Of a stretch of 64,000 bases of DNA, positions 1-64,000 are shown piece by piece. The translations under genes were made by a program, and so were the position numbers. Each line of letters begins with the position of its first letter. The stretch's first letter is position 1. The stretch covers positions 1-64,000 of the forward strand of contig LADR01000020.1 in NCBI GenBank assembly GCA_000961655.1. Direction: 5' to 3'. Under the pieces are notes generated by a model that was not told the DNA's origin, searched no databases, and saw only the letters and a program-made list of their open reading frames with translations. Origin of the DNA: Desulfatitalea sp. BRH_c12. GTDB lineage: Bacteria; Desulfobacterota; Desulfobacteria; Desulfobacterales; Desulfosarcinaceae.

Positions 1-908
1 TCCTGGTTGACCGCCGAGCCCCGCACGACCGCCAGAATGCGGTCGTTATCGGCCAAGGCGTCCGCCAGGCGCTTCAACACGACCACCCCGCAGCCCTCGC
101 CGCGCACATACCCGTCGGCCGCGGCATCGAAGGTCTTGCAGCGGCCATCGCGCGCCAGCATCCCGGCTTTGGAAAACGTGATCGAAGGTTCAGGGGCCAG
201 CAGCAGGCCCACACCCGCCGCCAGGGCCAGGGCGCTTTCGCGGTTGCGCAAACTCTGGCAGGCCAGGTGGAGCCCGACCAGGGAGGACGAGCAGGCGGTG
301 TCGACGGACAGACAGGGACCGTTCACACCCAGCAGGTACGCGAGGCGGCCGGCCGCCACGCTCAGGGTGGTGCCGCTGACGTGGTAGGCGTCGATGGCCT
401 GGCGGTCGCGCAGTCCGGCCCGGATCGTAGCGTAGTCACACGTGCTGATACCGACGAACACCCCTGTCGGCGTGCCGAACAACCGCTCGGCGGGCAGATT
501 GGCATGTTCGAGCGCCTCCCAGCTCACCTCGAGCAGAATCCGTTGCTGGGGATCCATGCTGGCCGCTTCGCGCGGCGAGATGCCGAAGAAGTCGGCATCG
601 AACAGGTCCGCGCGTTCCAGGAAACCGCCGTAACGACAGCACATCTTCCCGGGGGCCTGCGGGTCGGGATCGTACAATGCATCGATATCCCAACGGTCGC
701 GTGGGACCTCGGCAATCGCATCGGTGCCGCTTCGCAACAGTTGCCAAAAGGCCTCCGGAGTATGGGCCCCGCCGGGAAAACGGCAGCCCATGCCGATGAT
801 CGCAATCGGTTCGGCCCGCATGAGTTCGCTCTTGGCTTCGATTTGTTGGGCCGCAAAGGCCAGGTGGACCGAAGAGAGATGGGACACGCGCTTGGAAAAT
901 TCGCTCAC
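1..908 (-). CDS. Modular polyketide synthase, third extension module (partial, KS domain)
   Basis: Start of a type I PKS protein that leaves the window in the middle of its ketosynthase. The minus-strand frame reads a short helical N-terminus (probable docking segment, residues 1-30), then the KS opening EPIAIIGMGCRFPGG, the active-site cysteine in DTACSSSL and the VRGEGCGVVVLKRL block; the two catalytic histidines lie beyond the edge. I start it at GTG 908, with AGGGGA about ten bases upstream. The ATG at 914-916 that overlaps the previous stop is out of frame and closes after three codons. The gene begins 4 bases after the preceding PKS gene, so it is the next module of the same assembly line. 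The downstream domains cannot be seen. Confidence 0.93.
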   Translation of the reverse strand, partial: MSEFSKRVSHLSSVHLAFAAQQIEAKSELMRAEPIAIIGMGCRFPGGAHTPEAFWQLLRSGTDAIAEVPRDRWDIDALYDPDPQAPGKMCCRYGGFLERADLFDADFFGISPREAASMDPQQRILLEVSWEALEHANLPAERLFGTPTGVFVGISTCDYATIRAGLRDRQAIDAYHVSGTTLSVAAGRLAYLLGVNGPCLSVDTACSSSLVGLHLACQSLRNRESALALAAGVGLLLAPEPSITFSKAGMLARDGRCKTFDAAADGYVRGEGCGVVVLKRLADALADNDRILAVVRGSAVNQ

Positions 909-912
909 TGGA

Positions 913-3900
913 TCATCCCCTGGTGTGTTTTGTTTTTGCGCTGTTGAACAGGGCCCGGAGATCCTGCTCCGGCATGCTTTCGATATCCGCGAGCAACGCC
1001 CCGATGTCGTCCGCGTTTTGGGCGGGGTGGGCGGTCGCACGCGCGGCCGGTGCCGGCGCCGTCCGGGGAAACAGCGGGGCCAGCGCCTCTTGCGACAGAT
1101 GCTGCATGAGGGCTTCCACCGTCGGGTAGTCAAACACAAGGGTTGCGCGCAGCTTGATCCCGAGTCCCGCTTCCAAACGGTTTTTCAACTCCACCGCCAT
1201 GAGCGAATCGATACCGATATCGAACAAGCGTTGCCGGGACGCCAGTTCATCCGCGGAGGCCATGCCGAGAGTAGCGGCCACCTGGGAACGCACATAGGCC
1301 AAAAGACGCGCATGCCTTTGGTCCGCAGGAAGCGCGCTGAGCCATCCCTCGGAGGGGGCCGCAAGATCGCTGGGCGTTGCCGCCGCGGTCCGCTCTGCGG
1401 CCAGGACCGCAAAGAAGGGCGGCGCTGCCTTGGGGTAACGGTTGAGCAGATAACGGTCCCACGCCACAGCCATCACCACGGCCTGGGTGGCATCCCGCCG
1501 CAGCAGGTCGCCCAGGATGGCCAGCCCCTTTTCCGGGGCCAAGACCCCCAGGCCCTGCGCAGCCAATCGCGACTTGGTGTCGGCTGGCATCCTGGCGGCC
1601 ATGCCGATGTCACCCCATGCGCCCCAGTTGATGCTCAGCCCATGCAGGCCCTGGGCGCGCCGGGCATGCATCAAGGCATCCATGACGGCATTGGCGGCCG
1701 CATAGTTGGCCTGCCCGCCGCTGCCGATAATCGCGGCCGCGGAAGAGAAACAGACGAAGAAATCGAGCGCTTTGCCCGCGGTGGCCTGATGCAGGTGCCA
1801 GGCCCCGCGCACCTTGGGCGCCATGACTTTCCCGAAACGGCCGCTGTCTTGACGGATGAGCAATGCATCATCGATGACGCCCGCCGCATGGACAATGCCG
1901 CGCAGGGGCGGCATGTGGGATGCGATGTCCGTCATCACGCGTGTGACGTCCGCGCGATCCGATACGTCCGCAGTGATAACCCGGATATTGCAGCCGGTCT
2001 GCGCGATGGCGTCGATCGTTTGCGCAGCCGAAGCGCCGGGCTGGTTTCGACCGCACACCACCAGATGGCGTGCCCCGTTGCGGGCCATCCACTGCGCAAC
2101 CGCAAGCCCCAGACCGCTCAGACCACCGGTGACCAGATAGCTGCCGGCGGCTTCAAAATGACACGCAGCGTCGCGCGTGGGGGCGCATGGCCTAAGCCGG
2201 GCGGCATGGCGCAGCCCGTCACGCAAAGCGATCCTGTTTTCGGTGTCGGGATGCAGCATTTCCGCCACCAGCATCGGGATCATGGCCGCGTTCTCGTCAG
2301 GTGCCAGATCGATGCCGCGCGTGAACAGCCCGGGATGCTCGAGGTCGAGCACGCCACCGAGTCCCCACAGCGCCGCCTGGAGTGGTGCCAGCGGATCCTT
2401 GCGGACGGGCAGCGCCCCGCGGGTGACAAACCACACGGCCGGCGGCTGCCCGCTGGCCCCTTCTACCAGGGCGCGAACCACCGTGGCCAAGCCTGCACAA
2501 ACCAGTGCACTCTGCTGCATCGCCTCCGCATCCACCGTCGGGCCGATATCGAGGCCCCACAGGTAAACCAACCCCTTGAGCGGGGTCCTGATGGCCTGAA
2601 AGAGGCGACCGACATCCGCCGGGCTCTCGGGGTTCACACCGTAGTGTCCGCCTGTATTGACGCCACACTGTTCTTCGCGCGTGACCAGAAAAACCTCAGC
2701 CCCGCGCGCACGCAACTGTGCGGCCAGTTCCGCGGCCACGCCGGAGCGATCTGCGAACAAGAGCCAACCGCCCGCATCGAATGATAGCGCCTGGAGGTCC
2801 AGGGGCTTGCGTCCTGCTGCCAGATCGGGCTGCCAGGTCACTTCGCAGATCGCTGCCACCTCGTTGGGCGGCGCGGTCCGGAAGATCTCCCGCCGGGCCT
2901 GGCCAAATTCAAAGCCTTCCACGGCGACCACGGTCGCGCCCTGATCGTCGATCAGCCGCAGACTGCCGGTTGCCGCACGGGCACCGCTGGCGGGGCTGTC
3001 TGGCCGCTGCGCCAGGCACCACAGATTGCCGACGGGCGCTTGCCGGTAAACCTGGAGGCGCTTGATCCTGACGGGTACATAGAGATGATCGGCATCCGCA
3101 TCGGCCTCTTGGAAGGTATCGATCATCTGAAAGCAGGTGTCGAGCACTCCCGGATGGATCGGGTAGCGATCCCTCTCCGGGCCCGGATGATCGGCTGCCA
3201 CCGCGCAAAGGGTCTCCTTTTTCGTTTGCCAAATCCGGCGCGCCCAGCGAAACGACGGACCGAAGTAATAGCCCGAACGCTGGCGTGCCGCGTAATACGC
3301 ATCGCCGGCAGGCATGGGCTCAGCCCGAGTTTGAAAAGCGTCGGGATCGAACGCCGTGCACGCAGCCTCAGATATGTCGTTCGCTGGCGTAATGACCACC
3401 TTTCCGGAAGCATGCGTCGTCCAGGCGGCATCTATCGCTTCGGCACCATTGCCCTCAGCGCTGACCAGCCGGAAGGTAAAGACACCCTGTTCGGCGGGCG
3501 GCCCTTGTGGGTATGGAAGCCCTTGTGGGTCTGGAAAATAGATCAGCTGGACGGCCTTGGCCCCGTTGCCTGGAATCATCAACGGCTGAGAAAACAGCAT
3601 CTCCTCGATCCGGCAAGCGTCGGGCCCGAAGGCTTGCGCCGCTGACGCCAGGACCATGGCCACCTGGGAAGCCGCGGAGACGACGACCGTGCCGAGAAGT
3701 TTGTGGTCCGCCAGGTGGGCGGGCTCGGTTTCCGTGAAGCGATGCTCGAAGCGCACGTCGCTGGAAAAAGGCAGGTGCAGCCTTCTGCCCCATGCGGGCA
3801 CCTCGTTTTGCCCGTTCTGCGGGGTCGGGTGTGCCGCCTGCGCGACCCAGTGCCGTTGGCGCTGGAAGGGATAGGTCGGCAAGGCGACCTTCATGAACCC

Positions 3901-5715
3901 GCCCGCCGGGTAATGGTCACACCACGCGATGTCTGCGCCGATTATAAATTGGTGGGCCAATGCCTGCAGGGACGCTTCAGCGTCGCGCCGACCTTTTCCT
4001 TGTCCGGCCTGCGATACGCCCGTGGCATCGATCGGACAATCTTGGGTGTACAGCCCTGTGCAGGGCCGCCCCGTGCCGTAGGCGGCAAGCCGCGCGATCA
4101 ATTCCGCGCGTGTCGTCGCAAGCACCGCCAGGCGTTTGGCGAACTGGGAGCGGCCGGTATTGGCCGTATAGCAGATATCCCGGATCGTCTGCTCCGGGTG
4201 CGCCGCGATATGGGCCGCATGACTTTCGGCCAGAGCGTGCAAGGCGGTATCGCTCTTGGCTGACAGCGTCAGGATGTGCAGCGCGCCTGCCGTGTCGTGC
4301 GGCGCGGCCGCCGCCGCTGGGACGCACTCTTCCAGCACGATATGGGCATTGGTGCCGCTGAAACCAAACGAGCTGACCCCGGCGATTCTCGGCCCCTGCG
4401 ACGACGGCCAGGCACGGCCCTGCACGGCCACTTCGATCGGAATCGCGTGCCAGTCGATGTGGGGATTGGGCTCCTTGAAATGCAGGTGGGGCGGTATCGC
4501 TTTGTGCTGCAGCGCCAGGATGACCTTGATCACGCCAGCGATTCCGGCCGCGGCCTCGAGGTGTCCCATATTGGTTTTGACCGACCCGATCATCAGCGGC
4601 GTGTCGGCCGGCCGGCCTTGGCACAGCGCCGCAGCCAAAGCGTTCACTTCAATCGGATCGCCCAATGCGGTGCCAGTGCCGTGCGCTTCGACATAGGACA
4701 TCTGAAGGGGGTCGACCTTGGCATTGTAAGTGGCGCTGCGGATGAGCGCTTCCTGGGCGTGCTCGCTGGGAACGGTCAGCCCGCCGCTGGCGCCGTCATG
4801 GTTGATGGCCGAGCCCCTGATCAGGGCCAAGATCGTGTCGCCACCCTTGCGCGCGTCCGAGAGCCGCTTGAGCACGATCATTCCGCAGCCCTCCCCGCGC
4901 ACGAAGCCATCGGCGGCCGCATCAAAGGTCTTGCACTCTCGGTGCGGAGAAAGCACATGGGCCCGCGAGAGAAAGATCGTGACCTCCGGAGAAATGACCA
5001 GGTGCACGCCGCCGGCCAGGGCCAGGTCGCAATCGCCCACCCGCAAACTCTGGCAGGCCTGATGGAGGGCCACCAGCGAAGAAGAGCAGGCGGTATCGAT
5101 TGCCATGTTCGGGCCGTGCAACCCCAGGATGTAGGCGACTCTGCCAGGGGCGAAACATAGGAGGTTGCCGGTGCCATCATAGGTATCGATGCGCGTCGGG
5201 TCCGCACCGTTGAGCTTCAAGCGGGCGTAATCGTTTTGCCCGATGCCGACAAAAACGCCTGCGCGCGACCCATTCAGGCTGGCCGGCGCTATCCCTGCAT
5301 GTTCCAGGGCCTCCCAGCTCACTTCCAGCATGAGGCGGTGCTGGGGGTCCATGCACATGGCTTCGCGCGGAGAGATACCGAAAAAGGCCGCATCGAACCG
5401 GTCGATGGCGTCCAGAAAGCCTCCGTGCCGGATGTACATCTTGCCCGCTGCATCGGGGTCGGGGTCATAATAATCATCGATATTCCAGCGGTCGCCGGGA
5501 AGATCGCTGATCGCATCCTGCCCGTTTTTCAACAGATTCCAGAACCGGTCGGGCGTATCGGCCCCGCCGGGAAAGCGACAGCCGATCCCGACCACGGCAA
5601 TCGGTTCGCTCTGTTTGTGCGCCATAGCCGAAAGTTTGGCCTGCAGATCATCGATGGCGCGCAGCGCCCGTTTAACCGGAGAGTCGGTGGGTTGCTGGCC
5701 GGATACCCTGTCCAT
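913..5715 (-). CDS. Modular polyketide synthase, KS-DH-KR-ACP module without an AT domain
   Basis: A 1600-residue single-module PKS. Residues 1-35 form a docking helix. The KS (about 36-460) has an intact Cys-His-His set (DTACSSSL, EAHGTGT, GHLEAAAG). A KS-AT linker follows, and where a roughly 300-residue acyltransferase is expected there is only a short Gln/Gly-rich stretch before the normal post-AT motif LPTYPFQRQRHW. DH is about 640-930: the first-hotdog histidine is in LADHKLLG, but the usual proline of HxxxGxxxxP is serine; the second motif HPGVLDTCFQ is present. KR is about 1190-1400, with TGGLSGLG, Ser/Tyr/Asn and an IDD motif typical of B-type reductases. ACP carries Ser in IDSLMAVEL near residue 1503. 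It starts 2 bases after the upstream PKS gene ends. Malonyl loading must come from another AT. Confidence 0.96.
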   Translation of the reverse strand: MDRVSGQQPTDSPVKRALRAIDDLQAKLSAMAHKQSEPIAVVGIGCRFPGGADTPDRFWNLLKNGQDAISDLPGDRWNIDDYYDPDPDAAGKMYIRHGGFLDAIDRFDAAFFGISPREAMCMDPQHRLMLEVSWEALEHAGIAPASLNGSRAGVFVGIGQNDYARLKLNGADPTRIDTYDGTGNLLCFAPGRVAYILGLHGPNMAIDTACSSSLVALHQACQSLRVGDCDLALAGGVHLVISPEVTIFLSRAHVLSPHRECKTFDAAADGFVRGEGCGMIVLKRLSDARKGGDTILALIRGSAINHDGASGGLTVPSEHAQEALIRSATYNAKVDPLQMSYVEAHGTGTALGDPIEVNALAAALCQGRPADTPLMIGSVKTNMGHLEAAAGIAGVIKVILALQHKAIPPHLHFKEPNPHIDWHAIPIEVAVQGRAWPSSQGPRIAGVSSFGFSGTNAHIVLEECVPAAAAAPHDTAGALHILTLSAKSDTALHALAESHAAHIAAHPEQTIRDICYTANTGRSQFAKRLAVLATTRAELIARLAAYGTGRPCTGLYTQDCPIDATGVSQAGQGKGRRDAEASLQALAHQFIIGADIAWCDHYPAGGFMKVALPTYPFQRQRHWVAQAAHPTPQNGQNEVPAWGRRLHLPFSSDVRFEHRFTETEPAHLADHKLLGTVVVSAASQVAMVLASAAQAFGPDACRIEEMLFSQPLMIPGNGAKAVQLIYFPDPQGLPYPQGPPAEQGVFTFRLVSAEGNGAEAIDAAWTTHASGKVVITPANDISEAACTAFDPDAFQTRAEPMPAGDAYYAARQRSGYYFGPSFRWARRIWQTKKETLCAVAADHPGPERDRYPIHPGVLDTCFQMIDTFQEADADADHLYVPVRIKRLQVYRQAPVGNLWCLAQRPDSPASGARAATGSLRLIDDQGATVVAVEGFEFGQARREIFRTAPPNEVAAICEVTWQPDLAAGRKPLDLQALSFDAGGWLLFADRSGVAAELAAQLRARGAEVFLVTREEQCGVNTGGHYGVNPESPADVGRLFQAIRTPLKGLVYLWGLDIGPTVDAEAMQQSALVCAGLATVVRALVEGASGQPPAVWFVTRGALPVRKDPLAPLQAALWGLGGVLDLEHPGLFTRGIDLAPDENAAMIPMLVAEMLHPDTENRIALRDGLRHAARLRPCAPTRDAACHFEAAGSYLVTGGLSGLGLAVAQWMARNGARHLVVCGRNQPGASAAQTIDAIAQTGCNIRVITADVSDRADVTRVMTDIASHMPPLRGIVHAAGVIDDALLIRQDSGRFGKVMAPKVRGAWHLHQATAGKALDFFVCFSSAAAIIGSGGQANYAAANAVMDALMHARRAQGLHGLSINWGAWGDIGMAARMPADTKSRLAAQGLGVLAPEKGLAILGDLLRRDATQAVVMAVAWDRYLLNRYPKAAPPFFAVLAAERTAAATPSDLAAPSEGWLSALPADQRHARLLAYVRSQVAATLGMASADELASRQRLFDIGIDSLMAVELKNRLEAGLGIKLRATLVFDYPTVEALMQHLSQEALAPLFPRTAPAPAARATAHPAQNADDIGALLADIESMPEQDLRALFNSAKTKHTRG

Positions 5716-5717
5716 AA

Positions 5718-8700
5718 TCAGTACCTCAGATTTTCGAGCCTTGCGAGCAGCAGCGCTTCGGCTTCGTTGTCGGTCAAATCATCAATAGCGACACGATCTT
5801 CTTTGGCTTGGCCCTCTTCCACGACCACCGTCGCGGTTGTTGCGGCGGGCGCACACGCCGTTGCGGGCGCCGGGTGGACGACGGTCTCGATGAGGTGGTC
5901 GACCAGGGACACCACCGTGGGATACTTGAAAATCAGGGTCGCGGGCAGGGTACAGGCAAACACCTTCTGCAGACGATTCCTCAGTTCCATGGAGGTCAGC
6001 GAATCCATCCCCATTTGAAAAAAGCCTTGCCGCAGATTGATGGCCGCCGTGGGCAGACTCAGAACACTGGCGACCATGGACGCGATATAGGCCCTGAGCA
6101 GATCCTGGTGGTGCTCGCGCGGCGCCGCTTGCAACGTGTCGTAAATGCTTTCGCACGACGCCGGCCGGTCCGCTGGGTGCTGCGGGATGTGATCGAGAAA
6201 GTCCGGCAGCGTGTCCGTCTGCTGCCCGAAGAAACATGGCCAATCCATGGCCATTGCCGTCACCTGCGGGTCGGTTGTGCCGAGTAGCCGGTGGAAAACG
6301 GATAGGGCCGTCGCCGGCGCGAGCAAGCCGAATCCTTGCGCGGCCCACTGGGTTTCACGGCGTTTGCCGACAGCCGCGGCCATGCCTGTCCCCGCCCATG
6401 GCCCCCAGCTGATGCTCAGGCCCGGCAATCCGATGAGGCGGCGGTAGTGCGCCAGCGCATCCAGGAAGGCGTTGGCAGCCACATAGTTTCCGAGGCCGGA
6501 CGAACAGACAAAAGAGGTGGCCGAAGAGAACAGCATGAAGACATCGAGCGGGATCTCGCGGGTCGCTGCATGCAGGTTCCAGGCGCCCGCGACTTTGGCG
6601 GCAAACACCTTTTTAAAAAATTCGCCCGCATGATCCGCCAGCAGTCTGTCCTCGAAAACACCGGCGGCGTGAACGACGCCTTTCAACGGCATGTCTGATG
6701 CCGCAATGGCCTTCAAGACGGCATGCACATCACTTTTCCGGGACACGTCGGCTTGGGCAACGACGATACGGGCGCCGGCCTGTTGCATTTGGCGGATCGC
6801 CGCCGCCGGCGGGCTGCCCTCGGCCGGTTGCCCGCTGCGGCTGACCAGAACGAGCTGTCCGGCACCGTGCGCGACCAGGTGCGCCGCGATTTCAAGACCC
6901 GTTCCGCCCAGGCCGCCGCTGATCAGGTAGGTGCCGTCCGAACGAATGACAGCGGTATCACGATCAGGCCCCGCATCGCTTTGGAAGGGCACCAGGCGCG
7001 CCGCATAGCGCGCTTTGCCGCGCAGGGCGATCCGATCCGCCGGCTGGCCTTGCAGGATCTCTTCGAGAAGGGAGGCCACACAATCCGCCCCCCGATCGAT
7101 ATCGACCCGAACGCAGGTCAGTTCAGGATGTTCGACGGCGATCACCTGGGCCATGCCCCACAGGGGCGCCTGGACAAGGCCCGATAGAAGCCGTTCCGTG
7201 CCGTCCGCGCCCACAGCGTGGCGGGTCACCTGCCACAGGCCCGGCGGCGGCTCGGCATCCATCCGGATCAGAGCCTGCACCAGGTGCAGCATGCCCGTAC
7301 ACAGGCGCACGCTCTCCGTCGCCACGTCGCTTTCAGAGGGCTGCGGCGCATCGAGGCTCCAGAGGTGAAGGATCCCATGCAGGGCGGATTTTCCCTCGGA
7401 CGCAACGGCCCGGAGCAACCGCTGGAAATCGTCGCGCTCGGCCGGATTGACCGTATACGCCCCGTCCGATGTCCTGCTGAATCGCTCGCCTGGGAAAACC
7501 ATCGTCACGTGATCGCCACGGGCGCCCAGAAGACCGGACAACCGGGCACCGACCCCGTCCGCCTCGGGCCCGCCATACGACCCTTCCGCATCGGACGCGC
7601 TATCAGCCCCGCACGCATAGGACAGGCCATCAGACCCGTCCATACAGGACAGGCCATCAGACCCGTCCGTACAGGACAGGCCATCAGACCCGTCCGCACA
7701 GGACAGGCCATCAGAAAGGATCAGCCAGTGCCGCTGTGACGCAGCCGGGGTCTGTTTGGCTTCGGGCAATGTGCGGCCCAGAATCACGGCCTGCTCGAAG
7801 AGCATCCCGCCTTGCCCGGGCGTGATCGCCGCGGTTTCGGCAAACCCGCTGCTGTGCATCACGCTTTCCCAGGTAGCGACATCCATCAGCGGGTGCGCGG
7901 GCCTGAGATCATGGTCCGTAAACTTCCACCACCCGTCCAGAAGGCCGAAAATCATGTCCATCCAGCGCCGCCGGGCGATCCCCTCGAGCAGCATCAGCAT
8001 GCCGCCGGGCGCCAGCAGCTGGCCGGCGCGCTGGAGGGTATGCCGGATATCCGCTGTCGCATGGATCACGTTGGCCGCAATGATCACGTCGACCGTGTGG
8101 GGTCGATAGCCCTGCGACACGGGATCTTTTTCGATGTCGAGCAGTTGATAGCGCACAAAGGGATAGTTTGCGAAACGCTCCTTGGCCTGGCTCAGAAAAT
8201 GGGCCGAGACATCGGTGAACACGTAGTCCACCTGTTCGCCTTTGAGCAGCGGCAGGATCGCGGCGGTTGTCCCGCCGGTACCGGCGCCGATTTCAAGGAT
8301 GCGCAGTTTTCGGCCGCCGGCGTGATCCGCAAGGACCACCGATAGTGTGTGGGCGACCACCCGGTTCATCGCGCCGAAGGTCAGTGAGTCCTCGTACAGT
8401 TGGACCGCCATCGTCAGGTCCGCTTCGGGAAACACCAGGCCGATCGGGTCGCAAGCGCCCTGCAGAACCCCGATAAGTCCCGCACCGCAGCGGCCGAGCA
8501 GGGCCAACTCGGCTTCGGCTTCAGGATGCGTTGCAACAAGTTGCCGCCACTGCTCACCGGCACTTTGCGCCCGCAACGATTGGGCCACGGTCCAGCCTTG
8601 CGCGTCGCGGTAAAGAATCCCCTCTTCGGCCAATATTCCCAGAAGCCTGCCGAGCAATGGGCGGTAAGCCTCGGCCACACGCAACGCGCCGGCAGCATCA

Positions 8701-11700
8701 TCGGTCGTGAAACGGCTGCCGATCGGATACGTCCAACCCATCCTGGCCAGCGTGTCATGCACGTAAGCAACGCTCAGCGCCTCCATGGCGGTCAGAAGAT
8801 CGGGATAGGCAGATACCTGACCGGCCGCAAAAGCGGTAACGGCTTCCTTGACGGTTATCGGGGACGGCAGCGCATTCGATCCCTTTTGCGGTGCGATCTT
8901 CTGCGGGACCCACGCAATCCGGTAAAGAAGGTCGTTGAGGCTTTCTTCCGAAGAACAGGTGGGGCTTTGTGAGGCAATGTGAGCGGCCGGCAACTTTTTG
9001 TTGCCAGCCTGGGCCGTCGGTATCCAGTGCCGGCGGCCCTCGAAGGGATAGGTCGGCAAGGCCAGTTTGCTTCGGGTATATGCCGCGTCAAACCCCTGCC
9101 AATCGATTTGGGCGCCCTGGGTGTACAGCGCGCCGAGACTGGTCAGCATCTGCGCCCAGTCGGGCTTGCCGCGCATCAGACTCGGCAACCAGACGCAGGG
9201 GGTATCCTCGGGGGAATCGGACAGGCACATTTTGGCCATGCCGGTCAGGACAGGATGCGGCCCGATCTCGACAAACACCCGATACCCTTTGCGATAGAGG
9301 GCCTGGATGCCGGCAGCGAACCGCACCGCTTCACGGATATGAGTCACCCAGTACGCTGGCGACGCGATCGCTTCGCCGATCGCCTCGCCGGTCAGGTTTG
9401 AAATCAGATCGATGCGCGGCGGCGTGTAGCGGATCTCCCGCGCTAGCGTGCCAAAGGGTTCCAGTACCGGGTCCATCAGCGGCGAATGGAACGCATGCGA
9501 CACATTGAGCATCGCGACCTTGACGCCCTGCGCGGCCAGCGCCTCAGTCACCTTTGCAAGCAATGTGGCCAGACCCGATATAACGTTCAGGCGGGGGCCA
9601 TTGAGCGCAGCCAGCGAGATCCCGGCGCGAAAGGGTGCGATGGCGGCCGCCACCACCTTTTCTTCGGCAAAAACAGCGGCCATGGCGCCGTCGCGCGGCA
9701 GGGCCTGCATGAGACGGCCCCTGGCCGCAATCAGCGTCAGTCCATCTTCGAGTGTGAAAACGCCGGCCGCGCAGGCTGCAGCGTACTCGCCCACACTGTG
9801 GCCGATGACGGCATCCGGTGCAACGCCCCAACTCTTCCACAAACAGCACAATGCGTATTCGATGGCGAACAGGGCAGGCTGGGTATAAGCGGTTTGATCC
9901 ACCAGGCCGTGATCGTTTTTTCCAGGATAGATCACCTCGAGCAGCGGTCGCTCGAGCTGTTCTTGCAACAACGCAGCACAGCGGTCCAGGGCCTTGCGGA
10001 AGGTCGGCTGGGTCGCATAAAGGTCTTTGCCCATGCCGGCGAACTGCGCTCCTTGCCCGGTGAAGAGAAAAGCTATCCTGGGCGGCGATACAGCGTTCCC
10101 GCGAGACACGCCGGCTCCCTCACGGGTACGCAGTTTGTCCCTGAGATTCGCCACCGACTGCGCGACAATGCCGATTCGGCTGCTGAAATGGGCCCGGCCC
10201 GCGTTAGCGGTGTAACAGATGTCGGCCAGGCGGTCGTGCGCGGCAGGTGAATCCAGAAATGAGGTGTATTTGTCGATCAAGCGGTCGAGCCCGTCATCGT
10301 TCTTGGCCGAAAGGGTCAACATGTGCAAGGGGCGCTCCGGCGCGTTCGTACAGGCACGCAGCGCCTCGGGGGCTTCTTGCAGCACGACATGGGCATTGGT
10401 GCCGCTGAACCCGAAAGAACTCACCCCAGCCAGCAGCCGGTGGCCCGGCGTCCCCGCCTGCCAGTCGGTGCCGGCCACCGGAATGGCTGCCGGAATGGTC
10501 GCCAGCGCGATCAGGGGATTCAATTGCCGGAAGTGCGGCTGCATCGGTATATGGTGATGCTGCATGGCAAGAACGACTTTGATCAAACCCGCTATCCCCG
10601 CGGCCGCTTCGGTGTGACCGATATTGGCCTTTACCGAGCCGATCAGCAGCGGATTGTCCGCGCTCCTTCCTTGGCCGTACACATTGGCCAGCGCCGAGAC
10701 CTCGACCGGGTCTCCGAGCGCGGTGCCGGTCCCATGCGCCTCGATGTAGGAGACCTCATGCGCGGCGATCCCGGCATCGGTCAGCGCGTCACGGATCACC
10801 GCTTCCTGCGCCAAGCCGTTGGGGGCGGTCAGGCCGTTGCTCGCGCCATCCTGATTGATTGCGCTGCCCTTTACGACGGCCAGTACCCGATCGCCATCGG
10901 CGAGCGCCCGTGACAACCGTTTCAATACCACCACGGCGCAGCCTTCCCCGCGCACATACCCGTCGGCGGCGGCATCGAACGTATTGCACCGTCCGGAAGG
11001 CGAAAGCATGCCGGCCCGTGAGAAGGCCATGCTCAATTCGGGGGAAAGAATCAGGTTAACGCCGGCGGCGAGCGCAATATCGGTTTCCCCGCTGCGCAAA
11101 CTCCGGCAGGCTTGATGGACGGCCACGAGCGAAGAGGAGCAGGCCGTATCGATGGCCAGCGCGGGCCCTTCAAAGCCGAAATAATACGCCAGCCGGCCCG
11201 CGGCCACCGCGGCGGAGTTGCCCGTGGCAAAGTAGGTGTCGTCAAAAACAGGGGCGGCCGCAGCGGTGCTGCCTTTGACCTGAAGTGTTTCATAATCGTG
11301 GGAGAAAAGTCCGACGAAAACGCCGGTGCGGGTCCCGGCCAAGGTGGCAGGATTGATCCCCGCGTGTTCGAGCGCCTCCCAGGACAAGCTGAGCAACAGG
11401 CGCTGCTGCGGATCCATGGCAGCCGCTTCCCGGGGGGAGATATTGAAGAAGTGGGCATCGAAACGGTCCACATCGCGAAGGAATCCGCCATGCCGGCTAA
11501 TGATTCCGCCGGAGTGGCGCGGGTCGGGATCGTAATACTGCGCGACATCCCAGCGATCCACGGGAATTTCGGTCACGGCATCGGTTCCGTTCGCCAAGAG
11601 CGTCCAAAAATCTTCCATGGTGTCGCCCCCCCCGGGGAACCGACAGGCCATGCCGACAATCGCCACCGTCTTATCGGAGAGGTCCGGAGCGCAACACACG

Positions 11701-12830
11701 GCCTGGATGCGCTGCGCGTTTTTTGTGGGATGATCCACTTCCGTCCGAGAAAGGGGGGCAACACATAGCGTGGTGTCCTCCTCCGTGGCGTCGCCCTCGT
11801 CGAAGAACCGGGCGATTTTCTCTGGCGTGCCGTACCGGAAAAAAAACGCGGCATCGAGTTCACGGCCCAATCGATTGCCAAGCAGCGCTCGCAAAGCCAT
11901 CAGCTTGAGTGAATCGAGCCCCATTTCCATCAGCGGACGCGCTGGTGAAAAAGACCAGGGGGTGACCTCTCCCATGACCCGGCGCACACACTCTTCGACC
12001 AGGGGAAGCGCCGGCCCCGTCCAGCATTCATTCGCGTGCGTCACCGCTGCGGGTACCGGTGTGCGACCGTTGCCGGGCCGCCGATTCACGATGTCGTATT
12101 CAACGAGGACACCGGTGCACCGGTTGTCCTGATCCTGGGGCCGGTATCCCGGACAAAGCCCGGAGATGCGGCCGCCGTGGCTCTCATGAAAACGGAGAAT
12201 CGGGTCTTTCAAATATCCGAATTCGTCGCGCGCGCGGATATAGCTCTCCATGGTGAGCGACGGGTACCTATGGTATTCCTTGCACAGGCTGACGGCCACA
12301 ATGCGCGCGACACCCTTGCGGGCCGAACAGTAGTGAAGCATGAATTCAAGCAATTGGTCGCCCAGCCCGAGATTCTGCGTCTCGGGCAATACGGTGACCG
12401 CGAGCAGTTGCACGTATGGCCCGTCGGCCTGATGCAAAGCGGCCACGTTTGTACACGTGGTGGTCTTCAGCGATTCGATGGCGGCGATCCGTTGCGAATA
12501 GATCGCCCCCACCAGGCGGCCATCCATCTCCATCACGCAGTGGCCGGAAGGAAAGCGTTCGATACGCGCGCGTAACTCGTCCGCCGGAGCCCGCAGCGGC
12601 CCGGGCCAGCAGGCCGTCTCGAGTTCACACAATTCGCCAAGATCCGCAGGCACGGGATGCCGGACCTGGTAGGCCCGTTTTTCGAAACCGTTGCGCAGAA
12701 CCGCAGCAAAGGATAGTTCCTCGAAATCCCGCAAGGAAAAGAAGGCCTTGGGGAACATGCCCGCCGTTGCGCAGGCAATGAGCGCGTCGCTGATTCCGGG
12801 GCCATGGGTTGCACTGTTTGAAGTCATCAT
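5718..12830 (-). CDS. Polyketide synthase with GNAT-ACP loading unit and KS-AT-MT-KR-ACP module
   Basis: First PKS of the line, about 2370 residues. Order: GNAT-like loading domain (about 25-250, with the FHESHGG signature seen in GNAT starter units), ACP (Ser in GLDSLKL, about 305), KS (about 385-810, DTACSSSL/EAHGTGT/GHTEAAAG intact), AT (about 915-1210, GHSVGEYAAA, HAFHSPLM typical of malonyl selectivity), C-methyltransferase (EIGAGTGG, about 1513), a repetitive Gly/Ser/Asp linker (about 1705-1737), KR (GGLGGTG, about 1972) and ACP (Ser in GMDSL, about 2273). GNAT starter domains of the CurA type decarboxylate malonyl and load acetyl, so the predicted first product is an alpha-methylated, ketoreduced diketide. 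The start is uncertain: ATG 12830 or 12827 is chosen; a TTG at 12890 would add 20 residues; none has a strong ribosome site. Confidence 0.95.
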   Translation of the reverse strand: MMTSNSATHGPGISDALIACATAGMFPKAFFSLRDFEELSFAAVLRNGFEKRAYQVRHPVPADLGELCELETACWPGPLRAPADELRARIERFPSGHCVMEMDGRLVGAIYSQRIAAIESLKTTTCTNVAALHQADGPYVQLLAVTVLPETQNLGLGDQLLEFMLHYCSARKGVARIVAVSLCKEYHRYPSLTMESYIRARDEFGYLKDPILRFHESHGGRISGLCPGYRPQDQDNRCTGVLVEYDIVNRRPGNGRTPVPAAVTHANECWTGPALPLVEECVRRVMGEVTPWSFSPARPLMEMGLDSLKLMALRALLGNRLGRELDAAFFFRYGTPEKIARFFDEGDATEEDTTLCVAPLSRTEVDHPTKNAQRIQAVCCAPDLSDKTVAIVGMACRFPGGGDTMEDFWTLLANGTDAVTEIPVDRWDVAQYYDPDPRHSGGIISRHGGFLRDVDRFDAHFFNISPREAAAMDPQQRLLLSLSWEALEHAGINPATLAGTRTGVFVGLFSHDYETLQVKGSTAAAAPVFDDTYFATGNSAAVAAGRLAYYFGFEGPALAIDTACSSSLVAVHQACRSLRSGETDIALAAGVNLILSPELSMAFSRAGMLSPSGRCNTFDAAADGYVRGEGCAVVVLKRLSRALADGDRVLAVVKGSAINQDGASNGLTAPNGLAQEAVIRDALTDAGIAAHEVSYIEAHGTGTALGDPVEVSALANVYGQGRSADNPLLIGSVKANIGHTEAAAGIAGLIKVVLAMQHHHIPMQPHFRQLNPLIALATIPAAIPVAGTDWQAGTPGHRLLAGVSSFGFSGTNAHVVLQEAPEALRACTNAPERPLHMLTLSAKNDDGLDRLIDKYTSFLDSPAAHDRLADICYTANAGRAHFSSRIGIVAQSVANLRDKLRTREGAGVSRGNAVSPPRIAFLFTGQGAQFAGMGKDLYATQPTFRKALDRCAALLQEQLERPLLEVIYPGKNDHGLVDQTAYTQPALFAIEYALCCLWKSWGVAPDAVIGHSVGEYAAACAAGVFTLEDGLTLIAARGRLMQALPRDGAMAAVFAEEKVVAAAIAPFRAGISLAALNGPRLNVISGLATLLAKVTEALAAQGVKVAMLNVSHAFHSPLMDPVLEPFGTLAREIRYTPPRIDLISNLTGEAIGEAIASPAYWVTHIREAVRFAAGIQALYRKGYRVFVEIGPHPVLTGMAKMCLSDSPEDTPCVWLPSLMRGKPDWAQMLTSLGALYTQGAQIDWQGFDAAYTRSKLALPTYPFEGRRHWIPTAQAGNKKLPAAHIASQSPTCSSEESLNDLLYRIAWVPQKIAPQKGSNALPSPITVKEAVTAFAAGQVSAYPDLLTAMEALSVAYVHDTLARMGWTYPIGSRFTTDDAAGALRVAEAYRPLLGRLLGILAEEGILYRDAQGWTVAQSLRAQSAGEQWRQLVATHPEAEAELALLGRCGAGLIGVLQGACDPIGLVFPEADLTMAVQLYEDSLTFGAMNRVVAHTLSVVLADHAGGRKLRILEIGAGTGGTTAAILPLLKGEQVDYVFTDVSAHFLSQAKERFANYPFVRYQLLDIEKDPVSQGYRPHTVDVIIAANVIHATADIRHTLQRAGQLLAPGGMLMLLEGIARRRWMDMIFGLLDGWWKFTDHDLRPAHPLMDVATWESVMHSSGFAETAAITPGQGGMLFEQAVILGRTLPEAKQTPAASQRHWLILSDGLSCADGSDGLSCTDGSDGLSCMDGSDGLSYACGADSASDAEGSYGGPEADGVGARLSGLLGARGDHVTMVFPGERFSRTSDGAYTVNPAERDDFQRLLRAVASEGKSALHGILHLWSLDAPQPSESDVATESVRLCTGMLHLVQALIRMDAEPPPGLWQVTRHAVGADGTERLLSGLVQAPLWGMAQVIAVEHPELTCVRVDIDRGADCVASLLEEILQGQPADRIALRGKARYAARLVPFQSDAGPDRDTAVIRSDGTYLISGGLGGTGLEIAAHLVAHGAGQLVLVSRSGQPAEGSPPAAAIRQMQQAGARIVVAQADVSRKSDVHAVLKAIAASDMPLKGVVHAAGVFEDRLLADHAGEFFKKVFAAKVAGAWNLHAATREIPLDVFMLFSSATSFVCSSGLGNYVAANAFLDALAHYRRLIGLPGLSISWGPWAGTGMAAAVGKRRETQWAAQGFGLLAPATALSVFHRLLGTTDPQVTAMAMDWPCFFGQQTDTLPDFLDHIPQHPADRPASCESIYDTLQAAPREHHQDLLRAYIASMVASVLSLPTAAINLRQGFFQMGMDSLTSMELRNRLQKVFACTLPATLIFKYPTVVSLVDHLIETVVHPAPATACAPAATTATVVVEEGQAKEDRVAIDDLTDNEAEALLLARLENLRY
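7619..7714. repeat. 27-bp tandem repeat inside the PKS gene
   Basis: Four consecutive units with period 27 start at 7619, 7646, 7673 and 7700 (the last is partial). They are nearly identical, differing mainly in the two or three bases at the end of the unit. In the PKS frame they encode a nine-residue unit of the form DGSDGLSCx. The array lies in the linker between methyltransferase and ketoreductase, so copy changes stay in frame and only change linker length. Confidence 0.9.
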
Positions 12831-12936
12831 TATACGAATAATTTCGGTGAGTTGTTCCTGGGAGACCAACGAGAGGCAGCATACCCGCAATGCTGCACAA
12901 AAGTGCAGAAATACTGTCCGGGGCTTTGATCATCGC

Positions 12937-12977
12937 AGCAATGGCGGTTCAGTCCTCAGAACAGAACCGCCATTGCT
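12937..12977 (-). other. Perfect 14-bp hairpin between DUF697 gene and PKS start
   Basis: Arms at 12937-12950 and 12964-12977 are perfectly complementary, with a 13-base loop. On the minus strand the hairpin begins 29 bases after the DUF697 stop codon and ends about 107 bases before the PKS start. No run of T follows on that strand, so it is not a textbook intrinsic terminator. It could be a partial terminator, a processing site or an RNA-stability element at the head of the PKS transcript. Confidence 0.6.
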
Positions 12978-13005
12978 GGTTACTTAATCTCTTCGGATGG
13001 CCTCA

Positions 13006-13554
13006 TCAACTTTTCTGGGTAGCAGTTTTGTCAGCCGTGAACTTCTGTCCCTCTTTGACGATCTTCTGGCCCTCTTTGAATTGATCGGCAAAGTAGTTCT
13101 TGACCTTTTCAGGTGCGAAATCAAGAAAAGTGCCGCCGGATTCGAAGTGCTGCACAAAGACTTTGCCCAGAGCGTAGGTGCAGGCGCCACCCGTGGCAAG
13201 CATTGTCAGGGCCCCTGTGGTCTGTCCAATGATGGGAATAATTTTAATCATGCTGGCCAGCGGGCCGGCTGCCGCAATCGGCACATAACTCCCGATCAGC
13301 GACGCAATCAGGGTTTTGGCCCTCTCTTTTGAAAAGTCCACTCCGTAGAACTTCGATAGCTTGTAGAGAAGTCGTACTTGAATACCGGTCAGCGCAAGAA
13401 AATCGACCACGGGCAGCGGTATGAGCCCAACGCCCATGGAGCCGTATGTGTGGTTTTTGATCAGTCGATCAGTCTCAGCTTTTCGGCCTTCCCAATCCAG
13501 GGTTTCCGATGTCTTCGCTTCCGCTTCCTTCACTTCTGCCGCCTTCGTTTCCAT
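13006..13554 (-). CDS. DUF697-family membrane-associated protein (copy 1)
   Basis: A 182-residue protein of the DUF697 type. It has a charged N-terminal helix rich in Glu/Lys/Ala, then DRLIKNHTYGSMGVGLIPLPVVDFLALTGIQ-like hydrophobic helices and a Gly-rich block (GALTMLATGGACTYALGKVF) ending in HFESGGTFLDF and an amphipathic Lys/Glu tail. The start ATG 13554 has AAGGAG at ideal spacing; an upstream in-frame start at 13650 has none. It sits between the phosphopantetheinyl transferase and the first PKS gene. A clear paralogue lies at 20268-20819, at the other end of the cassette. DUF697 occurs in YcjF-type proteins and beside membrane GTPases; no GTPase is present here, and the role in this locus is unknown. 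Confidence 0.85.
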   Translation of the reverse strand: METKAAEVKEAEAKTSETLDWEGRKAETDRLIKNHTYGSMGVGLIPLPVVDFLALTGIQVRLLYKLSKFYGVDFSKERAKTLIASLIGSYVPIAAAGPLASMIKIIPIIGQTTGALTMLATGGACTYALGKVFVQHFESGGTFLDFAPEKVKNYFADQFKEGQKIVKEGQKFTADKTATQKS

Positions 13555-13627
13555 TTGAACTCCTTTTCTGATGTGATGCTGATTACGGCCGAGAACAGGA
13601 TCTGCATAAAGCCATTTGAGTATCTCT

Positions 13628-14266
13628 TTAACACAAAACAATTTTTTCAATGCGTATTGCTGGTTTTATTTCACGCGTCGCCAGATGACAGCAATACCCG
13701 TCAGCGATGCCCACTTCCGTCATCCCCCAGATGTCGTCGGCGATAAATGCTTTTTCCCCCGCGATGGTAATATCGTCCATGGGCGCTGCAATTCCCCTGC
13801 CATCCGCCTTGACTACGGATTCTTTCTGGGTCCACAGGCGGAAAAAGGTTGCCAGGCGATGGTCGGACGCCATGATCTCCGCCCACTGCTCGCACGTCAT
13901 CTGCGCTTTGAAATCGGAGATATCGATGGCCCGTATTTGCTCGATATCGATACCTACTCTTCCCCCGGGACACAGCGCGCACACCACGTAACCACCCGAA
14001 TGAGAAATATTGAAATCCATCCGGCAGCCCAGAAAAGGCCTGCCCGCACAGTCCCAGACCAGATTGCGCAGATGCTCCCGAGGATATCCGCAGCGCGCCA
14101 GGCCCTCGGCCAGCAAAAGTTTCCCAAACAAGCCCGCCTGCCGGTCTTGCCAGCGCAGGTATCGGCTGATGGCCGACTGCACGGACCGGGGCATCTCCAC
14201 AAAGTAGCGCTGCCATGCCTGGGGCGGCAGCATCTCCCCGAGTTGCGCATAGAGGACCCATATCAT
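13628..14266 (-). CDS. 4'-phosphopantetheinyl transferase, Sfp type
   Basis: A 212-residue Sfp/AcpT-superfamily enzyme that would attach phosphopantetheine to the PKS carrier proteins. Visible signatures are the Mg/CoA-binding GIDIEQIR block, the upstream DFNISHSGG segment, and FFRLWTQKESVVKADGRG, the WxxKEA-like motif, with Trp-Thr-Gln-Lys-Glu in place. Length fits the Sfp subfamily rather than the 120-residue AcpS type. The start ATG 14266 overlaps the TGA of the thioesterase gene in an ATGA arrangement, so the two are translationally coupled. Position directly before the PKS genes makes it the dedicated activating enzyme of this pathway. Confidence 0.93.
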   Translation of the reverse strand: MIWVLYAQLGEMLPPQAWQRYFVEMPRSVQSAISRYLRWQDRQAGLFGKLLLAEGLARCGYPREHLRNLVWDCAGRPFLGCRMDFNISHSGGYVVCALCPGGRVGIDIEQIRAIDISDFKAQMTCEQWAEIMASDHRLATFFRLWTQKESVVKADGRGIAAPMDDITIAGEKAFIADDIWGMTEVGIADGYCCHLATREIKPAIRIEKIVLC

Positions 14267-15000
14267 CGACCGGTCGCATAGGCGGGGGTATCGCTGGGCA
14301 TCAGAACCCCCCGGGAAAAGATCTCGATGATGTGAGCGGCATGCCGGAATATGAAGAAATGGCCCCCCTTGAATTCCAGAAACGAAATCGTTTGGGTGGT
14401 TTCTTCCTGCCATCGAAGCGCATCGGCCCGCCCGACATTTTCATCGCTGCCCCGCATAACCGTTATCGGAATATCGAATGGCGCACTCTTCTCGTATCTG
14501 TAGCTGCTAAGCGCCTGAAAATCGGCGCGTAACACCGGTTCGAAAAGTGCCATCAACTCCTGATTCTCGATAACCTCTGTCGAAATTCCTTCAAAGCGCT
14601 TCACGATGTCCAGGAAATCAGCCCGCGGGAGCAGATGCCAGTTCTTTTCCTTGCCTTGCACGGAGGGGGATTGCCTGCTCGACACGAAAAAATGACGCGG
14701 CAGCGGGCAGCGTTCACGGATGATGCGTTTTATCAACAAATACCCGATGCAAGCCCCCATGCTGTGCCCGTAAATGGCATAGGGACTGTGCAAACGGCTC
14801 CGGATCTGCTCGAACACATCATCGGCCATATCATGCAAATTGGTGAGCAGGGGATCGGAAAAACGCCTGCCCCTGCCCGGCAGATCGAGTGCCGCGATCC
14901 GCACGGAATCATTGGCGTGCCGCTGAAAGTCCCGGTATGAATAAGAACTGCCACCTGCAAAAGGGAGGCAAAACAGGAGGGTCTCGTTAGAATCGGCCAT
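14263..15000 (-). CDS. Type II thioesterase (GrsT/RifR-like)
   Basis: About 245 residues with the alpha/beta-hydrolase fold of discrete PKS/NRPS thioesterases. FCLPFAGGSS at the N-terminus is the usual oxyanion segment, the nucleophile elbow is GHSMGA, the acid lies in MRGSDENVG and the catalytic histidine in FKGGHFFIF. Such enzymes remove stalled or wrong acyl groups from carrier proteins. ATG 15000 is preferred because AAGGGG lies just upstream; ATG 15012 in the same frame has no visible ribosome site. The C-terminus overlaps the phosphopantetheinyl transferase start. Confidence 0.92.
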   Translation of the reverse strand: MADSNETLLFCLPFAGGSSYSYRDFQRHANDSVRIAALDLPGRGRRFSDPLLTNLHDMADDVFEQIRSRLHSPYAIYGHSMGACIGYLLIKRIIRERCPLPRHFFVSSRQSPSVQGKEKNWHLLPRADFLDIVKRFEGISTEVIENQELMALFEPVLRADFQALSSYRYEKSAPFDIPITVMRGSDENVGRADALRWQEETTQTISFLEFKGGHFFIFRHAAHIIEIFSRGVLMPSDTPAYATGR

Positions 15001-15030
15001 TTTCCCCTTCATCGTTCTGTGTTCGCTTCT

Positions 15031-16191
15031 TCATTCACTTATCTGGGCGTTGACGGGTCTGAAATAGGCGAACTCACCGTTACGCACCACTTTGAAAAAA
15101 AATTGCTTACCGACAATATCGCCTTTTTTCGAAAAAGAATAAGTCCCCATGACACTGCGCCGGTCTTCGATGAAACGCAGGAAAGAAGCCACCACAACCG
15201 GGACTGTGGAGTTTGCCCGCAGGAACGCATCCTCAAGCAAGCAGATGGCATCATATCCGAGCGCCGCCCACACTTCCGGAACGATACCGTATCTGTCCTG
15301 AAAATGGGTGACAAATGTTCGCGTAACCGGATCGGCGTCATCGGGATCGAAGATCGTCGCGACGATAGTACCTTCCGCGGCGCTTCCGGCAATCTCCCAC
15401 AGGGCGTGTTCATCGAGGCCGTCGCCTCCTATAAAGGGAATCGTAACGCCCATTTGCCGGGCTTGCTTGAGCACTTCGGCCGCCTGCGGGACCGACCCGC
15501 CCAAGAACACCGCATCGCCTCCGTGCTGTTTGATATCATGAAGCATGAAACTAAAGTCGGTCTGCCAGGGGAAGTAGGACTTGCGCAGCACGATATCGAT
15601 CCCCCCCTCAGCGGCATTTTCAACGAAGATACGGGCCAACGTCACGCCATATTCACTTTCATCGTCGATCACCACCATTTTCTTGAACCCCTGCGCCACA
15701 CTGAACTCGGCCAACACCTTGCCGGTCAGTCTGTCCGAGGGAATATTCCTGAAAACGTATGAAAAATCATGATTTGTCAGGTTCGGGCTCGTGGCCCCTG
15801 TGGCGATGAAAAGGAGCCCCGCTTTCTGGTAGGTCAGCGATATGGGAATGGCGGTTCCGGATGCCGGATGACCGATGACCGCAACCACATTGGGGTCCGC
15901 CGCAATCGCTCTGGCCACGGCATGTTCTTTTGCGGGCGGAACATTGGAATGGATTGTCATTCGCAGTTTTCTTCCCCAGATACCGCCACGCGCATTGATC
16001 TCCGCGACAGCCATGGCGGCCCCTTCGTCGTAAAGAGTTGTTCCGGGCGCCTGATTCCAAACCATGGCGATCACGATATCGCCGGTTGCCTTTTCCGCCC
16101 TGTCCGCCCGCGCTTGTTCAAGGCTGTGATTGGCGCTGCAAGCCATAGACGACAAAACCGCCAGTGCGCCCATAAGCCATCTCACTGTCAC
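15031..16191 (-). CDS. LivK-like periplasmic ligand-binding lipoprotein (copy 1)
   Basis: Type I periplasmic-binding fold of the leucine/isoleucine/valine family, about 386 residues. The N-terminus reads as a lipoprotein signal (hydrophobic LMGALAVLSSMAC, Cys as the probable lipidation site; SMAC is a loose lipobox), then GDIVIAMVWNQ, EGAAMAVAEINARGG, a GHPASG pocket segment and LGYDAICLLEDAF. GTG 16191 is chosen over a GTG at 16185 and ATG 16173; the longer frame to 16284 would overlap the preceding small gene. It is a paralogue of the protein at 16414-17592. No ABC permease or ATPase of the Liv family is nearby, so it may act as a sensor or as a partner of the exporter rather than as an importer component. 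Confidence 0.85.
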   Translation of the reverse strand: MTVRWLMGALAVLSSMACSANHSLEQARADRAEKATGDIVIAMVWNQAPGTTLYDEGAAMAVAEINARGGIWGRKLRMTIHSNVPPAKEHAVARAIAADPNVVAVIGHPASGTAIPISLTYQKAGLLFIATGATSPNLTNHDFSYVFRNIPSDRLTGKVLAEFSVAQGFKKMVVIDDESEYGVTLARIFVENAAEGGIDIVLRKSYFPWQTDFSFMLHDIKQHGGDAVFLGGSVPQAAEVLKQARQMGVTIPFIGGDGLDEHALWEIAGSAAEGTIVATIFDPDDADPVTRTFVTHFQDRYGIVPEVWAALGYDAICLLEDAFLRANSTVPVVVASFLRFIEDRRSVMGTYSFSKKGDIVGKQFFFKVVRNGEFAYFRPVNAQISE

Positions 16192-16234
16192 AGTTTTGCG
16201 TATCTCACCTGATATCTTTAGACCGTTCAAGCCG

Positions 16235-16417
16235 TTACCGCCCGTTCCGCTCGTACTTGACCGGAACCTTTTTCGAGGACGCAAATAATAAAATGATGCC
16301 GAGAAAGGGTGTGAACAACAACGAGTAAAAGAAATTTCCCCAGAACCCGAACTTTCTGTTTGTGCCCATCAACCCGACGATAAAACTGATAAATACATAC
16401 AAGACCAAATAGATCAT
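16235..16417 (-). CDS. 60-residue membrane protein
   Basis: Small two-helix membrane protein: a first hydrophobic segment MIYLVLYVFISFIVGLM, a short loop GTNRKFGFWGN, a second segment FFYSLLFTPFLGIILLFAS, and a basic tail. The ATG at 16417 overlaps the TGA of the upstream lipoprotein gene (ATGA), which is good evidence of real, coupled translation. Similar GTNRKFGFWG small proteins occur in other bacteria, but I know of no function. It lies between the two LivK-like lipoproteins and may help anchor or couple them. Confidence 0.75.
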   Translation of the reverse strand: MIYLVLYVFISFIVGLMGTNRKFGFWGNFFYSLLFTPFLGIILLFASSKKVPVKYERNGR

Positions 16418-17592
16418 GGCAGTCCATCCTCTATTAACCCAAACTTTCCGTTATGAAATACCTGAAACATATTTATATCTCCGGAGACATCGCCATTTTT
16501 CGTAAAGGCGTAGGTACCGATAACCCCTTGCCGGTCCTTGAGAAATCTCAGATGCGACGCGATAACGACCGGAACCGTTGTTCCGGTTTTCTGGATAACA
16601 TCGCCCAATACCTGGATGGCATCGTATCCGAGTGCGGCCCATGTGTCGGGATAAACATGGTACCGCTCAAAAAACTTGCGGCTGAAGGCCCGACTGACAT
16701 CGTGCTTTTCCGCATGATGAAAAACGGTCGGCGTTATCGTCCCATCGGCAGCGTTGCCAGCTGTCTTCCACAGCGTCGTGGGCATATCAAGGCCATTGCC
16801 CCCCATGAAAGGCACCTTGATACCCATGATCCGGGCCTGCTTGATCACTTCGCCGGCAATGGGAAGACTGCCCCCTAAAAATATCGCGTCAAACGATAAC
16901 TTCTTGAGCTCGGCAAAGAGCGGTTTAAAATCCTTGCCAGAAACGTCAAAAGATTTTCTGGCGACGACTTCGATGCCGATCTTGGAAGCCCTGGCGTGGA
17001 AAATATCGGCCAGCCCCTTCCCATAAATCCTGCGATCATCGATCACCAAAACCCTATAATACCTCTGTTTTTTCGCAAAATCGGCCAACTGCACGCCGTT
17101 ATCGAAGTCGGAAGGCGTGTTCCGGAAGACGTACTGGAAACCATGCTGCGAAAAGGTAACGGCCGTGGCCGCCGGGGTGATGAAGGGCAGGCCGCCGTAT
17201 TCGTAGGTCACCGATGCCGCTATGGCCCCTTCATCTATGAAGTGACCGACAACCGCTGTAATGCCGCAATCCGCCACAATTTGTTTCGCCAGCGCGCGAT
17301 CCCTTTCCAGGCTGAGGGACTCGTTAAGGTACCTGACCGTTCGGATATTCCTTCCTATAATGCCACCGGCCTTGTTGATCTCATCGGCCGCCAATTCCGC
17401 CCCCTCGAAAAACAGCGTCTGGGTCATTTTTTGCCATACCAGGGCAATGCGGATATCGCCGGTAGCTTCTTTGGCCCGTCGGGCCCGTTCCTTGGCAAGA
17501 TCTTCGTGAGATGAGCAGGCGGTCACAGCCAAAGCCACTACCAGGAAAACCGACCAGCGGTGCCCCCGGATCATTTGCTTCGATTGTCCCAT
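16414..17592 (-). CDS. LivK-like periplasmic ligand-binding lipoprotein (copy 2)
   Basis: 392-residue type I binding protein with a clean lipoprotein signal (WSVFLVVALAVTAC, Cys lipidation). Core motifs: GDIRIALVWQKM, EGAELAADEINKAGG, AVVGHFIDEGAIAAS, RVLVIDDRRIYG, FDAIFLGGSLP and LGYDAIQVLGDVI. Start ATG 17592 has AAGGAG five bases upstream and lies one base after the SPFH stop codon. It resembles copy 1 over its whole length, so the pair arose by duplication. As with copy 1, the permease and ATPase expected for amino-acid uptake are absent. Confidence 0.88.
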   Translation of the reverse strand: MGQSKQMIRGHRWSVFLVVALAVTACSSHEDLAKERARRAKEATGDIRIALVWQKMTQTLFFEGAELAADEINKAGGIIGRNIRTVRYLNESLSLERDRALAKQIVADCGITAVVGHFIDEGAIAASVTYEYGGLPFITPAATAVTFSQHGFQYVFRNTPSDFDNGVQLADFAKKQRYYRVLVIDDRRIYGKGLADIFHARASKIGIEVVARKSFDVSGKDFKPLFAELKKLSFDAIFLGGSLPIAGEVIKQARIMGIKVPFMGGNGLDMPTTLWKTAGNAADGTITPTVFHHAEKHDVSRAFSRKFFERYHVYPDTWAALGYDAIQVLGDVIQKTGTTVPVVIASHLRFLKDRQGVIGTYAFTKNGDVSGDINMFQVFHNGKFGLIEDGLP

Positions 17593-17593
17593 A

Positions 17594-18511
17594 CTACTCC
17601 TTGGTATCCAGAATGACCGGTAAACCATCCTTGCCACCGCCAATGATGACCACTTTCGAATTGGCGGACTTGGAAAGATCCCTGGTTGCCTCGACCCCCT
17701 TCCACTTTAACACCTTCTCCGAAAGAGACGATTCGATCATGAGATTGTAATCCCGGATGCCACCCGCCTCGATCCGTTTTCGCTCGGCCTCTTTTTCTTC
17801 CAGAGCCAGCTTGAACTCGTATGCCTGGGCCATTTGCTGACCTTCAAGCTTGGTCTCGATGGCCTCTTTGATCTTGGGTGGCAGTTCCAACCCCGTGATC
17901 ATCACATTATCGATCTTCACGAAACGCTGCGACACCCGCTCCAGAGATTCGTTGACCACCTGCTGGACGACCCCCTTGCGTGTTGTGTAGATCTCCTCCG
18001 CGTCATGCTGCCCAAGTACGGTTCGCAGGGTCGCTTCGACCTCCGGTATCACGATCTTCTTCAGGTAGTCCGGCCCCACCACCTGATGCAAGACCCCTAA
18101 AACTTCCGTCTCGGGACGATAGCGGATCGATAAGTAAACCTTTATCTTCAACCCCTTACGCGTCAAGACCTCCAAATTGTGCGGGATCGTCTGGTAGCGC
18201 ACGTTGTAAACCGTCATGACATTCCATGGCCAAACAATACGCAGGCCCTCGCCGTACACCTTGTCCACCACCGTGCCCCCGGAAAACCGCCGGTACAGAA
18301 TACCCAACTCGCCGGACTGGATGGTGATGAAAATACTGGACCACAAATATACCAGGGCAAAGAGGAAAAGTAGAAAAGCAACCAAAAACCCTGGAAGATG
18401 CGTTGCGATACGGCCGCGAACCCAGGCGTTCACCGCCTTGATACGACTCGCGAGGCGACGGAACACCCCTTTTTTAATTGTCGCCGATTCTTTTTCTGCC
18501 ATTATGCCCAT
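17594..18511 (-). CDS. SPFH/Band 7 (prohibitin-like) membrane protein
   Basis: 305 residues. A basic cytoplasmic N-terminus is followed by one membrane helix (about 41-60, FLVAFLLFLFALVYLWSSIF) and the Band 7 domain (SGELGILYRRFSGGTVVDKVYGEGL, then IPHNLEVLTRKGLKIKVYLSIRYR), with a Glu/Lys/Arg-rich coiled coil at about 220-265. The pattern fits prohibitin-like stomatins that build membrane-bound rings and organise membrane microdomains or protease complexes. It is 2 bases downstream of the ABC exporter and 1 base upstream of a LivK-like gene, clearly one transcript. Its role in a polyketide cassette is not established; scaffolding the exporter is a plausible inference. Confidence 0.9.
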   Translation of the reverse strand: MGIMAEKESATIKKGVFRRLASRIKAVNAWVRGRIATHLPGFLVAFLLFLFALVYLWSSIFITIQSGELGILYRRFSGGTVVDKVYGEGLRIVWPWNVMTVYNVRYQTIPHNLEVLTRKGLKIKVYLSIRYRPETEVLGVLHQVVGPDYLKKIVIPEVEATLRTVLGQHDAEEIYTTRKGVVQQVVNESLERVSQRFVKIDNVMITGLELPPKIKEAIETKLEGQQMAQAYEFKLALEEKEAERKRIEAGGIRDYNLMIESSLSEKVLKWKGVEATRDLSKSANSKVVIIGGGKDGLPVILDTKE

Positions 18512-18513
18512 AA

Positions 18514-20148
18514 CTATCCCACTGCCCCTTCGGCAACGATTCCGTAATCCATCTTCACAACCCGGTCGGCGACATGAAAATATCTGTCGTCGTGGCTTAC
18601 CACGATGATTGTTTTGCCTTGATTTTTAAGCTCTTGTAACACGTCTTCGTAAAAATACTTTCGAAAGCCGGGGTCTTGGTCGGCAGCCACCTCGTCAAAG
18701 ACATAAATCGACTTGTCTTCCATCAGCGCAATGACGAGAGCCAGGCGTTTGCGTTGGCCCGTGGACAAATTGATCGTGCTGAATTTTCCGTCGCAGTAGG
18801 ATATTTTATCACCCAGCGCCATTGTATTGAGCAATGCGTTCAGCCTTTCCTCATCGACGTCTTTAATGCCGTACAGTCTGTCGAATAGGTGAAAATCGGA
18901 GAAAATGATGGCGAAGAAATTGCGGTAATGATCGTAGTTAAAGCTGTTGACCGGGATATCATCGCAATACAGCATGCCGCGCTGGGGATAATACAAACCG
19001 GAAAGGAGTTTAACCAGGGTTGTCTTCCCACTGCCGTTGCCACCAACCAGGAAGACAACCTCCCCTTTATTCACCTTCAAATCAACAGGACCGACCGTAA
19101 AGACTTTCTCGTCATCGGGGCTGGCATACGAGAATAAGACCTTTTTTAAAGCAATCGAATCAAAGGTCGCTTTGGATTGCAATGGCCCGTTGGGGGACGT
19201 CTGCGCGGTATCATCGGCTTTATCGAATATCGCCTCGAGTTCGCCCAGCTTTTCGACGGCGACATTGGCTTCGGTTATCACAGGAACCGCATCGACCACG
19301 AAACCCAGAGGGCCGACAATAAACAGGAGCACCGCAACAAGACTCACAATCAACTGCGGAGAAGAGGCGCTCATCTGGGGTAGCAGAAAAATAATCCCGG
19401 CAATCAGAATCATCATGAACACCTGCGTGTAAATAATGTTCGATATAAAGCGCGCTTCGGTCCTTATTCTGATCTCCTTGGCGCTTACGGAGATCGTCTC
19501 CAGGTAATTGGCGAACAGATCATCGCTCTTGGCCCGGTTCACCTTTAATTCCTTGAATCCTTCAAGGACATGGTTCATGGAATTGATAAACTCGCCTTCC
19601 TTCTGCGCAGAGATGCGCAGTTCCATGTTTACGGTCCGCTGATTGAAGAGATACACCATGATCCCGCACACAATCACCACAACCGACAACCAAAACGCCA
19701 CGGACGACAACCATGCCATATAGGCAAAAGAAAAAACGAGCATGATCCCCGCGACCGCCCCGTTTGCAATCCGTCGGGACGCTTCGAAAATGAGCTCGGT
19801 GCCTTCCGAGAGGGTGGTCAGGATTCTGGGTTTTCCGACCTGCTCGAATATTGCAAGATTGGCGTGCCTGATCTTGTCCGCGATTCTCAAATTTGTCTTG
19901 GTAAGGGCCGCGCGGGCGATGCTCGAGGTTTGATAGAGAGTATAGCGCCGGGTCAGTGCGAGGATCAACACACTTATTCCAAAAAGAAGGAGGTATCGGA
20001 AATTCAGATCGGCATAATTCTGGGATGCCGCATTGATGATCACAATAAGAAGGCCGTTGGATATGCCGGCCAGGAGCGACGCGATCAGGATTTTATGGCC
20101 AGTGTGATTGGATTCTTTTCTTAAAAACCGTATCAGCTCGAGATGCAT
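18514..20148 (-). CDS. ABC exporter, cyclic-peptide type (fused membrane and ATPase domains)
   Basis: 544 residues, one half-transporter. The N-terminal 300 residues hold six membrane helices; the C-terminal ATPase has Walker A GGNGSGKTT, signature LSTGQRKR and Walker B SIYVFDEVAADQDP with the H-loop in VVSHDDRYF. The LSTGQRKRLAL and DEVAADQDP wording matches the PvdE/SyrD cyclic-peptide exporter group, which moves secondary metabolites or their precursors to the periplasm. First gene of the tight operon (gaps 1-20 bases) that leads to the PKS genes; it likely exports the polyketide. Confidence 0.92.
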   Translation of the reverse strand: MHLELIRFLRKESNHTGHKILIASLLAGISNGLLIVIINAASQNYADLNFRYLLLFGISVLILALTRRYTLYQTSSIARAALTKTNLRIADKIRHANLAIFEQVGKPRILTTLSEGTELIFEASRRIANGAVAGIMLVFSFAYMAWLSSVAFWLSVVVIVCGIMVYLFNQRTVNMELRISAQKEGEFINSMNHVLEGFKELKVNRAKSDDLFANYLETISVSAKEIRIRTEARFISNIIYTQVFMMILIAGIIFLLPQMSASSPQLIVSLVAVLLFIVGPLGFVVDAVPVITEANVAVEKLGELEAIFDKADDTAQTSPNGPLQSKATFDSIALKKVLFSYASPDDEKVFTVGPVDLKVNKGEVVFLVGGNGSGKTTLVKLLSGLYYPQRGMLYCDDIPVNSFNYDHYRNFFAIIFSDFHLFDRLYGIKDVDEERLNALLNTMALGDKISYCDGKFSTINLSTGQRKRLALVIALMEDKSIYVFDEVAADQDPGFRKYFYEDVLQELKNQGKTIIVVSHDDRYFHVADRVVKMDYGIVAEGAVG

Positions 20149-20267
20149 GTGAATTCCTTATCAGGCTCCGCTCCAGAGAGAACAAAGGACAGCTTCGTAC
20201 AGCAATCGCGGTGTGAAGTCAAAATATCCTTCAATCATTCATCTCCATAACACTGTTTTTTTCCGCG

Positions 20268-20819
20268 TCAGACTGCCGCTGGACGCGCATACCCAGGCAC
20301 CACCTTTTTCCCTTCCTGGTATTTTTCCTGGAAAAAGTTTTTCAGAACCGAATTCTCGCTGCTCAAGAAGGTCCCTCCGGATTCATAGTGCCTTTGGAAG
20401 GTCTTGCCGACCGCGTACATCGCAACGCCCCCCGTAATAGACAACATTCCCACATAAACGGCATGCCCGATCAGCGGCACGCTCTTGAGGGCCGCATGCA
20501 TTTTGACTGATAGATAGACAGGGCCGAGGCTGCCGAGTAGTGAGATGAGGATTTTGTAACGCACCAACCGGTGGGGAATAGGAAAATCGTAGATCCGCGC
20601 CAAATCGCCAATCATCTTCACTTCAAGGGCCGTTATGGCGACGATGTCTACCAGGGAAGAGGGTATCAGGCCGGTGCCCATGGCCAATATAACGTAGTTC
20701 TTGATGGTGTTGTCCGCAATCAGCCTTTTCTTTTCAGAGATAGCCACATCCGCGTCGCGTAATGAAAGGGGTGGCTCTTGGCCAGTCACAGTTTCGGGCT
20801 TCGTATGGCTCTGATGCAT
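20268..20819 (-). CDS. DUF697-family membrane-associated protein (copy 2)
   Basis: 183 residues, paralogous to the protein at 13006-13554. Both have an Ile/Asn-rich opening near the first helix, GTGLIPSSLVDIVAITALEVK against GVGLIPLPVVDFLALTGIQV-like wording, a Gly-rich third helix, and end in a near-identical RHYESGGTFLS motif followed by a Lys/Glu-rich amphipathic segment. It is the outermost gene of the cassette on the right and is separated from the exporter by 119 bases without an obvious terminator. Function unknown; the flanking placement of two copies suggests a structural or membrane-organising job for the locus. Confidence 0.85.
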   Translation of the reverse strand: MHQSHTKPETVTGQEPPLSLRDADVAISEKKRLIADNTIKNYVILAMGTGLIPSSLVDIVAITALEVKMIGDLARIYDFPIPHRLVRYKILISLLGSLGPVYLSVKMHAALKSVPLIGHAVYVGMLSITGGVAMYAVGKTFQRHYESGGTFLSSENSVLKNFFQEKYQEGKKVVPGYARPAAV

Positions 20820-21333
20820 GATGTTTTCTATTGGCAGTCGAATGGTGACAGTGTCATTTTATTGACGCACGGTTGTTATCAACTTGCGGGTTTTAACCCC
20901 AGCCGTCCCGGATGTGTGGTTCGCGGCGCCAAACTATGCCCATTGTTCTAAAGCGTTAGGAAATCCTGCGCCGCCAGCCTCCGAATCACATGTCCCATAG
21001 GGATGCAATTTGGAGACCAACGCAAGACCCTGACATATTATTCCATCCGGATGCGCACAGCGCAATGGCTGCAGGCCTGGCCGGTGAACGCTTTCAGGCA
21101 AATCGGTTAAACGAAGGGCCACAACGAACGGCATCTGCAGGAGAGCAGGTCAATTATTACCTTGTTTTTCCTGCATAGGTTGTTACACTGTTGCTACTGC
21201 AAATGCGATTCCGCGTTCATCCCCGGAGCATTTTTTCTGAAGGAACGAATAGCTGTGATGACATCCTCCATGCAAAAACAGGAGGCAAATGCTTCCTTCA
21301 ATCATTGGGTATTTTAAGCAAAGAGGAGAAGTT
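20820..21333. other. Intergenic region, 514 bases, divergent control region
   Basis: This gap separates the minus-strand polyketide cassette from the plus-strand gene at 21334 and must hold promoters for both. On the minus strand TTGATA with TAAAAT 15 bases later (about 20855-20882) is a weak promoter candidate. I see no gene, RNA or long repeat here. Confidence 0.4.
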
Positions 21334-21630
21334 ATGACAAGTGTATTAAAATTTGAGGTCGGGTCTACATATGAGAATATGAAAGGCGCTTACGAGGTTG
21401 TTTCCATACATAGAGATTCTATGAAAATTCGTTGGGATGATGGCAGTGAAGCCGTTACCTCCCCTGATCTCCAACAACGCATCATCGAGAGAATGGCTTT
21501 GGAAAAAAAAGCGGAGGCGGCAGATGAAGCCGCCAATGAGAAAAAAATTAAAAAGCCAAGAAAGAAAGCAAGCGTTAAAGCGCAGCCTGCGAAGAACGTG
21601 GAAAACACGCTTTCAGATTCTATCGTCTAA
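21334..21630 (+). CDS. Small Lys-rich protein of unknown function
   Basis: 98 residues. A compact N-terminal half (KFEVGSTYENMKGAYEVVSI ... KIRWDDGSE) looks like a small beta-barrel domain resembling SH3- or Tudor-like folds; the C-terminal half is a Lys/Ala/Glu-rich low-complexity tail (KKIKKPRKK). Start ATG 21334 has AGAGGAG at good spacing; an in-frame ATG at 21289 lacks one. The basic tail suggests nucleic-acid contact, but this is inference. No operon partner; a terminator follows. Confidence 0.75.
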   Translation: MTSVLKFEVGSTYENMKGAYEVVSIHRDSMKIRWDDGSEAVTSPDLQQRIIERMALEKKAEAADEAANEKKIKKPRKKASVKAQPAKNVENTLSDSIV

Positions 21631-21765
21631 GGGCGCTCCCTTTTGCTACTTATCTCAACGCCAACCTAATCTGCTGCCGGTGCGCTTTACCTCGTGCAAT
21701 GCCCCGGCCCCCTGACCATTGCCCTATGGGCTGAGAAGCGAACGAACGACCTTTCCCGCAACAAA

Positions 21766-21802
21766 CAAGGCATCCGGATCCGTATCAGATCCGGATGCCT
21801 TG
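21766..21802 (-). terminator. Intrinsic terminator-like hairpin between convergent genes
   Basis: A perfect 15-bp inverted repeat (21766-21780 with 21788-21802, 7-base loop). On the minus strand it is followed by TTTGTT, which suits termination of the hydrolase gene at 21828, whose stop is 26 bases away. It may also stop the plus-strand small gene. Confidence 0.75.
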
Positions 21803-21827
21803 GCAAATTTGCTCCACAAACAACCCT

Positions 21828-22343
21828 TCAGGCTGGCAGCAGGCGTTTATACAGGTAATTGATTGCTGCGAATGTCGTTTTCATAAGAAAATAGGTGGAA
21901 AGACAGATTAAAATAACCTGGGCCTCGCGGGCCAGAGTTGCGTACCAGGCTACAAAATCCAACAGACCGCCGAGCGACTCGGGCTGTAACGGCAGGGGCC
22001 ACAAGAAGCTTACTTTCCAAGGCGAGAAAATGTAATCGGCAATCACGTGGGACATTACCGCCCAATAGCACCAGTTATAATTCAGTTTGGGAAATGAAGA
22101 AAAGAGCCTGAAAAGATTTGAAAATACTAGGGCCGTGCCAACCGCAAACAGGATACCGTGGGTAAATGTACGATGAAGAGGCCATGGGCTTCCAGTGACC
22201 AGCCAGCTGATCAAGACGTCGATATCAGGGGAATTGGTCAGCAGAAAAAGAAAGAGCAGGCTTTTAAAGGGTGTCGTTTCGGGTTTTTCAATCACGCTGT
22301 TTGTCAAATATCCTACGGTCAGATGTCCAAGAGCAAGTGGCAT
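21828..22343 (-). CDS. Membrane-bound metal-dependent hydrolase, YdjM type
   Basis: 171 residues, with four hydrophobic segments and the conserved metal-ligand pattern of the YdjM/LexA-binding inner-membrane hydrolases: HLTVGYLTNS near the N-terminus, NSPDIDVL, HRTFTHGILF and MSHVIADYIFSPWKV. His and Asp residues in these four blocks are the likely metal ligands. ATG 22343 follows GGAGG at good spacing; an ATG 36 bases upstream has none. Single gene between two long gaps. Substrate unknown. Confidence 0.83.
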   Translation of the reverse strand: MPLALGHLTVGYLTNSVIEKPETTPFKSLLFLFLLTNSPDIDVLISWLVTGSPWPLHRTFTHGILFAVGTALVFSNLFRLFSSFPKLNYNWCYWAVMSHVIADYIFSPWKVSFLWPLPLQPESLGGLLDFVAWYATLAREAQVILICLSTYFLMKTTFAAINYLYKRLLPA

Positions 22344-22997
22344 TCTACCTCCGCGTTCCAATATCCGCACAATGGTCAACCCGGTTCTTGTAATTTAAAT
22401 CAGACCCAGCGTCAACCCCTCCGGTAGTCCAGCACAGGGCCATCGCATGTAAACCTTGGCACGTAGCGTGCTGTTATAAGTTAAAGGGCGGGGCGTTGCC
22501 TGCCATCGTGTCATTCAAAGCCATCCGCACCACAGATCACCTATGACCATTTGCAAATAAATGGTGAGCGATGCCCACCATAGCGGCCTTTGATTGTGGG
22601 CACAGGGCATCCTTTTATTGTGTTCGCCCGGTGCGTAGGATGACCATCGCCATTTCCCAGGAGTCAGATCAGTCAAAAAATGCATGGCCTGCATTATGTT
22701 CCATAATGACGAACAGATAGCAGATTTTTTCATATTGACAGTAGGTCCTTTTTAAAGTTCTTATCTTACAAAGCTACCGCGTTCTCCTGAACATATGCCC
22801 ATGCGCATGCCCCTGCCCTCTCTCAAAATGTTGATGCCGTATAAATTGCACACGCGGGCTTTACGTCAACCAAACGCATTTTAAGAGCCATCCACAACAT
22901 CTCTCAACCATTTTACTACCGGACGATGGGGTTCGCCCTATTCGAATGCCCGGAAGATTTGGCTTCATATCACCATCCAACCAAAGGAGATAAGACG
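22344..22997. other. Intergenic region, 654 bases
   Basis: No gene with a credible start and ribosome site is visible. The region contains one degenerate copy of repeat family B at 22560-22583 and otherwise AT-rich sequence. It must carry the promoter of the hydrolase-fusion lipoprotein at 22998, but no clear -35/-10 pair stands out. Confidence 0.4.
22560..22583. repeat. Degenerate end of repeat family B
   Basis: 24 bases with about three mismatches to one end of the family B repeats at 26300-26443 and 39563-39732 (core GGTG-GCGATGCCCACC). The preceding 30 bases show weaker similarity to the interior of those elements. No second end is recognisable, so this is a decayed copy. Confidence 0.5.
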
Positions 22998-25979
22998 ATG
23001 ACGTATGTGCGGCAGAGCTTAAAATGCCTGGCGGTTTTCGTGTTCCTTTCGGCCATCCTTCTGAGCGGCTGTAAAAAGCCCACTCTTGTCGAAACCCAAT
23101 CCGGCGCTATCGCGGGGATGCAAACCAAGAAGGCATTCGTGTTTCGCGGAATTCCTTTTGCCCAGCCGCCGATAGGCGATCTGCGGTGGAAAGCGCCGCA
23201 AGATCCGGAACCCTGGACGGGCATCCGAGATGCCTCCGAGAGTCAGAGCGTATGTGTACAGGCTGAAATGAGCCCAACCTGGCATGCGACAGGCGAGATC
23301 ATCGGCAGCGAAGATTGTCTCTATCTGGATGTTTACCGGCCTAAAAAATTCAACACCGACTTGCCGGTGTATGTTTATTTTCACGGAGGCGCCAACCGGT
23401 TCGGGGGCGCGCCTGACTTCGATGGCGGCTATTTGGCCGAGGATCAGGATATCGTTGTGGTCATTGCCCAGTATCGTCTCGGACCGCTGGGATGGCTCAG
23501 CCACCCCGCCCTGCGGACCGGTGATCCCGCCGACGATTCGGGCAATTTCGGTACCCTGGACAACATCAAGGCCTTGGAATGGGTCCGCGACAATATTGGC
23601 CAGTTTGGCGGTGACCCCGCCAATGTGACGATCGGCGGACAATCCGCGGGCGCCTCGAATGTGGCCAAACTTCTCATTGCACCTCAAGCGGCTGGACTTT
23701 TCAAGGGCGCGGTGATGCAGAGTATTGGCGGGGACATCATCCCACCGGCGGCCGGAGAGGCTCTGGCCCAAGGCATGCTGAGCGGCTTGTCCGGCTATGA
23801 TGCGATCGATGCGGATGACAGCGCGTCGGTGGCGGCCTTCCTGCGTGGCAAAAACCCCGCCGACCTGGTGGCCGCGCACGGTCGGACGTACGCTGGATTT
23901 TCTGATGGCATCGTATTGCCGGGGAGGTATGTGGATACGATTTTCAGCGGGGCCTACAATGCCGTACCGGTGATGATCGGCAGCACCGAATACGAATTCA
24001 AAAATTTTCTGCCGCTTTATGCACAGGCTTTCGGCCGTCCCGACTGGGGGTATGTCTACGACCTGTTCGATCCGGACTTCGACCCCACACACGCATGGAC
24101 ATTCTCTGAAATCTTTCCCACCCAGGCCGAGATCGATCTTTACGAAGCCATGGGCAAGTACCAGAGCGCAGGCTGGAAATACAAAGCCGTAGATGAACTG
24201 GCCACCTTGCTGAAAAACCGGCAGGACCAGGTGTATGCCTTCCTGTTCAAATGGGGGCAGAGCAACTCGGCTTCAGACACCTTCGCTCATGTGTTCGGAC
24301 CGGCGCACGCCATGGATATCCCCTTCTTTTTTGGATATGATGAAGACCTTTTCGGGTACGCGCTGACCAAGCAAAACCGGCCCGGCTTCCGATCGCTGCA
24401 ACGTGTCATGATGGACTATCTGGGTAATTTTATTCGCAGCGGGAATCCGGGCACTGTCAACGGCGTCGAATGGGCGCAGTGGTCGAACGCAACAGATGTG
24501 GATGCCCCCGCCTGCATGCTGCTGGATGCCGACATGAAAAGGGCCCGCATCGGCATGGACACCCGGAAACTCACGGCCGAAGGCTTGTTTGAGGCCGCAT
24601 CCGCCGAAGTTTCCGGATGGGATCCCAACGCTTCCGCCCTGGTGCTGGCCATGTTGAATACATTTCCGGCGGGCGCGCCCGAATACATGCGCAACGATGA
24701 AGGTTATGAACTGCTCTATGCCCGGCTGGCATTCGATCCCTTGCCGGACGCCGCGGGCTATTCAGGTGTGCACGCCGGGGCTGGATTCCGTATCGAGCTG
24801 CCGGAGAACTGGACAGCGGGACAGAGCGATCTTGTCATGTATGCCCATGGCTATGCCGGCGACACGTCCCTGCTGTCGGTGTCGCCGCCCGCGCGACTCA
24901 GAACACACCTCATCACCCATGGGTTTGCCTGGGCAGCCTCCAGTTATACGGCCAATGGCTACAACATCGCCTCCGGGGTTCGAAGCACATCCGAGCTGCT
25001 GGCCTACTTCAGGGCCCGCTTCGGAGAACCGCGCCGCGTCTACCTGGTGGGCCACTCCATGGGCGGCCATGTGACCGCAAGATCCATAACCGACCCTGCG
25101 TATGCAGACGACTACGATGCCGCCCTGCCCATGTGCGGAGTGGTCGGCGGGGGCACGGAACTGTTCAGCTATCATCTGGATTGGGGCCTGACAGCCAGCT
25201 ACTATGCCGGTCTCAACTTTTCGGTGCCTTTCGATCCGGAGACCGAATTTCCCGCGTGGCAGCAGGCGCTTTACGGACCCGCCGGAGACGGCCATGGCGA
25301 TCTGGGCTATATTCCGCGTTATGGTTCCAACGGAACGGCGGACCTGAATGCAAACGGACAATTGTTCAAAACGGCCATGATGTACCGTTCCGGCGGCGAA
25401 CGCCCCCTGTACGATCGCGCATTCTCTTTCTATGCCGATTTCGCCCTGTCGCAATCGGTTCAATGGCTCTTGGATCCCACCGTTGGCGTGGGCATGGGCA
25501 ATCTGGCCGGCAACCAGAACACCTTCTATGCTCTGGACGCGGACGACACCACGATCAGTGCGGATGAAAGCGGTTTGAATGACGGGATCGCGCGCGTGAG
25601 CGATCCCAGCGGCGATCTGTCTTTCCAGATGTGGGATGTCAGCGGCCATATCGGCATACCGGTACTGGCGCTGCACACCTTGGGCGACCTGTATGTGCCC
25701 TTTTCCATGGAACAGATTTGGGCGCGACGGATCATCGCTGCCGGCAATGCCGACCTGTTCCGGGCACGTGCCATTCGGGCTGTGGGCCATTGCGAGTTCA
25801 GCACCGCAGAAGAGATCGAAGCCTTTGACCATCTGGTCGGGTGGGCGGAATCGGCAGCCGTGCCAGCAGGGGACGACATCCTGACACCTGCGAACGTGGC
25901 ATCGCCCGATTTCGGCTGCGCCTTCACCACCCCGGGCCGGCAGTACGACCTCGATTACAGTGCTCAGTGCATTGAATAG
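22998..25979 (+). CDS. Lipoprotein with tandem type-B carboxylesterase and second alpha/beta hydrolase
   Basis: 993 residues. A lipoprotein signal (FLSAILLSGC, lipidated Cys near residue 25) precedes a full carboxylesterase-type domain (about 35-560): FRGIPFAQPPIGDLRWK, EDCLYLDVYRP, oxyanion YFHGGANRFGG, nucleophile GGQSAGAS, and histidine in FGPAHAMDIPFFFG. A second hydrolase domain (about 590-985) has its own elbow GHSMGGH, acid in LGDLYVP and histidine in VGHCEF. Each domain alone is the size of a complete enzyme, so this is a two-enzyme fusion, anchored to the outer membrane or periplasmic face. ATG 22998 has AAGGAG; an ATG 72 bases upstream lacks one. Substrates unknown; ester-rich polymers or waxes are possible. 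Confidence 0.9.
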   Translation: MTYVRQSLKCLAVFVFLSAILLSGCKKPTLVETQSGAIAGMQTKKAFVFRGIPFAQPPIGDLRWKAPQDPEPWTGIRDASESQSVCVQAEMSPTWHATGEIIGSEDCLYLDVYRPKKFNTDLPVYVYFHGGANRFGGAPDFDGGYLAEDQDIVVVIAQYRLGPLGWLSHPALRTGDPADDSGNFGTLDNIKALEWVRDNIGQFGGDPANVTIGGQSAGASNVAKLLIAPQAAGLFKGAVMQSIGGDIIPPAAGEALAQGMLSGLSGYDAIDADDSASVAAFLRGKNPADLVAAHGRTYAGFSDGIVLPGRYVDTIFSGAYNAVPVMIGSTEYEFKNFLPLYAQAFGRPDWGYVYDLFDPDFDPTHAWTFSEIFPTQAEIDLYEAMGKYQSAGWKYKAVDELATLLKNRQDQVYAFLFKWGQSNSASDTFAHVFGPAHAMDIPFFFGYDEDLFGYALTKQNRPGFRSLQRVMMDYLGNFIRSGNPGTVNGVEWAQWSNATDVDAPACMLLDADMKRARIGMDTRKLTAEGLFEAASAEVSGWDPNASALVLAMLNTFPAGAPEYMRNDEGYELLYARLAFDPLPDAAGYSGVHAGAGFRIELPENWTAGQSDLVMYAHGYAGDTSLLSVSPPARLRTHLITHGFAWAASSYTANGYNIASGVRSTSELLAYFRARFGEPRRVYLVGHSMGGHVTARSITDPAYADDYDAALPMCGVVGGGTELFSYHLDWGLTASYYAGLNFSVPFDPETEFPAWQQALYGPAGDGHGDLGYIPRYGSNGTADLNANGQLFKTAMMYRSGGERPLYDRAFSFYADFALSQSVQWLLDPTVGVGMGNLAGNQNTFYALDADDTTISADESGLNDGIARVSDPSGDLSFQMWDVSGHIGIPVLALHTLGDLYVPFSMEQIWARRIIAAGNADLFRARAIRAVGHCEFSTAEEIEAFDHLVGWAESAAVPAGDDILTPANVASPDFGCAFTTPGRQYDLDYSAQCIE

Positions 25980-26075
25980 GTCCTGAAAACGCAGACGCCG
26001 GGGGCCTGCGATCATGCAGCCCCGGCCGTACTCTTGCCCCGGGCAAGCTCACCCGTGGGTCACAATAAGGTTATT

Positions 26076-26278
26076 GGTTATCCGGTTCGCTCCAGTGATG
26101 GGGCCAAGTGTTAAGTGTAAAGTTTAAAGTGTAAAGGGAGGCATTCTGTCGATTTGACATGCTCACCTGCCCATGTTGCACGCTTTTACGTGCATGCTTT
26201 TGTTAAAGGTTCTAAAAATTGCAACGTAACCTTCTTATGACACCCCATAGCTGTCTTACTTGAGCGAAGTGCATCACC
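26076..26278. repeat. Repeat A, left copy (MITE-like)
   Basis: 203-base element whose ends are imperfect inverted repeats (GGTTAT...TTCGCTCCAGT at 26076-26096 and its complement at 26258-26278). The whole element recurs in inverted orientation at 30810-31003, with a stretch of 60 bases matching at about 58 positions. No coding capacity; likely a non-autonomous mobile element. Confidence 0.85.
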
Positions 26279-26299
26279 AGGTACGATTATTATCCAGTG

Positions 26300-26443
26300 G
26301 TAGGGTGGGCATCGCCCACCATTGTCTAATGTTGATCGCCTATGTGATTGGCCGTATTCAACGTTTCATCACTATATTTGATCCGATGTCAATCCAATCG
26401 CTTGGGCGGGATCAGAGATAGTGGTGGGCAATGCCCACCCTAC
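26300..26443. repeat. Repeat B, left copy (MITE-like, 144 bp)
   Basis: The 21-base ends (26300-26320 and 26423-26443) are inverted repeats with one mismatch, core GTAGGGTGGGCATCGCC. The same element lies complete at 39563-39732 and as a half-copy at 30692-30790, and decayed at 22560-22583. Each end is itself nearly palindromic (GGTGGGC..GCCCACC), so it can fold as a hairpin. Confidence 0.85.
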
Positions 26444-26514
26444 ATTCTATTGGTAAAGTGTCTTCGGGATTGGCTCACCGGGGGCAACTTTGACTTTTTC
26501 ACGTCACCCACACC

Positions 26515-26547
26515 CACCCGTATCTCCCTTGACCGAAGTGCATAACC
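26515..26547. repeat. Repeat C, left copy
   Basis: 33 bases that match, inverted, 30654-less segment 30605-30637 at 30 of 33 positions. The outer half (ACCGAAGTGCATAACC) is the same sequence as the ends of repeat A, so A, B and C together look like one larger element with B inserted inside it. It ends 9 bases from the stop codon of the acetyltransferase gene. Confidence 0.75.
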
Positions 26548-26555
26548 AGATACGG

Positions 26556-27032
26556 TTACTTCTTTTGCCGGACTTCCTTTAAAGGGGTTTGGAACGACCA
26601 TTCCCAAACCAGCCCGTCTTCCGGGTGCTGCACCCGCCCGGAGAAAGCGAAACCGATTTTTTTCAGAATGGATGCCGACCCGTTTTCTTCGGGCAGTGTC
26701 TGGGCAGCCACCGCAATGCCAGGGCATTCTTTGACCGCAATGTCGATCATGGCGCGCACCATTTGGGTGGCATACCCTTTTTTTTGATAACGGGGAAAGG
26801 TGTAATAGGCTATTTCCACGCGGTTCTCACTGGGCGCGGCCTTGAATGCGCAGGTGCCGATAAATCGACCGAATTCCACGACCAGGTATCCAATCCAGGG
26901 GGGCGTATACCCGACAATATTATAGATAGAAAGGGTGGAGACGCAAATTTTTCGGGCGATCTGGGGTATGGCGTCGAACGGTCCCTCGATAGAACCATCT
27001 TCCTTGATCGGGATCAGGCGAAATGCATTCAT
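26556..27032 (-). CDS. GNAT-family N-acetyltransferase
   Basis: 158 residues with the GNAT fold: VGYTPPWIGYLVVE, GTCAFK (beta4), then the acetyl-CoA loop RYQKKGYATQMVRAMI (Q/R-x-x-G-x-A form), and a C-terminal NGSASILKKIGF motif that is typical of RimJ/RimL-type enzymes. Start ATG 27032 is preceded by AAGGAA; an ATG at 27074 is less well supported. First gene inside the block framed by inverted repeats, divergent from the MFS gene. The acceptor substrate is unknown. Confidence 0.85.
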   Translation of the reverse strand: MNAFRLIPIKEDGSIEGPFDAIPQIARKICVSTLSIYNIVGYTPPWIGYLVVEFGRFIGTCAFKAAPSENRVEIAYYTFPRYQKKGYATQMVRAMIDIAVKECPGIAVAAQTLPEENGSASILKKIGFAFSGRVQHPEDGLVWEWSFQTPLKEVRQKK

Positions 27033-27199
27033 CGCTTTCGTTTCCTTAATGATGTGCCGTTCATTTAGCCGCATCCGCCCGGCAAGTCAACCGCTATAAG
27101 GACACGATTGACAGGGGCGCCCCTGGTCCGTTATCGTTGTGCCAACTGTATTCATGCGGCGCTAATGATCGTCAACTACCTGGAGAAGCAGAGGTCTGC

Positions 27200-28534
27200 G
27201 TGCAACCAAAATGGGTCTGGATGAATTGGAGCGGTCCGCTCGGCTATCGATGGACCATCTTCGGGCTGCTCAGTGTCATTTATTTTCTGGCATGCCTGCA
27301 CCGCATTTCGCCCACCATCATCGCACGCGATCTGGTTCTCGAGTTCGGAGCCGACGCGACGTCCCTGGGTCTGATGTCTTCTGCTTATTTCTACCTGTAT
27401 GCCGCAGCCCAACCGCCGGTGGGCGTTTTGTCGGATACGCTGGGCCCCAGGGCCGTGATAACCCTCTTTGCTCTTATTGCCGGCATCGGCGTCCTGCTTT
27501 TCGGGTTTGCGCCCAATATGACGATTGCCACCGTGGCTCGGGCCCTGATCGGCGTTGGTGTGGGCGGCGTCTTTATTCCGGCCCTCAAAATCTTTTCACA
27601 ATGGTTTCGCAGCAGTGAGTTCGCGGCGATCACCGGCATTTTTCTGGCCTCAGGCAACGCGGGCAATATTGCCGCCTCCCTGCCGCTGACCTACCTGGTG
27701 GTGCTGTTGGGTTGGCGCATGTCCTTCTGGGCGATCGGCGGCTTTACGCTGTTTCTGGTGGCCGTGTGCTGGCTGGTTCTGCGCGACAAACCGGAAGACA
27801 AAGGATGGCGGCCGGTCGAAATGGCGCTGCCGGCCTCCAGCGCTTTCAACGACCAGCCTGCCAATATCGGCACTTTCAAACGCTTCGGCATTGTCCTCAA
27901 AAAACCCGATTTCTGGCTGGTGACCGGATCCTACTTTTTTTTCGGTGGTCCGACCCTCACGTTTCAAGGCCTTTGGGCCGTGCCCTACCTGATGGACGTC
28001 CACGGTTACAGTCGCATGCAGGCCGGCGGACTGCTGATGCTGATGCCGCTTGGCCTTGTGATCGGCGCCCCGCTCTTCGGCTTTTTGGCAGACCGGTTGC
28101 CCTTCGGCCGTAAGTCCATTTTAACCAGCGCGTTGGGCGTGGCCCTGGCGTGCTGGTCGGTTTTTCTTCTCAGCGGCGGAAAACCGCCCGCGATGATGAT
28201 AGCCCCCCTGTTTCTGATCAGCGGCGCCTGCGGCGGCGGCGCCCTCTCGCTTTACATGACCATCACCAAAGAATTGTTTCCCACCTGGCTGACCGGCACC
28301 GCCATGGGGTTGATGAACCCGGCGGCTTTCCTGGCCACGGCTCTGTTCCAGCCGTTTTCGGGTTTTCTCATGGATGCCGTTGGGCGCAGCGGGACGGCTT
28401 ACCCGCTGCAGGCCTACCATTATGTATTCATCGCCATCTGCCTGTCACTGGCGCTCGCGCTGATCGTCGCCCTGCCCCTGTCCGTGACGCGCGGACCCAA
28501 TAGATCCGCGCCTTTCAGGATCCCAAAGAAGTAA
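27200..28534 (+). CDS. Major facilitator superfamily transporter
   Basis: 444 residues with 12 predicted membrane helices. The N-terminal half carries the family A-motif region (GVLSDTLGPRAVITLFA, G-x-x-x-D), and the C-terminal half its echo FLADRLPFGRKSILT. The opening YFLACLHRISPTIIARDL resembles the hexuronate/phthalate-type and Nar-like anion transporters of sulfate reducers. GTG 27200 with AGAGG upstream is taken as the start; a TTG at 27137 would add 21 unlikely residues. Substrate cannot be told from sequence; the neighbouring amidohydrolase suggests an organic acid. Confidence 0.88.
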   Translation: MQPKWVWMNWSGPLGYRWTIFGLLSVIYFLACLHRISPTIIARDLVLEFGADATSLGLMSSAYFYLYAAAQPPVGVLSDTLGPRAVITLFALIAGIGVLLFGFAPNMTIATVARALIGVGVGGVFIPALKIFSQWFRSSEFAAITGIFLASGNAGNIAASLPLTYLVVLLGWRMSFWAIGGFTLFLVAVCWLVLRDKPEDKGWRPVEMALPASSAFNDQPANIGTFKRFGIVLKKPDFWLVTGSYFFFGGPTLTFQGLWAVPYLMDVHGYSRMQAGGLLMLMPLGLVIGAPLFGFLADRLPFGRKSILTSALGVALACWSVFLLSGGKPPAMMIAPLFLISGACGGGALSLYMTITKELFPTWLTGTAMGLMNPAAFLATALFQPFSGFLMDAVGRSGTAYPLQAYHYVFIAICLSLALALIVALPLSVTRGPNRSAPFRIPKK

Positions 28535-28577
28535 AGTTGCGCAGGACGGATCGCATGGCGCGGACCACCCGCCCGGC

Positions 28578-29468
28578 TCACCGTCGCTCGAGACCGGGAT
28601 GTTGCACAGAAAAACTTCCAAAAGTACATACCGGCTGCGCCTGAGGGCATGCCTGGTTCAACAGGCGCAGGCCGTTGGCATAAAAAACCTGCTCATAAAA
28701 CGCATCCGACAAATCAAGCCCGCGAAGATAATCAATTTCACCCCGCCGGGGCAAAATGACATGCGGAAAATCCGATCCGTAGACAATGCGGCTTTTGTAC
28801 TTCTCCAGATAGCTGGGGTCGAGATTGAAAGTAAAAGGCAATCCGGGCCAGAAGCTGTATGCAGTATCGAGGTAGAGTTGGGGATGGCGGTCGAGCAGTT
28901 CCATAAACGGCAGAAATTCAAGCCCGCCCATGTGCGGAATGGTCGCCGGCAAATCAGGAAACCGATCGAGCACTTTACGCATCTGCGCGCACCCGACGAA
29001 TTTATTTCCTGTGGGACCGTTGCCCACATGCAGCAAAAGACGTTTTTTGCGTTCGATCACCATTTCATACAAAGGAAAAAGGCGTTGGTCATGCGGATAG
29101 ATCTTCTGCACCTGAAAATGCATTTTGATGCCAACCACGCGCGGGTGATCGAGCATGCGCCGGGCAGCGGTCACGGCATCGGGGTCGTCCGGGTGAAAAG
29201 CCGCGAAGCAATACAAATCCGAACATTCATCCAGCACACGGACATTCCACGCGTTCATGGGTCCGGCGATGCCACGCTTGTGGGCATAATTCGAAAAGAC
29301 GATCGGACCGACGCCTTTGCGGCGCAGGTAGTCGATGCACTCTTTGTAATAAAGTTTGTGAAGCACTTCCACCCCATGCGCGCTGAAATATTTCCAGATG
29401 GCATCGAAGCCTTTGTCCGGAAACAGATGGACATGAAAGTCGATGATCGATGGGGCCGTCTTTTTCAT
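28578..29468 (-). CDS. Amidohydrolase family 2 (TIM-barrel) protein
   Basis: 296 residues. The metal-binding start IIDFHVHLFPD, HVGNGPTGNKFVGC, a TIPHMGGLEFLPF block and the C-terminal GSDFPH motif give the His/His/His/Asp set of the amidohydrolase-2 (ACMSD/gamma-resorcylate decarboxylase) group, which either hydrolyse or decarboxylate ring acids. I start at ATG 29468 (AGGA nine bases upstream). The same frame stays open to 29684, but the extra sequence resembles a different, eroded gene. Convergent with the MFS gene, 43 bases apart. Confidence 0.85.
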   Translation of the reverse strand: MKKTAPSIIDFHVHLFPDKGFDAIWKYFSAHGVEVLHKLYYKECIDYLRRKGVGPIVFSNYAHKRGIAGPMNAWNVRVLDECSDLYCFAAFHPDDPDAVTAARRMLDHPRVVGIKMHFQVQKIYPHDQRLFPLYEMVIERKKRLLLHVGNGPTGNKFVGCAQMRKVLDRFPDLPATIPHMGGLEFLPFMELLDRHPQLYLDTAYSFWPGLPFTFNLDPSYLEKYKSRIVYGSDFPHVILPRRGEIDYLRGLDLSDAFYEQVFYANGLRLLNQACPQAQPVCTFGSFSVQHPGLERR

Positions 29469-29469
29469 T

Positions 29470-29684
29470 GAATGCATTCCTGTTTCGCCGCCTCGGGTAT
29501 GCTCGCATACGACGCGGCGACGTTGGGCATGGACACCAGGTCGGTGGACAGAAGCATCCGCAGACCGAATTTCCTGCCAGCCGTCGATGTGCGCCGCGCG
29601 CCTGGCCGCGGCTCTGAGGCGGTCCCAATCAGCGGCGCGACCGTCGTTCGGACTTTGCAGGTATTGTTGGGCTGTTCTGATCAT
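29470..29684 (-). pseudogene. Possible gene remnant upstream of the amidohydrolase
   Basis: The minus frame from 29684 opens with MIRTAQQYLQSPNDGR, which resembles the N-terminus of 4-hydroxybutyryl-CoA dehydratase / 4-hydroxyphenylacetate 3-hydroxylase family proteins, then loses any likeness. In another frame, the last 35 codons before a TGA at about 29466 (ending YASIPEAAKQECIQ) also read like protein. Together they suggest a gene with most of its middle deleted. No full domain remains; recognition rests on a short match from memory. Confidence 0.35.
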
Positions 29685-29693
29685 GGTTTAAAT

Positions 29694-29711
29694 GTCCCTT
29701 CTTGAAGGGAC
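29694..29711. promoter_or_regulatory. Short perfect palindrome
   Basis: GTCCCTT-CTTG-AAGGGAC: seven-base arms with a four-base centre, in the gap between the gene remnant and the winged-helix gene. It could be an operator or an RNA hairpin. The rest of the gap (29712-29943) shows nothing I can name. Confidence 0.3.
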
Positions 29712-29943
29712 GTTGCCAGAGGGCCGCAACCGGATAAAACTCCGTTCATTTATCAAATACCCCTTTTCAAATGTCAAATAGCAATTAGGGACTTTTTCGG
29801 CCCTTAAGCCTGTCTCGTGCACGAGGCGCGCCTCGCTGCTACGACTGCAGCAGCCACGCCTGACGAATTGACACCATGAAAACCATGGATATCATTCAAG
29901 ACCACGAAAACCGAATACATTCAAATAGTGTCCAAAGGATTCC

Positions 29944-30555
29944 ATGGAAAAGACAAAGATCTCGCAACTCATCGACGCAGGGATTCTCATAGAAAAGACC
30001 AAAACCGGTTTTACCGTGCGTGAGTTGATGTCAGCCCTGCATTGGCGTGAAGACCAGACCCAGTATGCTCGAAATGTGATGGTTGCATTGACGAATAAAG
30101 GGCAAGCCATCAAACTGAACAATTCCAGACCTGTGGTTTACTCGTTCAAAAAAAAGGGCACTGCACCCGCCAAGGGCACGGCCAAAGCCGCCAAAGGCCA
30201 GACCCGCCCACACGCCGAGCAGCCCACGCGAGCTGCATCGGCACCGCAAGCTTCCGAGGAACACGCCCCGCGGCCGGTGAACGCTTCTGCGAAGGCGGTG
30301 GCATCGCATGAAGGCCTGGCCCAACGGGATATACCGTTGGAACCGCAGTCCGGAGGGGAGATTCAGCATATCCGGAAGCTGGAACGCCGCATCACGGAAT
30401 TAGAGGCTGAGTTGGTTGACATCAAAAGAAAACTTGGAGAAGCCCAAACACGCATCGGCGAACAGGACCGCATGATCGCAAGGCAGGATCGGATCATCCT
30501 TGGCCAAAAAAAGGATCGGAAATCGCCGATTACCATCTGGAAAAGACGGTCTTAA
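29944..30555 (+). CDS. Winged-helix-like protein with coiled-coil tail, unknown function
   Basis: 203 residues in three parts. Residues 1-70 read as a small winged helix (KISQLIDAGIL, TVRELMSALHW, QYARNVMVALTNKGQAIKL). Residues 70-135 are Ala/Pro/Lys-rich low complexity. Residues 138-190 form a heptad-like coiled coil (IRKLERRITELEAELVDIKRKL), with a basic end. This layout fits a DNA-binding protein that dimerises by its tail, but I recognise no family. It is the last gene inside the inverted-repeat frame. Note that no strong ribosome site precedes ATG 29944 (GGATTCC only). Confidence 0.7.
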   Translation: MEKTKISQLIDAGILIEKTKTGFTVRELMSALHWREDQTQYARNVMVALTNKGQAIKLNNSRPVVYSFKKKGTAPAKGTAKAAKGQTRPHAEQPTRAASAPQASEEHAPRPVNASAKAVASHEGLAQRDIPLEPQSGGEIQHIRKLERRITELEAELVDIKRKLGEAQTRIGEQDRMIARQDRIILGQKKDRKSPITIWKRRS

Positions 30556-30604
30556 CCGTCACACAGCAGACCCGGGAGGCGGTTCCCGAAAATTATTAAA
30601 TTTC

Positions 30605-30637
30605 GGTTATCCACTTCGGCCAAGTGAGATACGGGTG
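30605..30637. repeat. Repeat C', right copy
   Basis: Inverted partner of 26515-26547, 30 of 33 bases identical after complementing. Starts with GGTTATCCACTTCGG, again the end sequence of repeat A. Lies 50 bases after the stop of the winged-helix gene. Confidence 0.75.
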
Positions 30638-30691
30638 GGAGGTAACGAGGAAAATTCATGTTGGCCAAAGCCTCGAATATGGCGCCGGAAT

Positions 30692-30790
30692 GTAGGGTGG
30701 GCATTGCCCACCACCGCGCTATTGCATCATCATCGGTTTCTGACACCGATCCCGCCAAACGATTGGATAGACACCGGAGCGAACAGCCTA
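30692..30790. repeat. Repeat B', right half-copy
   Basis: Begins with the 21-base family B end (30692-30712) and continues with interior sequence shared with the complement of 26300-26443 (CGATTGGATAGACA) and of 39563-39732 (GGTTTCTGACAC). The other end is missing; repeat A' starts 20 bases further on, so it was probably cut by that insertion or by deletion. Orientation is opposite to the left copy. Confidence 0.7.
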
Positions 30791-30809
30791 ACCAATATTT
30801 AATTTTTCT

Positions 30810-31003
30810 GGTTATGCACTTCGCTCCAGTAAGACAGGTATGGGGTGTCATAAGAAGGTTACGTTGTGATTTTTAGAACCTTTAACAAAAGCATGCACGT
30901 AAAAGCGGAAGGTGAGCATGTCAATCGACAGAATGCCTCCCTTTACACTTTAAACTTTACACTTAACACTTCGCCATAAATCACTGGAGCGAAGTGCATA
31001 ACC
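30810..31003. repeat. Repeat A', right copy (MITE-like, 194 bp)
   Basis: Its 21-base ends (30810-30830 and 30983-31003; outer part GGTTATGCACTTCG) are perfect inverted repeats. The interior matches the complement of 26076-26278 at about 90%, with a short deletion near 30905-30910. It has no coding capacity. It is the better preserved copy and defines the element's limits. Confidence 0.85.
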
Positions 31004-31124
31004 AAATTAATTTTTTGAAATCTTGCAACACCGCTTGTTTCTTCGGCGGGGTCGGCGTATCGTTGCCTGCTTTCACACCATACCCTGTAAGGTACTTACC
31101 GATGTGTTCTCAAGGATGTGGATC

Positions 31125-32540
31125 ATGCTGCCCTATTCTTCTATCCAACGTGAAAAATTCATAGCGGCCAATGCCACCGAATATGGCGCCCAGGCTCAAA
31201 CGCTTGCCTGGGCAGCCCCCGCGCAGACAGCCTGCGCGCAAGAACGTCGCATGCACGCGCTGGCGGAGATGGCGCCGCACATAGAACTGGCCGCCAAGCA
31301 GACGAAGCCCCATTGGCGAGCGCTCTCACCAGGATGCCGCATCTGCGCCCGCGGAGAATGGTCGTGTCTGTTCATCAACGGGCAATGCAACTGCCGCTGC
31401 TTTTATTGCCCCACCGCCCAAAACGATGTTGGTGTTCCCACAACCAACCGGCTCGCGTTTCCAACGCCCGCCGAATATGCCGAGTATGTCGAACGGTTCA
31501 ATTTTTCAGGCGTCAGCATCAGTGGCGGCGAACCACTGTTGACCTTCGATCGCACCCTGCGCTATATCGCTGCGGTGCGCCGGCGCTCGGGCAGCGCGGT
31601 GCATATCTGGATGTACACCAACGGTACCCTGGCCACTGCCCAGCGGCTGAAACAGTTGCACGCCGCCGGCCTGGATGAGATTCGCTTCGACATCAGCGCA
31701 GCCGGCTACGACCTGGAAAAACCACGCATGGCCGCTGACCTGATCCCCTGCGTGACGGTCGAAATTCCGGCCATTCCCGAAGACGGCGAGCGCCTGACCG
31801 CTCTGCTGCCGCAGCTGCACCAGGTGGGTGTGCGGCATCTCAATCTACACCAGCTGCGCCTGACGCCTTACAACTTTGCCCATCTTCAGAAACGCAATTA
31901 CACGTTTATGCATGGGGAAAGCGTCACCGTCCTTGAATCGGAACTGACCGCCTTATCGTTGCTGCAAACCGCCTGCCAGCAGGAACTGGCGCTGCCGATC
32001 AACTACTGTTCGTATGTGTACAAACGCCGTTATCAACAAGCCGCCGTGCGCCGGCGCAATGCACAAAGCATGGTGAAGCCCTTCGAATCGGTCACTGAAA
32101 GCGGTTTTATCCGATCGCTTGCGCTGGTCGGGACCTTAGCAGAGGTGGATGTCCAGGCTGAACGGTTGCGGCAAGCGCCTATCGATAGCACCCTGTGGTC
32201 GTTGAGTGCGAAAAAAGACCGGCTTGTATTCCACCCGTCGCTCTGGCCGCGCATCGACATCGGCGCCGGCCGCCTCCTGCTGTCGTATGCGGAGGCGGTG
32301 CTTGCGCCGAACATCTCTTACCGCTATACTTTTACCGAACTGCGACTGAAAAGCGGTAAAAAGATCTATCTTGAAAAACGCCCGCTGGGCACCGATATCG
32401 AGATGGCTGCGCAAACGCATCGTCTTTTCGAAAAAATGGCTGTGAACGGCGGCGCGTGCTCACCGGATGCGCAGGAAACGCTTCAGGACGAGATTCTCGA
32501 TTATGAATTCATTCGCGCCGGACTGCAGGAATATTTTTGA
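31125..32540 (+). CDS. Radical SAM protein
   Basis: 471 residues. The [4Fe-4S]/SAM motif is CNCRCFYCP (CxxxCxxC), preceded by extra cysteines in SPGCRICARGEWSC, and followed by GVSISGGEPLLT, the SAM-binding GGEP block. A C-terminal 200 residues of unknown fold follow. ATG 31125 has AAGGA at ideal spacing; ATG 31116 is possible. The stop codon is one base before the sigma-54 activator ATG, so the two are co-transcribed. The substrate is not evident; the extra upstream cysteines could hold a second cluster or be structural. Confidence 0.85.
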   Translation: MLPYSSIQREKFIAANATEYGAQAQTLAWAAPAQTACAQERRMHALAEMAPHIELAAKQTKPHWRALSPGCRICARGEWSCLFINGQCNCRCFYCPTAQNDVGVPTTNRLAFPTPAEYAEYVERFNFSGVSISGGEPLLTFDRTLRYIAAVRRRSGSAVHIWMYTNGTLATAQRLKQLHAAGLDEIRFDISAAGYDLEKPRMAADLIPCVTVEIPAIPEDGERLTALLPQLHQVGVRHLNLHQLRLTPYNFAHLQKRNYTFMHGESVTVLESELTALSLLQTACQQELALPINYCSYVYKRRYQQAAVRRRNAQSMVKPFESVTESGFIRSLALVGTLAEVDVQAERLRQAPIDSTLWSLSAKKDRLVFHPSLWPRIDIGAGRLLLSYAEAVLAPNISYRYTFTELRLKSGKKIYLEKRPLGTDIEMAAQTHRLFEKMAVNGGACSPDAQETLQDEILDYEFIRAGLQEYF

Positions 32541-32541
32541 T

Positions 32542-34314
32542 ATGCCCGACAAACCAGAATTAACCCGCGACCCGACCGGGCCCGACTCACTCTATCGCGG
32601 TGTTTTCGAAAACACCGGCGCCGGCACGATCATCATCGAGAAGGACACCACTATTTCGATGGTCAACTCCGGGTTTGCCAAAATGTTAGGCTACCGCAAA
32701 GAAGAGATTGAAGGCAAAATCACCTGGCCAAGCGTCATTGCCGACCCAGACGACCGCGAACGCATGCTGCGCTACCACGTTCAGCGACGCCAGGCCGCCA
32801 AAGGCGTCCCGGTGGAGTATGAATTCAAACTGCTGACCGCGGACGGGAGTAAAAAAGACATCTGGCTGCGGGTGGATATGATCACCGGTACGGATCGCAG
32901 TGTAGCTTCCTTGACCGATATCACCAGCTTGAAAAAAGCGCAGCGCGACCTGCAAGCCAGTGAATCCAAACTGAGCGGCTTTCTGGAAGCCTTTGGCGGG
33001 TTCACTTACACCTGCACCCGGGATTTTCGCATTCTTTATCTGAACAAAACCCTGCAGACGTTGCTCGGCCGTGATGTGACCGGCGAAAAGTGCCACCAAG
33101 CCATTTTCAAAATGGAACAGCCCTGCCCCTGGTGCGGCGAACATGTCTGGAAAGGCGAAATCGTCAAGCAGGAGTTCCAATGCCCGACGTCCGGACGCTG
33201 GTATTATGCCATCAGTTCGCCGGTGTACGGACCCAACGATACCGTGGCCGAGAAGCAGACCGTGATCATCGATATCCACCAACGCAAGCAGACCGAACTG
33301 GCCCTGAAGGAGAAAGAGCTTTATCTGGCCAAGGAAAACACCCGTCTGCGTGCGGCCATCAAGGAGCGCTACCGCTTTGGTGATATCGTGGGCAAGAGTG
33401 CGGCCATGCAAAAGGTTTATGAGCTGATTCTAAGAGCGGCCGCAACCGATACCAGCGTCATCATACTTGGGGAATCGGGCACCGGCAAGGAGCTTGTGGC
33501 CCATGCCATCCACACGATGAGCGACCGCGGCGCGCAGCCTTTCGTGCCGGTCAACTGCGGCGCCATTCCGCCTAACCTGATGGAAAGCGAATTTTTCGGC
33601 TACAAACGCGGCGCCTTCACCGGTGCCGATCAGGACAAACCCGGCCTGTTCGCATATGCCGACCAGGGCACGCTGTTCCTCGATGAAATCGGAGAGATCA
33701 GGGAGCAAATGCAGGTCAAATTGCTGCGCGTGTTGGAAGGCAGCGGCTTTACACCCATCGGTGGGCTGGCGGTACAGAAAAACCACGCACGCATTATCAG
33801 CGCCACCAATAAGAGTTTGGTGCGCCTTCTGGAAAAAGGGCGCATGCGCGAAGATTTTTTTTACCGCGTCAATATCTTTCCGATTCAACTTCCGCCGCTG
33901 CGCGAGCGCAAGGAAGACATCCCATTGCTGGCGGAACATTTTCTGGCCAAGCACGGACGGGAGGGAAGCGCGACCGTATTGCGCGGACACGAACTGGAGG
34001 CCCTGATCGACCATGACTGGCCCGGCAACGTGCGCGAACTGGAAAATACGATTCAGCGCTATATTGGTACGAACACGCTGGATTTCATGGGCATCGCCCT
34101 CCGGGCGCCAGGCGGGACCGCCGGCGGTCTGGCGCTGCAAATGCTTCCGATGGAACAATCCTTGCGCGAAGCCACCCAGTCCTTCGAAAAAGCCTACCTG
34201 TTTGCCCTGCTCAACAAGTATCAGTGGAACCGCACCAAGGTGGCCGCAATCCTGGGGATCGAGCGTAAGACCCTCTATTTGAAGATGAAACATCTCAATA
34301 TTCAGGGCCGATGA
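32542..34314 (+). CDS. Sigma-54-dependent transcriptional activator with two PAS domains
   Basis: 590 residues. PAS 1 (about 18-125, ENTGAGTIIIEKDTTISMVN) and PAS 2 (about 145-265, which holds a CPWC cysteine pair) sense the signal; the AAA+ domain (about 285-510) has Walker A GESGTGKE, the sigma-54-contact loop RGAFTGA, Walker B GTLFLDEIGE and an intact arginine-finger region. The C-terminus ends in a Fis-type helix-turn-helix (NRTKVAAILGIERKTLYLKM). It directly precedes a -24/-12 promoter and two palindromes in front of the acyl-CoA ligase gene and is their likely activator. The CPWC pair may make PAS 2 redox- or metal-sensitive. Confidence 0.93.
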   Translation: MPDKPELTRDPTGPDSLYRGVFENTGAGTIIIEKDTTISMVNSGFAKMLGYRKEEIEGKITWPSVIADPDDRERMLRYHVQRRQAAKGVPVEYEFKLLTADGSKKDIWLRVDMITGTDRSVASLTDITSLKKAQRDLQASESKLSGFLEAFGGFTYTCTRDFRILYLNKTLQTLLGRDVTGEKCHQAIFKMEQPCPWCGEHVWKGEIVKQEFQCPTSGRWYYAISSPVYGPNDTVAEKQTVIIDIHQRKQTELALKEKELYLAKENTRLRAAIKERYRFGDIVGKSAAMQKVYELILRAAATDTSVIILGESGTGKELVAHAIHTMSDRGAQPFVPVNCGAIPPNLMESEFFGYKRGAFTGADQDKPGLFAYADQGTLFLDEIGEIREQMQVKLLRVLEGSGFTPIGGLAVQKNHARIISATNKSLVRLLEKGRMREDFFYRVNIFPIQLPPLRERKEDIPLLAEHFLAKHGREGSATVLRGHELEALIDHDWPGNVRELENTIQRYIGTNTLDFMGIALRAPGGTAGGLALQMLPMEQSLREATQSFEKAYLFALLNKYQWNRTKVAAILGIERKTLYLKMKHLNIQGR

Positions 34315-34342
34315 TCGAAGGCGACCGGCCCAAACAACGTAA

Positions 34343-34360
34343 TGAGTTATTTATGACTCA
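34343..34360. promoter_or_regulatory. Upstream activator site 1 for the ligase promoter
   Basis: TGAGTTA-TTTA-TGACTCA: a dyad with one mismatch, seven-base arms and a four-base spacer, about 190 bases upstream of the predicted start of transcription. It matches site 2 closely. The position and symmetry suit binding by a sigma-54 activator. Confidence 0.65.
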
Positions 34361-34430
34361 TTGCGGGTATTTCCCTCTTATTTACTAATTAGTATTAATA
34401 TAAGCTATTTATCCTATAGGAGACCCGATG

Positions 34431-34448
34431 CGAGTCACTCATGACTCA
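34431..34448. promoter_or_regulatory. Upstream activator site 2 for the ligase promoter
   Basis: CGAGTCA-CTCA-TGACTCA, the same half-site and spacer as site 1. Centre-to-centre spacing from site 1 is 88 bases, and it lies about 110 bases upstream of the predicted start. Confidence 0.65.
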
Positions 34449-34523
34449 CCGCTGATTCGCTTCAAAATACCTATCTTTCTATAACTACTAAACACCATTC
34501 ACAAAATTATCATTCGCCAACAA

Positions 34524-34539
34524 TGGCATCTTCCTTGCT
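34524..34539 (+). promoter_or_regulatory. Sigma-54 promoter of acyl-CoA ligase gene
   Basis: TGGCAT-CTTCC-TTGCT fits the -24/-12 consensus (TGGCAC-N5-TTGCW) with one change, and the GG and GC pairs are separated by the required 10 bases. Predicted transcription start near 34550, 43 bases before the ligase ATG. Confidence 0.75.
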
Positions 34540-34592
34540 TTATCCCTGGCCATCAGCCCGATCCCTTCACCCTCAACCCATCAGGAGGCAAA

Positions 34593-36239
34593 ATGCCGGC
34601 AAAATTAATCCAACCGACCCCATCTGCTTATGGTTTTCCGCTACTCATCAAAAACCTGCTGCACACGCCGTTGATCTACTCTCCGAATCAGGAGATCGTC
34701 TACCGCGACCAGGTGCGTATGACCTACACCCAATTCGGCCAGAGGGTCGGCCAATTGGCCAACGCGCTGGCCAACATGGGCGTCAAACCAGGCGACACCG
34801 TGGCCGTTATGGATTGGGACAGCCATCGCTATCTGGAGTGCTTTTTCGCAGTGCCGATGATGGGGGCGGTGTTGCACACCATCAATATCCGCCTGTCGCC
34901 CGAACAGTTGATTTACACCATCAACCATGCCGAAGACGATGTCATCCTGGTCAACCAGGAGTTTTTACCCCTGCTCGAATCGGTCAAGGATCAGTTTGCC
35001 ACGGTTAAAAAGATTATTCTGCTGGCCGACGGCAAACCCGCCCCCGAAACCAAATTAAACCTGGATCACGAATACGAAGCCATGTTGGCCGAAAGTCCTG
35101 CGGGTTTCGACTTTCCCGACCTGGACGAAAACACCATGGCCACGACCTTCTACACCACCGGCACTACCGGTCTGCCCAAGGGGGTCTTTTTCAGCCATCG
35201 CCAGCTTGTGCTGCATACGTATGCCGTGCTGGTGGCCGCCAGCGCCTACAGCTCCCAGGCGCGCATCGATTCCGCCGATGTCTACATGCCCATTACGCCC
35301 ATGTTCCACGTACACGCCTGGGGGATGCCGTATGCCATGACGCTGCTGGGCGCCAAACAGGTTTATCCCGGACGCTACGAACCGGAGATGCTGCTCAAGC
35401 TCAAGGTGATGGAGAAGGTGACCTTCTCCCACTGCGTCCCCACCATTTTGCACATGCTGGTATCGAGTCCGGCAATCAAAAACTTTGATCTTACCGGTTG
35501 GAAAGTGATCATCGGCGGGTCGGCGCTGCCGCGCGGTTTGTGCAAAGCGGCTTTGGCCCTGGGCATCAATGTATACACGGGCTACGGCATGTCCGAAACC
35601 TGCCCGCTCCTGTCATTGGCCATGCTGAAACCCCACATGCTTGAATGGGATGAAGAAGAGCAGGTCAAGATGCGCTGCCGTACCGGCCTACCGGTTACCA
35701 ATACCCTGCTCGAGGTGTTCGATCCGAGTGGCAAGCCCCTGCCCCACGATGGCAAGAGCACCGGCGAGGTGGTGGTGCGAACGCCCTGGCTTACCCAGGG
35801 GTACATCAAGGATGTGGAGAAAAGCGAGGCGCTGTGGGAAGGCGGGTGGCTGCACACTGGCGACATCGGATTCATCGACCAAGATGGCTATCTGCAGATT
35901 ACCGACCGGCTCAAGGATGTCATCAAAACCGGCGGCGAATGGATATCCTCGCTCGAACTCGAAGACATCATCAGCCAGCACCCGGCGGTCAGTGAAGTCG
36001 CGGTAATCGGTGTGGCCGACGAAAAATGGGGCGAGCGCCCCATGGCCATCGTGGTGCCTAAGCCTGACCAGAAAGAGACACTGACCGAAGACGCGATCAT
36101 CTCGTTTGTGGCCAAGTACGCTGCCGAGGGGGTCATTCCTAAATATGGGGTGCCCGACCGCATCGCCATTGTCGACACCCTGGCCAAAACCAGCGTCGGC
36201 AAGCTCAACAAAAAAGAGATGCGCAAGCAGTTTCAATAA
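34593..36239 (+). CDS. Fatty acyl-CoA ligase (AMP-forming)
   Basis: 548 residues, ANL superfamily. It activates a carboxylic acid with ATP and CoA. Motifs in order: P-loop YTTGTTGLPKG, FHVHAW, GGSALPRG, GYGMSETCP, HTGDIGFIDQDGY, DRLKDVIKTGGEWIS and the catalytic lysine in KTSVGKLNKKE. The pattern is that of medium/long-chain acyl-CoA ligases (FadD/AlkK-like). ATG 34593 follows AGGAGG. It stands alone behind a sigma-54 promoter and its likely partner in beta-oxidation is the acyl-CoA dehydrogenase at 38182. Confidence 0.92.
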   Translation: MPAKLIQPTPSAYGFPLLIKNLLHTPLIYSPNQEIVYRDQVRMTYTQFGQRVGQLANALANMGVKPGDTVAVMDWDSHRYLECFFAVPMMGAVLHTINIRLSPEQLIYTINHAEDDVILVNQEFLPLLESVKDQFATVKKIILLADGKPAPETKLNLDHEYEAMLAESPAGFDFPDLDENTMATTFYTTGTTGLPKGVFFSHRQLVLHTYAVLVAASAYSSQARIDSADVYMPITPMFHVHAWGMPYAMTLLGAKQVYPGRYEPEMLLKLKVMEKVTFSHCVPTILHMLVSSPAIKNFDLTGWKVIIGGSALPRGLCKAALALGINVYTGYGMSETCPLLSLAMLKPHMLEWDEEEQVKMRCRTGLPVTNTLLEVFDPSGKPLPHDGKSTGEVVVRTPWLTQGYIKDVEKSEALWEGGWLHTGDIGFIDQDGYLQITDRLKDVIKTGGEWISSLELEDIISQHPAVSEVAVIGVADEKWGERPMAIVVPKPDQKETLTEDAIISFVAKYAAEGVIPKYGVPDRIAIVDTLAKTSVGKLNKKEMRKQFQ

Positions 36240-36366
36240 AAACCGCCCAACGCGCGAGGGCAACCGTTGGTGGTTGCCTTTCGCGGTCAGGATTGCCCCT
36301 TGCGGCAACCCCGCATCACGTCAGATTGGCCGTACGCACGGGAATTCCCGTGCGTACGAACCGTTC

Positions 36367-37941
36367 TTAGCCCTCAGGCGCTCGGGCCCGGCCCCATTCG
36401 ACGTGCGCGGCGTTGCGCCCAAATACGATGCCGAGTTTTTTCATTCGCTTGCGCAGGGTGGAAGGATGAATGCACAGCAGGCGCGCAGCCCCTTTTTCGC
36501 CCTCGATGCGTCCATTGCACTGCGCGAGCACCTTGCGGATATGCAGAGCCGTCACATGATCCAGCCCGCATACCTCATCGGCCTTGTTATCCTTTTTGGG
36601 ACCGTCCACGGCCTGCCTGCCAGCCGGATCGATATCTTCAAAGGCCAAGGGCGCGCCACGACTCACGATCAGCGCGCGTTCGACGGCATTTTCCAATTCT
36701 CGGGCATTGCCCGGCCAGCCATAGCGAATCAGGCGATCCAGGGCGCCGGGGGCCACTGCCGGAATGGTGCTCAATTTCATTTCACGCGCTTTTTTGCCGA
36801 TAAAATGCTGCACCAGCACGGGGATATCGTCCGTGCGCTGCCGCAAGGGGGGGATTACAATCGGAAAGACCCGCAGGCGGAAATAAAGATCTTCACGGAA
36901 GGTGCCTTCTGCCAGCATCCGCTCAAGATTACGGTGGGTGGCTGCCACAATGCGGATGTCGACCCGCACGGTTTCGGCCCCGCCCACCCGCTCGATTTCC
37001 TTATCCTGCAACACGCGCAGCAGACGAACCTGGGCCTCCAGGGGCAGTTCACCGATCTCGTCCAGAAAAATCGTGCCGCCGTCAGCGCGCTCGAAACGTC
37101 CGCGTTTGCGGGCCACAGCACCGGTAAAGGCGCCTTTTTCATGACCGAACAACTCGCTGTCCATCAGCGTATTGGGAATGGCGCCGCAATTGACACGAAT
37201 AAAAGGCCCCCCGCGGCGCTGGGACAGCGTGTGGATGGCATTGGCCATAACTTCTTTGCCGACGCCTGTTTCTCCCAGCAGCAGCACCGGACTGTCCAGG
37301 GGCGCGACCTGCCGTATGAGCTCCATGATATCCTTGAGTCCGACACCGGCGCCGACCACCTCCTGACCGGCAATCTGGCGCAATTCATCCTGCAGGTAAC
37401 GGTTGTCGTCCGCGAGCATATCGCGCAGCTTGCGCAGTTCCCGGTACTGCAAACTGTTGGCCAGTGCGATCGCAAAAGGCCGGTTCAGCAACGACAGGAG
37501 CCGTACGTGGTCCTGATTGAACTGCTTGCCCGGTTCGCTGAAAACCGAAACCGTGCCGATAAATTGCTTTTCAAGGGCCAGGTCGAGCAGCAGGCCGGAC
37601 AGGTCATCGCCCGCAAAATGGCGCGCAATCGGACCGGCCACGGCGTCGTCGCCCAGCCGCTCCATCAGCTTGGTCCGCGAGGAACGCTGATCTTCTACTT
37701 GCCGGCGTCCCCGGGCGGAAAGCGGGGTCCGCAGAGACATGGCCTCACTGGCCGCCTCGGTGGCCATCGCCACGGTCTCCACAATGCCAAGCTGGCGGTC
37801 GTAGACGTGAAAACAGATGCGGCTGGCCGGAATATGGCGGGCCATGAACTGCAGGCAGCGCTGCATCGCCTTGTCGATATCCAGACTGCCGCAGATTCGC
37901 AATGTCGATTCTCGAAAAAAATGACTCTCGTCGATATTCAT
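36367..37941 (-). CDS. Sigma-54-dependent transcriptional activator with GAF domain (NorR-like layout)
   Basis: 524 residues. GAF-type sensor (about 20-175), then AAA+ (about 200-430): Walker A GETGVGKE, KGAFTGA sigma-54 loop, Walker B GGTIFLDEIGE, and WPGNARELENAVERAL; a Fis-like helix-turn-helix closes the protein (GAARLLCIHPSTLRKRMKKL). ATG 37941 with AGGTGA upstream is the start; an in-frame GTG at 37950 is possible. It is divergent from the acyl-CoA dehydrogenase gene, whose upstream region holds a -24/-12 promoter, so it most likely regulates that gene. Confidence 0.92.
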   Translation of the reverse strand: MNIDESHFFRESTLRICGSLDIDKAMQRCLQFMARHIPASRICFHVYDRQLGIVETVAMATEAASEAMSLRTPLSARGRRQVEDQRSSRTKLMERLGDDAVAGPIARHFAGDDLSGLLLDLALEKQFIGTVSVFSEPGKQFNQDHVRLLSLLNRPFAIALANSLQYRELRKLRDMLADDNRYLQDELRQIAGQEVVGAGVGLKDIMELIRQVAPLDSPVLLLGETGVGKEVMANAIHTLSQRRGGPFIRVNCGAIPNTLMDSELFGHEKGAFTGAVARKRGRFERADGGTIFLDEIGELPLEAQVRLLRVLQDKEIERVGGAETVRVDIRIVAATHRNLERMLAEGTFREDLYFRLRVFPIVIPPLRQRTDDIPVLVQHFIGKKAREMKLSTIPAVAPGALDRLIRYGWPGNARELENAVERALIVSRGAPLAFEDIDPAGRQAVDGPKKDNKADEVCGLDHVTALHIRKVLAQCNGRIEGEKGAARLLCIHPSTLRKRMKKLGIVFGRNAAHVEWGRARAPEG

Positions 37942-38072
37942 AGCGTTCACCTAAACTATCCTATGGCACAGCTTAATTCTAAACCGGATTATAGTCCAGT
38001 TTTTTCTGCGCCATGGTGTGGAAGGTGTCGGGACCCATTAGAAATATGCTGAAATGACAAGACTATCGATCT

Positions 38073-38088
38073 TGGTATATTAATTGCT
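38073..38088 (+). promoter_or_regulatory. Sigma-54 promoter of acyl-CoA dehydrogenase gene
   Basis: TGGTAT-ATTAA-TTGCT with the GG (38074-38075) and GC (38086-38087) pairs 10 bases apart, as the -24/-12 consensus requires. Predicted start near 38099, 80 bases before the ATG. I see no convincing activator palindrome pair in the 120 bases upstream. Confidence 0.65.
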
Positions 38089-38181
38089 GTGTACCGGTGT
38101 GCGGACGGTTCGCGGCCGCACCGATACATCAAAGGCTTTCGGCTTTAGAATGCCCATTAAACGCGTACAAGGAGGATCCAA

Positions 38182-39339
38182 ATGCAGTTTGAGCTGACCA
38201 AAGAACAAATTCAGATTCAGAAAGCCGTACGGGATTTTATTAAAGGCGAATTTAAAAAAGAAGAGATTCACGATCTGCTCGACCGACATGCTTTTCCTGA
38301 ACGCTTGTGGAAAAAAGCTGCCGAACTGGGATTTATCGGCATCCATTTTCCTGAAAAATATTCCGGCCAGGGGATGGGCGTCATGGAAAACATCCTGGTG
38401 GCCGAAGAGTTGGCACGCGGCGACAGCACCGTAGGCACCTGCATCCTGATTGCCGATTTCGCCACGGAAATAATCCTGCATTGCGGCACGGAAGAACAGA
38501 AGGCGGCCTGGCTGCCCAAGGTGGCCGAGGGCCAGTGCCTCTCCTGCGGCGCGTTCACCGAACCGGATCACGGATCGGATATTACCACTGTCGAGACCAC
38601 CGCCGTCAGGGATGGCGATGAATGGGTCATCAACGGCTCAAAAATTTTCATCACGAACAGCGGGCCGCTGGCCGGCTTTTACAATGTGCTGTGCACAACC
38701 GATCCCACTGCCCAACCGGGTCATCGCGGATTGAGCCTGATTCTGGTGGAAGCGGACCGCCCCGGTGTCGCGACCCAGGACGTCGGCAAAAAAATGGGCA
38801 TCACCTTGACCTATACCGCCGAGGTGACCTTCAAAGATGTCCGCGTTCCGTTGAGCAACCTGATCGGCAAGGAAAACCGCGGATTTTACCAATTGCTCGA
38901 GTTCTTCGACGAAAGCCGCATCCTTATTGCCGCACAGGCGCTGGGCATTGCCCAGGGCGCCTTCGACCGCGCCCTGACCTATGTCAAACAGCGCGAACAA
39001 TTCGGCAAAAAGATCGCTCAATTCCAGGTGACGCAGCACAAAATTGCCGATATGGCCACCAAGATTGAAGCCGCGCGCCTGCTCACCTATAAGGCCGCCT
39101 GGAATTTCGACCAGGGCCACATGGACCCCAAACTGACCTCGATGGCCAAGATGTATGCCGCCCGCACGGCGGTGGAAGTATGCGACGAAGCCATTCAGCT
39201 TATGGGCGGATACGGCTACATGCAAGAATACGATGTGGAACGCTATTATCGCGATGCCAAAATTACCGAAATCTACGAGGGCACCAAGGAAATCCAGAAA
39301 AATACGATTGCCAGTGTCCTGCTAGGTAAAATGAAATAA
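38182..39339 (+). CDS. Acyl-CoA dehydrogenase
   Basis: 385 residues. FAD enzyme for the first step of beta-oxidation. Visible: N-terminal helical domain, CGAFTEPDHGSDI (substrate/FAD loop), SKIFITNSG, the AQALGIAQGAFDRAL helix and the C-terminal MGGYGYMQEYDVERYYRD, with catalytic Glu in ITEIYEGTKEIQ, the position used by short-chain and branched-chain enzymes. AAGGAGG precedes ATG 38182. Followed by a terminator-like hairpin; it is a single-gene transcript. With the sigma-54 promoter, activator and ligase it forms a regulated acid-degradation set. Confidence 0.94.
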   Translation: MQFELTKEQIQIQKAVRDFIKGEFKKEEIHDLLDRHAFPERLWKKAAELGFIGIHFPEKYSGQGMGVMENILVAEELARGDSTVGTCILIADFATEIILHCGTEEQKAAWLPKVAEGQCLSCGAFTEPDHGSDITTVETTAVRDGDEWVINGSKIFITNSGPLAGFYNVLCTTDPTAQPGHRGLSLILVEADRPGVATQDVGKKMGITLTYTAEVTFKDVRVPLSNLIGKENRGFYQLLEFFDESRILIAAQALGIAQGAFDRALTYVKQREQFGKKIAQFQVTQHKIADMATKIEAARLLTYKAAWNFDQGHMDPKLTSMAKMYAARTAVEVCDEAIQLMGGYGYMQEYDVERYYRDAKITEIYEGTKEIQKNTIASVLLGKMK

Positions 39340-39356
39340 GACACCGTTTATACGAT

Positions 39357-39421
39357 TTGGTTTTCCCTCTCCTCCTCTCCCAAAACCCAGCCTTTTTATC
39401 CCCAGGGGGAGGGAAAACCAA
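39357..39421 (+). terminator. Terminator-like hairpin after acyl-CoA dehydrogenase
   Basis: A perfect 13-bp inverted repeat (39357-39369 with 39409-39421) with a 39-base pyrimidine-rich loop, 17 bases after the stop codon. Only a weak T-rich stretch (CTTTCTT) follows, so efficiency is uncertain. Confidence 0.5.
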
Positions 39422-39562
39422 CTTTCTTACATAACTCACCTTCCAAGCCTGCCGATTCCTTTTCCCAAGCTTTTTCGCCTGCGGACGCAACCTGATTTAG
39501 GACAGCGCCACCGATGGCATGCTATCATCTACCATAATTGCAAAATTTGGTTATCTATCCAG

Positions 39563-39732
39563 GTAGGGTGGGCATCGCCCACCGTTATCTTATGTTGATC
39601 ACCCCTGTGATTGGCCGTATGCAACGTTTCAACGCTGTTCGATCGGATGTTCTAACAATCTCATGGGCGGCTCAGTGTCAGAAACCAGTGATGTTGTTTG
39701 CCGGAAATAGTGGTGGGCAATGCCCACCCTAC
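39563..39732. repeat. Repeat B, complete copy (170 bp)
   Basis: Ends at 39563-39583 and 39712-39732 are inverted repeats with one mismatch (core GTAGGGTGGGCATCGCC). Interior shares the ATTGGCCGTATGCAACGTTTC block with the 26300-26443 copy. It lies in a 490-base gap that otherwise holds only the hairpin at 39357-39421. The interior differs in length from the other complete copy, so these are diverged family members. Confidence 0.8.
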
Positions 39733-39831
39733 AGTCTACCGTCATTGCGAGATACGGCGTGGTCTCGCAGGGTTCACCGGCATGGGGCGACCGGCGGCCG
39801 CCCACGCGCCGCTGCACGCGGCTTTTGGCAA

Positions 39832-40467
39832 TCAGATATTCAGAAAATCGAGAATTTGACCCAGGTTCTGGATATGCACATCCGCTTTCAGATCGGGGTT
39901 GGCGTAGGCGAAAAAGGGGACTTGGGCCTGCTGGGCTGCCAGTTCGTCCAATTCGGAATCGCCGATGAAGATCATTTCGCCGGGAGCGAGACTGAAGTGG
40001 GACAGCAGGGTCAACAGCTGATCCGGATGGGGTTTGGGGAAACGCACATCACACGCGGTGATGACCTTGTCGAAGAGCCCTGTCAGGTTGTGATCCTCGA
40101 GCACCCGCGCCATGGTATCAGTGCGGTTGGTGGCTATGGCTGTTTTGTACTGCGGCCGCAGACGGGCCAGCACGTCGACCAGGAACGGCTCTATTTCCAT
40201 GTGGCGGATAAAGGGCATGTAGCTCATTTCACGCCTGAAGGCCTGGGCCTCGGACAGCATGCGCGGATCTTCGAACAAGTAGACGATAGCTTCATCCACC
40301 GTATGCATGTGAACATACGCAAACTGTTGCGGGGTGATCTCCGGCAATCCGAAGTGCGTCAGGATATGGTTGTAATAGGCGCGGTTGGCATTGGAGGAGT
40401 CGAACATAACGCCGTCACAATCAAATGCAACAGCCTTGATAGTCTTTGCGGTGTGACCGGCCTTCAT
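39832..40467 (-). CDS. HAD-superfamily phosphatase (Gph-like)
   Basis: 211 residues. HAD motifs: FDCDGVMFDSS (nucleophile Asp and acid Asp), ATNRTDT (motif II Thr), KPHPDQ (motif III Lys) and FIGDSELDELAA (motif IV). The cap resembles phosphoglycolate phosphatase and beta-phosphoglucomutase. ATG 40467 has GAGG upstream; a TTG at 40482 is in frame and overlaps the DUF1573 stop. Adjacent to and probably co-transcribed with the DUF1573 gene. Substrate not defined. Confidence 0.87.
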   Translation of the reverse strand: MKAGHTAKTIKAVAFDCDGVMFDSSNANRAYYNHILTHFGLPEITPQQFAYVHMHTVDEAIVYLFEDPRMLSEAQAFRREMSYMPFIRHMEIEPFLVDVLARLRPQYKTAIATNRTDTMARVLEDHNLTGLFDKVITACDVRFPKPHPDQLLTLLSHFSLAPGEMIFIGDSELDELAAQQAQVPFFAYANPDLKADVHIQNLGQILDFLNI

Positions 40468-40478
40468 GTCGCCTCGGT

Positions 40479-41240
40479 TCAATGAGTTTCTCGATTCTCT
40501 TCGGTACGCCGGGCGGAAAGACGTCCGCTGACGGGAATGCCGATGGTGGGCTTTTCTTTCAGGTCGGTCGAAAGTTCGATGTAATCCCCGTAACTGCCGA
40601 CGGTTTCACTGGTACTGGTGACCGTCAGGAGGTAACCATCCTTCGCGGGCTTGTCTCCGAGCGGTTTTAATGCCACCTGGATATTGCTCCCGGTCGCGGC
40701 TTTGGCCGCCTTGATGGTAAAAGGATACCCCTCCTGGGGGATGATGCGCACTTGACTGGAAACCGGTTCTCCCAATCGCCCAACGAGCACTACGCGCTTC
40801 GGCGTAATCGTCGCGTAACCGGCAATCTCGCCCTTGACCACAAGATCCACCCGGGGCTGCCGGGGATCATTGGTATGCACCTTGAAATGCTTGACAAGGC
40901 TTTGGCCGCCGCGACCCGCCGTAGTCACCACCACACTGATTTTATCCTTGCCGCCGGCAGGGATTTGGCCCGGGTTCGAGGCCACAGAGCAGCCTCAATC
41001 CGTTTGTATTCTGAGAATGCTCAACGGAGCGTCCCCACGATTTTCAACGATGAAATCGTGTTTGATCTCCTGGCCTTCTATAATCGTCTGAAATTCATAA
41101 CTGGGCTGCGGAAATACCGCCTTGGGCGAGTCGGCAGCCCCATCAGGCGCACCAGCCGCATAGGCCGTCGTTGCCATCCAGGCGATGATCATACCTGCCA
41201 TAACGATACCACACATTGTATGTCGCAAAGCTGTTCGCAT
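40479..41240 (-). CDS. Probable selenoprotein of the DUF1573 family, secreted
   Basis: 253 residues if the in-frame TGA at 40997-40995 is read as selenocysteine (residue 82). A signal peptide (MRTALRHTM...TTAYA, cleaved after Ala) leads into an Ig-like DUF1573 domain; the conserved motif, normally T-x-C-G-C, reads T-D-U-G-C here, then SVASNPGQIPAGGKDKISV, which is ordinary DUF1573 sequence in the same frame. A second Ig-like domain follows (about 125-245). Eleven bases after the TGA a hairpin TGGCC/GGCCA (40984-40966, nine-base loop) sits where a bacterial SECIS is expected. ATG 41240 has GGAG. If TGA is a stop it would split the gene into two fragments. Confidence 0.8.
40966..40997 (-). promoter_or_regulatory. 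Candidate selenocysteine codon with SECIS-like hairpin
   Basis: TGA codon at 40997-40995 and, 11-29 bases downstream, a five-base-pair stem (TGGCC with GGCCA) enclosing a nine-base loop. The loop lies 16-24 bases after the codon, within the range for bacterial SECIS elements. The stem is short and an alternative pairing (GAGGC with GCCTC) starts at the TGA itself; folding has not been computed. Confidence 0.45.
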
Positions 41241-41347
41241 GCAATTCTCCTGACTGTCTACGTTCAATATCGACCTTCTTTTATAGGCGCACGGCCGCGG
41301 GATGTCAAGGTAGCGGAAGCAGATGCGGCCATCCACGCATCCGCGAA

Positions 41348-41440
41348 GGGCAATCGCATGTAAAAAACTCCGTCAGGATAACCGAATTCGCTTTCGGGAT
41401 TGGCACGGAGGAGGTGATCCGGGTGGGTGGTCCGCGCCAC
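41348..41440. repeat. Dispersed repeat R3, copy 1
   Basis: About 93 bases shared with 58980-59073, and in part with 49554-49611. It contains ATTGGCACG-(G/C)A-GAGGTGAT and GGGTGGGTGGTCC-CG-CCAC blocks. It lies between the DUF1573 gene and priA, in a gap (41241-41544) where nothing else is evident. Confidence 0.7.
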
Positions 41441-41544
41441 GTCAGCCATGAGATTTAGTGAGGCATAAGGCGTGCGTAGGACATGGGGCCGCACTTGCCC
41501 TGAACCGCATTTGCGTGTGGCTTGATCACCGAAACGGGACATCA

Positions 41545-44010
41545 TTACATCAAATACACCGGATCGACATCCACGGTGACGCTCACGTCGCCTTTGCCGG
41601 CCATGGGCTGCGGACCAAACAAAAGTTGGCGCACGAAGCCGTGAAGGCGGGCAACCGGGGTGCCTTTGATCAGCAATTGCCATCGGTAACGATCGGCAAT
41701 GCGGTGCAGGGGCGATGCGATCGGGCCCAGCAGGGTCAAGCAAGCATAATCGGGGTGACGTTGCATGATTGTACGCGACACTTCTTCCATGCGCAGGGCG
41801 TAGGCGGCCACATTTTTTTCGTTCCGTCCGCTGATGCGGATCTGGATCATGCGCGTAAACGGCGGATAATCCAGCGCTTTACGAAACGCGATCTCCTGGC
41901 GGTAAAAAGCATCGTAATCCTGTTCCCGGGCACTGGCGATGCTGAAATGCAGCGGGTTGAACGTTTGCAAAATGGCACGCCCAGGAGCGTTTCCCCTGCC
42001 GGCACGCCCGGCCACTTGGGCCAGGATCTGAAAAGTGCGCTCGCCAGCCCGGAAATCAGGCAAACTGAGCGACAGATCGGCGCAAATGATGCCCACCAGG
42101 GTGATATAGGGAAAATCATGGCCTTTGGCCACCATTTGGGTCCCCACCAGGACATCGATCTTACGGTCGCGCAGGTCTTTGAGAATTTTTAACAACGCCC
42201 CCTTGCGGCGCGTGCTGTCCCGATCCATGCGACTGACACTGGCCGTCGGGAAGAGCTTGCGGATATAGTCTTCCAGGCGTTCGGTGCCGAGCCCCAACCT
42301 TTTGATACGATTCGATCCGCATGCGCTGCAGCGGGTCGCGGCAGCGCGGCTGAAACCGCAGTAGTGGCATTGATAGGCGTTGATCTTCTGGTGATAGGTC
42401 AAAGAGATATCGCAGTGATCACAGCGCACGACCTGTCCGCAGGCGCCGCAAACCAGCGTGTTGGAAAACCCGCGGCGGTTCAGGAAAAGCAGCACCTGCT
42501 CCTTGCGCGCCAAAGTTTCTCCAATTGCCTCAATCAGGGCCGGTGTCAGATAACGGCGCATCCCCTGCTCTTCGCGAACGGCCGTGAGATCCTGGATTAG
42601 GATTTCGGGCAAGGCTCTTTGGTCGACCCGTTCGAACAAGTTGATTTGCTGAAATTTGCCCGTCGCTGCATTATAAGCGGACTGCAGCGAGGGTGTGGCC
42701 GAGCCGAGAACGGCCACCGCACCTTGCTGACTGGCACGCACGACCGCCAGATCCCGCGCATTGTAGTGCAGCATACCTTCCTGTTTGTAGGAATCATCGT
42801 GCTCTTCATCCACGATGATCACGCCCAGCCGGACAAAAGGCGCGAAAATGGCCGAACGTGCGCCGATGGCAATCGTAGCCTCGCCTCGCCGAATACGCTG
42901 CCACTGGTCAAATCGTTCACCGTTAGACAAGCCGCTGTGCAACAAAGCGATGCATTCACCAAAACGGGCCCGAAAAGCCCGCACAGTCTGCGTCACCAGA
43001 GCGATTTCGGGAACCAGAACGAGAACGGCGAGCCCCTGGCTCAAGGCCAAAGCGGCAAGATGCAGATAGATTTCTGTTTTTCCGGAACCGGTCACCCCGG
43101 ACAGCAGGAAAGTCCGGTAGCCTTTGCCGAGCGCCGCGCCCATGGTATCGATCGCCGCGTGCTGCTCAGCCGTCAACACAGGCGGACGGTCGGGGAGTAT
43201 GGGCGCGTCCAAAGGGTCGCGGTAGACTTCGCGTTGCTCTATGAGCACCTGTTGGTCGCGGGCCATGGCGCGTACCACTTGCGCGGCAGTGGGAATTTTG
43301 GATTTGAGTTCTTCAATGGACAGGGCCCCAGCAACACGCAACACATCTAAAATCGCCTGGCGTACCGGCGACAGGTCAGACTGGATGTCGCTGTAGGGAA
43401 CGGACCGCACATAACGGGTCAGCTTGGGCCGCGTCCGGCCGCCGGTCAGCGCCTGCTCTCGAACGACCCAACCCTTGCGCTCCCAAAGGCTGAGCGCAGA
43501 CGGGGAAAAAGAGGTGCCCGCCGGTTCCCGCAGTGCGGCCATTCGGCACGGCCCCCGTGCCAGTTTTTCAAAGACGGCCTGCTCCCAGGAGGACAGATCT
43601 CCGCTCGCCATGACCAGACGCCCGGATTCGGTCAGCAGGTAATGCGTCAGCTCAGCCACATTGATGCCGCCGGGCAGAGCCGTTTGCATCACTTCGCCCA
43701 AGGGATGGATGTAGTACTCGGCGATCCACTCAAAAAAGGGCAACATCTGCGGCGGGAACAGCGGCTGATCATCCATGACGGCCACAATGGCCTTCAACGT
43801 TGCATCGGGGCGCGCACAATCGGTTTTGAGAATATATCCGGTCACCCGCCGCCGGCCAAAAGGCACCAGAACCCGCTTGCCGATGGCGATCTCGGGCCAA
43901 AACGCCGGCGGCACCTGGTAGGTGAAACGCGTAGGCACCGGAAGCGCGACAACCACTTCGATCAGATTGGATGGGGGGGGATGGTTTGTTGAATGCATTA
44001 CCCTGGGCAT
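41545..44010 (-). CDS. priA: Primosomal replication protein N' (PriA helicase)
   Basis: 821 residues. Restarts stalled replication forks by loading DnaB. Features: N-terminal 3'-end-binding domain (VVVALPVPTRFTYQVP), helicase Walker A GVTGSGKTE, DEEH box in VDEEHDDSYKQ, GSATPS, a zinc-binding Cys cluster (CGACGQVVRCDHC ... CHYCG ... CSACG, about 535-575) and GRAGRG helicase motif VI. Length is usual (about 730-830). Start is ATG 44010 or ATG 43998; the second has AGGG nearer. Divergent from the small gene at 44158. Confidence 0.95.
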   Translation of the reverse strand: MPRVMHSTNHPPPSNLIEVVVALPVPTRFTYQVPPAFWPEIAIGKRVLVPFGRRRVTGYILKTDCARPDATLKAIVAVMDDQPLFPPQMLPFFEWIAEYYIHPLGEVMQTALPGGINVAELTHYLLTESGRLVMASGDLSSWEQAVFEKLARGPCRMAALREPAGTSFSPSALSLWERKGWVVREQALTGGRTRPKLTRYVRSVPYSDIQSDLSPVRQAILDVLRVAGALSIEELKSKIPTAAQVVRAMARDQQVLIEQREVYRDPLDAPILPDRPPVLTAEQHAAIDTMGAALGKGYRTFLLSGVTGSGKTEIYLHLAALALSQGLAVLVLVPEIALVTQTVRAFRARFGECIALLHSGLSNGERFDQWQRIRRGEATIAIGARSAIFAPFVRLGVIIVDEEHDDSYKQEGMLHYNARDLAVVRASQQGAVAVLGSATPSLQSAYNAATGKFQQINLFERVDQRALPEILIQDLTAVREEQGMRRYLTPALIEAIGETLARKEQVLLFLNRRGFSNTLVCGACGQVVRCDHCDISLTYHQKINAYQCHYCGFSRAAATRCSACGSNRIKRLGLGTERLEDYIRKLFPTASVSRMDRDSTRRKGALLKILKDLRDRKIDVLVGTQMVAKGHDFPYITLVGIICADLSLSLPDFRAGERTFQILAQVAGRAGRGNAPGRAILQTFNPLHFSIASAREQDYDAFYRQEIAFRKALDYPPFTRMIQIRISGRNEKNVAAYALRMEEVSRTIMQRHPDYACLTLLGPIASPLHRIADRYRWQLLIKGTPVARLHGFVRQLLFGPQPMAGKGDVSVTVDVDPVYLM

Positions 44011-44157
44011 AGTCGATCCATGGTTGCAGCAGCGTGCAAGAACTGCTATGGAGTTGGTACCCTAAACGATGACAGCTTTCAAAAGATCTTATTGCTGTTT
44101 CATACCCTTTAGAAATGCTGCCTACCACGTGGCGATGGGTTACTAAAAGGAGGCTAT

Positions 44158-44466
44158 ATGCTTAAATCAAGTAAATATCTCACAATTCTTGGGGTTATTG
44201 TTGCACTGATCTGCGTTCCGACCGGCCTCTTGGCCGCCGACGGCGCGATGTACAACGAGGACAATCAGATAGAAGCCGGCAGCATGGCCGCCGATGTATT
44301 GCTGGCCCGCCCGTTGGGCATCGTGGCGACCGTCGTTGGTTTTGGGCTCTTCGTGGTCTCATCGCCCTTTTCACTGGCGGGACGCAATGCCGGCGAGGCC
44401 TGGACCGCCCTGGTGACCTATCCGGCCAAATTCACCTTCGCCCGACCCCTTGGCGAATTCGACTGA
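44158..44466 (+). CDS. Small exported membrane protein
   Basis: 102 residues: a signal peptide (LGVIVALICVPTGLLAADG, cleavage after LLA), a soluble stretch MYNEDNQIEAGSMAADVLLARPLG, one membrane helix (IVATVVGFGLFVVSSPFSLAG) and a short tail. AAAGGAGG precedes ATG 44158. Similar small proteins recur in deltaproteobacteria without known function. It converges on gltA with only five bases between the stop codons. Confidence 0.75.
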   Translation: MLKSSKYLTILGVIVALICVPTGLLAADGAMYNEDNQIEAGSMAADVLLARPLGIVATVVGFGLFVVSSPFSLAGRNAGEAWTALVTYPAKFTFARPLGEFD

Positions 44467-44471
44467 GCCGA

Positions 44472-45761
44472 TCAAGACGGTTCACGCTCGGACATGGGCA
44501 CATAGTGGGTTTCCAAAGGCCCGGTATAGATCTGACGCGGGCGGCTGATGCGCCATTGGGGATCATCCATGCTCTCTTTCCATTGGGCGATCCAGCCGGG
44601 CAATCGACCGATGGCGAACATCACCGTAAACATGTTGGTGGGGATGCCGATGGCCCGCAACACGATGCCGCTGTAAAAATCCACGTTGGGGTAAAGATTG
44701 TGGTCGACAAAGTAAGGATCCTTGACGGCCACCTCCTCCAGTTCTTTGGCAATATCCAGTAATGGATCCGCCAGATTCAGCGCCTCCAGCAAATTGTCGC
44801 ACATGCGTTTCATGATTTTGGCCCTGGGGTCGTAGGTCTTATAGACACGGTGACCGAACCCCATCAGGCGAAAAGAATCATTCTTGTCCTTGGCACGTTC
44901 GACCGCTTTGCGATAATCTCCCCCGCTGGCGTGAATGTCGCTGAGCATTTCGATGACAGCCTGATTGGCGCCGCCATGCAGCGGCCCCCACAAGGCCGAC
45001 ATACCGGCGGATATGGCCGCATACAGGTTGACACGCCCGCTGCCCACGACACGCACCGCCGTGGTCGAACAGTTCTGTTCATGGTCGGCGTGAAGAATCC
45101 AGAATACTTCCAGGGCGCGCACCACTTCTTTGATGAACTCATAAGGCTTGACGGGCGTATTGAACATCATGTTGAGAAAGTTTTCTGAATACGCCAGGTC
45201 AGGACGCGGGTAAACCACCGTATGCCCGCGGGAGATCTTGTACGACATCGCCGCCATGGTGCGTACTTTGGCCAACAGGCGCGTTACCGTGAAATTGATC
45301 TCTTCTTCGGTGACCTGCAACTCGGGATAAAAACTGCGCAGGGCATTGACCATCGAGGACAAGATGCCCATGGGATGGGATAACCGCGGGAAGTTCTGAT
45401 AAAAGGTTTTCATGTCCTCGTGGACCAGCGAATGATCGTTGAGCATGATCGAAAAATTACGCAGTTCTCTATCACTTGGCAGGCGACCGTTGATCAGAAG
45501 ATAGGACGTTTCCTTGAAAGTCGATCGTTCCGCCAGTTCCTCGACTGGGATACCGCGATAGCGCAGAATGCCTTTTTCCCCGTCCATGTAAGTAATACCG
45601 CTCTTGCAAGCGCCGGTATTGGCGAATCCGGGATCATAAGTAATAAAACCGGTATCGGTCCTCAGGCGCAGGATATCTATCCCGCGCTCGTTTTCGGTGC
45701 CCTCGATCACCGGCAACTGATACGATCTGCCTTCATAGGTAAGTGTCACATACTCTGCCAT
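44472..45761 (-). CDS. gltA: Citrate synthase (type II, GltA)
   Basis: 429 residues, the hexameric bacterial class. Catalytic residues are in place: His in ALWGPLHGGANQ, His in MGFGHRVYKTYDPRA and Asp in YPNVDFYSG. Makes citrate from oxaloacetate and acetyl-CoA. ATG 45761 has AAGGAA; a sigma-70 type promoter is present at 45848-45876. In sulfate reducers it serves biosynthesis or oxidative acetate use; the kor operon further along supplies the 2-oxoacid steps. Confidence 0.96.
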   Translation of the reverse strand: MAEYVTLTYEGRSYQLPVIEGTENERGIDILRLRTDTGFITYDPGFANTGACKSGITYMDGEKGILRYRGIPVEELAERSTFKETSYLLINGRLPSDRELRNFSIMLNDHSLVHEDMKTFYQNFPRLSHPMGILSSMVNALRSFYPELQVTEEEINFTVTRLLAKVRTMAAMSYKISRGHTVVYPRPDLAYSENFLNMMFNTPVKPYEFIKEVVRALEVFWILHADHEQNCSTTAVRVVGSGRVNLYAAISAGMSALWGPLHGGANQAVIEMLSDIHASGGDYRKAVERAKDKNDSFRLMGFGHRVYKTYDPRAKIMKRMCDNLLEALNLADPLLDIAKELEEVAVKDPYFVDHNLYPNVDFYSGIVLRAIGIPTNMFTVMFAIGRLPGWIAQWKESMDDPQWRISRPRQIYTGPLETHYVPMSEREPS

Positions 45762-45847
45762 TGAAAGTTCCTTGCTATGGATGTGGGGGCTTGCGGGTGA
45801 GCGCCCTGCCCTGACCAGTGGATTTGGTTTTGCTCGGGAAAGATACT

Positions 45848-45876
45848 CGTATACTGAAAATTCTCAACCGGGTCAA
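45848..45876 (-). promoter_or_regulatory. Sigma-70 promoter of gltA
   Basis: TTGACC (45876-45871) and TATACG (45853-45848) with a 17-base spacer on the minus strand. Predicted start near 45841, giving an 80-base leader. The rest of the 332-base gap (45877-46093) shows no gene or repeat. Confidence 0.65.
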
Positions 45877-46093
45877 GGAAGTCGATTTATGCGGGTATGC
45901 GCTTCATGAGCATTGGACATTGCCGACATAGTAGTTATTTATTGGGTCAGCCAGCCCCTTTAACCTTCTGAGGAAACATACACGCGAAAGCGTCAGGTCG
46001 AAGGAAGTCCACGGTGGCTGTCATCGACAAGTACATTCACGGGTATCTTACACTAATCAACTCCGGCGAAGCCGGTTTCAGGCTGGAGGTCGC

Positions 46094-46906
46094 ATGGCAT
46101 TCAGGGAAAATCTGCTCCAAAAAATCCACATCGATCGATTGGCCGACCAGGTTCAGCATACCATGAAACCAGCCGATCCGCCGACTCGCATCGATCGCGA
46201 GGCCACCCAGGCCCTTCTACAGATGGCTGGGTACACGCAACAGCGCGAACGCGACCTGGATCTTTATCTGCGAACCGGGACGGACGGACCCCAAGACATC
46301 ATCGTACTGGACAATGAATTCAAGCATTACCGGACGACCGTCGACGATGTGGCCTTGCGTAAAAGCCCGACCATCAAAGAGATGGTCAGCATACGCAATG
46401 CCATCAAGATCCTCAATGACAAGGATGTGGTTGTCAGTAGCAAGGCGGACACACTGCACCAACTGCAGCGCGAGTTGATCGACGGCTTGGACCTTTCCTA
46501 TACCCCCGACGACATCGAAGCGCTCGAGAAAGACGGCCGCGAAGCCCTGAACGCCGGATATGCCGATGGCGTCATCGAGATGATCGATCTGTTCGCCGAA
46601 CTGCTTGGATTCGCCAAAGCCCCCAAGGCGTTTCAATTGCCACATCATAAGGTATGGGGCGTTCTGCGCAAAAACGAGGGGTCGGATATCGAAATGGGAC
46701 CGTTGGTACTATTCAGTCTGATCGACAACCGCCTGAAAATGCTGCAACAATCTATTGGCACGCTGAATAAGCCAACGCTGCAGCATTTTCAGAAGGTGGC
46801 CAGCAATGACAGCAAAGCCGATATCGAAGGGGCCGATGTATTGACCGCGCTCAAAGAGATGGTGCTTGTCGAGCGCCCCCAACCAGGCAGTCGGAACCGC
46901 GCATAG
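46094..46906 (+). CDS. Conserved hypothetical protein
   Basis: 270 residues, mostly helical, hydrophilic, no membrane segment or signal peptide. GGAGG lies just before ATG 46094. Two blocks look strongly conserved by their composition (LDNEFKHYRTTVDDVALRKSPTIKEM and FQLPHHKVWGVLRKNEGSD) but match nothing I can name. Placed ahead of uspA and the CBS-ACT gene, with a 240-base gap after it. Cytoplasmic; function unknown. Confidence 0.75.
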   Translation: MAFRENLLQKIHIDRLADQVQHTMKPADPPTRIDREATQALLQMAGYTQQRERDLDLYLRTGTDGPQDIIVLDNEFKHYRTTVDDVALRKSPTIKEMVSIRNAIKILNDKDVVVSSKADTLHQLQRELIDGLDLSYTPDDIEALEKDGREALNAGYADGVIEMIDLFAELLGFAKAPKAFQLPHHKVWGVLRKNEGSDIEMGPLVLFSLIDNRLKMLQQSIGTLNKPTLQHFQKVASNDSKADIEGADVLTALKEMVLVERPQPGSRNRA

Positions 46907-47145
46907 ACGTTTACCGTTTCTATTCTTACCAGCCAGCCGGTAGCGGCCTGCGCCCCTCATGGTTGCCCAAAGGCGTTCATCGAACATACCGGCAGGCCGC
47001 TTTCAGTGCAAATCCCGTAGATGAATTTCGCCCATGAGGTGAGCTTGCTGAACTTCCGGCATAAGTATTGCTTCCTTAAATTTTGAATAATTCATAACAG
47101 ACTGCGGGAAGTTATACCTTCCCGCCAACGGCGAAAGGAGTCTAT

Positions 47146-47616
47146 ATGCCAAAGGTTCATACCATCATGGTCGCAATCGATTTTTCGAAGTATTCTCAGC
47201 CGACGGCCGAATACGCCGCGCAAATGGCGCATGATCTGGATGCGGATCTCATTTTTATCAACATCATCAACCAGCGCGATATCGATGCCGCACAAAGCAT
47301 CATGGCCACTTACGGCACCCTCCAGAACGATCAGTTTCTGACTGACCGTTTGCGCGACCGCCATGAAGCCCTCGATGGATTGATCCAATCCTGTCATGCC
47401 GAATCCTCCAGAACCCGCGGGTTGGTTCGCATCGGCCTGCCCTATCAAAAACTGCTTGAAAGCATCGATGAAGAAAAGCCTGATCTGCTCATTATGGCCA
47501 CCAAGGGGCGCACGGATCTGGCCGATGTGGTCATGGGCTCCTGCGCCAGAGCCATGTATCGCCGCTCCCCCATCCCCTTGCTGAGTATTCGCGGCGACAA
47601 ATTCTTTGGGCGGTAA
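47146..47616 (+). CDS. Universal stress protein (UspA family)
   Basis: 156 residues, one Usp domain. MVAIDFSKYSQPTAEYA at the start and IMATKGRTDLADVVMGSCARAMYRRSPIPLL at the end; the ATP-binding G-x2-G-x9-G-S/T pattern is only partly kept (GRTDLADVVMGSCA). AAAGGAG precedes ATG 47146. First of three genes in a row with short gaps (uspA, CBS-ACT, hydrolase). Confidence 0.9.
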   Translation: MPKVHTIMVAIDFSKYSQPTAEYAAQMAHDLDADLIFINIINQRDIDAAQSIMATYGTLQNDQFLTDRLRDRHEALDGLIQSCHAESSRTRGLVRIGLPYQKLLESIDEEKPDLLIMATKGRTDLADVVMGSCARAMYRRSPIPLLSIRGDKFFGR

Positions 47617-47676
47617 GGTTGTGTGCGGGATGCTCTATTGTGAAAGGACCTGGATTCATAAACAAGGAGGGTTGCC

Positions 47677-48360
47677 GTGTTAGTTAAATATTGGATGAGC
47701 AAGGATATCATCTCCGTGGCACCTGGTGATTCCATGAAACATGCCATGGATATGATAAAAAAACACCGCATCCATCAACTGCCCGTGATGAGCGACGGCC
47801 AACTCAAGGGATTTCTCACGGATGGCGACCTGAAACGCGCCTCCGCATCGGATGCCACCACCCTTGACGTCTATGAATTGATCTACCTGCTCGACAAGAT
47901 CAGGGTGGCCGACATCATGAGTCATCCGGTCACTACCGTTCCGATCGATTACACAGTAGAAGAGACGGCGGAAATTTTGCTCAAAAAGAGAATTTCGGCC
48001 ATGCCTGTCATCGCGGCCGACAACCATGTGGAAGGCATTATCACCCAAAGTGATCTATTCCGTGCCCTGGTGGCATTGACCGGTCTGCAGGACCGTGGGC
48101 TGCATATTGCCCTGCTGCTGGAGGATCGGCCAGGCTCGATCATGGAGGTAGCCAACACCGTCCGTCAGGCAGGCGGCAAAATGGCCAGCATCCTGACATC
48201 CTACAAACGGAGCCCCGAAGGGTACCGGCGGGTCTATTTTCGGGTTTACAAAATTGATCGGGGCGCTGCCGACGCCATGCTCGGACAAATCGGACGCATG
48301 GGCCAATTGTTGTACATCGTCGACCATCGCGACAACGTACGGAAAATTTTCAGCGAATAG
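47677..48360 (+). CDS. CBS-domain pair with C-terminal ACT domain
   Basis: 227 residues: two CBS motifs (1-125, with GFLTDGDLKRAS and GIITQSDLFRALV) and an ACT-like domain (about 140-220, LLLEDRPGSIMEVANTVRQAGG). Architecture equals AcuB-type proteins, which bind adenylates or amino acids as allosteric sensors. Start GTG 47677, AAGGAGG upstream. It sits six bases before the hydrolase gene and is probably co-transcribed with it. Confidence 0.9.
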   Translation: MLVKYWMSKDIISVAPGDSMKHAMDMIKKHRIHQLPVMSDGQLKGFLTDGDLKRASASDATTLDVYELIYLLDKIRVADIMSHPVTTVPIDYTVEETAEILLKKRISAMPVIAADNHVEGIITQSDLFRALVALTGLQDRGLHIALLLEDRPGSIMEVANTVRQAGGKMASILTSYKRSPEGYRRVYFRVYKIDRGAADAMLGQIGRMGQLLYIVDHRDNVRKIFSE

Positions 48361-48365
48361 ACGGC

Positions 48366-48998
48366 GTGATCATGGAAACAGCGATCATTTTAAAGGCCCC
48401 GGGGGCCGATCTTGAAGCACGCTTTAGAGCCATATCGAAGACAAAGGCGGTCGTCGTCACCCATCCTCATCCGTTATACGGCGGCGACATGGACAATTCG
48501 GTCGTCCTGGCAATCGCCGACGCCTTCGAACAGGCGGGGTATTCGGTGCTGCGCTTCAACTTTCGCGGAACCGGCCGCAGCCAGGGAAGCTATGACGATG
48601 GTTTCGGCGAACAGCAGGATGTGACCGCCGCCATCGGGTATCTGAAACACAGCGGCTTTCAAAACATCGATCTGGCTGGCTATTCCTTCGGCGCCTGGAT
48701 CCTGGCCCGGTGGGCGATGCACAACGCCGGCCATGCTCACCGCATCTTTCTGATCGCCCCGCCGGTCGCCTTCATGGACTTCGATAAACACAGCCCCATA
48801 CCGGGATTAGCACATATTTTCACCGGCAGTCTCGACGATCTTGCGCCGCCCGACCCGATCCGGTTCGCCCTGCGGCAATGGCAGCCCGATGCTCCGTGTC
48901 ATGTCATTCAGGGCGCGGACCACTCTTTATGGGGCCATTTTCAAACGCTTCAGCAGGGCATCGTGCAGGCCCTCCAAGGAGGCAGGCAACGCGACTGA
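48366..48998 (+). CDS. Alpha/beta hydrolase
   Basis: 210 residues of the dienelactone-hydrolase-like YtpA/KAN group: VVTHPHPLYGGDMDNSV, FNFRGTGRSQG, nucleophile elbow GYSFGA and histidine in GADHSLWG, with Asp lost or displaced in the usual acid position (SLDDLAPPD). GTG 48366 or ATG 48372 are possible; neither has a strong ribosome site, in line with coupling to the upstream gene. Substrate not known. Confidence 0.85.
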   Translation: MIMETAIILKAPGADLEARFRAISKTKAVVVTHPHPLYGGDMDNSVVLAIADAFEQAGYSVLRFNFRGTGRSQGSYDDGFGEQQDVTAAIGYLKHSGFQNIDLAGYSFGAWILARWAMHNAGHAHRIFLIAPPVAFMDFDKHSPIPGLAHIFTGSLDDLAPPDPIRFALRQWQPDAPCHVIQGADHSLWGHFQTLQQGIVQALQGGRQRD

Positions 48999-49082
48999 CC
49001 GTTGACTTCATAAAAGGCGTGTATGATTTTCAGACATGTTGGAAGGGTAATAGTTTCGAAGTTACGACGTGAAAGGATGCTC

Positions 49083-49547
49083 TTGCCAAAAAACTATCCG
49101 TTAACCAGAGGGCGACAAGGTGTCGCGTTTCTCCTCCTGGCTGTCACGCTCGTCGGATGCGCCCTGGGATCGTACGGCCGGTTTCACCGGGACGCCGAAG
49201 TGACGCGCATGTTCAGGACCAACACGGTGCCAGCCGATTATCGGTACTACATCGCCGGCCGTTCGGGCATGCCGGACGCCATTATCGGCGTCGATCCCCG
49301 CTATCACCTCGCATCGCGCTTCTGGGAACCGGTCGAACCCAACAGTGAAGCATTCGCCAGCAAAGTCGCTTTTGTCTTTCAACCGGAGATATGGGACAAA
49401 GTGGATCCAGCCGAGGGGGCCTGGATGATCGATCCGCAAGGCAATGCCGTAGGTATCTGGTATTCGATGTTCCCGTCCACGCCCTTCAAAGTGGAAGAAA
49501 ACCAGCAATTGGAGGTCCTGGCGCCGCGCGACATGACCGATCGATAG
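49083..49547 (+). CDS. Lipoprotein of unknown function
   Basis: 154 residues. A signal with lipobox (LLLAVTLVGC) makes it a lipoprotein. The mature part has no domain I recognise; it reads YRYYIAGRSGMPDAIIGVD and WDKVDPAEGAWMIDPQGNAVGIWYS, a small beta-rich fold. Start uncertain: TTG 49083 has AAAGGA at good distance, while ATG 49077 overlaps that site. Followed by repeat R3 copy 2. Confidence 0.7.
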   Translation: MPKNYPLTRGRQGVAFLLLAVTLVGCALGSYGRFHRDAEVTRMFRTNTVPADYRYYIAGRSGMPDAIIGVDPRYHLASRFWEPVEPNSEAFASKVAFVFQPEIWDKVDPAEGAWMIDPQGNAVGIWYSMFPSTPFKVEENQQLEVLAPRDMTDR

Positions 49548-49553
49548 ATCTCA

Positions 49554-49611
49554 TTCAATTTTCGGATTGGCACGCAAGAGGTGATTTGGGGTGGGTGGTC
49601 CGGTGCCACGT
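49554..49611. repeat. Dispersed repeat R3, copy 2 (short)
   Basis: 58 bases matching the ATTGGCACGCAAGAGGTGAT ... GGGTGGGTGGTCC part of 41348-41440 and 58980-59073. The upstream third of the longer copies is missing here. The rest of the gap up to 49789 is empty of features I can support. Confidence 0.65.
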
Positions 49612-49789
49612 CCGCACAACGGCAGAATATTCCCCTTTACTATCCTGGCGAGCAGCCAGCCCATCGATGAATTGCCGTCCACGTTGCCATAGTGTTGACA
49701 ACTATTCGAAATAATGCTTTTTGTGAAGCGCTCCTGATAAGTGACATCCGGCACGGAGTTGTTCTCAACCCAGTTGTAAAGGAGGGCTG

Positions 49790-50497
49790 ATGGCCCGCAT
49801 CATTTTGACCTTCAACAATAAGGTTCTCAGCAATCATCACGTAGCCCCTGGACAGCAGCTTACCATCGGCCGTCATCCGAACAACCATATCGTGATCGAC
49901 CATCTCTCCGTGTCCGCCCATCATGCCACCGTTCGGCAAAATGGGTCAGAACTTGTCCTGACCGATCTGGGCAGTCGCAACGGCACCTTTGTCAACAACG
50001 AAAAAGCAGCTGAAACGTCTTTGGCCCATCAGGATTGGATCACGATCGGCAAACATGTCTGCATTGTCGATCTGTACGAAACGCTTTCGCTGGAGGCCAC
50101 GGAGAACGAACTCATGGCACGTTCTTCGGCCATTCTGGATTCCGATCAGACCATGTTTCTGGAAAGAGAAGAATTTGAATCCAGTTGGACGGGATTCGAT
50201 TACCTTTCTTTCTCCGGCCGGGAGGATTACGAGTTGACGGGCAAGGCGGTCACCATCGGCAACAACAAGAATGCCGCCATCAAAATCAGTGGATTTTGGA
50301 GCCTGTTTGCAGGCCGACCGAGCGCAACCATCCGAAAGCGCCACGATGAGTATGTGCTGGAACCAGCGGGCGGTTTTCTGAAACCCAAAATCAATGGCAC
50401 CCTGGTTCAGGGCCCTACCAAACTGAACCATCAGGATATCATCAAGGTCGGTCCGCTCGAAATGCAGATTCGGTGTGTTCGGCGACCCTCCAGGTAA
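49790..50497 (+). CDS. FHA-domain protein
   Basis: 235 residues. One complete forkhead-associated domain at the N-terminus (IGRHPNNHIVIDHLSVSAHH ... LGSRNGTFVN), which binds phosphothreonine; a second, diverged FHA-like half follows (ELTGKAVTIGNNKNAAIKIS ... GFLKPKINGTL). AAGGAGG before ATG 49790. No kinase is adjacent, so its partner is unknown. Two bases pairs with the 58-residue membrane protein downstream on the same strand. Confidence 0.87.
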   Translation: MARIILTFNNKVLSNHHVAPGQQLTIGRHPNNHIVIDHLSVSAHHATVRQNGSELVLTDLGSRNGTFVNNEKAAETSLAHQDWITIGKHVCIVDLYETLSLEATENELMARSSAILDSDQTMFLEREEFESSWTGFDYLSFSGREDYELTGKAVTIGNNKNAAIKISGFWSLFAGRPSATIRKRHDEYVLEPAGGFLKPKINGTLVQGPTKLNHQDIIKVGPLEMQIRCVRRPSR

Positions 50498-50551
50498 CCA
50501 TGCGGCCGCACGGAACAAAAACTTACTTCCATTCACAATTGGAGTGATGAC

Positions 50552-50728
50552 GTGACAAATATCACCATATTGCTCATCCGCATCGCGCTGGCCGTGTTTT
50601 TCGGCATCCTGCTGATGCGTTTTTTTTACCCGCAAGCATCCATCCTGTCCGTCGTGGGGCTGATCGCCGTGTTGGTAGGCCTGTCGTATCTCACCGAATA
50701 TTTGCGCCGCCGGAAAAAAAGGTCGTGA
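50552..50728 (+). CDS. 58-residue membrane protein
   Basis: Starts at GTG 50552 with GGAG seven bases upstream and ends at TGA 50728, in the same direction as selB. It has two hydrophobic helices (ITILLIRIALAVFFGILLM and ILSVVGLIAVLVGLSYL) and a strongly basic end (LRRRKKRS), a positive-inside topology. It is too short for most gene finders. Function unknown; it may belong to the FHA-selB transcript. Confidence 0.6.
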   Translation: MTNITILLIRIALAVFFGILLMRFFYPQASILSVVGLIAVLVGLSYLTEYLRRRKKRS

Positions 50729-50779
50729 CCGCGGCATGCCAGATGCAACTGTAGCGAAGACCAAGAGGAGCCGACACTT

Positions 50780-52696
50780 GTGAAGCAAATCATCTTAGGC
50801 ACCGCCGGCCACATCGATCATGGCAAGACAAGCCTGATCAAAGCTCTGACCGGCATCAACACCGATCGCCTCAAAGAGGAACAGGTGCGCGGCATCACCA
50901 TCGAGTTGGGTTTTGCGCATTTTGATCTGCCCAGCGGCCAGCGTCTGGGCGTCGTGGATGTTCCCGGACACGAAAAATTCGTTAAAAACATGGTCGCCGG
51001 CGCCACCGGCATCGACCTGGTGGCCCTCGTCATTGCCGCCGATGAAGGCATTATGCCGCAAACCCGCGAGCACATGGAAATCTGCACGCTCCTGGGAATA
51101 CGCTACGGTGTTGTGGCCATGACCAAGATAGATATGGTCGACGAAGAATGGCTTGCCCTGGTGCAAGAGGAAATCGAACAGTTCACCCGGGGCACTTTTC
51201 TCGAAGACGCACCGATCGTGCCGGTCTCCGCGGCCACCGGTCAGGGTCTGGTGGAACTCACGCAAATTCTGGACCGCATCTGCGCCGATATTCCCGCCCG
51301 GACATCCTCCGGACTGTTCCGCTTGCCGGTCGATCGGGTTTTTTCGATGAAAGGTTTCGGCACCGTGATCACCGGCACCCTGGTTTCAGGCAAAGTGACG
51401 GTCGGCGAGCGGGTCATGCTGTATCCTTCGGGGGTCACTTCCAAAGTCAGGGGACTCCAGGTTCACAATCAAAGTGTCGAATCGGCCGAAGCGGGTATGC
51501 GAACGGCGATCAATTTTCAAGGTCTGGATAAAAGCGGCGTGAATCGCGGCGATGTCATCGCACTGCCGGATACGCTGGTGCCCAGTTACATGATCGATGT
51601 CTCCCTGCACTACCTGTCCAGCAATCCCAGAGTGCTCAAAAACAGAACACGCGTTCGCTTCCATGCCGGTACCAGTGAGATTACCGGGGTGGTCATCCTG
51701 CTGGATCGCGAGGAGTTGGCTCCAGGAGAGCATGTCAAAGCCCAATTGAGACTTGACACGCCGGTCACCCTGATCAAGGACGACCGCTATGTATTGCGCA
51801 GCTATTCACCCGTGCGTACGGTGGGCGGCGGACAGGTTCTCAATCCTATTCCCCCCAAGCACAAGCGCAACAAACCCGACATTATCGCGCGGTTGACGAC
51901 GCTGGCCGATGCACCGCCCGAGCAAGTGGTCGCGCAGCATATTCAAGACGCCGGTTTCGGCGCCTGTTCGTTCAACGATCTTTTGATCATGGCCAATCTA
52001 CCGGAAAAGCAACTCGACCGCGTCCTGCAAACAATGATGACGCAAAAAACAGCCATCCAGATCGACCGGGAGAAAAAGCGCTACATTCACCAGAGTACAT
52101 TGCTCGACCTGCAGCAAGCCGTGCGCCTGCAGTTGTCAACGTATCACCAGAAGCATCCGCTCAAGTCGGGCATGCCCAAGGAAGAGTTGAAATCAAGGCT
52201 GCCCTCCAGCGTGGACATCAAACTGTTCATGTTGGTTTTACAGCAAATGGGCAAAACGGAAGCGATCACTGTCGAAGAGGATATCGTGCGCCTCTCCGCG
52301 CATCGTGTGGCGCTGGGAGTGGATCAACGCGCGTTGCGTGAAAACATTCTGAATGCTTACGCAAAAGGGGGCTTGACCCCACCCTACTTCAAGGACCTTT
52401 GCCAGGAGTGGAACACGCCCGTCGATCAGGCGCGCCAGGTATTAGCGCTGCTTGTCGATGAAGGTCTCATGCTCAAGATAAAAGAAGACCTCTACTATCA
52501 TCATCAACCCATCGCGGAATTGAAGCAAAAACTGATTGCGTATCTGACAACGCACGAGGAGATCTCCACGCCGCAATTCAAGGATATGACTGGAGCTTCG
52601 CGAAAATTCGTGATACCTTTGATTGAATTTTTCGATGGCATACAGTTGACCATTCGCATAGGCGACATGCGTAAACTGCGCAAACGTCCAACGTAA
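50780..52696 (+). CDS. selB: Selenocysteine-specific elongation factor SelB
   Basis: 638 residues. GTPase domain: [17 protein letters not shown] (P-loop), [31 protein letters not shown] (G3) and TKIDMVD (G4). Domains 2-3 follow ([17 protein letters not shown]), and the C-terminal winged helices (about 370-638) that bind the SECIS hairpin are complete. GTG 50780 is the start. SelB delivers Sec-tRNA to UGA codons, so this organism decodes UGA as selenocysteine; selA, selC and selD are not in the window. It supports the TGA reading in the DUF1573 gene. Confidence 0.96.
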
Positions 52697-52769
52697 GCCG
52701 GGGGTTGCCGGCCAACGTTCTATAGTCTGCAAAAATCGGTCACATCGTTCCGATTTGGAGAATTACACA

Positions 52770-54017
52770 ATGGATCAAGGTTCCGATAACAACAAAGAAA
52801 ACAAGCCGGGAGCAGGGTTTACGGCCTATCTGTTCAAACGGGTTGTTCTGGCCGTTTTTTTGATTGCCGCCGTGCTGGTAGGCCTGTCGGTCGGTATCGA
52901 CTATTTTCAAAAACCGAAGATCGCCCAACAGGCGCTGCCCCAAAAGGCCCCCTCGAGACTGGCCCTGGAGCGGGTCGAAGAACGGCCGACGGCGTCCGTG
53001 CCTCACAACCGGGAAACTGCGGCTCGCAGCCTGCAAAACAACGGCACGCAGACCCAAGCGGAAGCCCCGGCCGCCCCCCCCGCAGCTGCACAGCTTCCCG
53101 TGGAGGGTAGGGCCGATCAGCAGCCTGCCTCACCGGCTGCCGCGCCTGCCAACGGAGATCACGCCCCCGTGAAACCGGTCCCGCAACCGGTCCCCGGTGC
53201 GCATGAGCCACCGGCAGCACCGCAACCGCCGCACGCTTCTCCGGCGCAGCCTGACACCTTCCGCCCCATCGGGGTCTCGTTTGCGGAAGCCGTTATTGCA
53301 CCTATAGATCATGAATTAAACGATCGATTCTGGGGCTGGCGACCAAACGACATCATCAATGTCACCGACAATGTCAATCAATTTCAATTGGGCGTGCTGG
53401 AAGTGACCCGCCGCACCGTCGTCCAGTTGACCGAACGCATATCGCGTACCGGGTACAACGACGCTTTTGACCGTAATCTCGAAAACGCCATGAACTATCT
53501 CATGATCCGGGCCGGGAGCTATTGGTTTCCATCGCCGGAGGCAAAATACAAGGAAAGCGTGGATGAGCTGGTGAAATACAAGAACAATCTGCTTGCCGGC
53601 AAAGCCCGTTTTTATATTCGCACGGACAACTTGATCCCCTTGCTGGCGGCCTATGAAGACCTGCTGGGAAGCAGCGACGAAAATCTGGTCAAGCTCAAGG
53701 AAGCAGATGGCTCGCAGGTCAGCTTTTTCAGCGCCGACGACTATTTTTATTACGCCAAAGGGGTGGCGAGCGCCATGGCCACCGTTCTCGAGGCCGTTGA
53801 ACGTGATTTCAGCACCACGCTGGAAAATCGACGCGGCAGCAACGAATTGCTTCATCACGCCATTTCCTCATGCCGCCGGGCGGCCGTCTTGGACCCCTGG
53901 ATCGTCTTCAATGGCGACCTGGATGGCATCCTGGCGAATCATCGCGCCCACATGGCCGCCCCGATCAGCCACGCGCGCTTCTATCTGGGACAGCTGATCA
54001 AGACGCTTTCAACGTAG
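52770..54017 (+). CDS. DUF2333 family membrane-anchored protein
   Basis: 415 residues. One N-terminal membrane helix (VVLAVFLIAAVLVGLSVGI), a Pro/Ala/Gln-rich linker (about 50-160) and the DUF2333 domain (about 175-410: GVSFAEAVIAPIDHELNDRFWGWRPND, ITRRTVV-like ERISRTGYNDAF and DNLIPLLAAYEDLLGSSDENLVK). ATG 52770 has GGAG nine bases upstream; a TTG at 52755 is possible. The family is widespread in proteobacteria and has no known function; it acts on the periplasmic side of the inner membrane. Confidence 0.88.
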   Translation: MDQGSDNNKENKPGAGFTAYLFKRVVLAVFLIAAVLVGLSVGIDYFQKPKIAQQALPQKAPSRLALERVEERPTASVPHNRETAARSLQNNGTQTQAEAPAAPPAAAQLPVEGRADQQPASPAAAPANGDHAPVKPVPQPVPGAHEPPAAPQPPHASPAQPDTFRPIGVSFAEAVIAPIDHELNDRFWGWRPNDIINVTDNVNQFQLGVLEVTRRTVVQLTERISRTGYNDAFDRNLENAMNYLMIRAGSYWFPSPEAKYKESVDELVKYKNNLLAGKARFYIRTDNLIPLLAAYEDLLGSSDENLVKLKEADGSQVSFFSADDYFYYAKGVASAMATVLEAVERDFSTTLENRRGSNELLHHAISSCRRAAVLDPWIVFNGDLDGILANHRAHMAAPISHARFYLGQLIKTLST

Positions 54018-54067
54018 GTGTTTGTTGATGCAAAACGCCGGGATTTAGTCGATCGGCGCAGTGACAA

Positions 54068-55792
54068 TCAACTACGCAACGAATGACACACTGCGGCGGC
54101 GATATCCTTCAGCGCGTAAGGCTTCTTGATGTAGACGCCCGCGCCCAACTCCAGAGCCTGTTTGACCCGGTGGGTTTCGGAAAAGCCACTGACGATAATG
54201 GCTTTCTGGTTAGGACGGATGGCCAGGATCCGCCGGTAAAGCGCCAAGCCATCCATATCGGCATCCAGGACCATATCGAGAAGCAATAGATCCGCGGGGT
54301 GCTGCTGCAACTGCACCAGGGCTGCATGCGCATCGGCCACCGCAACGGCCTGATAGCCCAGTCGGGTCAGCATCTTGGTAGCGATCTCACGATGGTCGGC
54401 CTCATCATCTACGATTAGAATACATTCCCCATGTCCCAGTGAATTTTCGACCTGGGGCGACACCGTCTGGGATGCACGGATTTCATCGGTGGCCGGAAAG
54501 AACAGGTCGATCGTGGTCCCTGCCCCGAGTTCGCTGCTAACCTCTATAAAGCCCTTGTGGTCTTGTACCGTTGCCCAGACGATGGCCATGCCGAGCCCCG
54601 TGCCGCTGCGCCCCATCACTTTCGTCGTAAAAAATGGCTCGAAAATTCGACCCACGTCTTCCGTGGCAATGCCGGCGCCATTGTCGACGACCGATACGAC
54701 CACGTAGCGCCCCGCTGCCTATTCTGCTGCTGCCGTGGGTCATCGCTCGCCACTTCCAGATGACGCGTCACAATCCGAACGTCTCCGCCATCCGGCATCG
54801 CTTCGGCAGCATTATTGACAATATTCATCAGGCTTTTTAGCAGGTGAACGGTAGACCCTTTGATGGCTGTCAGGTTTTCTTCCAGGTCGGCAAAAATTTT
54901 CACTTTGGGATGGTGCACCTGCAAGCTCTCCAACTCAGGACTTTTCATAAACAGGCCGACAATGTCGTTGAAATCGATCACTTCGCTCAACGGCAGCCCC
55001 AAACGCGCCAGGGCAAGCAAATCCTGTACAATGACCGTGGCCCTTAGGCCCGCCGAGCGGATCTTGTTCAGCGGATCGATCAGCGGGCTGCCCACCTCGA
55101 TATCCATGAGCAGCAAATCGGGATAGCTGAGAATAGTGCGCGTCAGGTCCAGCTTTTCCAGGTGATTGGTATAGGTCGAAATACACAAAAGGCCCGCCAG
55201 GCCGACGACCAGACCAAACAACCATCCGCTCAAAGCGAAGAGCCAGGGGCCGACGGCCATGAATATTGCCAGCGCGATCAGGCCTGTCAGTAAAAAACGC
55301 TCCCACCGCCGATGAGGTGGTTCTTCCCAGCTTACCTCGTAGCAACAGTCCGCGTCGCCCCGATGGACACAGCGGTCATGAACAACTGTCGCATACTTGG
55401 CAGTAAAAAGGGTGGCCAGCGATTCGAAAATGCCCAATCGGTTTTCACATTGATACGGTTTTTCGGTGACCCCGTCTTCGGGGGTCACTATGATCCGCAC
55501 CTTATTGGCGCTGAGTTTGCAGGCTTTCACGCGCGCACCACGGCTGAGCATGGGATGAAACTTGGACAACAGCAGGTAAATCGAGGAGATATTCAGCAGT
55601 CCCAGGGCACGCGGCTTGATGGCGCCAGTGGCATCGCTGGAGGCTGCAAAACGCCCCGACTTCACGCGAGATGTCGGGATTGCCGGTCGCTTCGAGAACC
55701 TTTTGGTGCAGCAAATCAACCTGTTCCTGATTGAACCAATGGCCGGGGTCATTAATTTCTAACTTGGTCAGGCGCGCTTTGACCGAAACAAA
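54068..55792 (-). pseudogene. Decayed V4R-type sensor histidine kinase with receiver domain
   Basis: Minus-strand frame pieces spell one protein: an N-terminal segment (TKLEINDPGHWFNQEQVD ... GNPDISREVG) read from about 55768, a V4R-like sensor and two membrane helices, the kinase ATPase domain (NNAAEAMPDGG, DNGAGI, GTGLGMAIVW) and a receiver domain (ILIVDDEADHREI, phosphoacceptor Asp in LLLLDMVLD). One extra base in a CCCC run at 55654-55657 and one missing base in a CCCC run at 54710-54713 shift the middle 950 bases. The histidine box expected just before SYPDLLLMD is absent, and no standard start codon lies in frame between the TGA at 55793 and TKLEIND. Best read as a pseudogene; assembly errors could explain the two shifts but not the rest. 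Confidence 0.75.
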
Positions 55793-55891
55793 TCAACTTC
55801 CCCCGACGAATTTCCGAAAGCGCGCGTTTACCGCCTCATGGGACGAACGTCAGCCTCATTTATCGTAGAATAGTCCTTTATTTGTCAAGGA

Positions 55892-56455
55892 TCAAACCGT
55901 CTTGGCCGCAGAGTGGCCGGAATCGGCGGTCATTTCCAAGCCAAGGTTCAAGGCCAGACGATTGATGTCCAGAAACGCTTTTGGCACGCGGCTTTGCAGC
56001 ACTGCAAAAACAGATTCCGGGCGAACCAGTCGACTCAGACCGATCAGCGCACCCAACATGCAGATATTGAAAACAACGGGGTTGCCGATTTTTTCGGTGA
56101 CGGTCGCATACATCGGCAGTTCACGTTGAATGGCATCCACCTTACGTTCGATCTTCACGAAGCGCGGGTCCGTGATCAGGAGCCCACCTGGGCGAATAAT
56201 CCCTGAAAAATGCGTATAGGCCTCCTGCGTCAGGCAGATCAAAATGTTCGGCTGCACCACGACCGGAAAATTGATTTTGTTTTCGGAAATAATGACATCG
56301 GCACGCGTGGCGCCCCCGCGCGCCGCTGCACCATATGCCTGTGTCTGAACGGCCACCAGGTCCTCATGAAGCACCGCGGCTTCAGCCAGTATGATCGCCG
56401 CGGTGATAATGCCCTGCCCGCCCGATCCTGAAAATACAAGCCGTGTTCTCGCCAT
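55892..56455 (-). CDS. korC: 2-oxoacid:ferredoxin oxidoreductase, gamma subunit
   Basis: 187 residues of the KorC/PorC type: FSGSGGQGIITAAIILAEAA (CoA-binding-associated Gly-rich segment), YGAAARGGATRADVIIS, GGLLITDP and a C-terminal dimer tail. Last gene of a minus-strand operon ordered delta-alpha-beta-gamma (58846 to 55892). Such enzymes use CoA and ferredoxin to oxidise 2-oxoglutarate or make it reductively. Confidence 0.94.
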   Translation of the reverse strand: MARTRLVFSGSGGQGIITAAIILAEAAVLHEDLVAVQTQAYGAAARGGATRADVIISENKINFPVVVQPNILICLTQEAYTHFSGIIRPGGLLITDPRFVKIERKVDAIQRELPMYATVTEKIGNPVVFNICMLGALIGLSRLVRPESVFAVLQSRVPKAFLDINRLALNLGLEMTADSGHSAAKTV

Positions 56456-56553
56456 ATCGCCTCACCTGTCCATAGGATGGGCGGCTGCCGATAGTTTTCC
56501 ATCCGCGTTCCTTGATGGAGCAGATGGGATCGGCTACCGCTGATGCGCGCGTT

Positions 56554-57369
56554 TCAGGGACGCCCCTTCTGAGCCCGTTCCATGACTTTATCGTATTGGC
56601 TGCAATACTCAGGCTTTTCTTCCTGAATGAAAATGCCCCGCTTGATCATATGTGGGTGCTCTTTTTCGGACCTGGCCCCGAGGGCAACAGTGTTCTCTTT
56701 ATAATACGTCAACATATCGGCCGCGTTGCCCATTTTGTTTTTGCGTCCGAAGTAGGTCGGACACTGGGTGAGCACCTCCACGACGGCAAACCCCTCGTGC
56801 AGAATCGCCTTCTGGAAGAAGTCGAACATTTCATTCACATGATAGGTGGTGGTGCGTGCAACGAAGGTCGCACCGGCCGCCATCGAGAGCGCAACCACAT
56901 CAAAATCCGGATCGATACTGGTGTAGGGTGCGGTTGTCGCCGAGATGCCGTACCCCGACAAGGGAGAATACTGCCCGCCGGTCATGCCATATATGCGGTT
57001 GTTCATCACCAATGCGGTCAAAGCGATATTGCGGCGTGCGGCGTGAATGAAGTGGTTGCCTCCAATCGCCAGGGCATCGCCGTCACCCATGGGCACAATC
57101 ACGTTAAGTTCCGGTTTGCTGAGTTTGACACCCGTTGCAAAGGCCAGCGCGCGGCCGTGCAGGGTATGCAAGGTATGGACATCCACGTAACCGGTGATGC
57201 GCGACGAACAGCCGATGCCCGATACCATGACGATTTCATTCCTGCTCATACCCAAGGCCTCAAACGCCCGGATCAAAGCATTGAGAACCGTGCCATGGCC
57301 GCAGCCGGCGCACCAGATGTGGGGCATGAACCGCTCACGCAGATATTTACGGGTCGTTTGGGTGGTCAT
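56554..57369 (-). CDS. korB: 2-oxoacid:ferredoxin oxidoreductase, beta subunit (TPP binding)
   Basis: 271 residues. IWCAGCGHGTVLNALIRA and GIGCSSRITGYVD bind clusters or cofactor; the thiamine pyrophosphate motif is GDGDALAIGGNHFIHAARRN (GDG-N form). ATG 57369 has GGGAG upstream; the frame continues upstream into the korA gene's sequence without support. Six bases after korA. Subunit wording (KMGNAADML, ATRRTTTYH) is closer to 2-oxoglutarate than pyruvate enzymes. Confidence 0.94.
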   Translation of the reverse strand: MTTQTTRKYLRERFMPHIWCAGCGHGTVLNALIRAFEALGMSRNEIVMVSGIGCSSRITGYVDVHTLHTLHGRALAFATGVKLSKPELNVIVPMGDGDALAIGGNHFIHAARRNIALTALVMNNRIYGMTGGQYSPLSGYGISATTAPYTSIDPDFDVVALSMAAGATFVARTTTYHVNEMFDFFQKAILHEGFAVVEVLTQCPTYFGRKNKMGNAADMLTYYKENTVALGARSEKEHPHMIKRGIFIQEEKPEYCSQYDKVMERAQKGRP

Positions 57370-57374
57370 GGCGT

Positions 57375-58523
57375 CTACACTCCCTTGCCGGTGATGAGGC
57401 GCAACGTCTGCCGTATATCGGTGGGTGTGATAAATACACCGTCGATCCGATTGGCCAGAAACACATGGTCCGCATAGCCCAGTGCTTTTTGGACCTCGCG
57501 GTAAACGTGGCCCATATTCATTTCCACAACCACCACCTGTTTGGCGTGCCCGCACGCTTCGCCGACAATTTCATAGGGAAACGGCCAGAGCGTCTGCAAC
57601 TCGAACAGGCCGAATTTCTGCCCCTTGCGCCGCTGACTCTCCACCACGTGCAGGGCCGAACGCGCTGTCGCACCATAGGAAACCAAAACCGTGCTGGCAT
57701 CTTCCAGAAAATAGGTTTTGTAGCGGGCGATACTGCCCACGTGGTCTTCAATTTTATCGACCAAGTGCCGGATCAAGCCGTGCACCACCTTGGGATTATC
57801 CGAAGGAAACCCCCACATGTCATGATATAAACCGGTCACATTGTAGCGATGCACCCCGCCGAAATCCGACATCGGCAGACGACCGTCTTCACGAGGCAGA
57901 TAGGGGTGGTAATCGACGCCCTCGCGCACCGACGTTTTAAGGCGTTCGACCAAAGGGTGTTGGCCGGGCTCGGGCAGCACCAGTCTTTCACGCATATGTC
58001 CGACGACTTCGTCGAACAGCAGCACCACCGGTGTTCGATAGGTTTCGGCCATATTGAATGCTTCGACCGTCATGGCAAAGACATCCTGGTGATTGGAGGC
58101 GGTCAAGGCGATGATGGCATGATCGCCGTGGGTTCCCCAGCGGGCCTGGTTCACATCCCCCTGACTGATGTGGGTGGGCAGCCCGGTCGAAGGCCCTCCG
58201 CGCTGCACATTCACGATCACACAGGGAATTTCAGCCATTACGGCATAGCCTAATGCTTCCTGCATCAGGGAAAAACCGGGGCCGCTGGTGGCGGTGAGAA
58301 CCTTGCGACCGGTCAAGGAAGCGCCGATAATGGCGCACATCGAAGCAATTTCGTCTTCCATCTGGATGAATTTGCCGCCGCGCCGGGGAAGCTGAACAGC
58401 CAGATGTTCAGCTATCTCTGTGGAGGGCGTGATAGGATATCCCGCGAAAAATTTCAGCCCTGCATACAAGGCGCCTTCGACACACGCTTCGTTGCCTTGA
58501 ATGAACCGGACATTGGTGGGCAT
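57375..58523 (-). CDS. korA: 2-oxoacid:ferredoxin oxidoreductase, alpha subunit
   Basis: 382 residues. GNEACVEGALYAGLKFFAGYPITPSTEIAE is the standard opening, with EDEIASM and TSGPGFSLM of the pyrimidine domain; the C-terminal part (YGATARSALHVV, ELQTLWPFP, VEMNMGHV) is the usual alpha subunit second half. ATG 58523 with AAAGG upstream is chosen over an in-frame ATG at 58592. It lies 90 bases after the ferredoxin start codon's stop region, the second gene of the operon. Confidence 0.94.
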   Translation of the reverse strand: MPTNVRFIQGNEACVEGALYAGLKFFAGYPITPSTEIAEHLAVQLPRRGGKFIQMEDEIASMCAIIGASLTGRKVLTATSGPGFSLMQEALGYAVMAEIPCVIVNVQRGGPSTGLPTHISQGDVNQARWGTHGDHAIIALTASNHQDVFAMTVEAFNMAETYRTPVVLLFDEVVGHMRERLVLPEPGQHPLVERLKTSVREGVDYHPYLPREDGRLPMSDFGGVHRYNVTGLYHDMWGFPSDNPKVVHGLIRHLVDKIEDHVGSIARYKTYFLEDASTVLVSYGATARSALHVVESQRRKGQKFGLFELQTLWPFPYEIVGEACGHAKQVVVVEMNMGHVYREVQKALGYADHVFLANRIDGVFITPTDIRQTLRLITGKGV

Positions 58524-58612
58524 GATCATCGCCTTTCCGGCATCGTTCGAAAGGATGCCGTCGGTTACGCCAATCAGTTCAATGGATCCCATCGCCGACA
58601 GGCTATAGCGGA

Positions 58613-58846
58613 TTATAGAGGATCACGCTTCCCGCTTTTTTTTTCTTCTTTTTCCACGGTAATGGCCATATCCGGGCACCGCAAGGCACACATGGCGCAC
58701 GCCGTACAGTCCTGTGTGCGCACAGCGATCACCTTATCGGAAGCATCCAGCTCGAGCACGTGCTTCGGACAGAAAGCGATACAAATCCCACATCCCTTGC
58801 ACCACTGGCGATTGATACACAATTCTTTCAGTCGGGCGCGTGCCAT
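58613..58846 (-). CDS. korD: 2[4Fe-4S] ferredoxin subunit of the 2-oxoacid oxidoreductase
   Basis: 77 residues with two CxxCxxCxxxCP clusters: CKGCGICIAFCP and CTACAMCALRCP. It passes electrons from the catalytic subunits to ferredoxin. ATG 58846 has AAGGA upstream; an ATG at 58888 in frame is less likely. First gene of the operon; its promoter must lie in the 58847-58930 stretch, which has no clear boxes. Confidence 0.93.
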   Translation of the reverse strand: MARARLKELCINRQWCKGCGICIAFCPKHVLELDASDKVIAVRTQDCTACAMCALRCPDMAITVEKEEKKSGKRDPL

Positions 58847-58979
58847 AGCAGATCCTTTTTCAGTACAGATTCGGATGGCATCCCGCAAAGGGCTTTCAAC
58901 GGAGGTTCATCCGGTTAATTAGAAACTAAATCACCCACCCGAATTAGGCAACTATATTTCGGTCTCACGGCCCCGCCCA

Positions 58980-59073
58980 GGGCAATCGCATGCAAAAAAA
59001 CGCTCTCAGGATACCCGAATTCATTTTCGGGATTGGCACGCAGGAGGTGATTCGGGTGGGTGGTCCACGCCAC
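58980..59073. repeat. Dispersed repeat R3, copy 3
   Basis: About 94 bases matching 41348-41440 almost throughout and 49554-49611 in part (shared GGATTGGCACGCAGGAGGTG and GGGTGGGTGGTCC). An inverted partner of its right end, TCACCCACCCGAATT, lies at 58931-58945, so the full element may run from 58928 to about 59073 with inverted ends. It separates korD from mltG and ends 31 bases before the mltG start. Confidence 0.7.
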
Positions 59074-59104
59074 TTATCCCTTTACACAATCTTCGACCTT
59101 TGAC

Positions 59105-60154
59105 ATGTTGGGATTATACTTTGCGAAAGGAACCCACCGCCTGTTGAAACGTCTCGTATTTATCAGTATTGGCCTGTTGCTCGTCGTGGCTTTCGGCGTT
59201 GCCGCATTGTGGATCGATATGCAACGCTTCGCTCACCGTCCGGCCGGGCCGAACGCCCCGCGCATCGTCACAGTAACCTCGGGGGAAGCATTCAGTACCC
59301 TGGCAACAAAATTGAAAAAAAAGGGCATCATTTCCAGTGTCTGGCGCTTCAAACTGATCGCCCGCGTAAATGGCGACGACACGCGTCTGAAAGCGGGTGA
59401 ATATGAACTGGCGGCGACCATGCCGCCGGTCCAGATCCTGGATATCCTGGTCACTGGCAAAGTTCTTTTGCATCGCATCGTCGTTCCGGAAGGATTCACG
59501 TTGGCGCAGGTGGCCGCCCAAATTGCCCACTCCGGCGTGGCCGATGCCGCAGCTTTCGAAACATTGGCCAAGGACCCGGCCCTGATTACCGAATTCGGGC
59601 TTGCCGGATCGAACCTGGAAGGCTATCTGTTTCCCGATACCTATTACTTTCCCAGAAATGTTCCCGCACGCACCCTCATCGAGACCATGGTGCGTCGCTT
59701 CGAAGAACAGTTTCCGCCGCAATGGAAACAGCGGGCAGAAGAACTTGGCATGACCGTGCATCAGGTTGTCACACTGGCGTCAATCATCGAAAAAGAAACC
59801 GGCGACCCATCCGAACGCGCCCTGATCGCCTCCGTTTTTCACAACCGACTCAAAAAAAAGATGCGTCTGCAAAGCGATCCGACCGTCATCTATGGCATCG
59901 CCCAATTTGACGGCAATATCACACGCCGACACCTGAACACGCCGACCCCGTTCAACACATACCAGATCGGCGGTCTGCCGCCCGGACCGATCGCCAATCC
60001 CGGAAAGGCGTCGATTGAAGCGACACTGTATCCCGCGCAAACCCGATTTTTATACTTTGTGTCCAAAACCAACGGCACGCATCATTTTTCGACATCATTG
60101 AAAGAGCATAACCGCGCGGTACGCAAGTATCAATTGCGCCGCAAAACCCCCTGA
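59105..60154 (+). CDS. mltG: Endolytic murein transglycosylase MltG (YceG)
   Basis: 349 residues. Signal-anchor helix (FISIGLLLVVAFGVAALWI) then the LysM-like and YceG domains: VPEGFTLAQVAAQI, LEGYLFPDTYYFP, catalytic Glu in ASIIEKETG, FHNRLKKKMRLQSDPTVIYG and NTYQIGGLPPGPIANPG. Cuts nascent glycan strands in the periplasm. ATG 59105 is the chosen start, though no strong ribosome site is visible. Followed by nagZ, 38 bases further on. Confidence 0.92.
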   Translation: MLGLYFAKGTHRLLKRLVFISIGLLLVVAFGVAALWIDMQRFAHRPAGPNAPRIVTVTSGEAFSTLATKLKKKGIISSVWRFKLIARVNGDDTRLKAGEYELAATMPPVQILDILVTGKVLLHRIVVPEGFTLAQVAAQIAHSGVADAAAFETLAKDPALITEFGLAGSNLEGYLFPDTYYFPRNVPARTLIETMVRRFEEQFPPQWKQRAEELGMTVHQVVTLASIIEKETGDPSERALIASVFHNRLKKKMRLQSDPTVIYGIAQFDGNITRRHLNTPTPFNTYQIGGLPPGPIANPGKASIEATLYPAQTRFLYFVSKTNGTHHFSTSLKEHNRAVRKYQLRRKTP

Positions 60155-60192
60155 ATACCTACTCGCGCAATGGCACAATGAGGAGTCCTCGT

Positions 60193-61191
60193 ATGCAGGC
60201 CCATGATCTTTCCGAACACCAGCAGATCGGTCAGCGACTGATGATCGGTTTCGACAGCACTCATCTGGATGACGCCCTGCGTTATGCCATCGACACCTTA
60301 AAGGTGGGCGGCCTGATCCTGTTCAGCCGCAACATCGCCTCACCAGATCAGGTTCGGGAGCTTTGCCACGCAGCGCAAACGTATGCCGCCCAGTGCGGGC
60401 AACCCCGCCTGTTTATTGCCATCGACCAGGAAGGCGGTATCGTGGCGCGCCTCAAGCCCCCATTTACCCAATTTGACGGGAATCCTGCCCTGCGTAGCGT
60501 GGATGACGCGATCGCCTTCGCCCGTACCACGGCCCGGGAACTTGCGCAGATCGGCGTCAATATGAACATGGCACCGGTGCTCGATATCGCCCCGTCCGGG
60601 CAGCCCAGTGTAATGGAAAAGCGGGTTTTTGCCGGTGATCCGCACTGTGTGGCGCGGATGGGCTGTGCCGTCATCGAACATCTGCAATCCAACGGGATCA
60701 TGGCGGTTGGCAAACACTTCCCCGGCATTGGCCGCACCGTGTTGGATTCACATGCCGATCTGCCGGAACTGGGAATCGCTCCGGAAGTTCTGTCCGGCAG
60801 CGACCTGATTCCTTTTCAGGCGGCTGTCCAAGCATCCGTGTGCGGCATCATGCTCTCGCATATCCGCTACACCCTGATCGATCCACGCTGGCCGGCCAGT
60901 TTGTCCACAGCCATCGCCCATGATTGGCTGCGCCTGAAAATAGGCTACAATGGCCTGGTGCTGACCGACGACCTGGACATGGGCGCCATTGTCAACCATT
61001 ACGGTATTACGGACATCGTCCCGCAATGCATGCGTGCGGCTGTTGATATTCTGCTGATATGCCACGCCGGCCCCAGGATCGAAGCCGCCTTTAATGCCAT
61101 GTTGCACGTATCGCGGACCTCGCCTGCCATGCTGCAAAGCAACGCCGCGGCCGTTCAGCGGATTCTGGATGCCAAAGCCCGTTTTTGCTGA
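60193..61191 (+). CDS. nagZ: Beta-N-acetylhexosaminidase NagZ (GH3)
   Basis: 332 residues. GH3 catalytic features: AIDQEGGIVARL, MNMAPVLDI, GKHFPGIGRTVLDSHADLP (the NagZ His-Asp dyad loop) and the nucleophile Asp in LTDDLDMGAI. Removes GlcNAc from cell-wall fragments for recycling. ATG 60193 has GGAG eight bases upstream; an in-frame ATG at 60178 is not favoured. Cell-wall partner of mltG. It converges on tsaD with a gap of nine bases. Confidence 0.92.
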   Translation: MQAHDLSEHQQIGQRLMIGFDSTHLDDALRYAIDTLKVGGLILFSRNIASPDQVRELCHAAQTYAAQCGQPRLFIAIDQEGGIVARLKPPFTQFDGNPALRSVDDAIAFARTTARELAQIGVNMNMAPVLDIAPSGQPSVMEKRVFAGDPHCVARMGCAVIEHLQSNGIMAVGKHFPGIGRTVLDSHADLPELGIAPEVLSGSDLIPFQAAVQASVCGIMLSHIRYTLIDPRWPASLSTAIAHDWLRLKIGYNGLVLTDDLDMGAIVNHYGITDIVPQCMRAAVDILLICHAGPRIEAAFNAMLHVSRTSPAMLQSNAAAVQRILDAKARFC

Positions 61192-61200
61192 AGAAAGCTA

Positions 61201-62235
61201 CTACTTTCCACTTCCCTCTTTCGACTCCGGCGCAGCCGGTTTGGGACTACGCGAATAGACATCCGCGTCCAGCGAAGACGATGCGCCTGATTTTAAAGAA
61301 TGGTACCCCATCGCGGCGATCATGGCCGCATTGTCGCCGCACAGGGATAGAGGGGCGATATACACTTCAATTCCTTTGAATGCGGCATCCGCTGACAGCC
61401 GTTCGCGCAGGCCGCGGTTCGCGGCGACACCGCCCACCAAGGCCACGCGCGGACACCGTATGGCCGCAGCGGCGTATAAAAGTTTGTGCACCAGAACGTC
61501 TACCACCGCTTCCTGAAAACCAGCGGCGATGTCCGCGTGGTCTTGCGCCGTCGCAGGCGGGTATTCCCGAATGTGACGATAGACCGCTGTTTTCAGACCG
61601 CTGAAACTGAAATCCGATTGGCTTTTATCCAAATAGGGTCGGGTGAAAAGGAAGCGTCGCGGATCGCCCTGCGCGGCCAAACGGTCGATGATCTCACCGC
61701 CCGGATACCCCAACCCCAACATCTTGGCGACTTTGTCATAGGCTTCGCCGGCGGCGTCATCGCGCGTTTGTCCGAGCATCGTGTATCTGCCCAGCGCCTC
61801 CATGTGATAAATGGCCGTATGCCCACCCGAGGCAAGCAGCGCCACGAAAGGGAACCGGGGTGCCGGCTCGGCGAGCAGCACCGAATACAGGTGGCCTGCC
61901 AGGTGATCGACCCCGACCCAAGGCAGCCCACGTGCAAAGGCATAGGCTTTTGCAAAGCAAAACCCGACCAGCAAACATCCCACCAGGCCAGGCCCCTGGG
62001 TTACCGCGACCCCATCGATGTGATCCGCGGTCAAGCCGGCTTCGGCCAGGGCCTGTGCCACTACGGGGGCAATCGCTTCGACGTGCTCGCGAGACGCCAA
62101 CTCGGGGACGACCCCGCCGTATGGATGGTGCACGGCGATTTGAGAAGCCACCACGGACGACAAAATACGCCTGCCGTCAACCACCACGGCGGCGGCGGTC
62201 TCATCGCAGGAAGATTCAATCCCCAATACATTCAT
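61201..62235 (-). CDS. tsaD: tRNA threonylcarbamoyladenosine transferase TsaD
   Basis: 344 residues, usual length. Metal ligands in the HLAGHLY box and earlier HHPYGGVVPELASREHVE; GIESSCDETAAAVV at the start, GGHTAIYHM, and GGVAANRGLRERL near the end. It places the t6A modification in tRNAs. ATG 62235; no near ribosome site of strength. A minus-strand terminator (62252-62288) shields it from purM. Confidence 0.95.
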   Translation of the reverse strand: MNVLGIESSCDETAAAVVVDGRRILSSVVASQIAVHHPYGGVVPELASREHVEAIAPVVAQALAEAGLTADHIDGVAVTQGPGLVGCLLVGFCFAKAYAFARGLPWVGVDHLAGHLYSVLLAEPAPRFPFVALLASGGHTAIYHMEALGRYTMLGQTRDDAAGEAYDKVAKMLGLGYPGGEIIDRLAAQGDPRRFLFTRPYLDKSQSDFSFSGLKTAVYRHIREYPPATAQDHADIAAGFQEAVVDVLVHKLLYAAAAIRCPRVALVGGVAANRGLRERLSADAAFKGIEVYIAPLSLCGDNAAMIAAMGYHSLKSGASSSLDADVYSRSPKPAAPESKEGSGK

Positions 62236-62251
62236 AGCGAATACCCGAAAT

Positions 62252-62288
62252 CAAAAAGGCCGGAAAGGGCGGAGCCCCAACCGGCCTT
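62252..62288 (-). terminator. Intrinsic terminator upstream of tsaD
   Basis: AAGGCCGG and CCGGCCTT arms (62281-62288 with 62256-62263) enclose a G/C-rich loop, and on the minus strand the stem is followed by TTTTT. It stops transcription coming from purM before tsaD. Between it and purM (62289-62552) no confident gene exists; a 66-codon frame at 62299-62499 has no supporting evidence. Confidence 0.75.
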
Positions 62289-62552
62289 GAACCATTCTTT
62301 AGACCCGTATCATAAACATCCACGCAAAAACGTGAATGTCGCCCGCATCGCCAGACCACTCTAAGTTTTCACGATCACCTCCGGCGAAGCCGTCGGAGAC
62401 CTTTACTTGCGCGAAACAGGTTTCACCGGCCCGGCACCCTTTGAGCGCGGCGCTCAAGACCTGCAAGGCGGCCGGGTGCGGGCGCCCTTGGCAACCCATT
62501 CGAGAAGCTTGCGCAGATACCTAACAAGAGCCGTTACCATAAAGGATCACAC

Positions 62553-63599
62553 CTATATCCAGGCAAACCGGGTGCCATCCGAGGGTGTCCGTTCGAAAAC
62601 CTCTCCGATGACAAAGGCCTTTTCTTTCATCGCATTCAATCGGGCCAATACATCCTGCGCCGCGTTTTCCGGCACGACGGCCACCATTCCGATGCCGTTG
62701 TTGAACACGCGCATCATCTCCTGCTCCTCGACTTTTCCTGCATCTTGTAGAAACTTGAAAATCGGCGGTGTTTCCCAGCTGCCGCGTTTCAGGGCGATAC
62801 CGCATGCCTGGGGGATGATGCGCAGGGTATTGTTAATGATGCCACCGCCGGTGATATGGGCCATGCCACGGATGGGCAACCCGCGCGTCAGGTTTTGAAC
62901 CGTTTCCGAATAGATGCGGGTCGGCGTCAATAACGTTTCACCCAATGGGCAGCCGAGCTCGGCGATATGGCTGTCCACCGTCAGTTTCAGGCGATCGAAG
63001 CAGATTTTGCGTACCAGGGAGTAGCCGTTGCTATGCAGCCCGCTCGAGGCGATGCCGATAATCTGATGGCCGACCTGAATTTCAGAGCCGTCCACAATTT
63101 TGGGGTTATCCACGATGCCGACTGAAAAACCAGCCAGATCATACTCGTTTTCAGGATAAAAACCGGGCATTTCTGCTGTTTCGCCGCCAATCAGGGCGCA
63201 GCGCGCCTCCTGACAGCCTTTGCCGACACCTTGAATGATCTGGGTTATTTTAGCGTCCTCGATTTTGCCGGTGGCCAGATAATCGAGGAAGAACAGAGGT
63301 TTTGCACCCTGCATGGCAACGTCGTTGACGCACATGGCCACCAGGTCGATGCCGACGGTGTCATGTTTGTCCATCATAAAAGCGATCTTGAGCTTGGTAC
63401 CTACGCCATCGGTCGAACTGACCAGCACAGGACTGTCCATATTGGCAACATTCAACGAAAACAGGCCGCCAAAGCCGCCGATTTCACCCATCACCCCGGT
63501 CACGCGGGTCTGTTGGGCAATGGTCTTGATGGTATGAACCAAATTGTCGGCTCTATCGATATCCACGCCGGCTTCACGGTATGTCAATGGTTTGTCCAT
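62553..63599 (-). CDS. purM: Phosphoribosylformylglycinamidine cyclo-ligase (AIR synthetase)
   Basis: 348 residues. Family motifs: YREAGVDIDRADNLVHTIK, GIDLVAMCVNDVAMQGAKPLFFLDYLATG, LIGGETAEMPGFY, GIASSGLHSNGYSLVRKI and HITGGGIINNTLRI. Fifth step of purine synthesis. ATG 63599, CAGGAG upstream. Divergent from homoserine dehydrogenase, 194 bases apart. Confidence 0.95.
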   Translation of the reverse strand: MDKPLTYREAGVDIDRADNLVHTIKTIAQQTRVTGVMGEIGGFGGLFSLNVANMDSPVLVSSTDGVGTKLKIAFMMDKHDTVGIDLVAMCVNDVAMQGAKPLFFLDYLATGKIEDAKITQIIQGVGKGCQEARCALIGGETAEMPGFYPENEYDLAGFSVGIVDNPKIVDGSEIQVGHQIIGIASSGLHSNGYSLVRKICFDRLKLTVDSHIAELGCPLGETLLTPTRIYSETVQNLTRGLPIRGMAHITGGGIINNTLRIIPQACGIALKRGSWETPPIFKFLQDAGKVEEQEMMRVFNNGIGMVAVVPENAAQDVLARLNAMKEKAFVIGEVFERTPSDGTRFAWI

Positions 63600-63793
63600 G
63601 TGGGGCTCTCCTGGTTAAAACATCGTAAAATCACCTGCATCGATAAACTGACGGCCTATAAAAGTCAAAACAAAAGTGATTTCGGGGGTCGTGCGGATGG
63701 TTCAATGCCTTGAGGATTCGGCTTTTTTTATTGACTTTGCCGGGCCGGATATACGAAATTGCCCGACATTGTCGAGAACGCAAGGAGTATGAC

Positions 63794-64000
63794 ATGAAAC
63801 CAGTTCATGTAGGCCTGATAGGATGCGGCACCGTCGGCACCGGCGTGGCGCGTTTGCTGATTGAACACGGGCACATGATAGAACAGCGCACCGGCGTGCC
63901 TATTGTGCTCAAATATGTCGCCGATCTGGATAAAGATCGTGACCGTGGCCTCCATTTCGCGCCCGGCGTGTTCGTCGATGATGCCTGGCAGATCATTAAC
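63794..64000 (+). CDS. hom: Homoserine dehydrogenase (partial)
   Basis: First 69 codons. The Rossmann opening VGLIGCGTVGTGVARLL and the following KYVADLDKDR are those of homoserine dehydrogenase, which makes homoserine for threonine and methionine. ATG 63794 has AAGGAG at good spacing. The gene continues beyond the window. Confidence 0.9.
   Translation, partial: MKPVHVGLIGCGTVGTGVARLLIEHGHMIEQRTGVPIVLKYVADLDKDRDRGLHFAPGVFVDDAWQIIN

Follow-up and report, generated by a model that had tools for sequence, protein, structure and literature searches.

A DUF1573 gene with an in-frame TGA in Desulfatitalea sp. BRH_c12 probably encodes an ordinary member of the known OS_HP2 selenoprotein family

Our analysis of the window, a stretch of 64,000 nucleotides from contig LADR01000020.1 of Desulfatitalea sp. 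BRH_c12, identifies its DUF1573 gene with an internal TGA as, in all probability (roughly 0.9, judged from sequence comparisons), a real, working gene that belongs to the already known OS_HP2/DUF1573 selenoprotein family and is ordinary among its members; it comes from a Desulfatitalea-like lineage of Desulfobacterales. The window protein scores 121.7 bits against the family model NF041425 (OS_HP2_seleno; curated cut-off 100) and 115.9 bits in the genome search, and it carries Sec as the first residue of the x-G-C motif of DUF1573, the place at which OS_HP2 proteins have Sec or Cys. In addition, two reviews, PMC9312934 and PMC13188914, list a 'DUF1573 domain-containing protein, UGC' among selenoproteins and credit it to Zhang & Gladyshev 2007 and the Olavius algarvensis Delta 1 symbiont. 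Although the name OS_HP2 is absent from these entries, PF07610 (DUF1573) and NF041425 match the same residues of the window protein, so we take the DUF1573 entry and OS_HP2 to be the same family. A homologue with the motif T-G-U-G-C is indeed found in an Olavius Delta 1 record (L060). Hence, the preliminary description of this gene as a probable new selenoprotein type is refuted. That it might nevertheless be an undescribed type draws on the lack of any function for a DUF1573/OS_HP2 selenoprotein in those literature passages on DUF1573 that were available, and given a model match over cut-off and two existing listings with UGC we consider this to have next to no chance of being right. Compared to the OS_HP2 family, the window gene is alike in model match, DUF1573 domain and U-G-C placement and shows no substantial difference, its own traits being the motif T-D-U-G-C-S, shared by near relatives, and a hairpin stem slid by one base. 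Another paper has DUF1573 as one entry of a table on the response to iron.

Table 1. Features of the window discussed in the text
Feature	Position	Strand	Remarks
OS_HP2/DUF1573 selenoprotein gene	40479..41240	minus	253 residues, Sec82; two Ig-like domains predicted after a start that by eye resembles a signal peptide
Sec codon (TGA), opening the U-G-C motif	40995..40997	minus	Cys in 11/12 non-TGA loci
SECIS-like hairpin UGGCCU-CGAACCC-GGGCCA	40966..40984	minus	16 nt from TGA to apical loop
HAD-like hydrolase gene, directly downstream	39832..40482	minus	scores below named HAD cut-offs; relatives typed by Pfam
priA, upstream of OS_HP2 gene	41545..44010	minus	same strand; homologues on same side in many loci
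selB, Sec-specific elongation factor	50780..52696	plus	TIGR00475, 379.9 bits, cut-off 242.25

With TGA translated as U, the reading frame contains a single internal TGA and closes with another one as its stop (Table 1), and an AGGAG (41247-41251) lies 6 nt 5' of the ATG. PF07610 matches residues 43-139 with 56.2 bits (cut-off 26.1), which means that the domain spans the TGA. A scan of the window for further in-frame TGA genes returned none, at a threshold that the OS_HP2 gene itself does not reach.

The TGA recurs at the same place in relatives. A scan of genomes with an 18-row alignment gave 81 confirmed loci, of which we took the 80 best and judged the TGA column from their printed motifs: 68/80 carry one TGA within the domain, at the motif column, and among the 12 that do not (L053, L067, L075, L099, L105, L110, L115, L117-L120, L122), 11 have Cys there, once as C-T-C (L120), while L110 is a copy minus the Sec/Cys position. 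In the Cys (C-G-C) DUF1573 proteins, domain and motif position are as in the window protein, with Cys in place of Sec. By the names of the relatives, the closest of the 80 loci belongs to Desulfatitalea sp. Site_C24 (L043; 55% over 212 columns). Within the genus, a copy with one TGA occurs in 11/11 genomes (3/15 matches are without TGA), and independent assemblies show the identical codon, which we take in place of resequencing. The family is matched in 345/389 genomes sampled from the class (320 over cut-off), and the 150 best class matches listed contain, by hand count, exactly one TGA in 138 cases and none in 12; in a sample from the phylum, 161/395 genomes match, 45 of them over cut-off. 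Some genomes hold large expansions of the family (G156, G241 and G386 with 12, 9 and 10 matches, respectively), and single copies deviate in motif, such as U-Q-C in L081 and C-N-C in a same-genus paralogue (L131) that has a weak fold only.

Codons beyond the TGA evolve as protein codons do. Between the window gene and seven same-genus Sec copies of its type (L127, L129, L130, L132-L135; L130 and L133 print alike, and L129 looks like the same gene as the window's), dN is 0.30-0.44 and dS 1.06-1.46, which results in a dN/dS of 0.24-0.32, a rough estimate given dS values above 1; against L123-L126, copies from the same genus that are less closely related, dN rises to 0.67-0.80. On these rates, purifying selection is acting on the protein codons past the TGA. 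This bears on the option that the UGA is a true stop, be it in a pseudogene, in a gene for a truncated product of 81 residues or through an assembly error, for which the stop codon itself is the sole support. Since the identical TGA is found across independent assemblies, selection continues past it, the genome encodes the Sec machinery and the hairpin is conserved, we regard a true stop as very improbable. Decay or sequencing error was likewise considered and is ruled out by TGA conservation across loci and genus together with selection beyond the codon.

SelB, loaded with Sec-tRNA, binds the SECIS hairpin and Sec is inserted at UGA. The genome encodes selA, selB (within the window), selD and a tRNA-Sec with anticodon tca. 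Its selD (G000:C66:111700-112626, L041) contains one in-frame TGA and so appears to be a selenoprotein gene itself; a second, partial selD-like match lies on C49 (L042). As to the OS_HP2 gene, SelB and Sec-tRNA would bind the hairpin downstream of the UGA and Sec would be inserted there. What the preliminary description had said about the gene itself therefore stands up well: it is intact and unlikely to be decaying (dN/dS past the TGA, and a TGA common to independent assemblies), the TGA falls exactly on the first Cys of C-G-C, as the proposed alignment of DUF1573 homologues confirms, selB is nearby and the other sel genes that were to be looked for are present.

The hairpin reported 11-29 bases past the codon is real as well. 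In the window it consists of 6 bp and a 7-nt loop, with a minimum free energy of -10.2 kcal/mol for the region, and it conforms to the four SECIS rules published in PMC13188914 (section 5). The same holds for 30/77 Sec rows and 5/11 Cys rows, so the published rules discriminate poorly here. Rfam gave no match in the window at gathering score and hence no SECIS support. The window's stem is one base off the family register, and when the window is folded from the UGA onward, the strongest structure pairs the UGA itself.

Evidence for the hairpin comes from the family. In an alignment of 72 of the 77 distinct Sec sequences (L090, L095, L097, L098 and L101 bear insertions, were left out and each have a stem in shifted register), 84.5% of cells are paired between stem columns 14-20 and 27-33 compared to 25.9-44.7% at slides of 1-3 columns, albeit with failures at the two outer pairs (27 and 30 of 70 rows). 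Stem cells changed on both sides number 44 (shuffled mean 16.5), and the covariation score of 0.310 (0.171 shuffled) is reached by 0/500 shuffles; the count of pairs with a double change (6) is a weaker signal, reached in 38/500. As codons constrain the hairpin region, we also permuted codons among rows that share the residue at a site, and none of 200 such sets reached the stem score, pairing or energy observed for the Sec rows. The 11 Cys rows exceed their own codon-permutation null too, though less strongly (stem score 10.5 vs 8.9, sd 0.5; energy -2.9 vs -2.3, sd 0.4). Measured against synonymous shuffles over bases 3-38, fold energy has a mean z of -1.59 in Sec rows (n=77) and 0.01 in a far-upstream control, whereas Cys genes, unlike the Sec genes, do not fall below their shuffles (0.20, n=11); the gap between Sec and Cys narrows over bases 9-44 (-1.40 vs -0.89). 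One Cys (TGC) homologue, L067 (domain 6001-6357), retains a strong, correctly spaced SECIS-like hairpin (GGCCTCG-TCGA-CGAGGCT) and may, to judge from its sequence, have exchanged Sec for Cys recently, which would make the hairpin a fossil SECIS.

An AlphaFold2 model of the full-length protein, computed from 8 rows with Sec replaced by Cys (mean pLDDT 84.3), consists of all-beta domains and places U-G-C at a turn between strands 73-80 and 84-88. Foldseek relates the first domain to OCRL1, 2qsv, HYDIN and other ASH/PapD-like domains (TM 0.5-0.7) and the full model to tandem Ig proteins at low TM. Searched against solved structures, the single protein sequence yields chance matches only (best E 0.09), while a profile finds 2qsv as its sole match (E 4.5e-4). 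PDB 2qsv, a Porphyromonas gingivalis protein of unknown function, shares with the HYDIN/ASH/PapD-like domains the Ig-like fold predicted for OS_HP2 and, in contrast to OS_HP2, is without C-G-C at the aligned place. A thioredoxin-fold redox selenoprotein, which we had considered as well, was rejected on the grounds that the predicted domains are all-beta and Ig-like.

Gene neighbourhoods were clustered for the 80 loci plus the window, 81 in total, from mechanically called ORFs and partly short contigs, so that neighbours can be missed in the counts that follow. In 48/81 loci, including the window, which has both, a homologue of priA, of HAD or of each shares the strand; the HAD homologue occurs in 44/80 loci and the priA-side neighbour cluster in 29, with the window among them. 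Two or more arsenic/redox clusters surround 12/81 loci, and the remaining 21/81 have neither context. Arsenic/redox clusters around OS_HP2 paralogues (L094, L096, L103, L107, L108, L111 and others) hold genes for ArsR, ACR3, an ArsP_1-type permease, ArsM-like proteins, thioredoxin, CcdA-like proteins, rhodanese and MauE. Representatives were typed by Pfam as thioredoxin, DsbD_TM, SBF (L107), rhodanese (L068), MauE (L096) and ArsP_1 (L083) or lie over NCBIfam cut-offs, as with ACR3 (L096, L111), ArsR/SmtB (L096, L108) and the arsenite methyltransferase PRK11873 (L108); other members were assigned by cluster alone. As for MauE, the assignment is based on Pfam in L096 only, on inspection by eye in L068, L094, L103 and L111 and on cluster alone in L112 and L113, and the cluster so labelled (c13) is mixed, its L083 member resembling a cation-efflux protein. 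L110 has thioredoxin and CcdA-like clusters without an arsenic gene. In the 81-row tree, whose bootstrap had not settled, 11/12 arsenic/redox-type rows form one group (99/95), with L068 left unplaced. Candidatus Desulfatibia vada (L045, L096) and isolate CSMAG_1163 (L055, L112) each carry one locus of either type, and because both types reside in one genome, they are paralogues. Genes adjoining these paralogues are similar, below cut-off, to TSO and arsenite-methyltransferase selenoproteins (NCBIfam TsoB, ArsM_DUF2284_UU), yet OS_HP2 belongs to neither and the window gene sits in a priA/HAD context.

What the protein may do has to be approached through this context. Judged by eye from its signal-like start, the product would be exported, and it is predicted from the model to fold as two Ig-like domains, in which Sec-Gly-Cys in the inter-strand turn would form a selenenylsulfide/dithiol redox centre, possibly supplied by a CcdA/DsbD-type thiol relay, and might act as a reductase or isomerase of disulfides or metalloid-thiol species. 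For a redox function of Sec-Gly-Cys as such, the chances seem to us evenly balanced. It is suggested by the 12/81 loci clustered with thioredoxin, DsbD_TM, rhodanese or MauE plus arsenic genes; priA and HAD, the neighbours of the window gene itself, have no bearing on it. Candidate reductant partners are thus encoded beside the paralogues and not beside the window gene, and the idea of a CcdA-type relay derives from the arsenic-type paralogues. The fuller proposal, in which OS_HP2 would be exported and work as a selenol oxidoreductase with an Ig fold, i.e. a disulfide reductase or isomerase of non-thioredoxin fold that uses Sec-Gly-Cys and a CcdA/MauE relay, with a priA-side form nearly universal in Desulfobacterales and a paralogue clade devoted to arsenic or organoarsenicals, is tentative and to our minds rather doubtful.

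Ig-fold copper proteins with a C-x-C motif, such as Cox11, exist, and the same selenoprotein may instead use Sec-Gly-Cys as a soft-metal or metalloid ligand, that is, a binding or chaperone site for As, Hg or Cu rather than a redox couple. ACR3, ArsR and ArsM-like genes next to one paralogue clade would fit with this, and metal binding is proposed for some other selenoproteins in PMC13188914. Against it, the very same clusters hold genes for thioredoxin, DsbD_TM, rhodanese and MauE, which point to thiol exchange, and the sole invariant His of the 18-row alignment is Tyr in L132, so that no fixed third ligand is evident. A ligand role is possible, in our view, yet on the unlikely side. The redox or metal function that the preliminary description had read into U-x-C may thus be called a fair guess, which the arsenic/CcdA/thioredoxin context of the paralogue clade favours.

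Our literature search, partial in its coverage, found the lineage-wide occurrence, hairpin covariation and arsenic/CcdA linkage of OS_HP2 nowhere in print, nor did it find a paper on MauE and CcdA with a selenoprotein or on an arsenic resistance operon with one. These are the useful additions made here: distribution, covariation of the hairpin and linkage to arsenic/CcdA genes. OS_HP2 matters mildly, in that a family so far present, in the literature covered, as a motif in a table turns up in 345/389 sampled genomes of the class, and the arsenic/CcdA/MauE context of one of its clades brings a redox or metalloid hypothesis within reach of testing.
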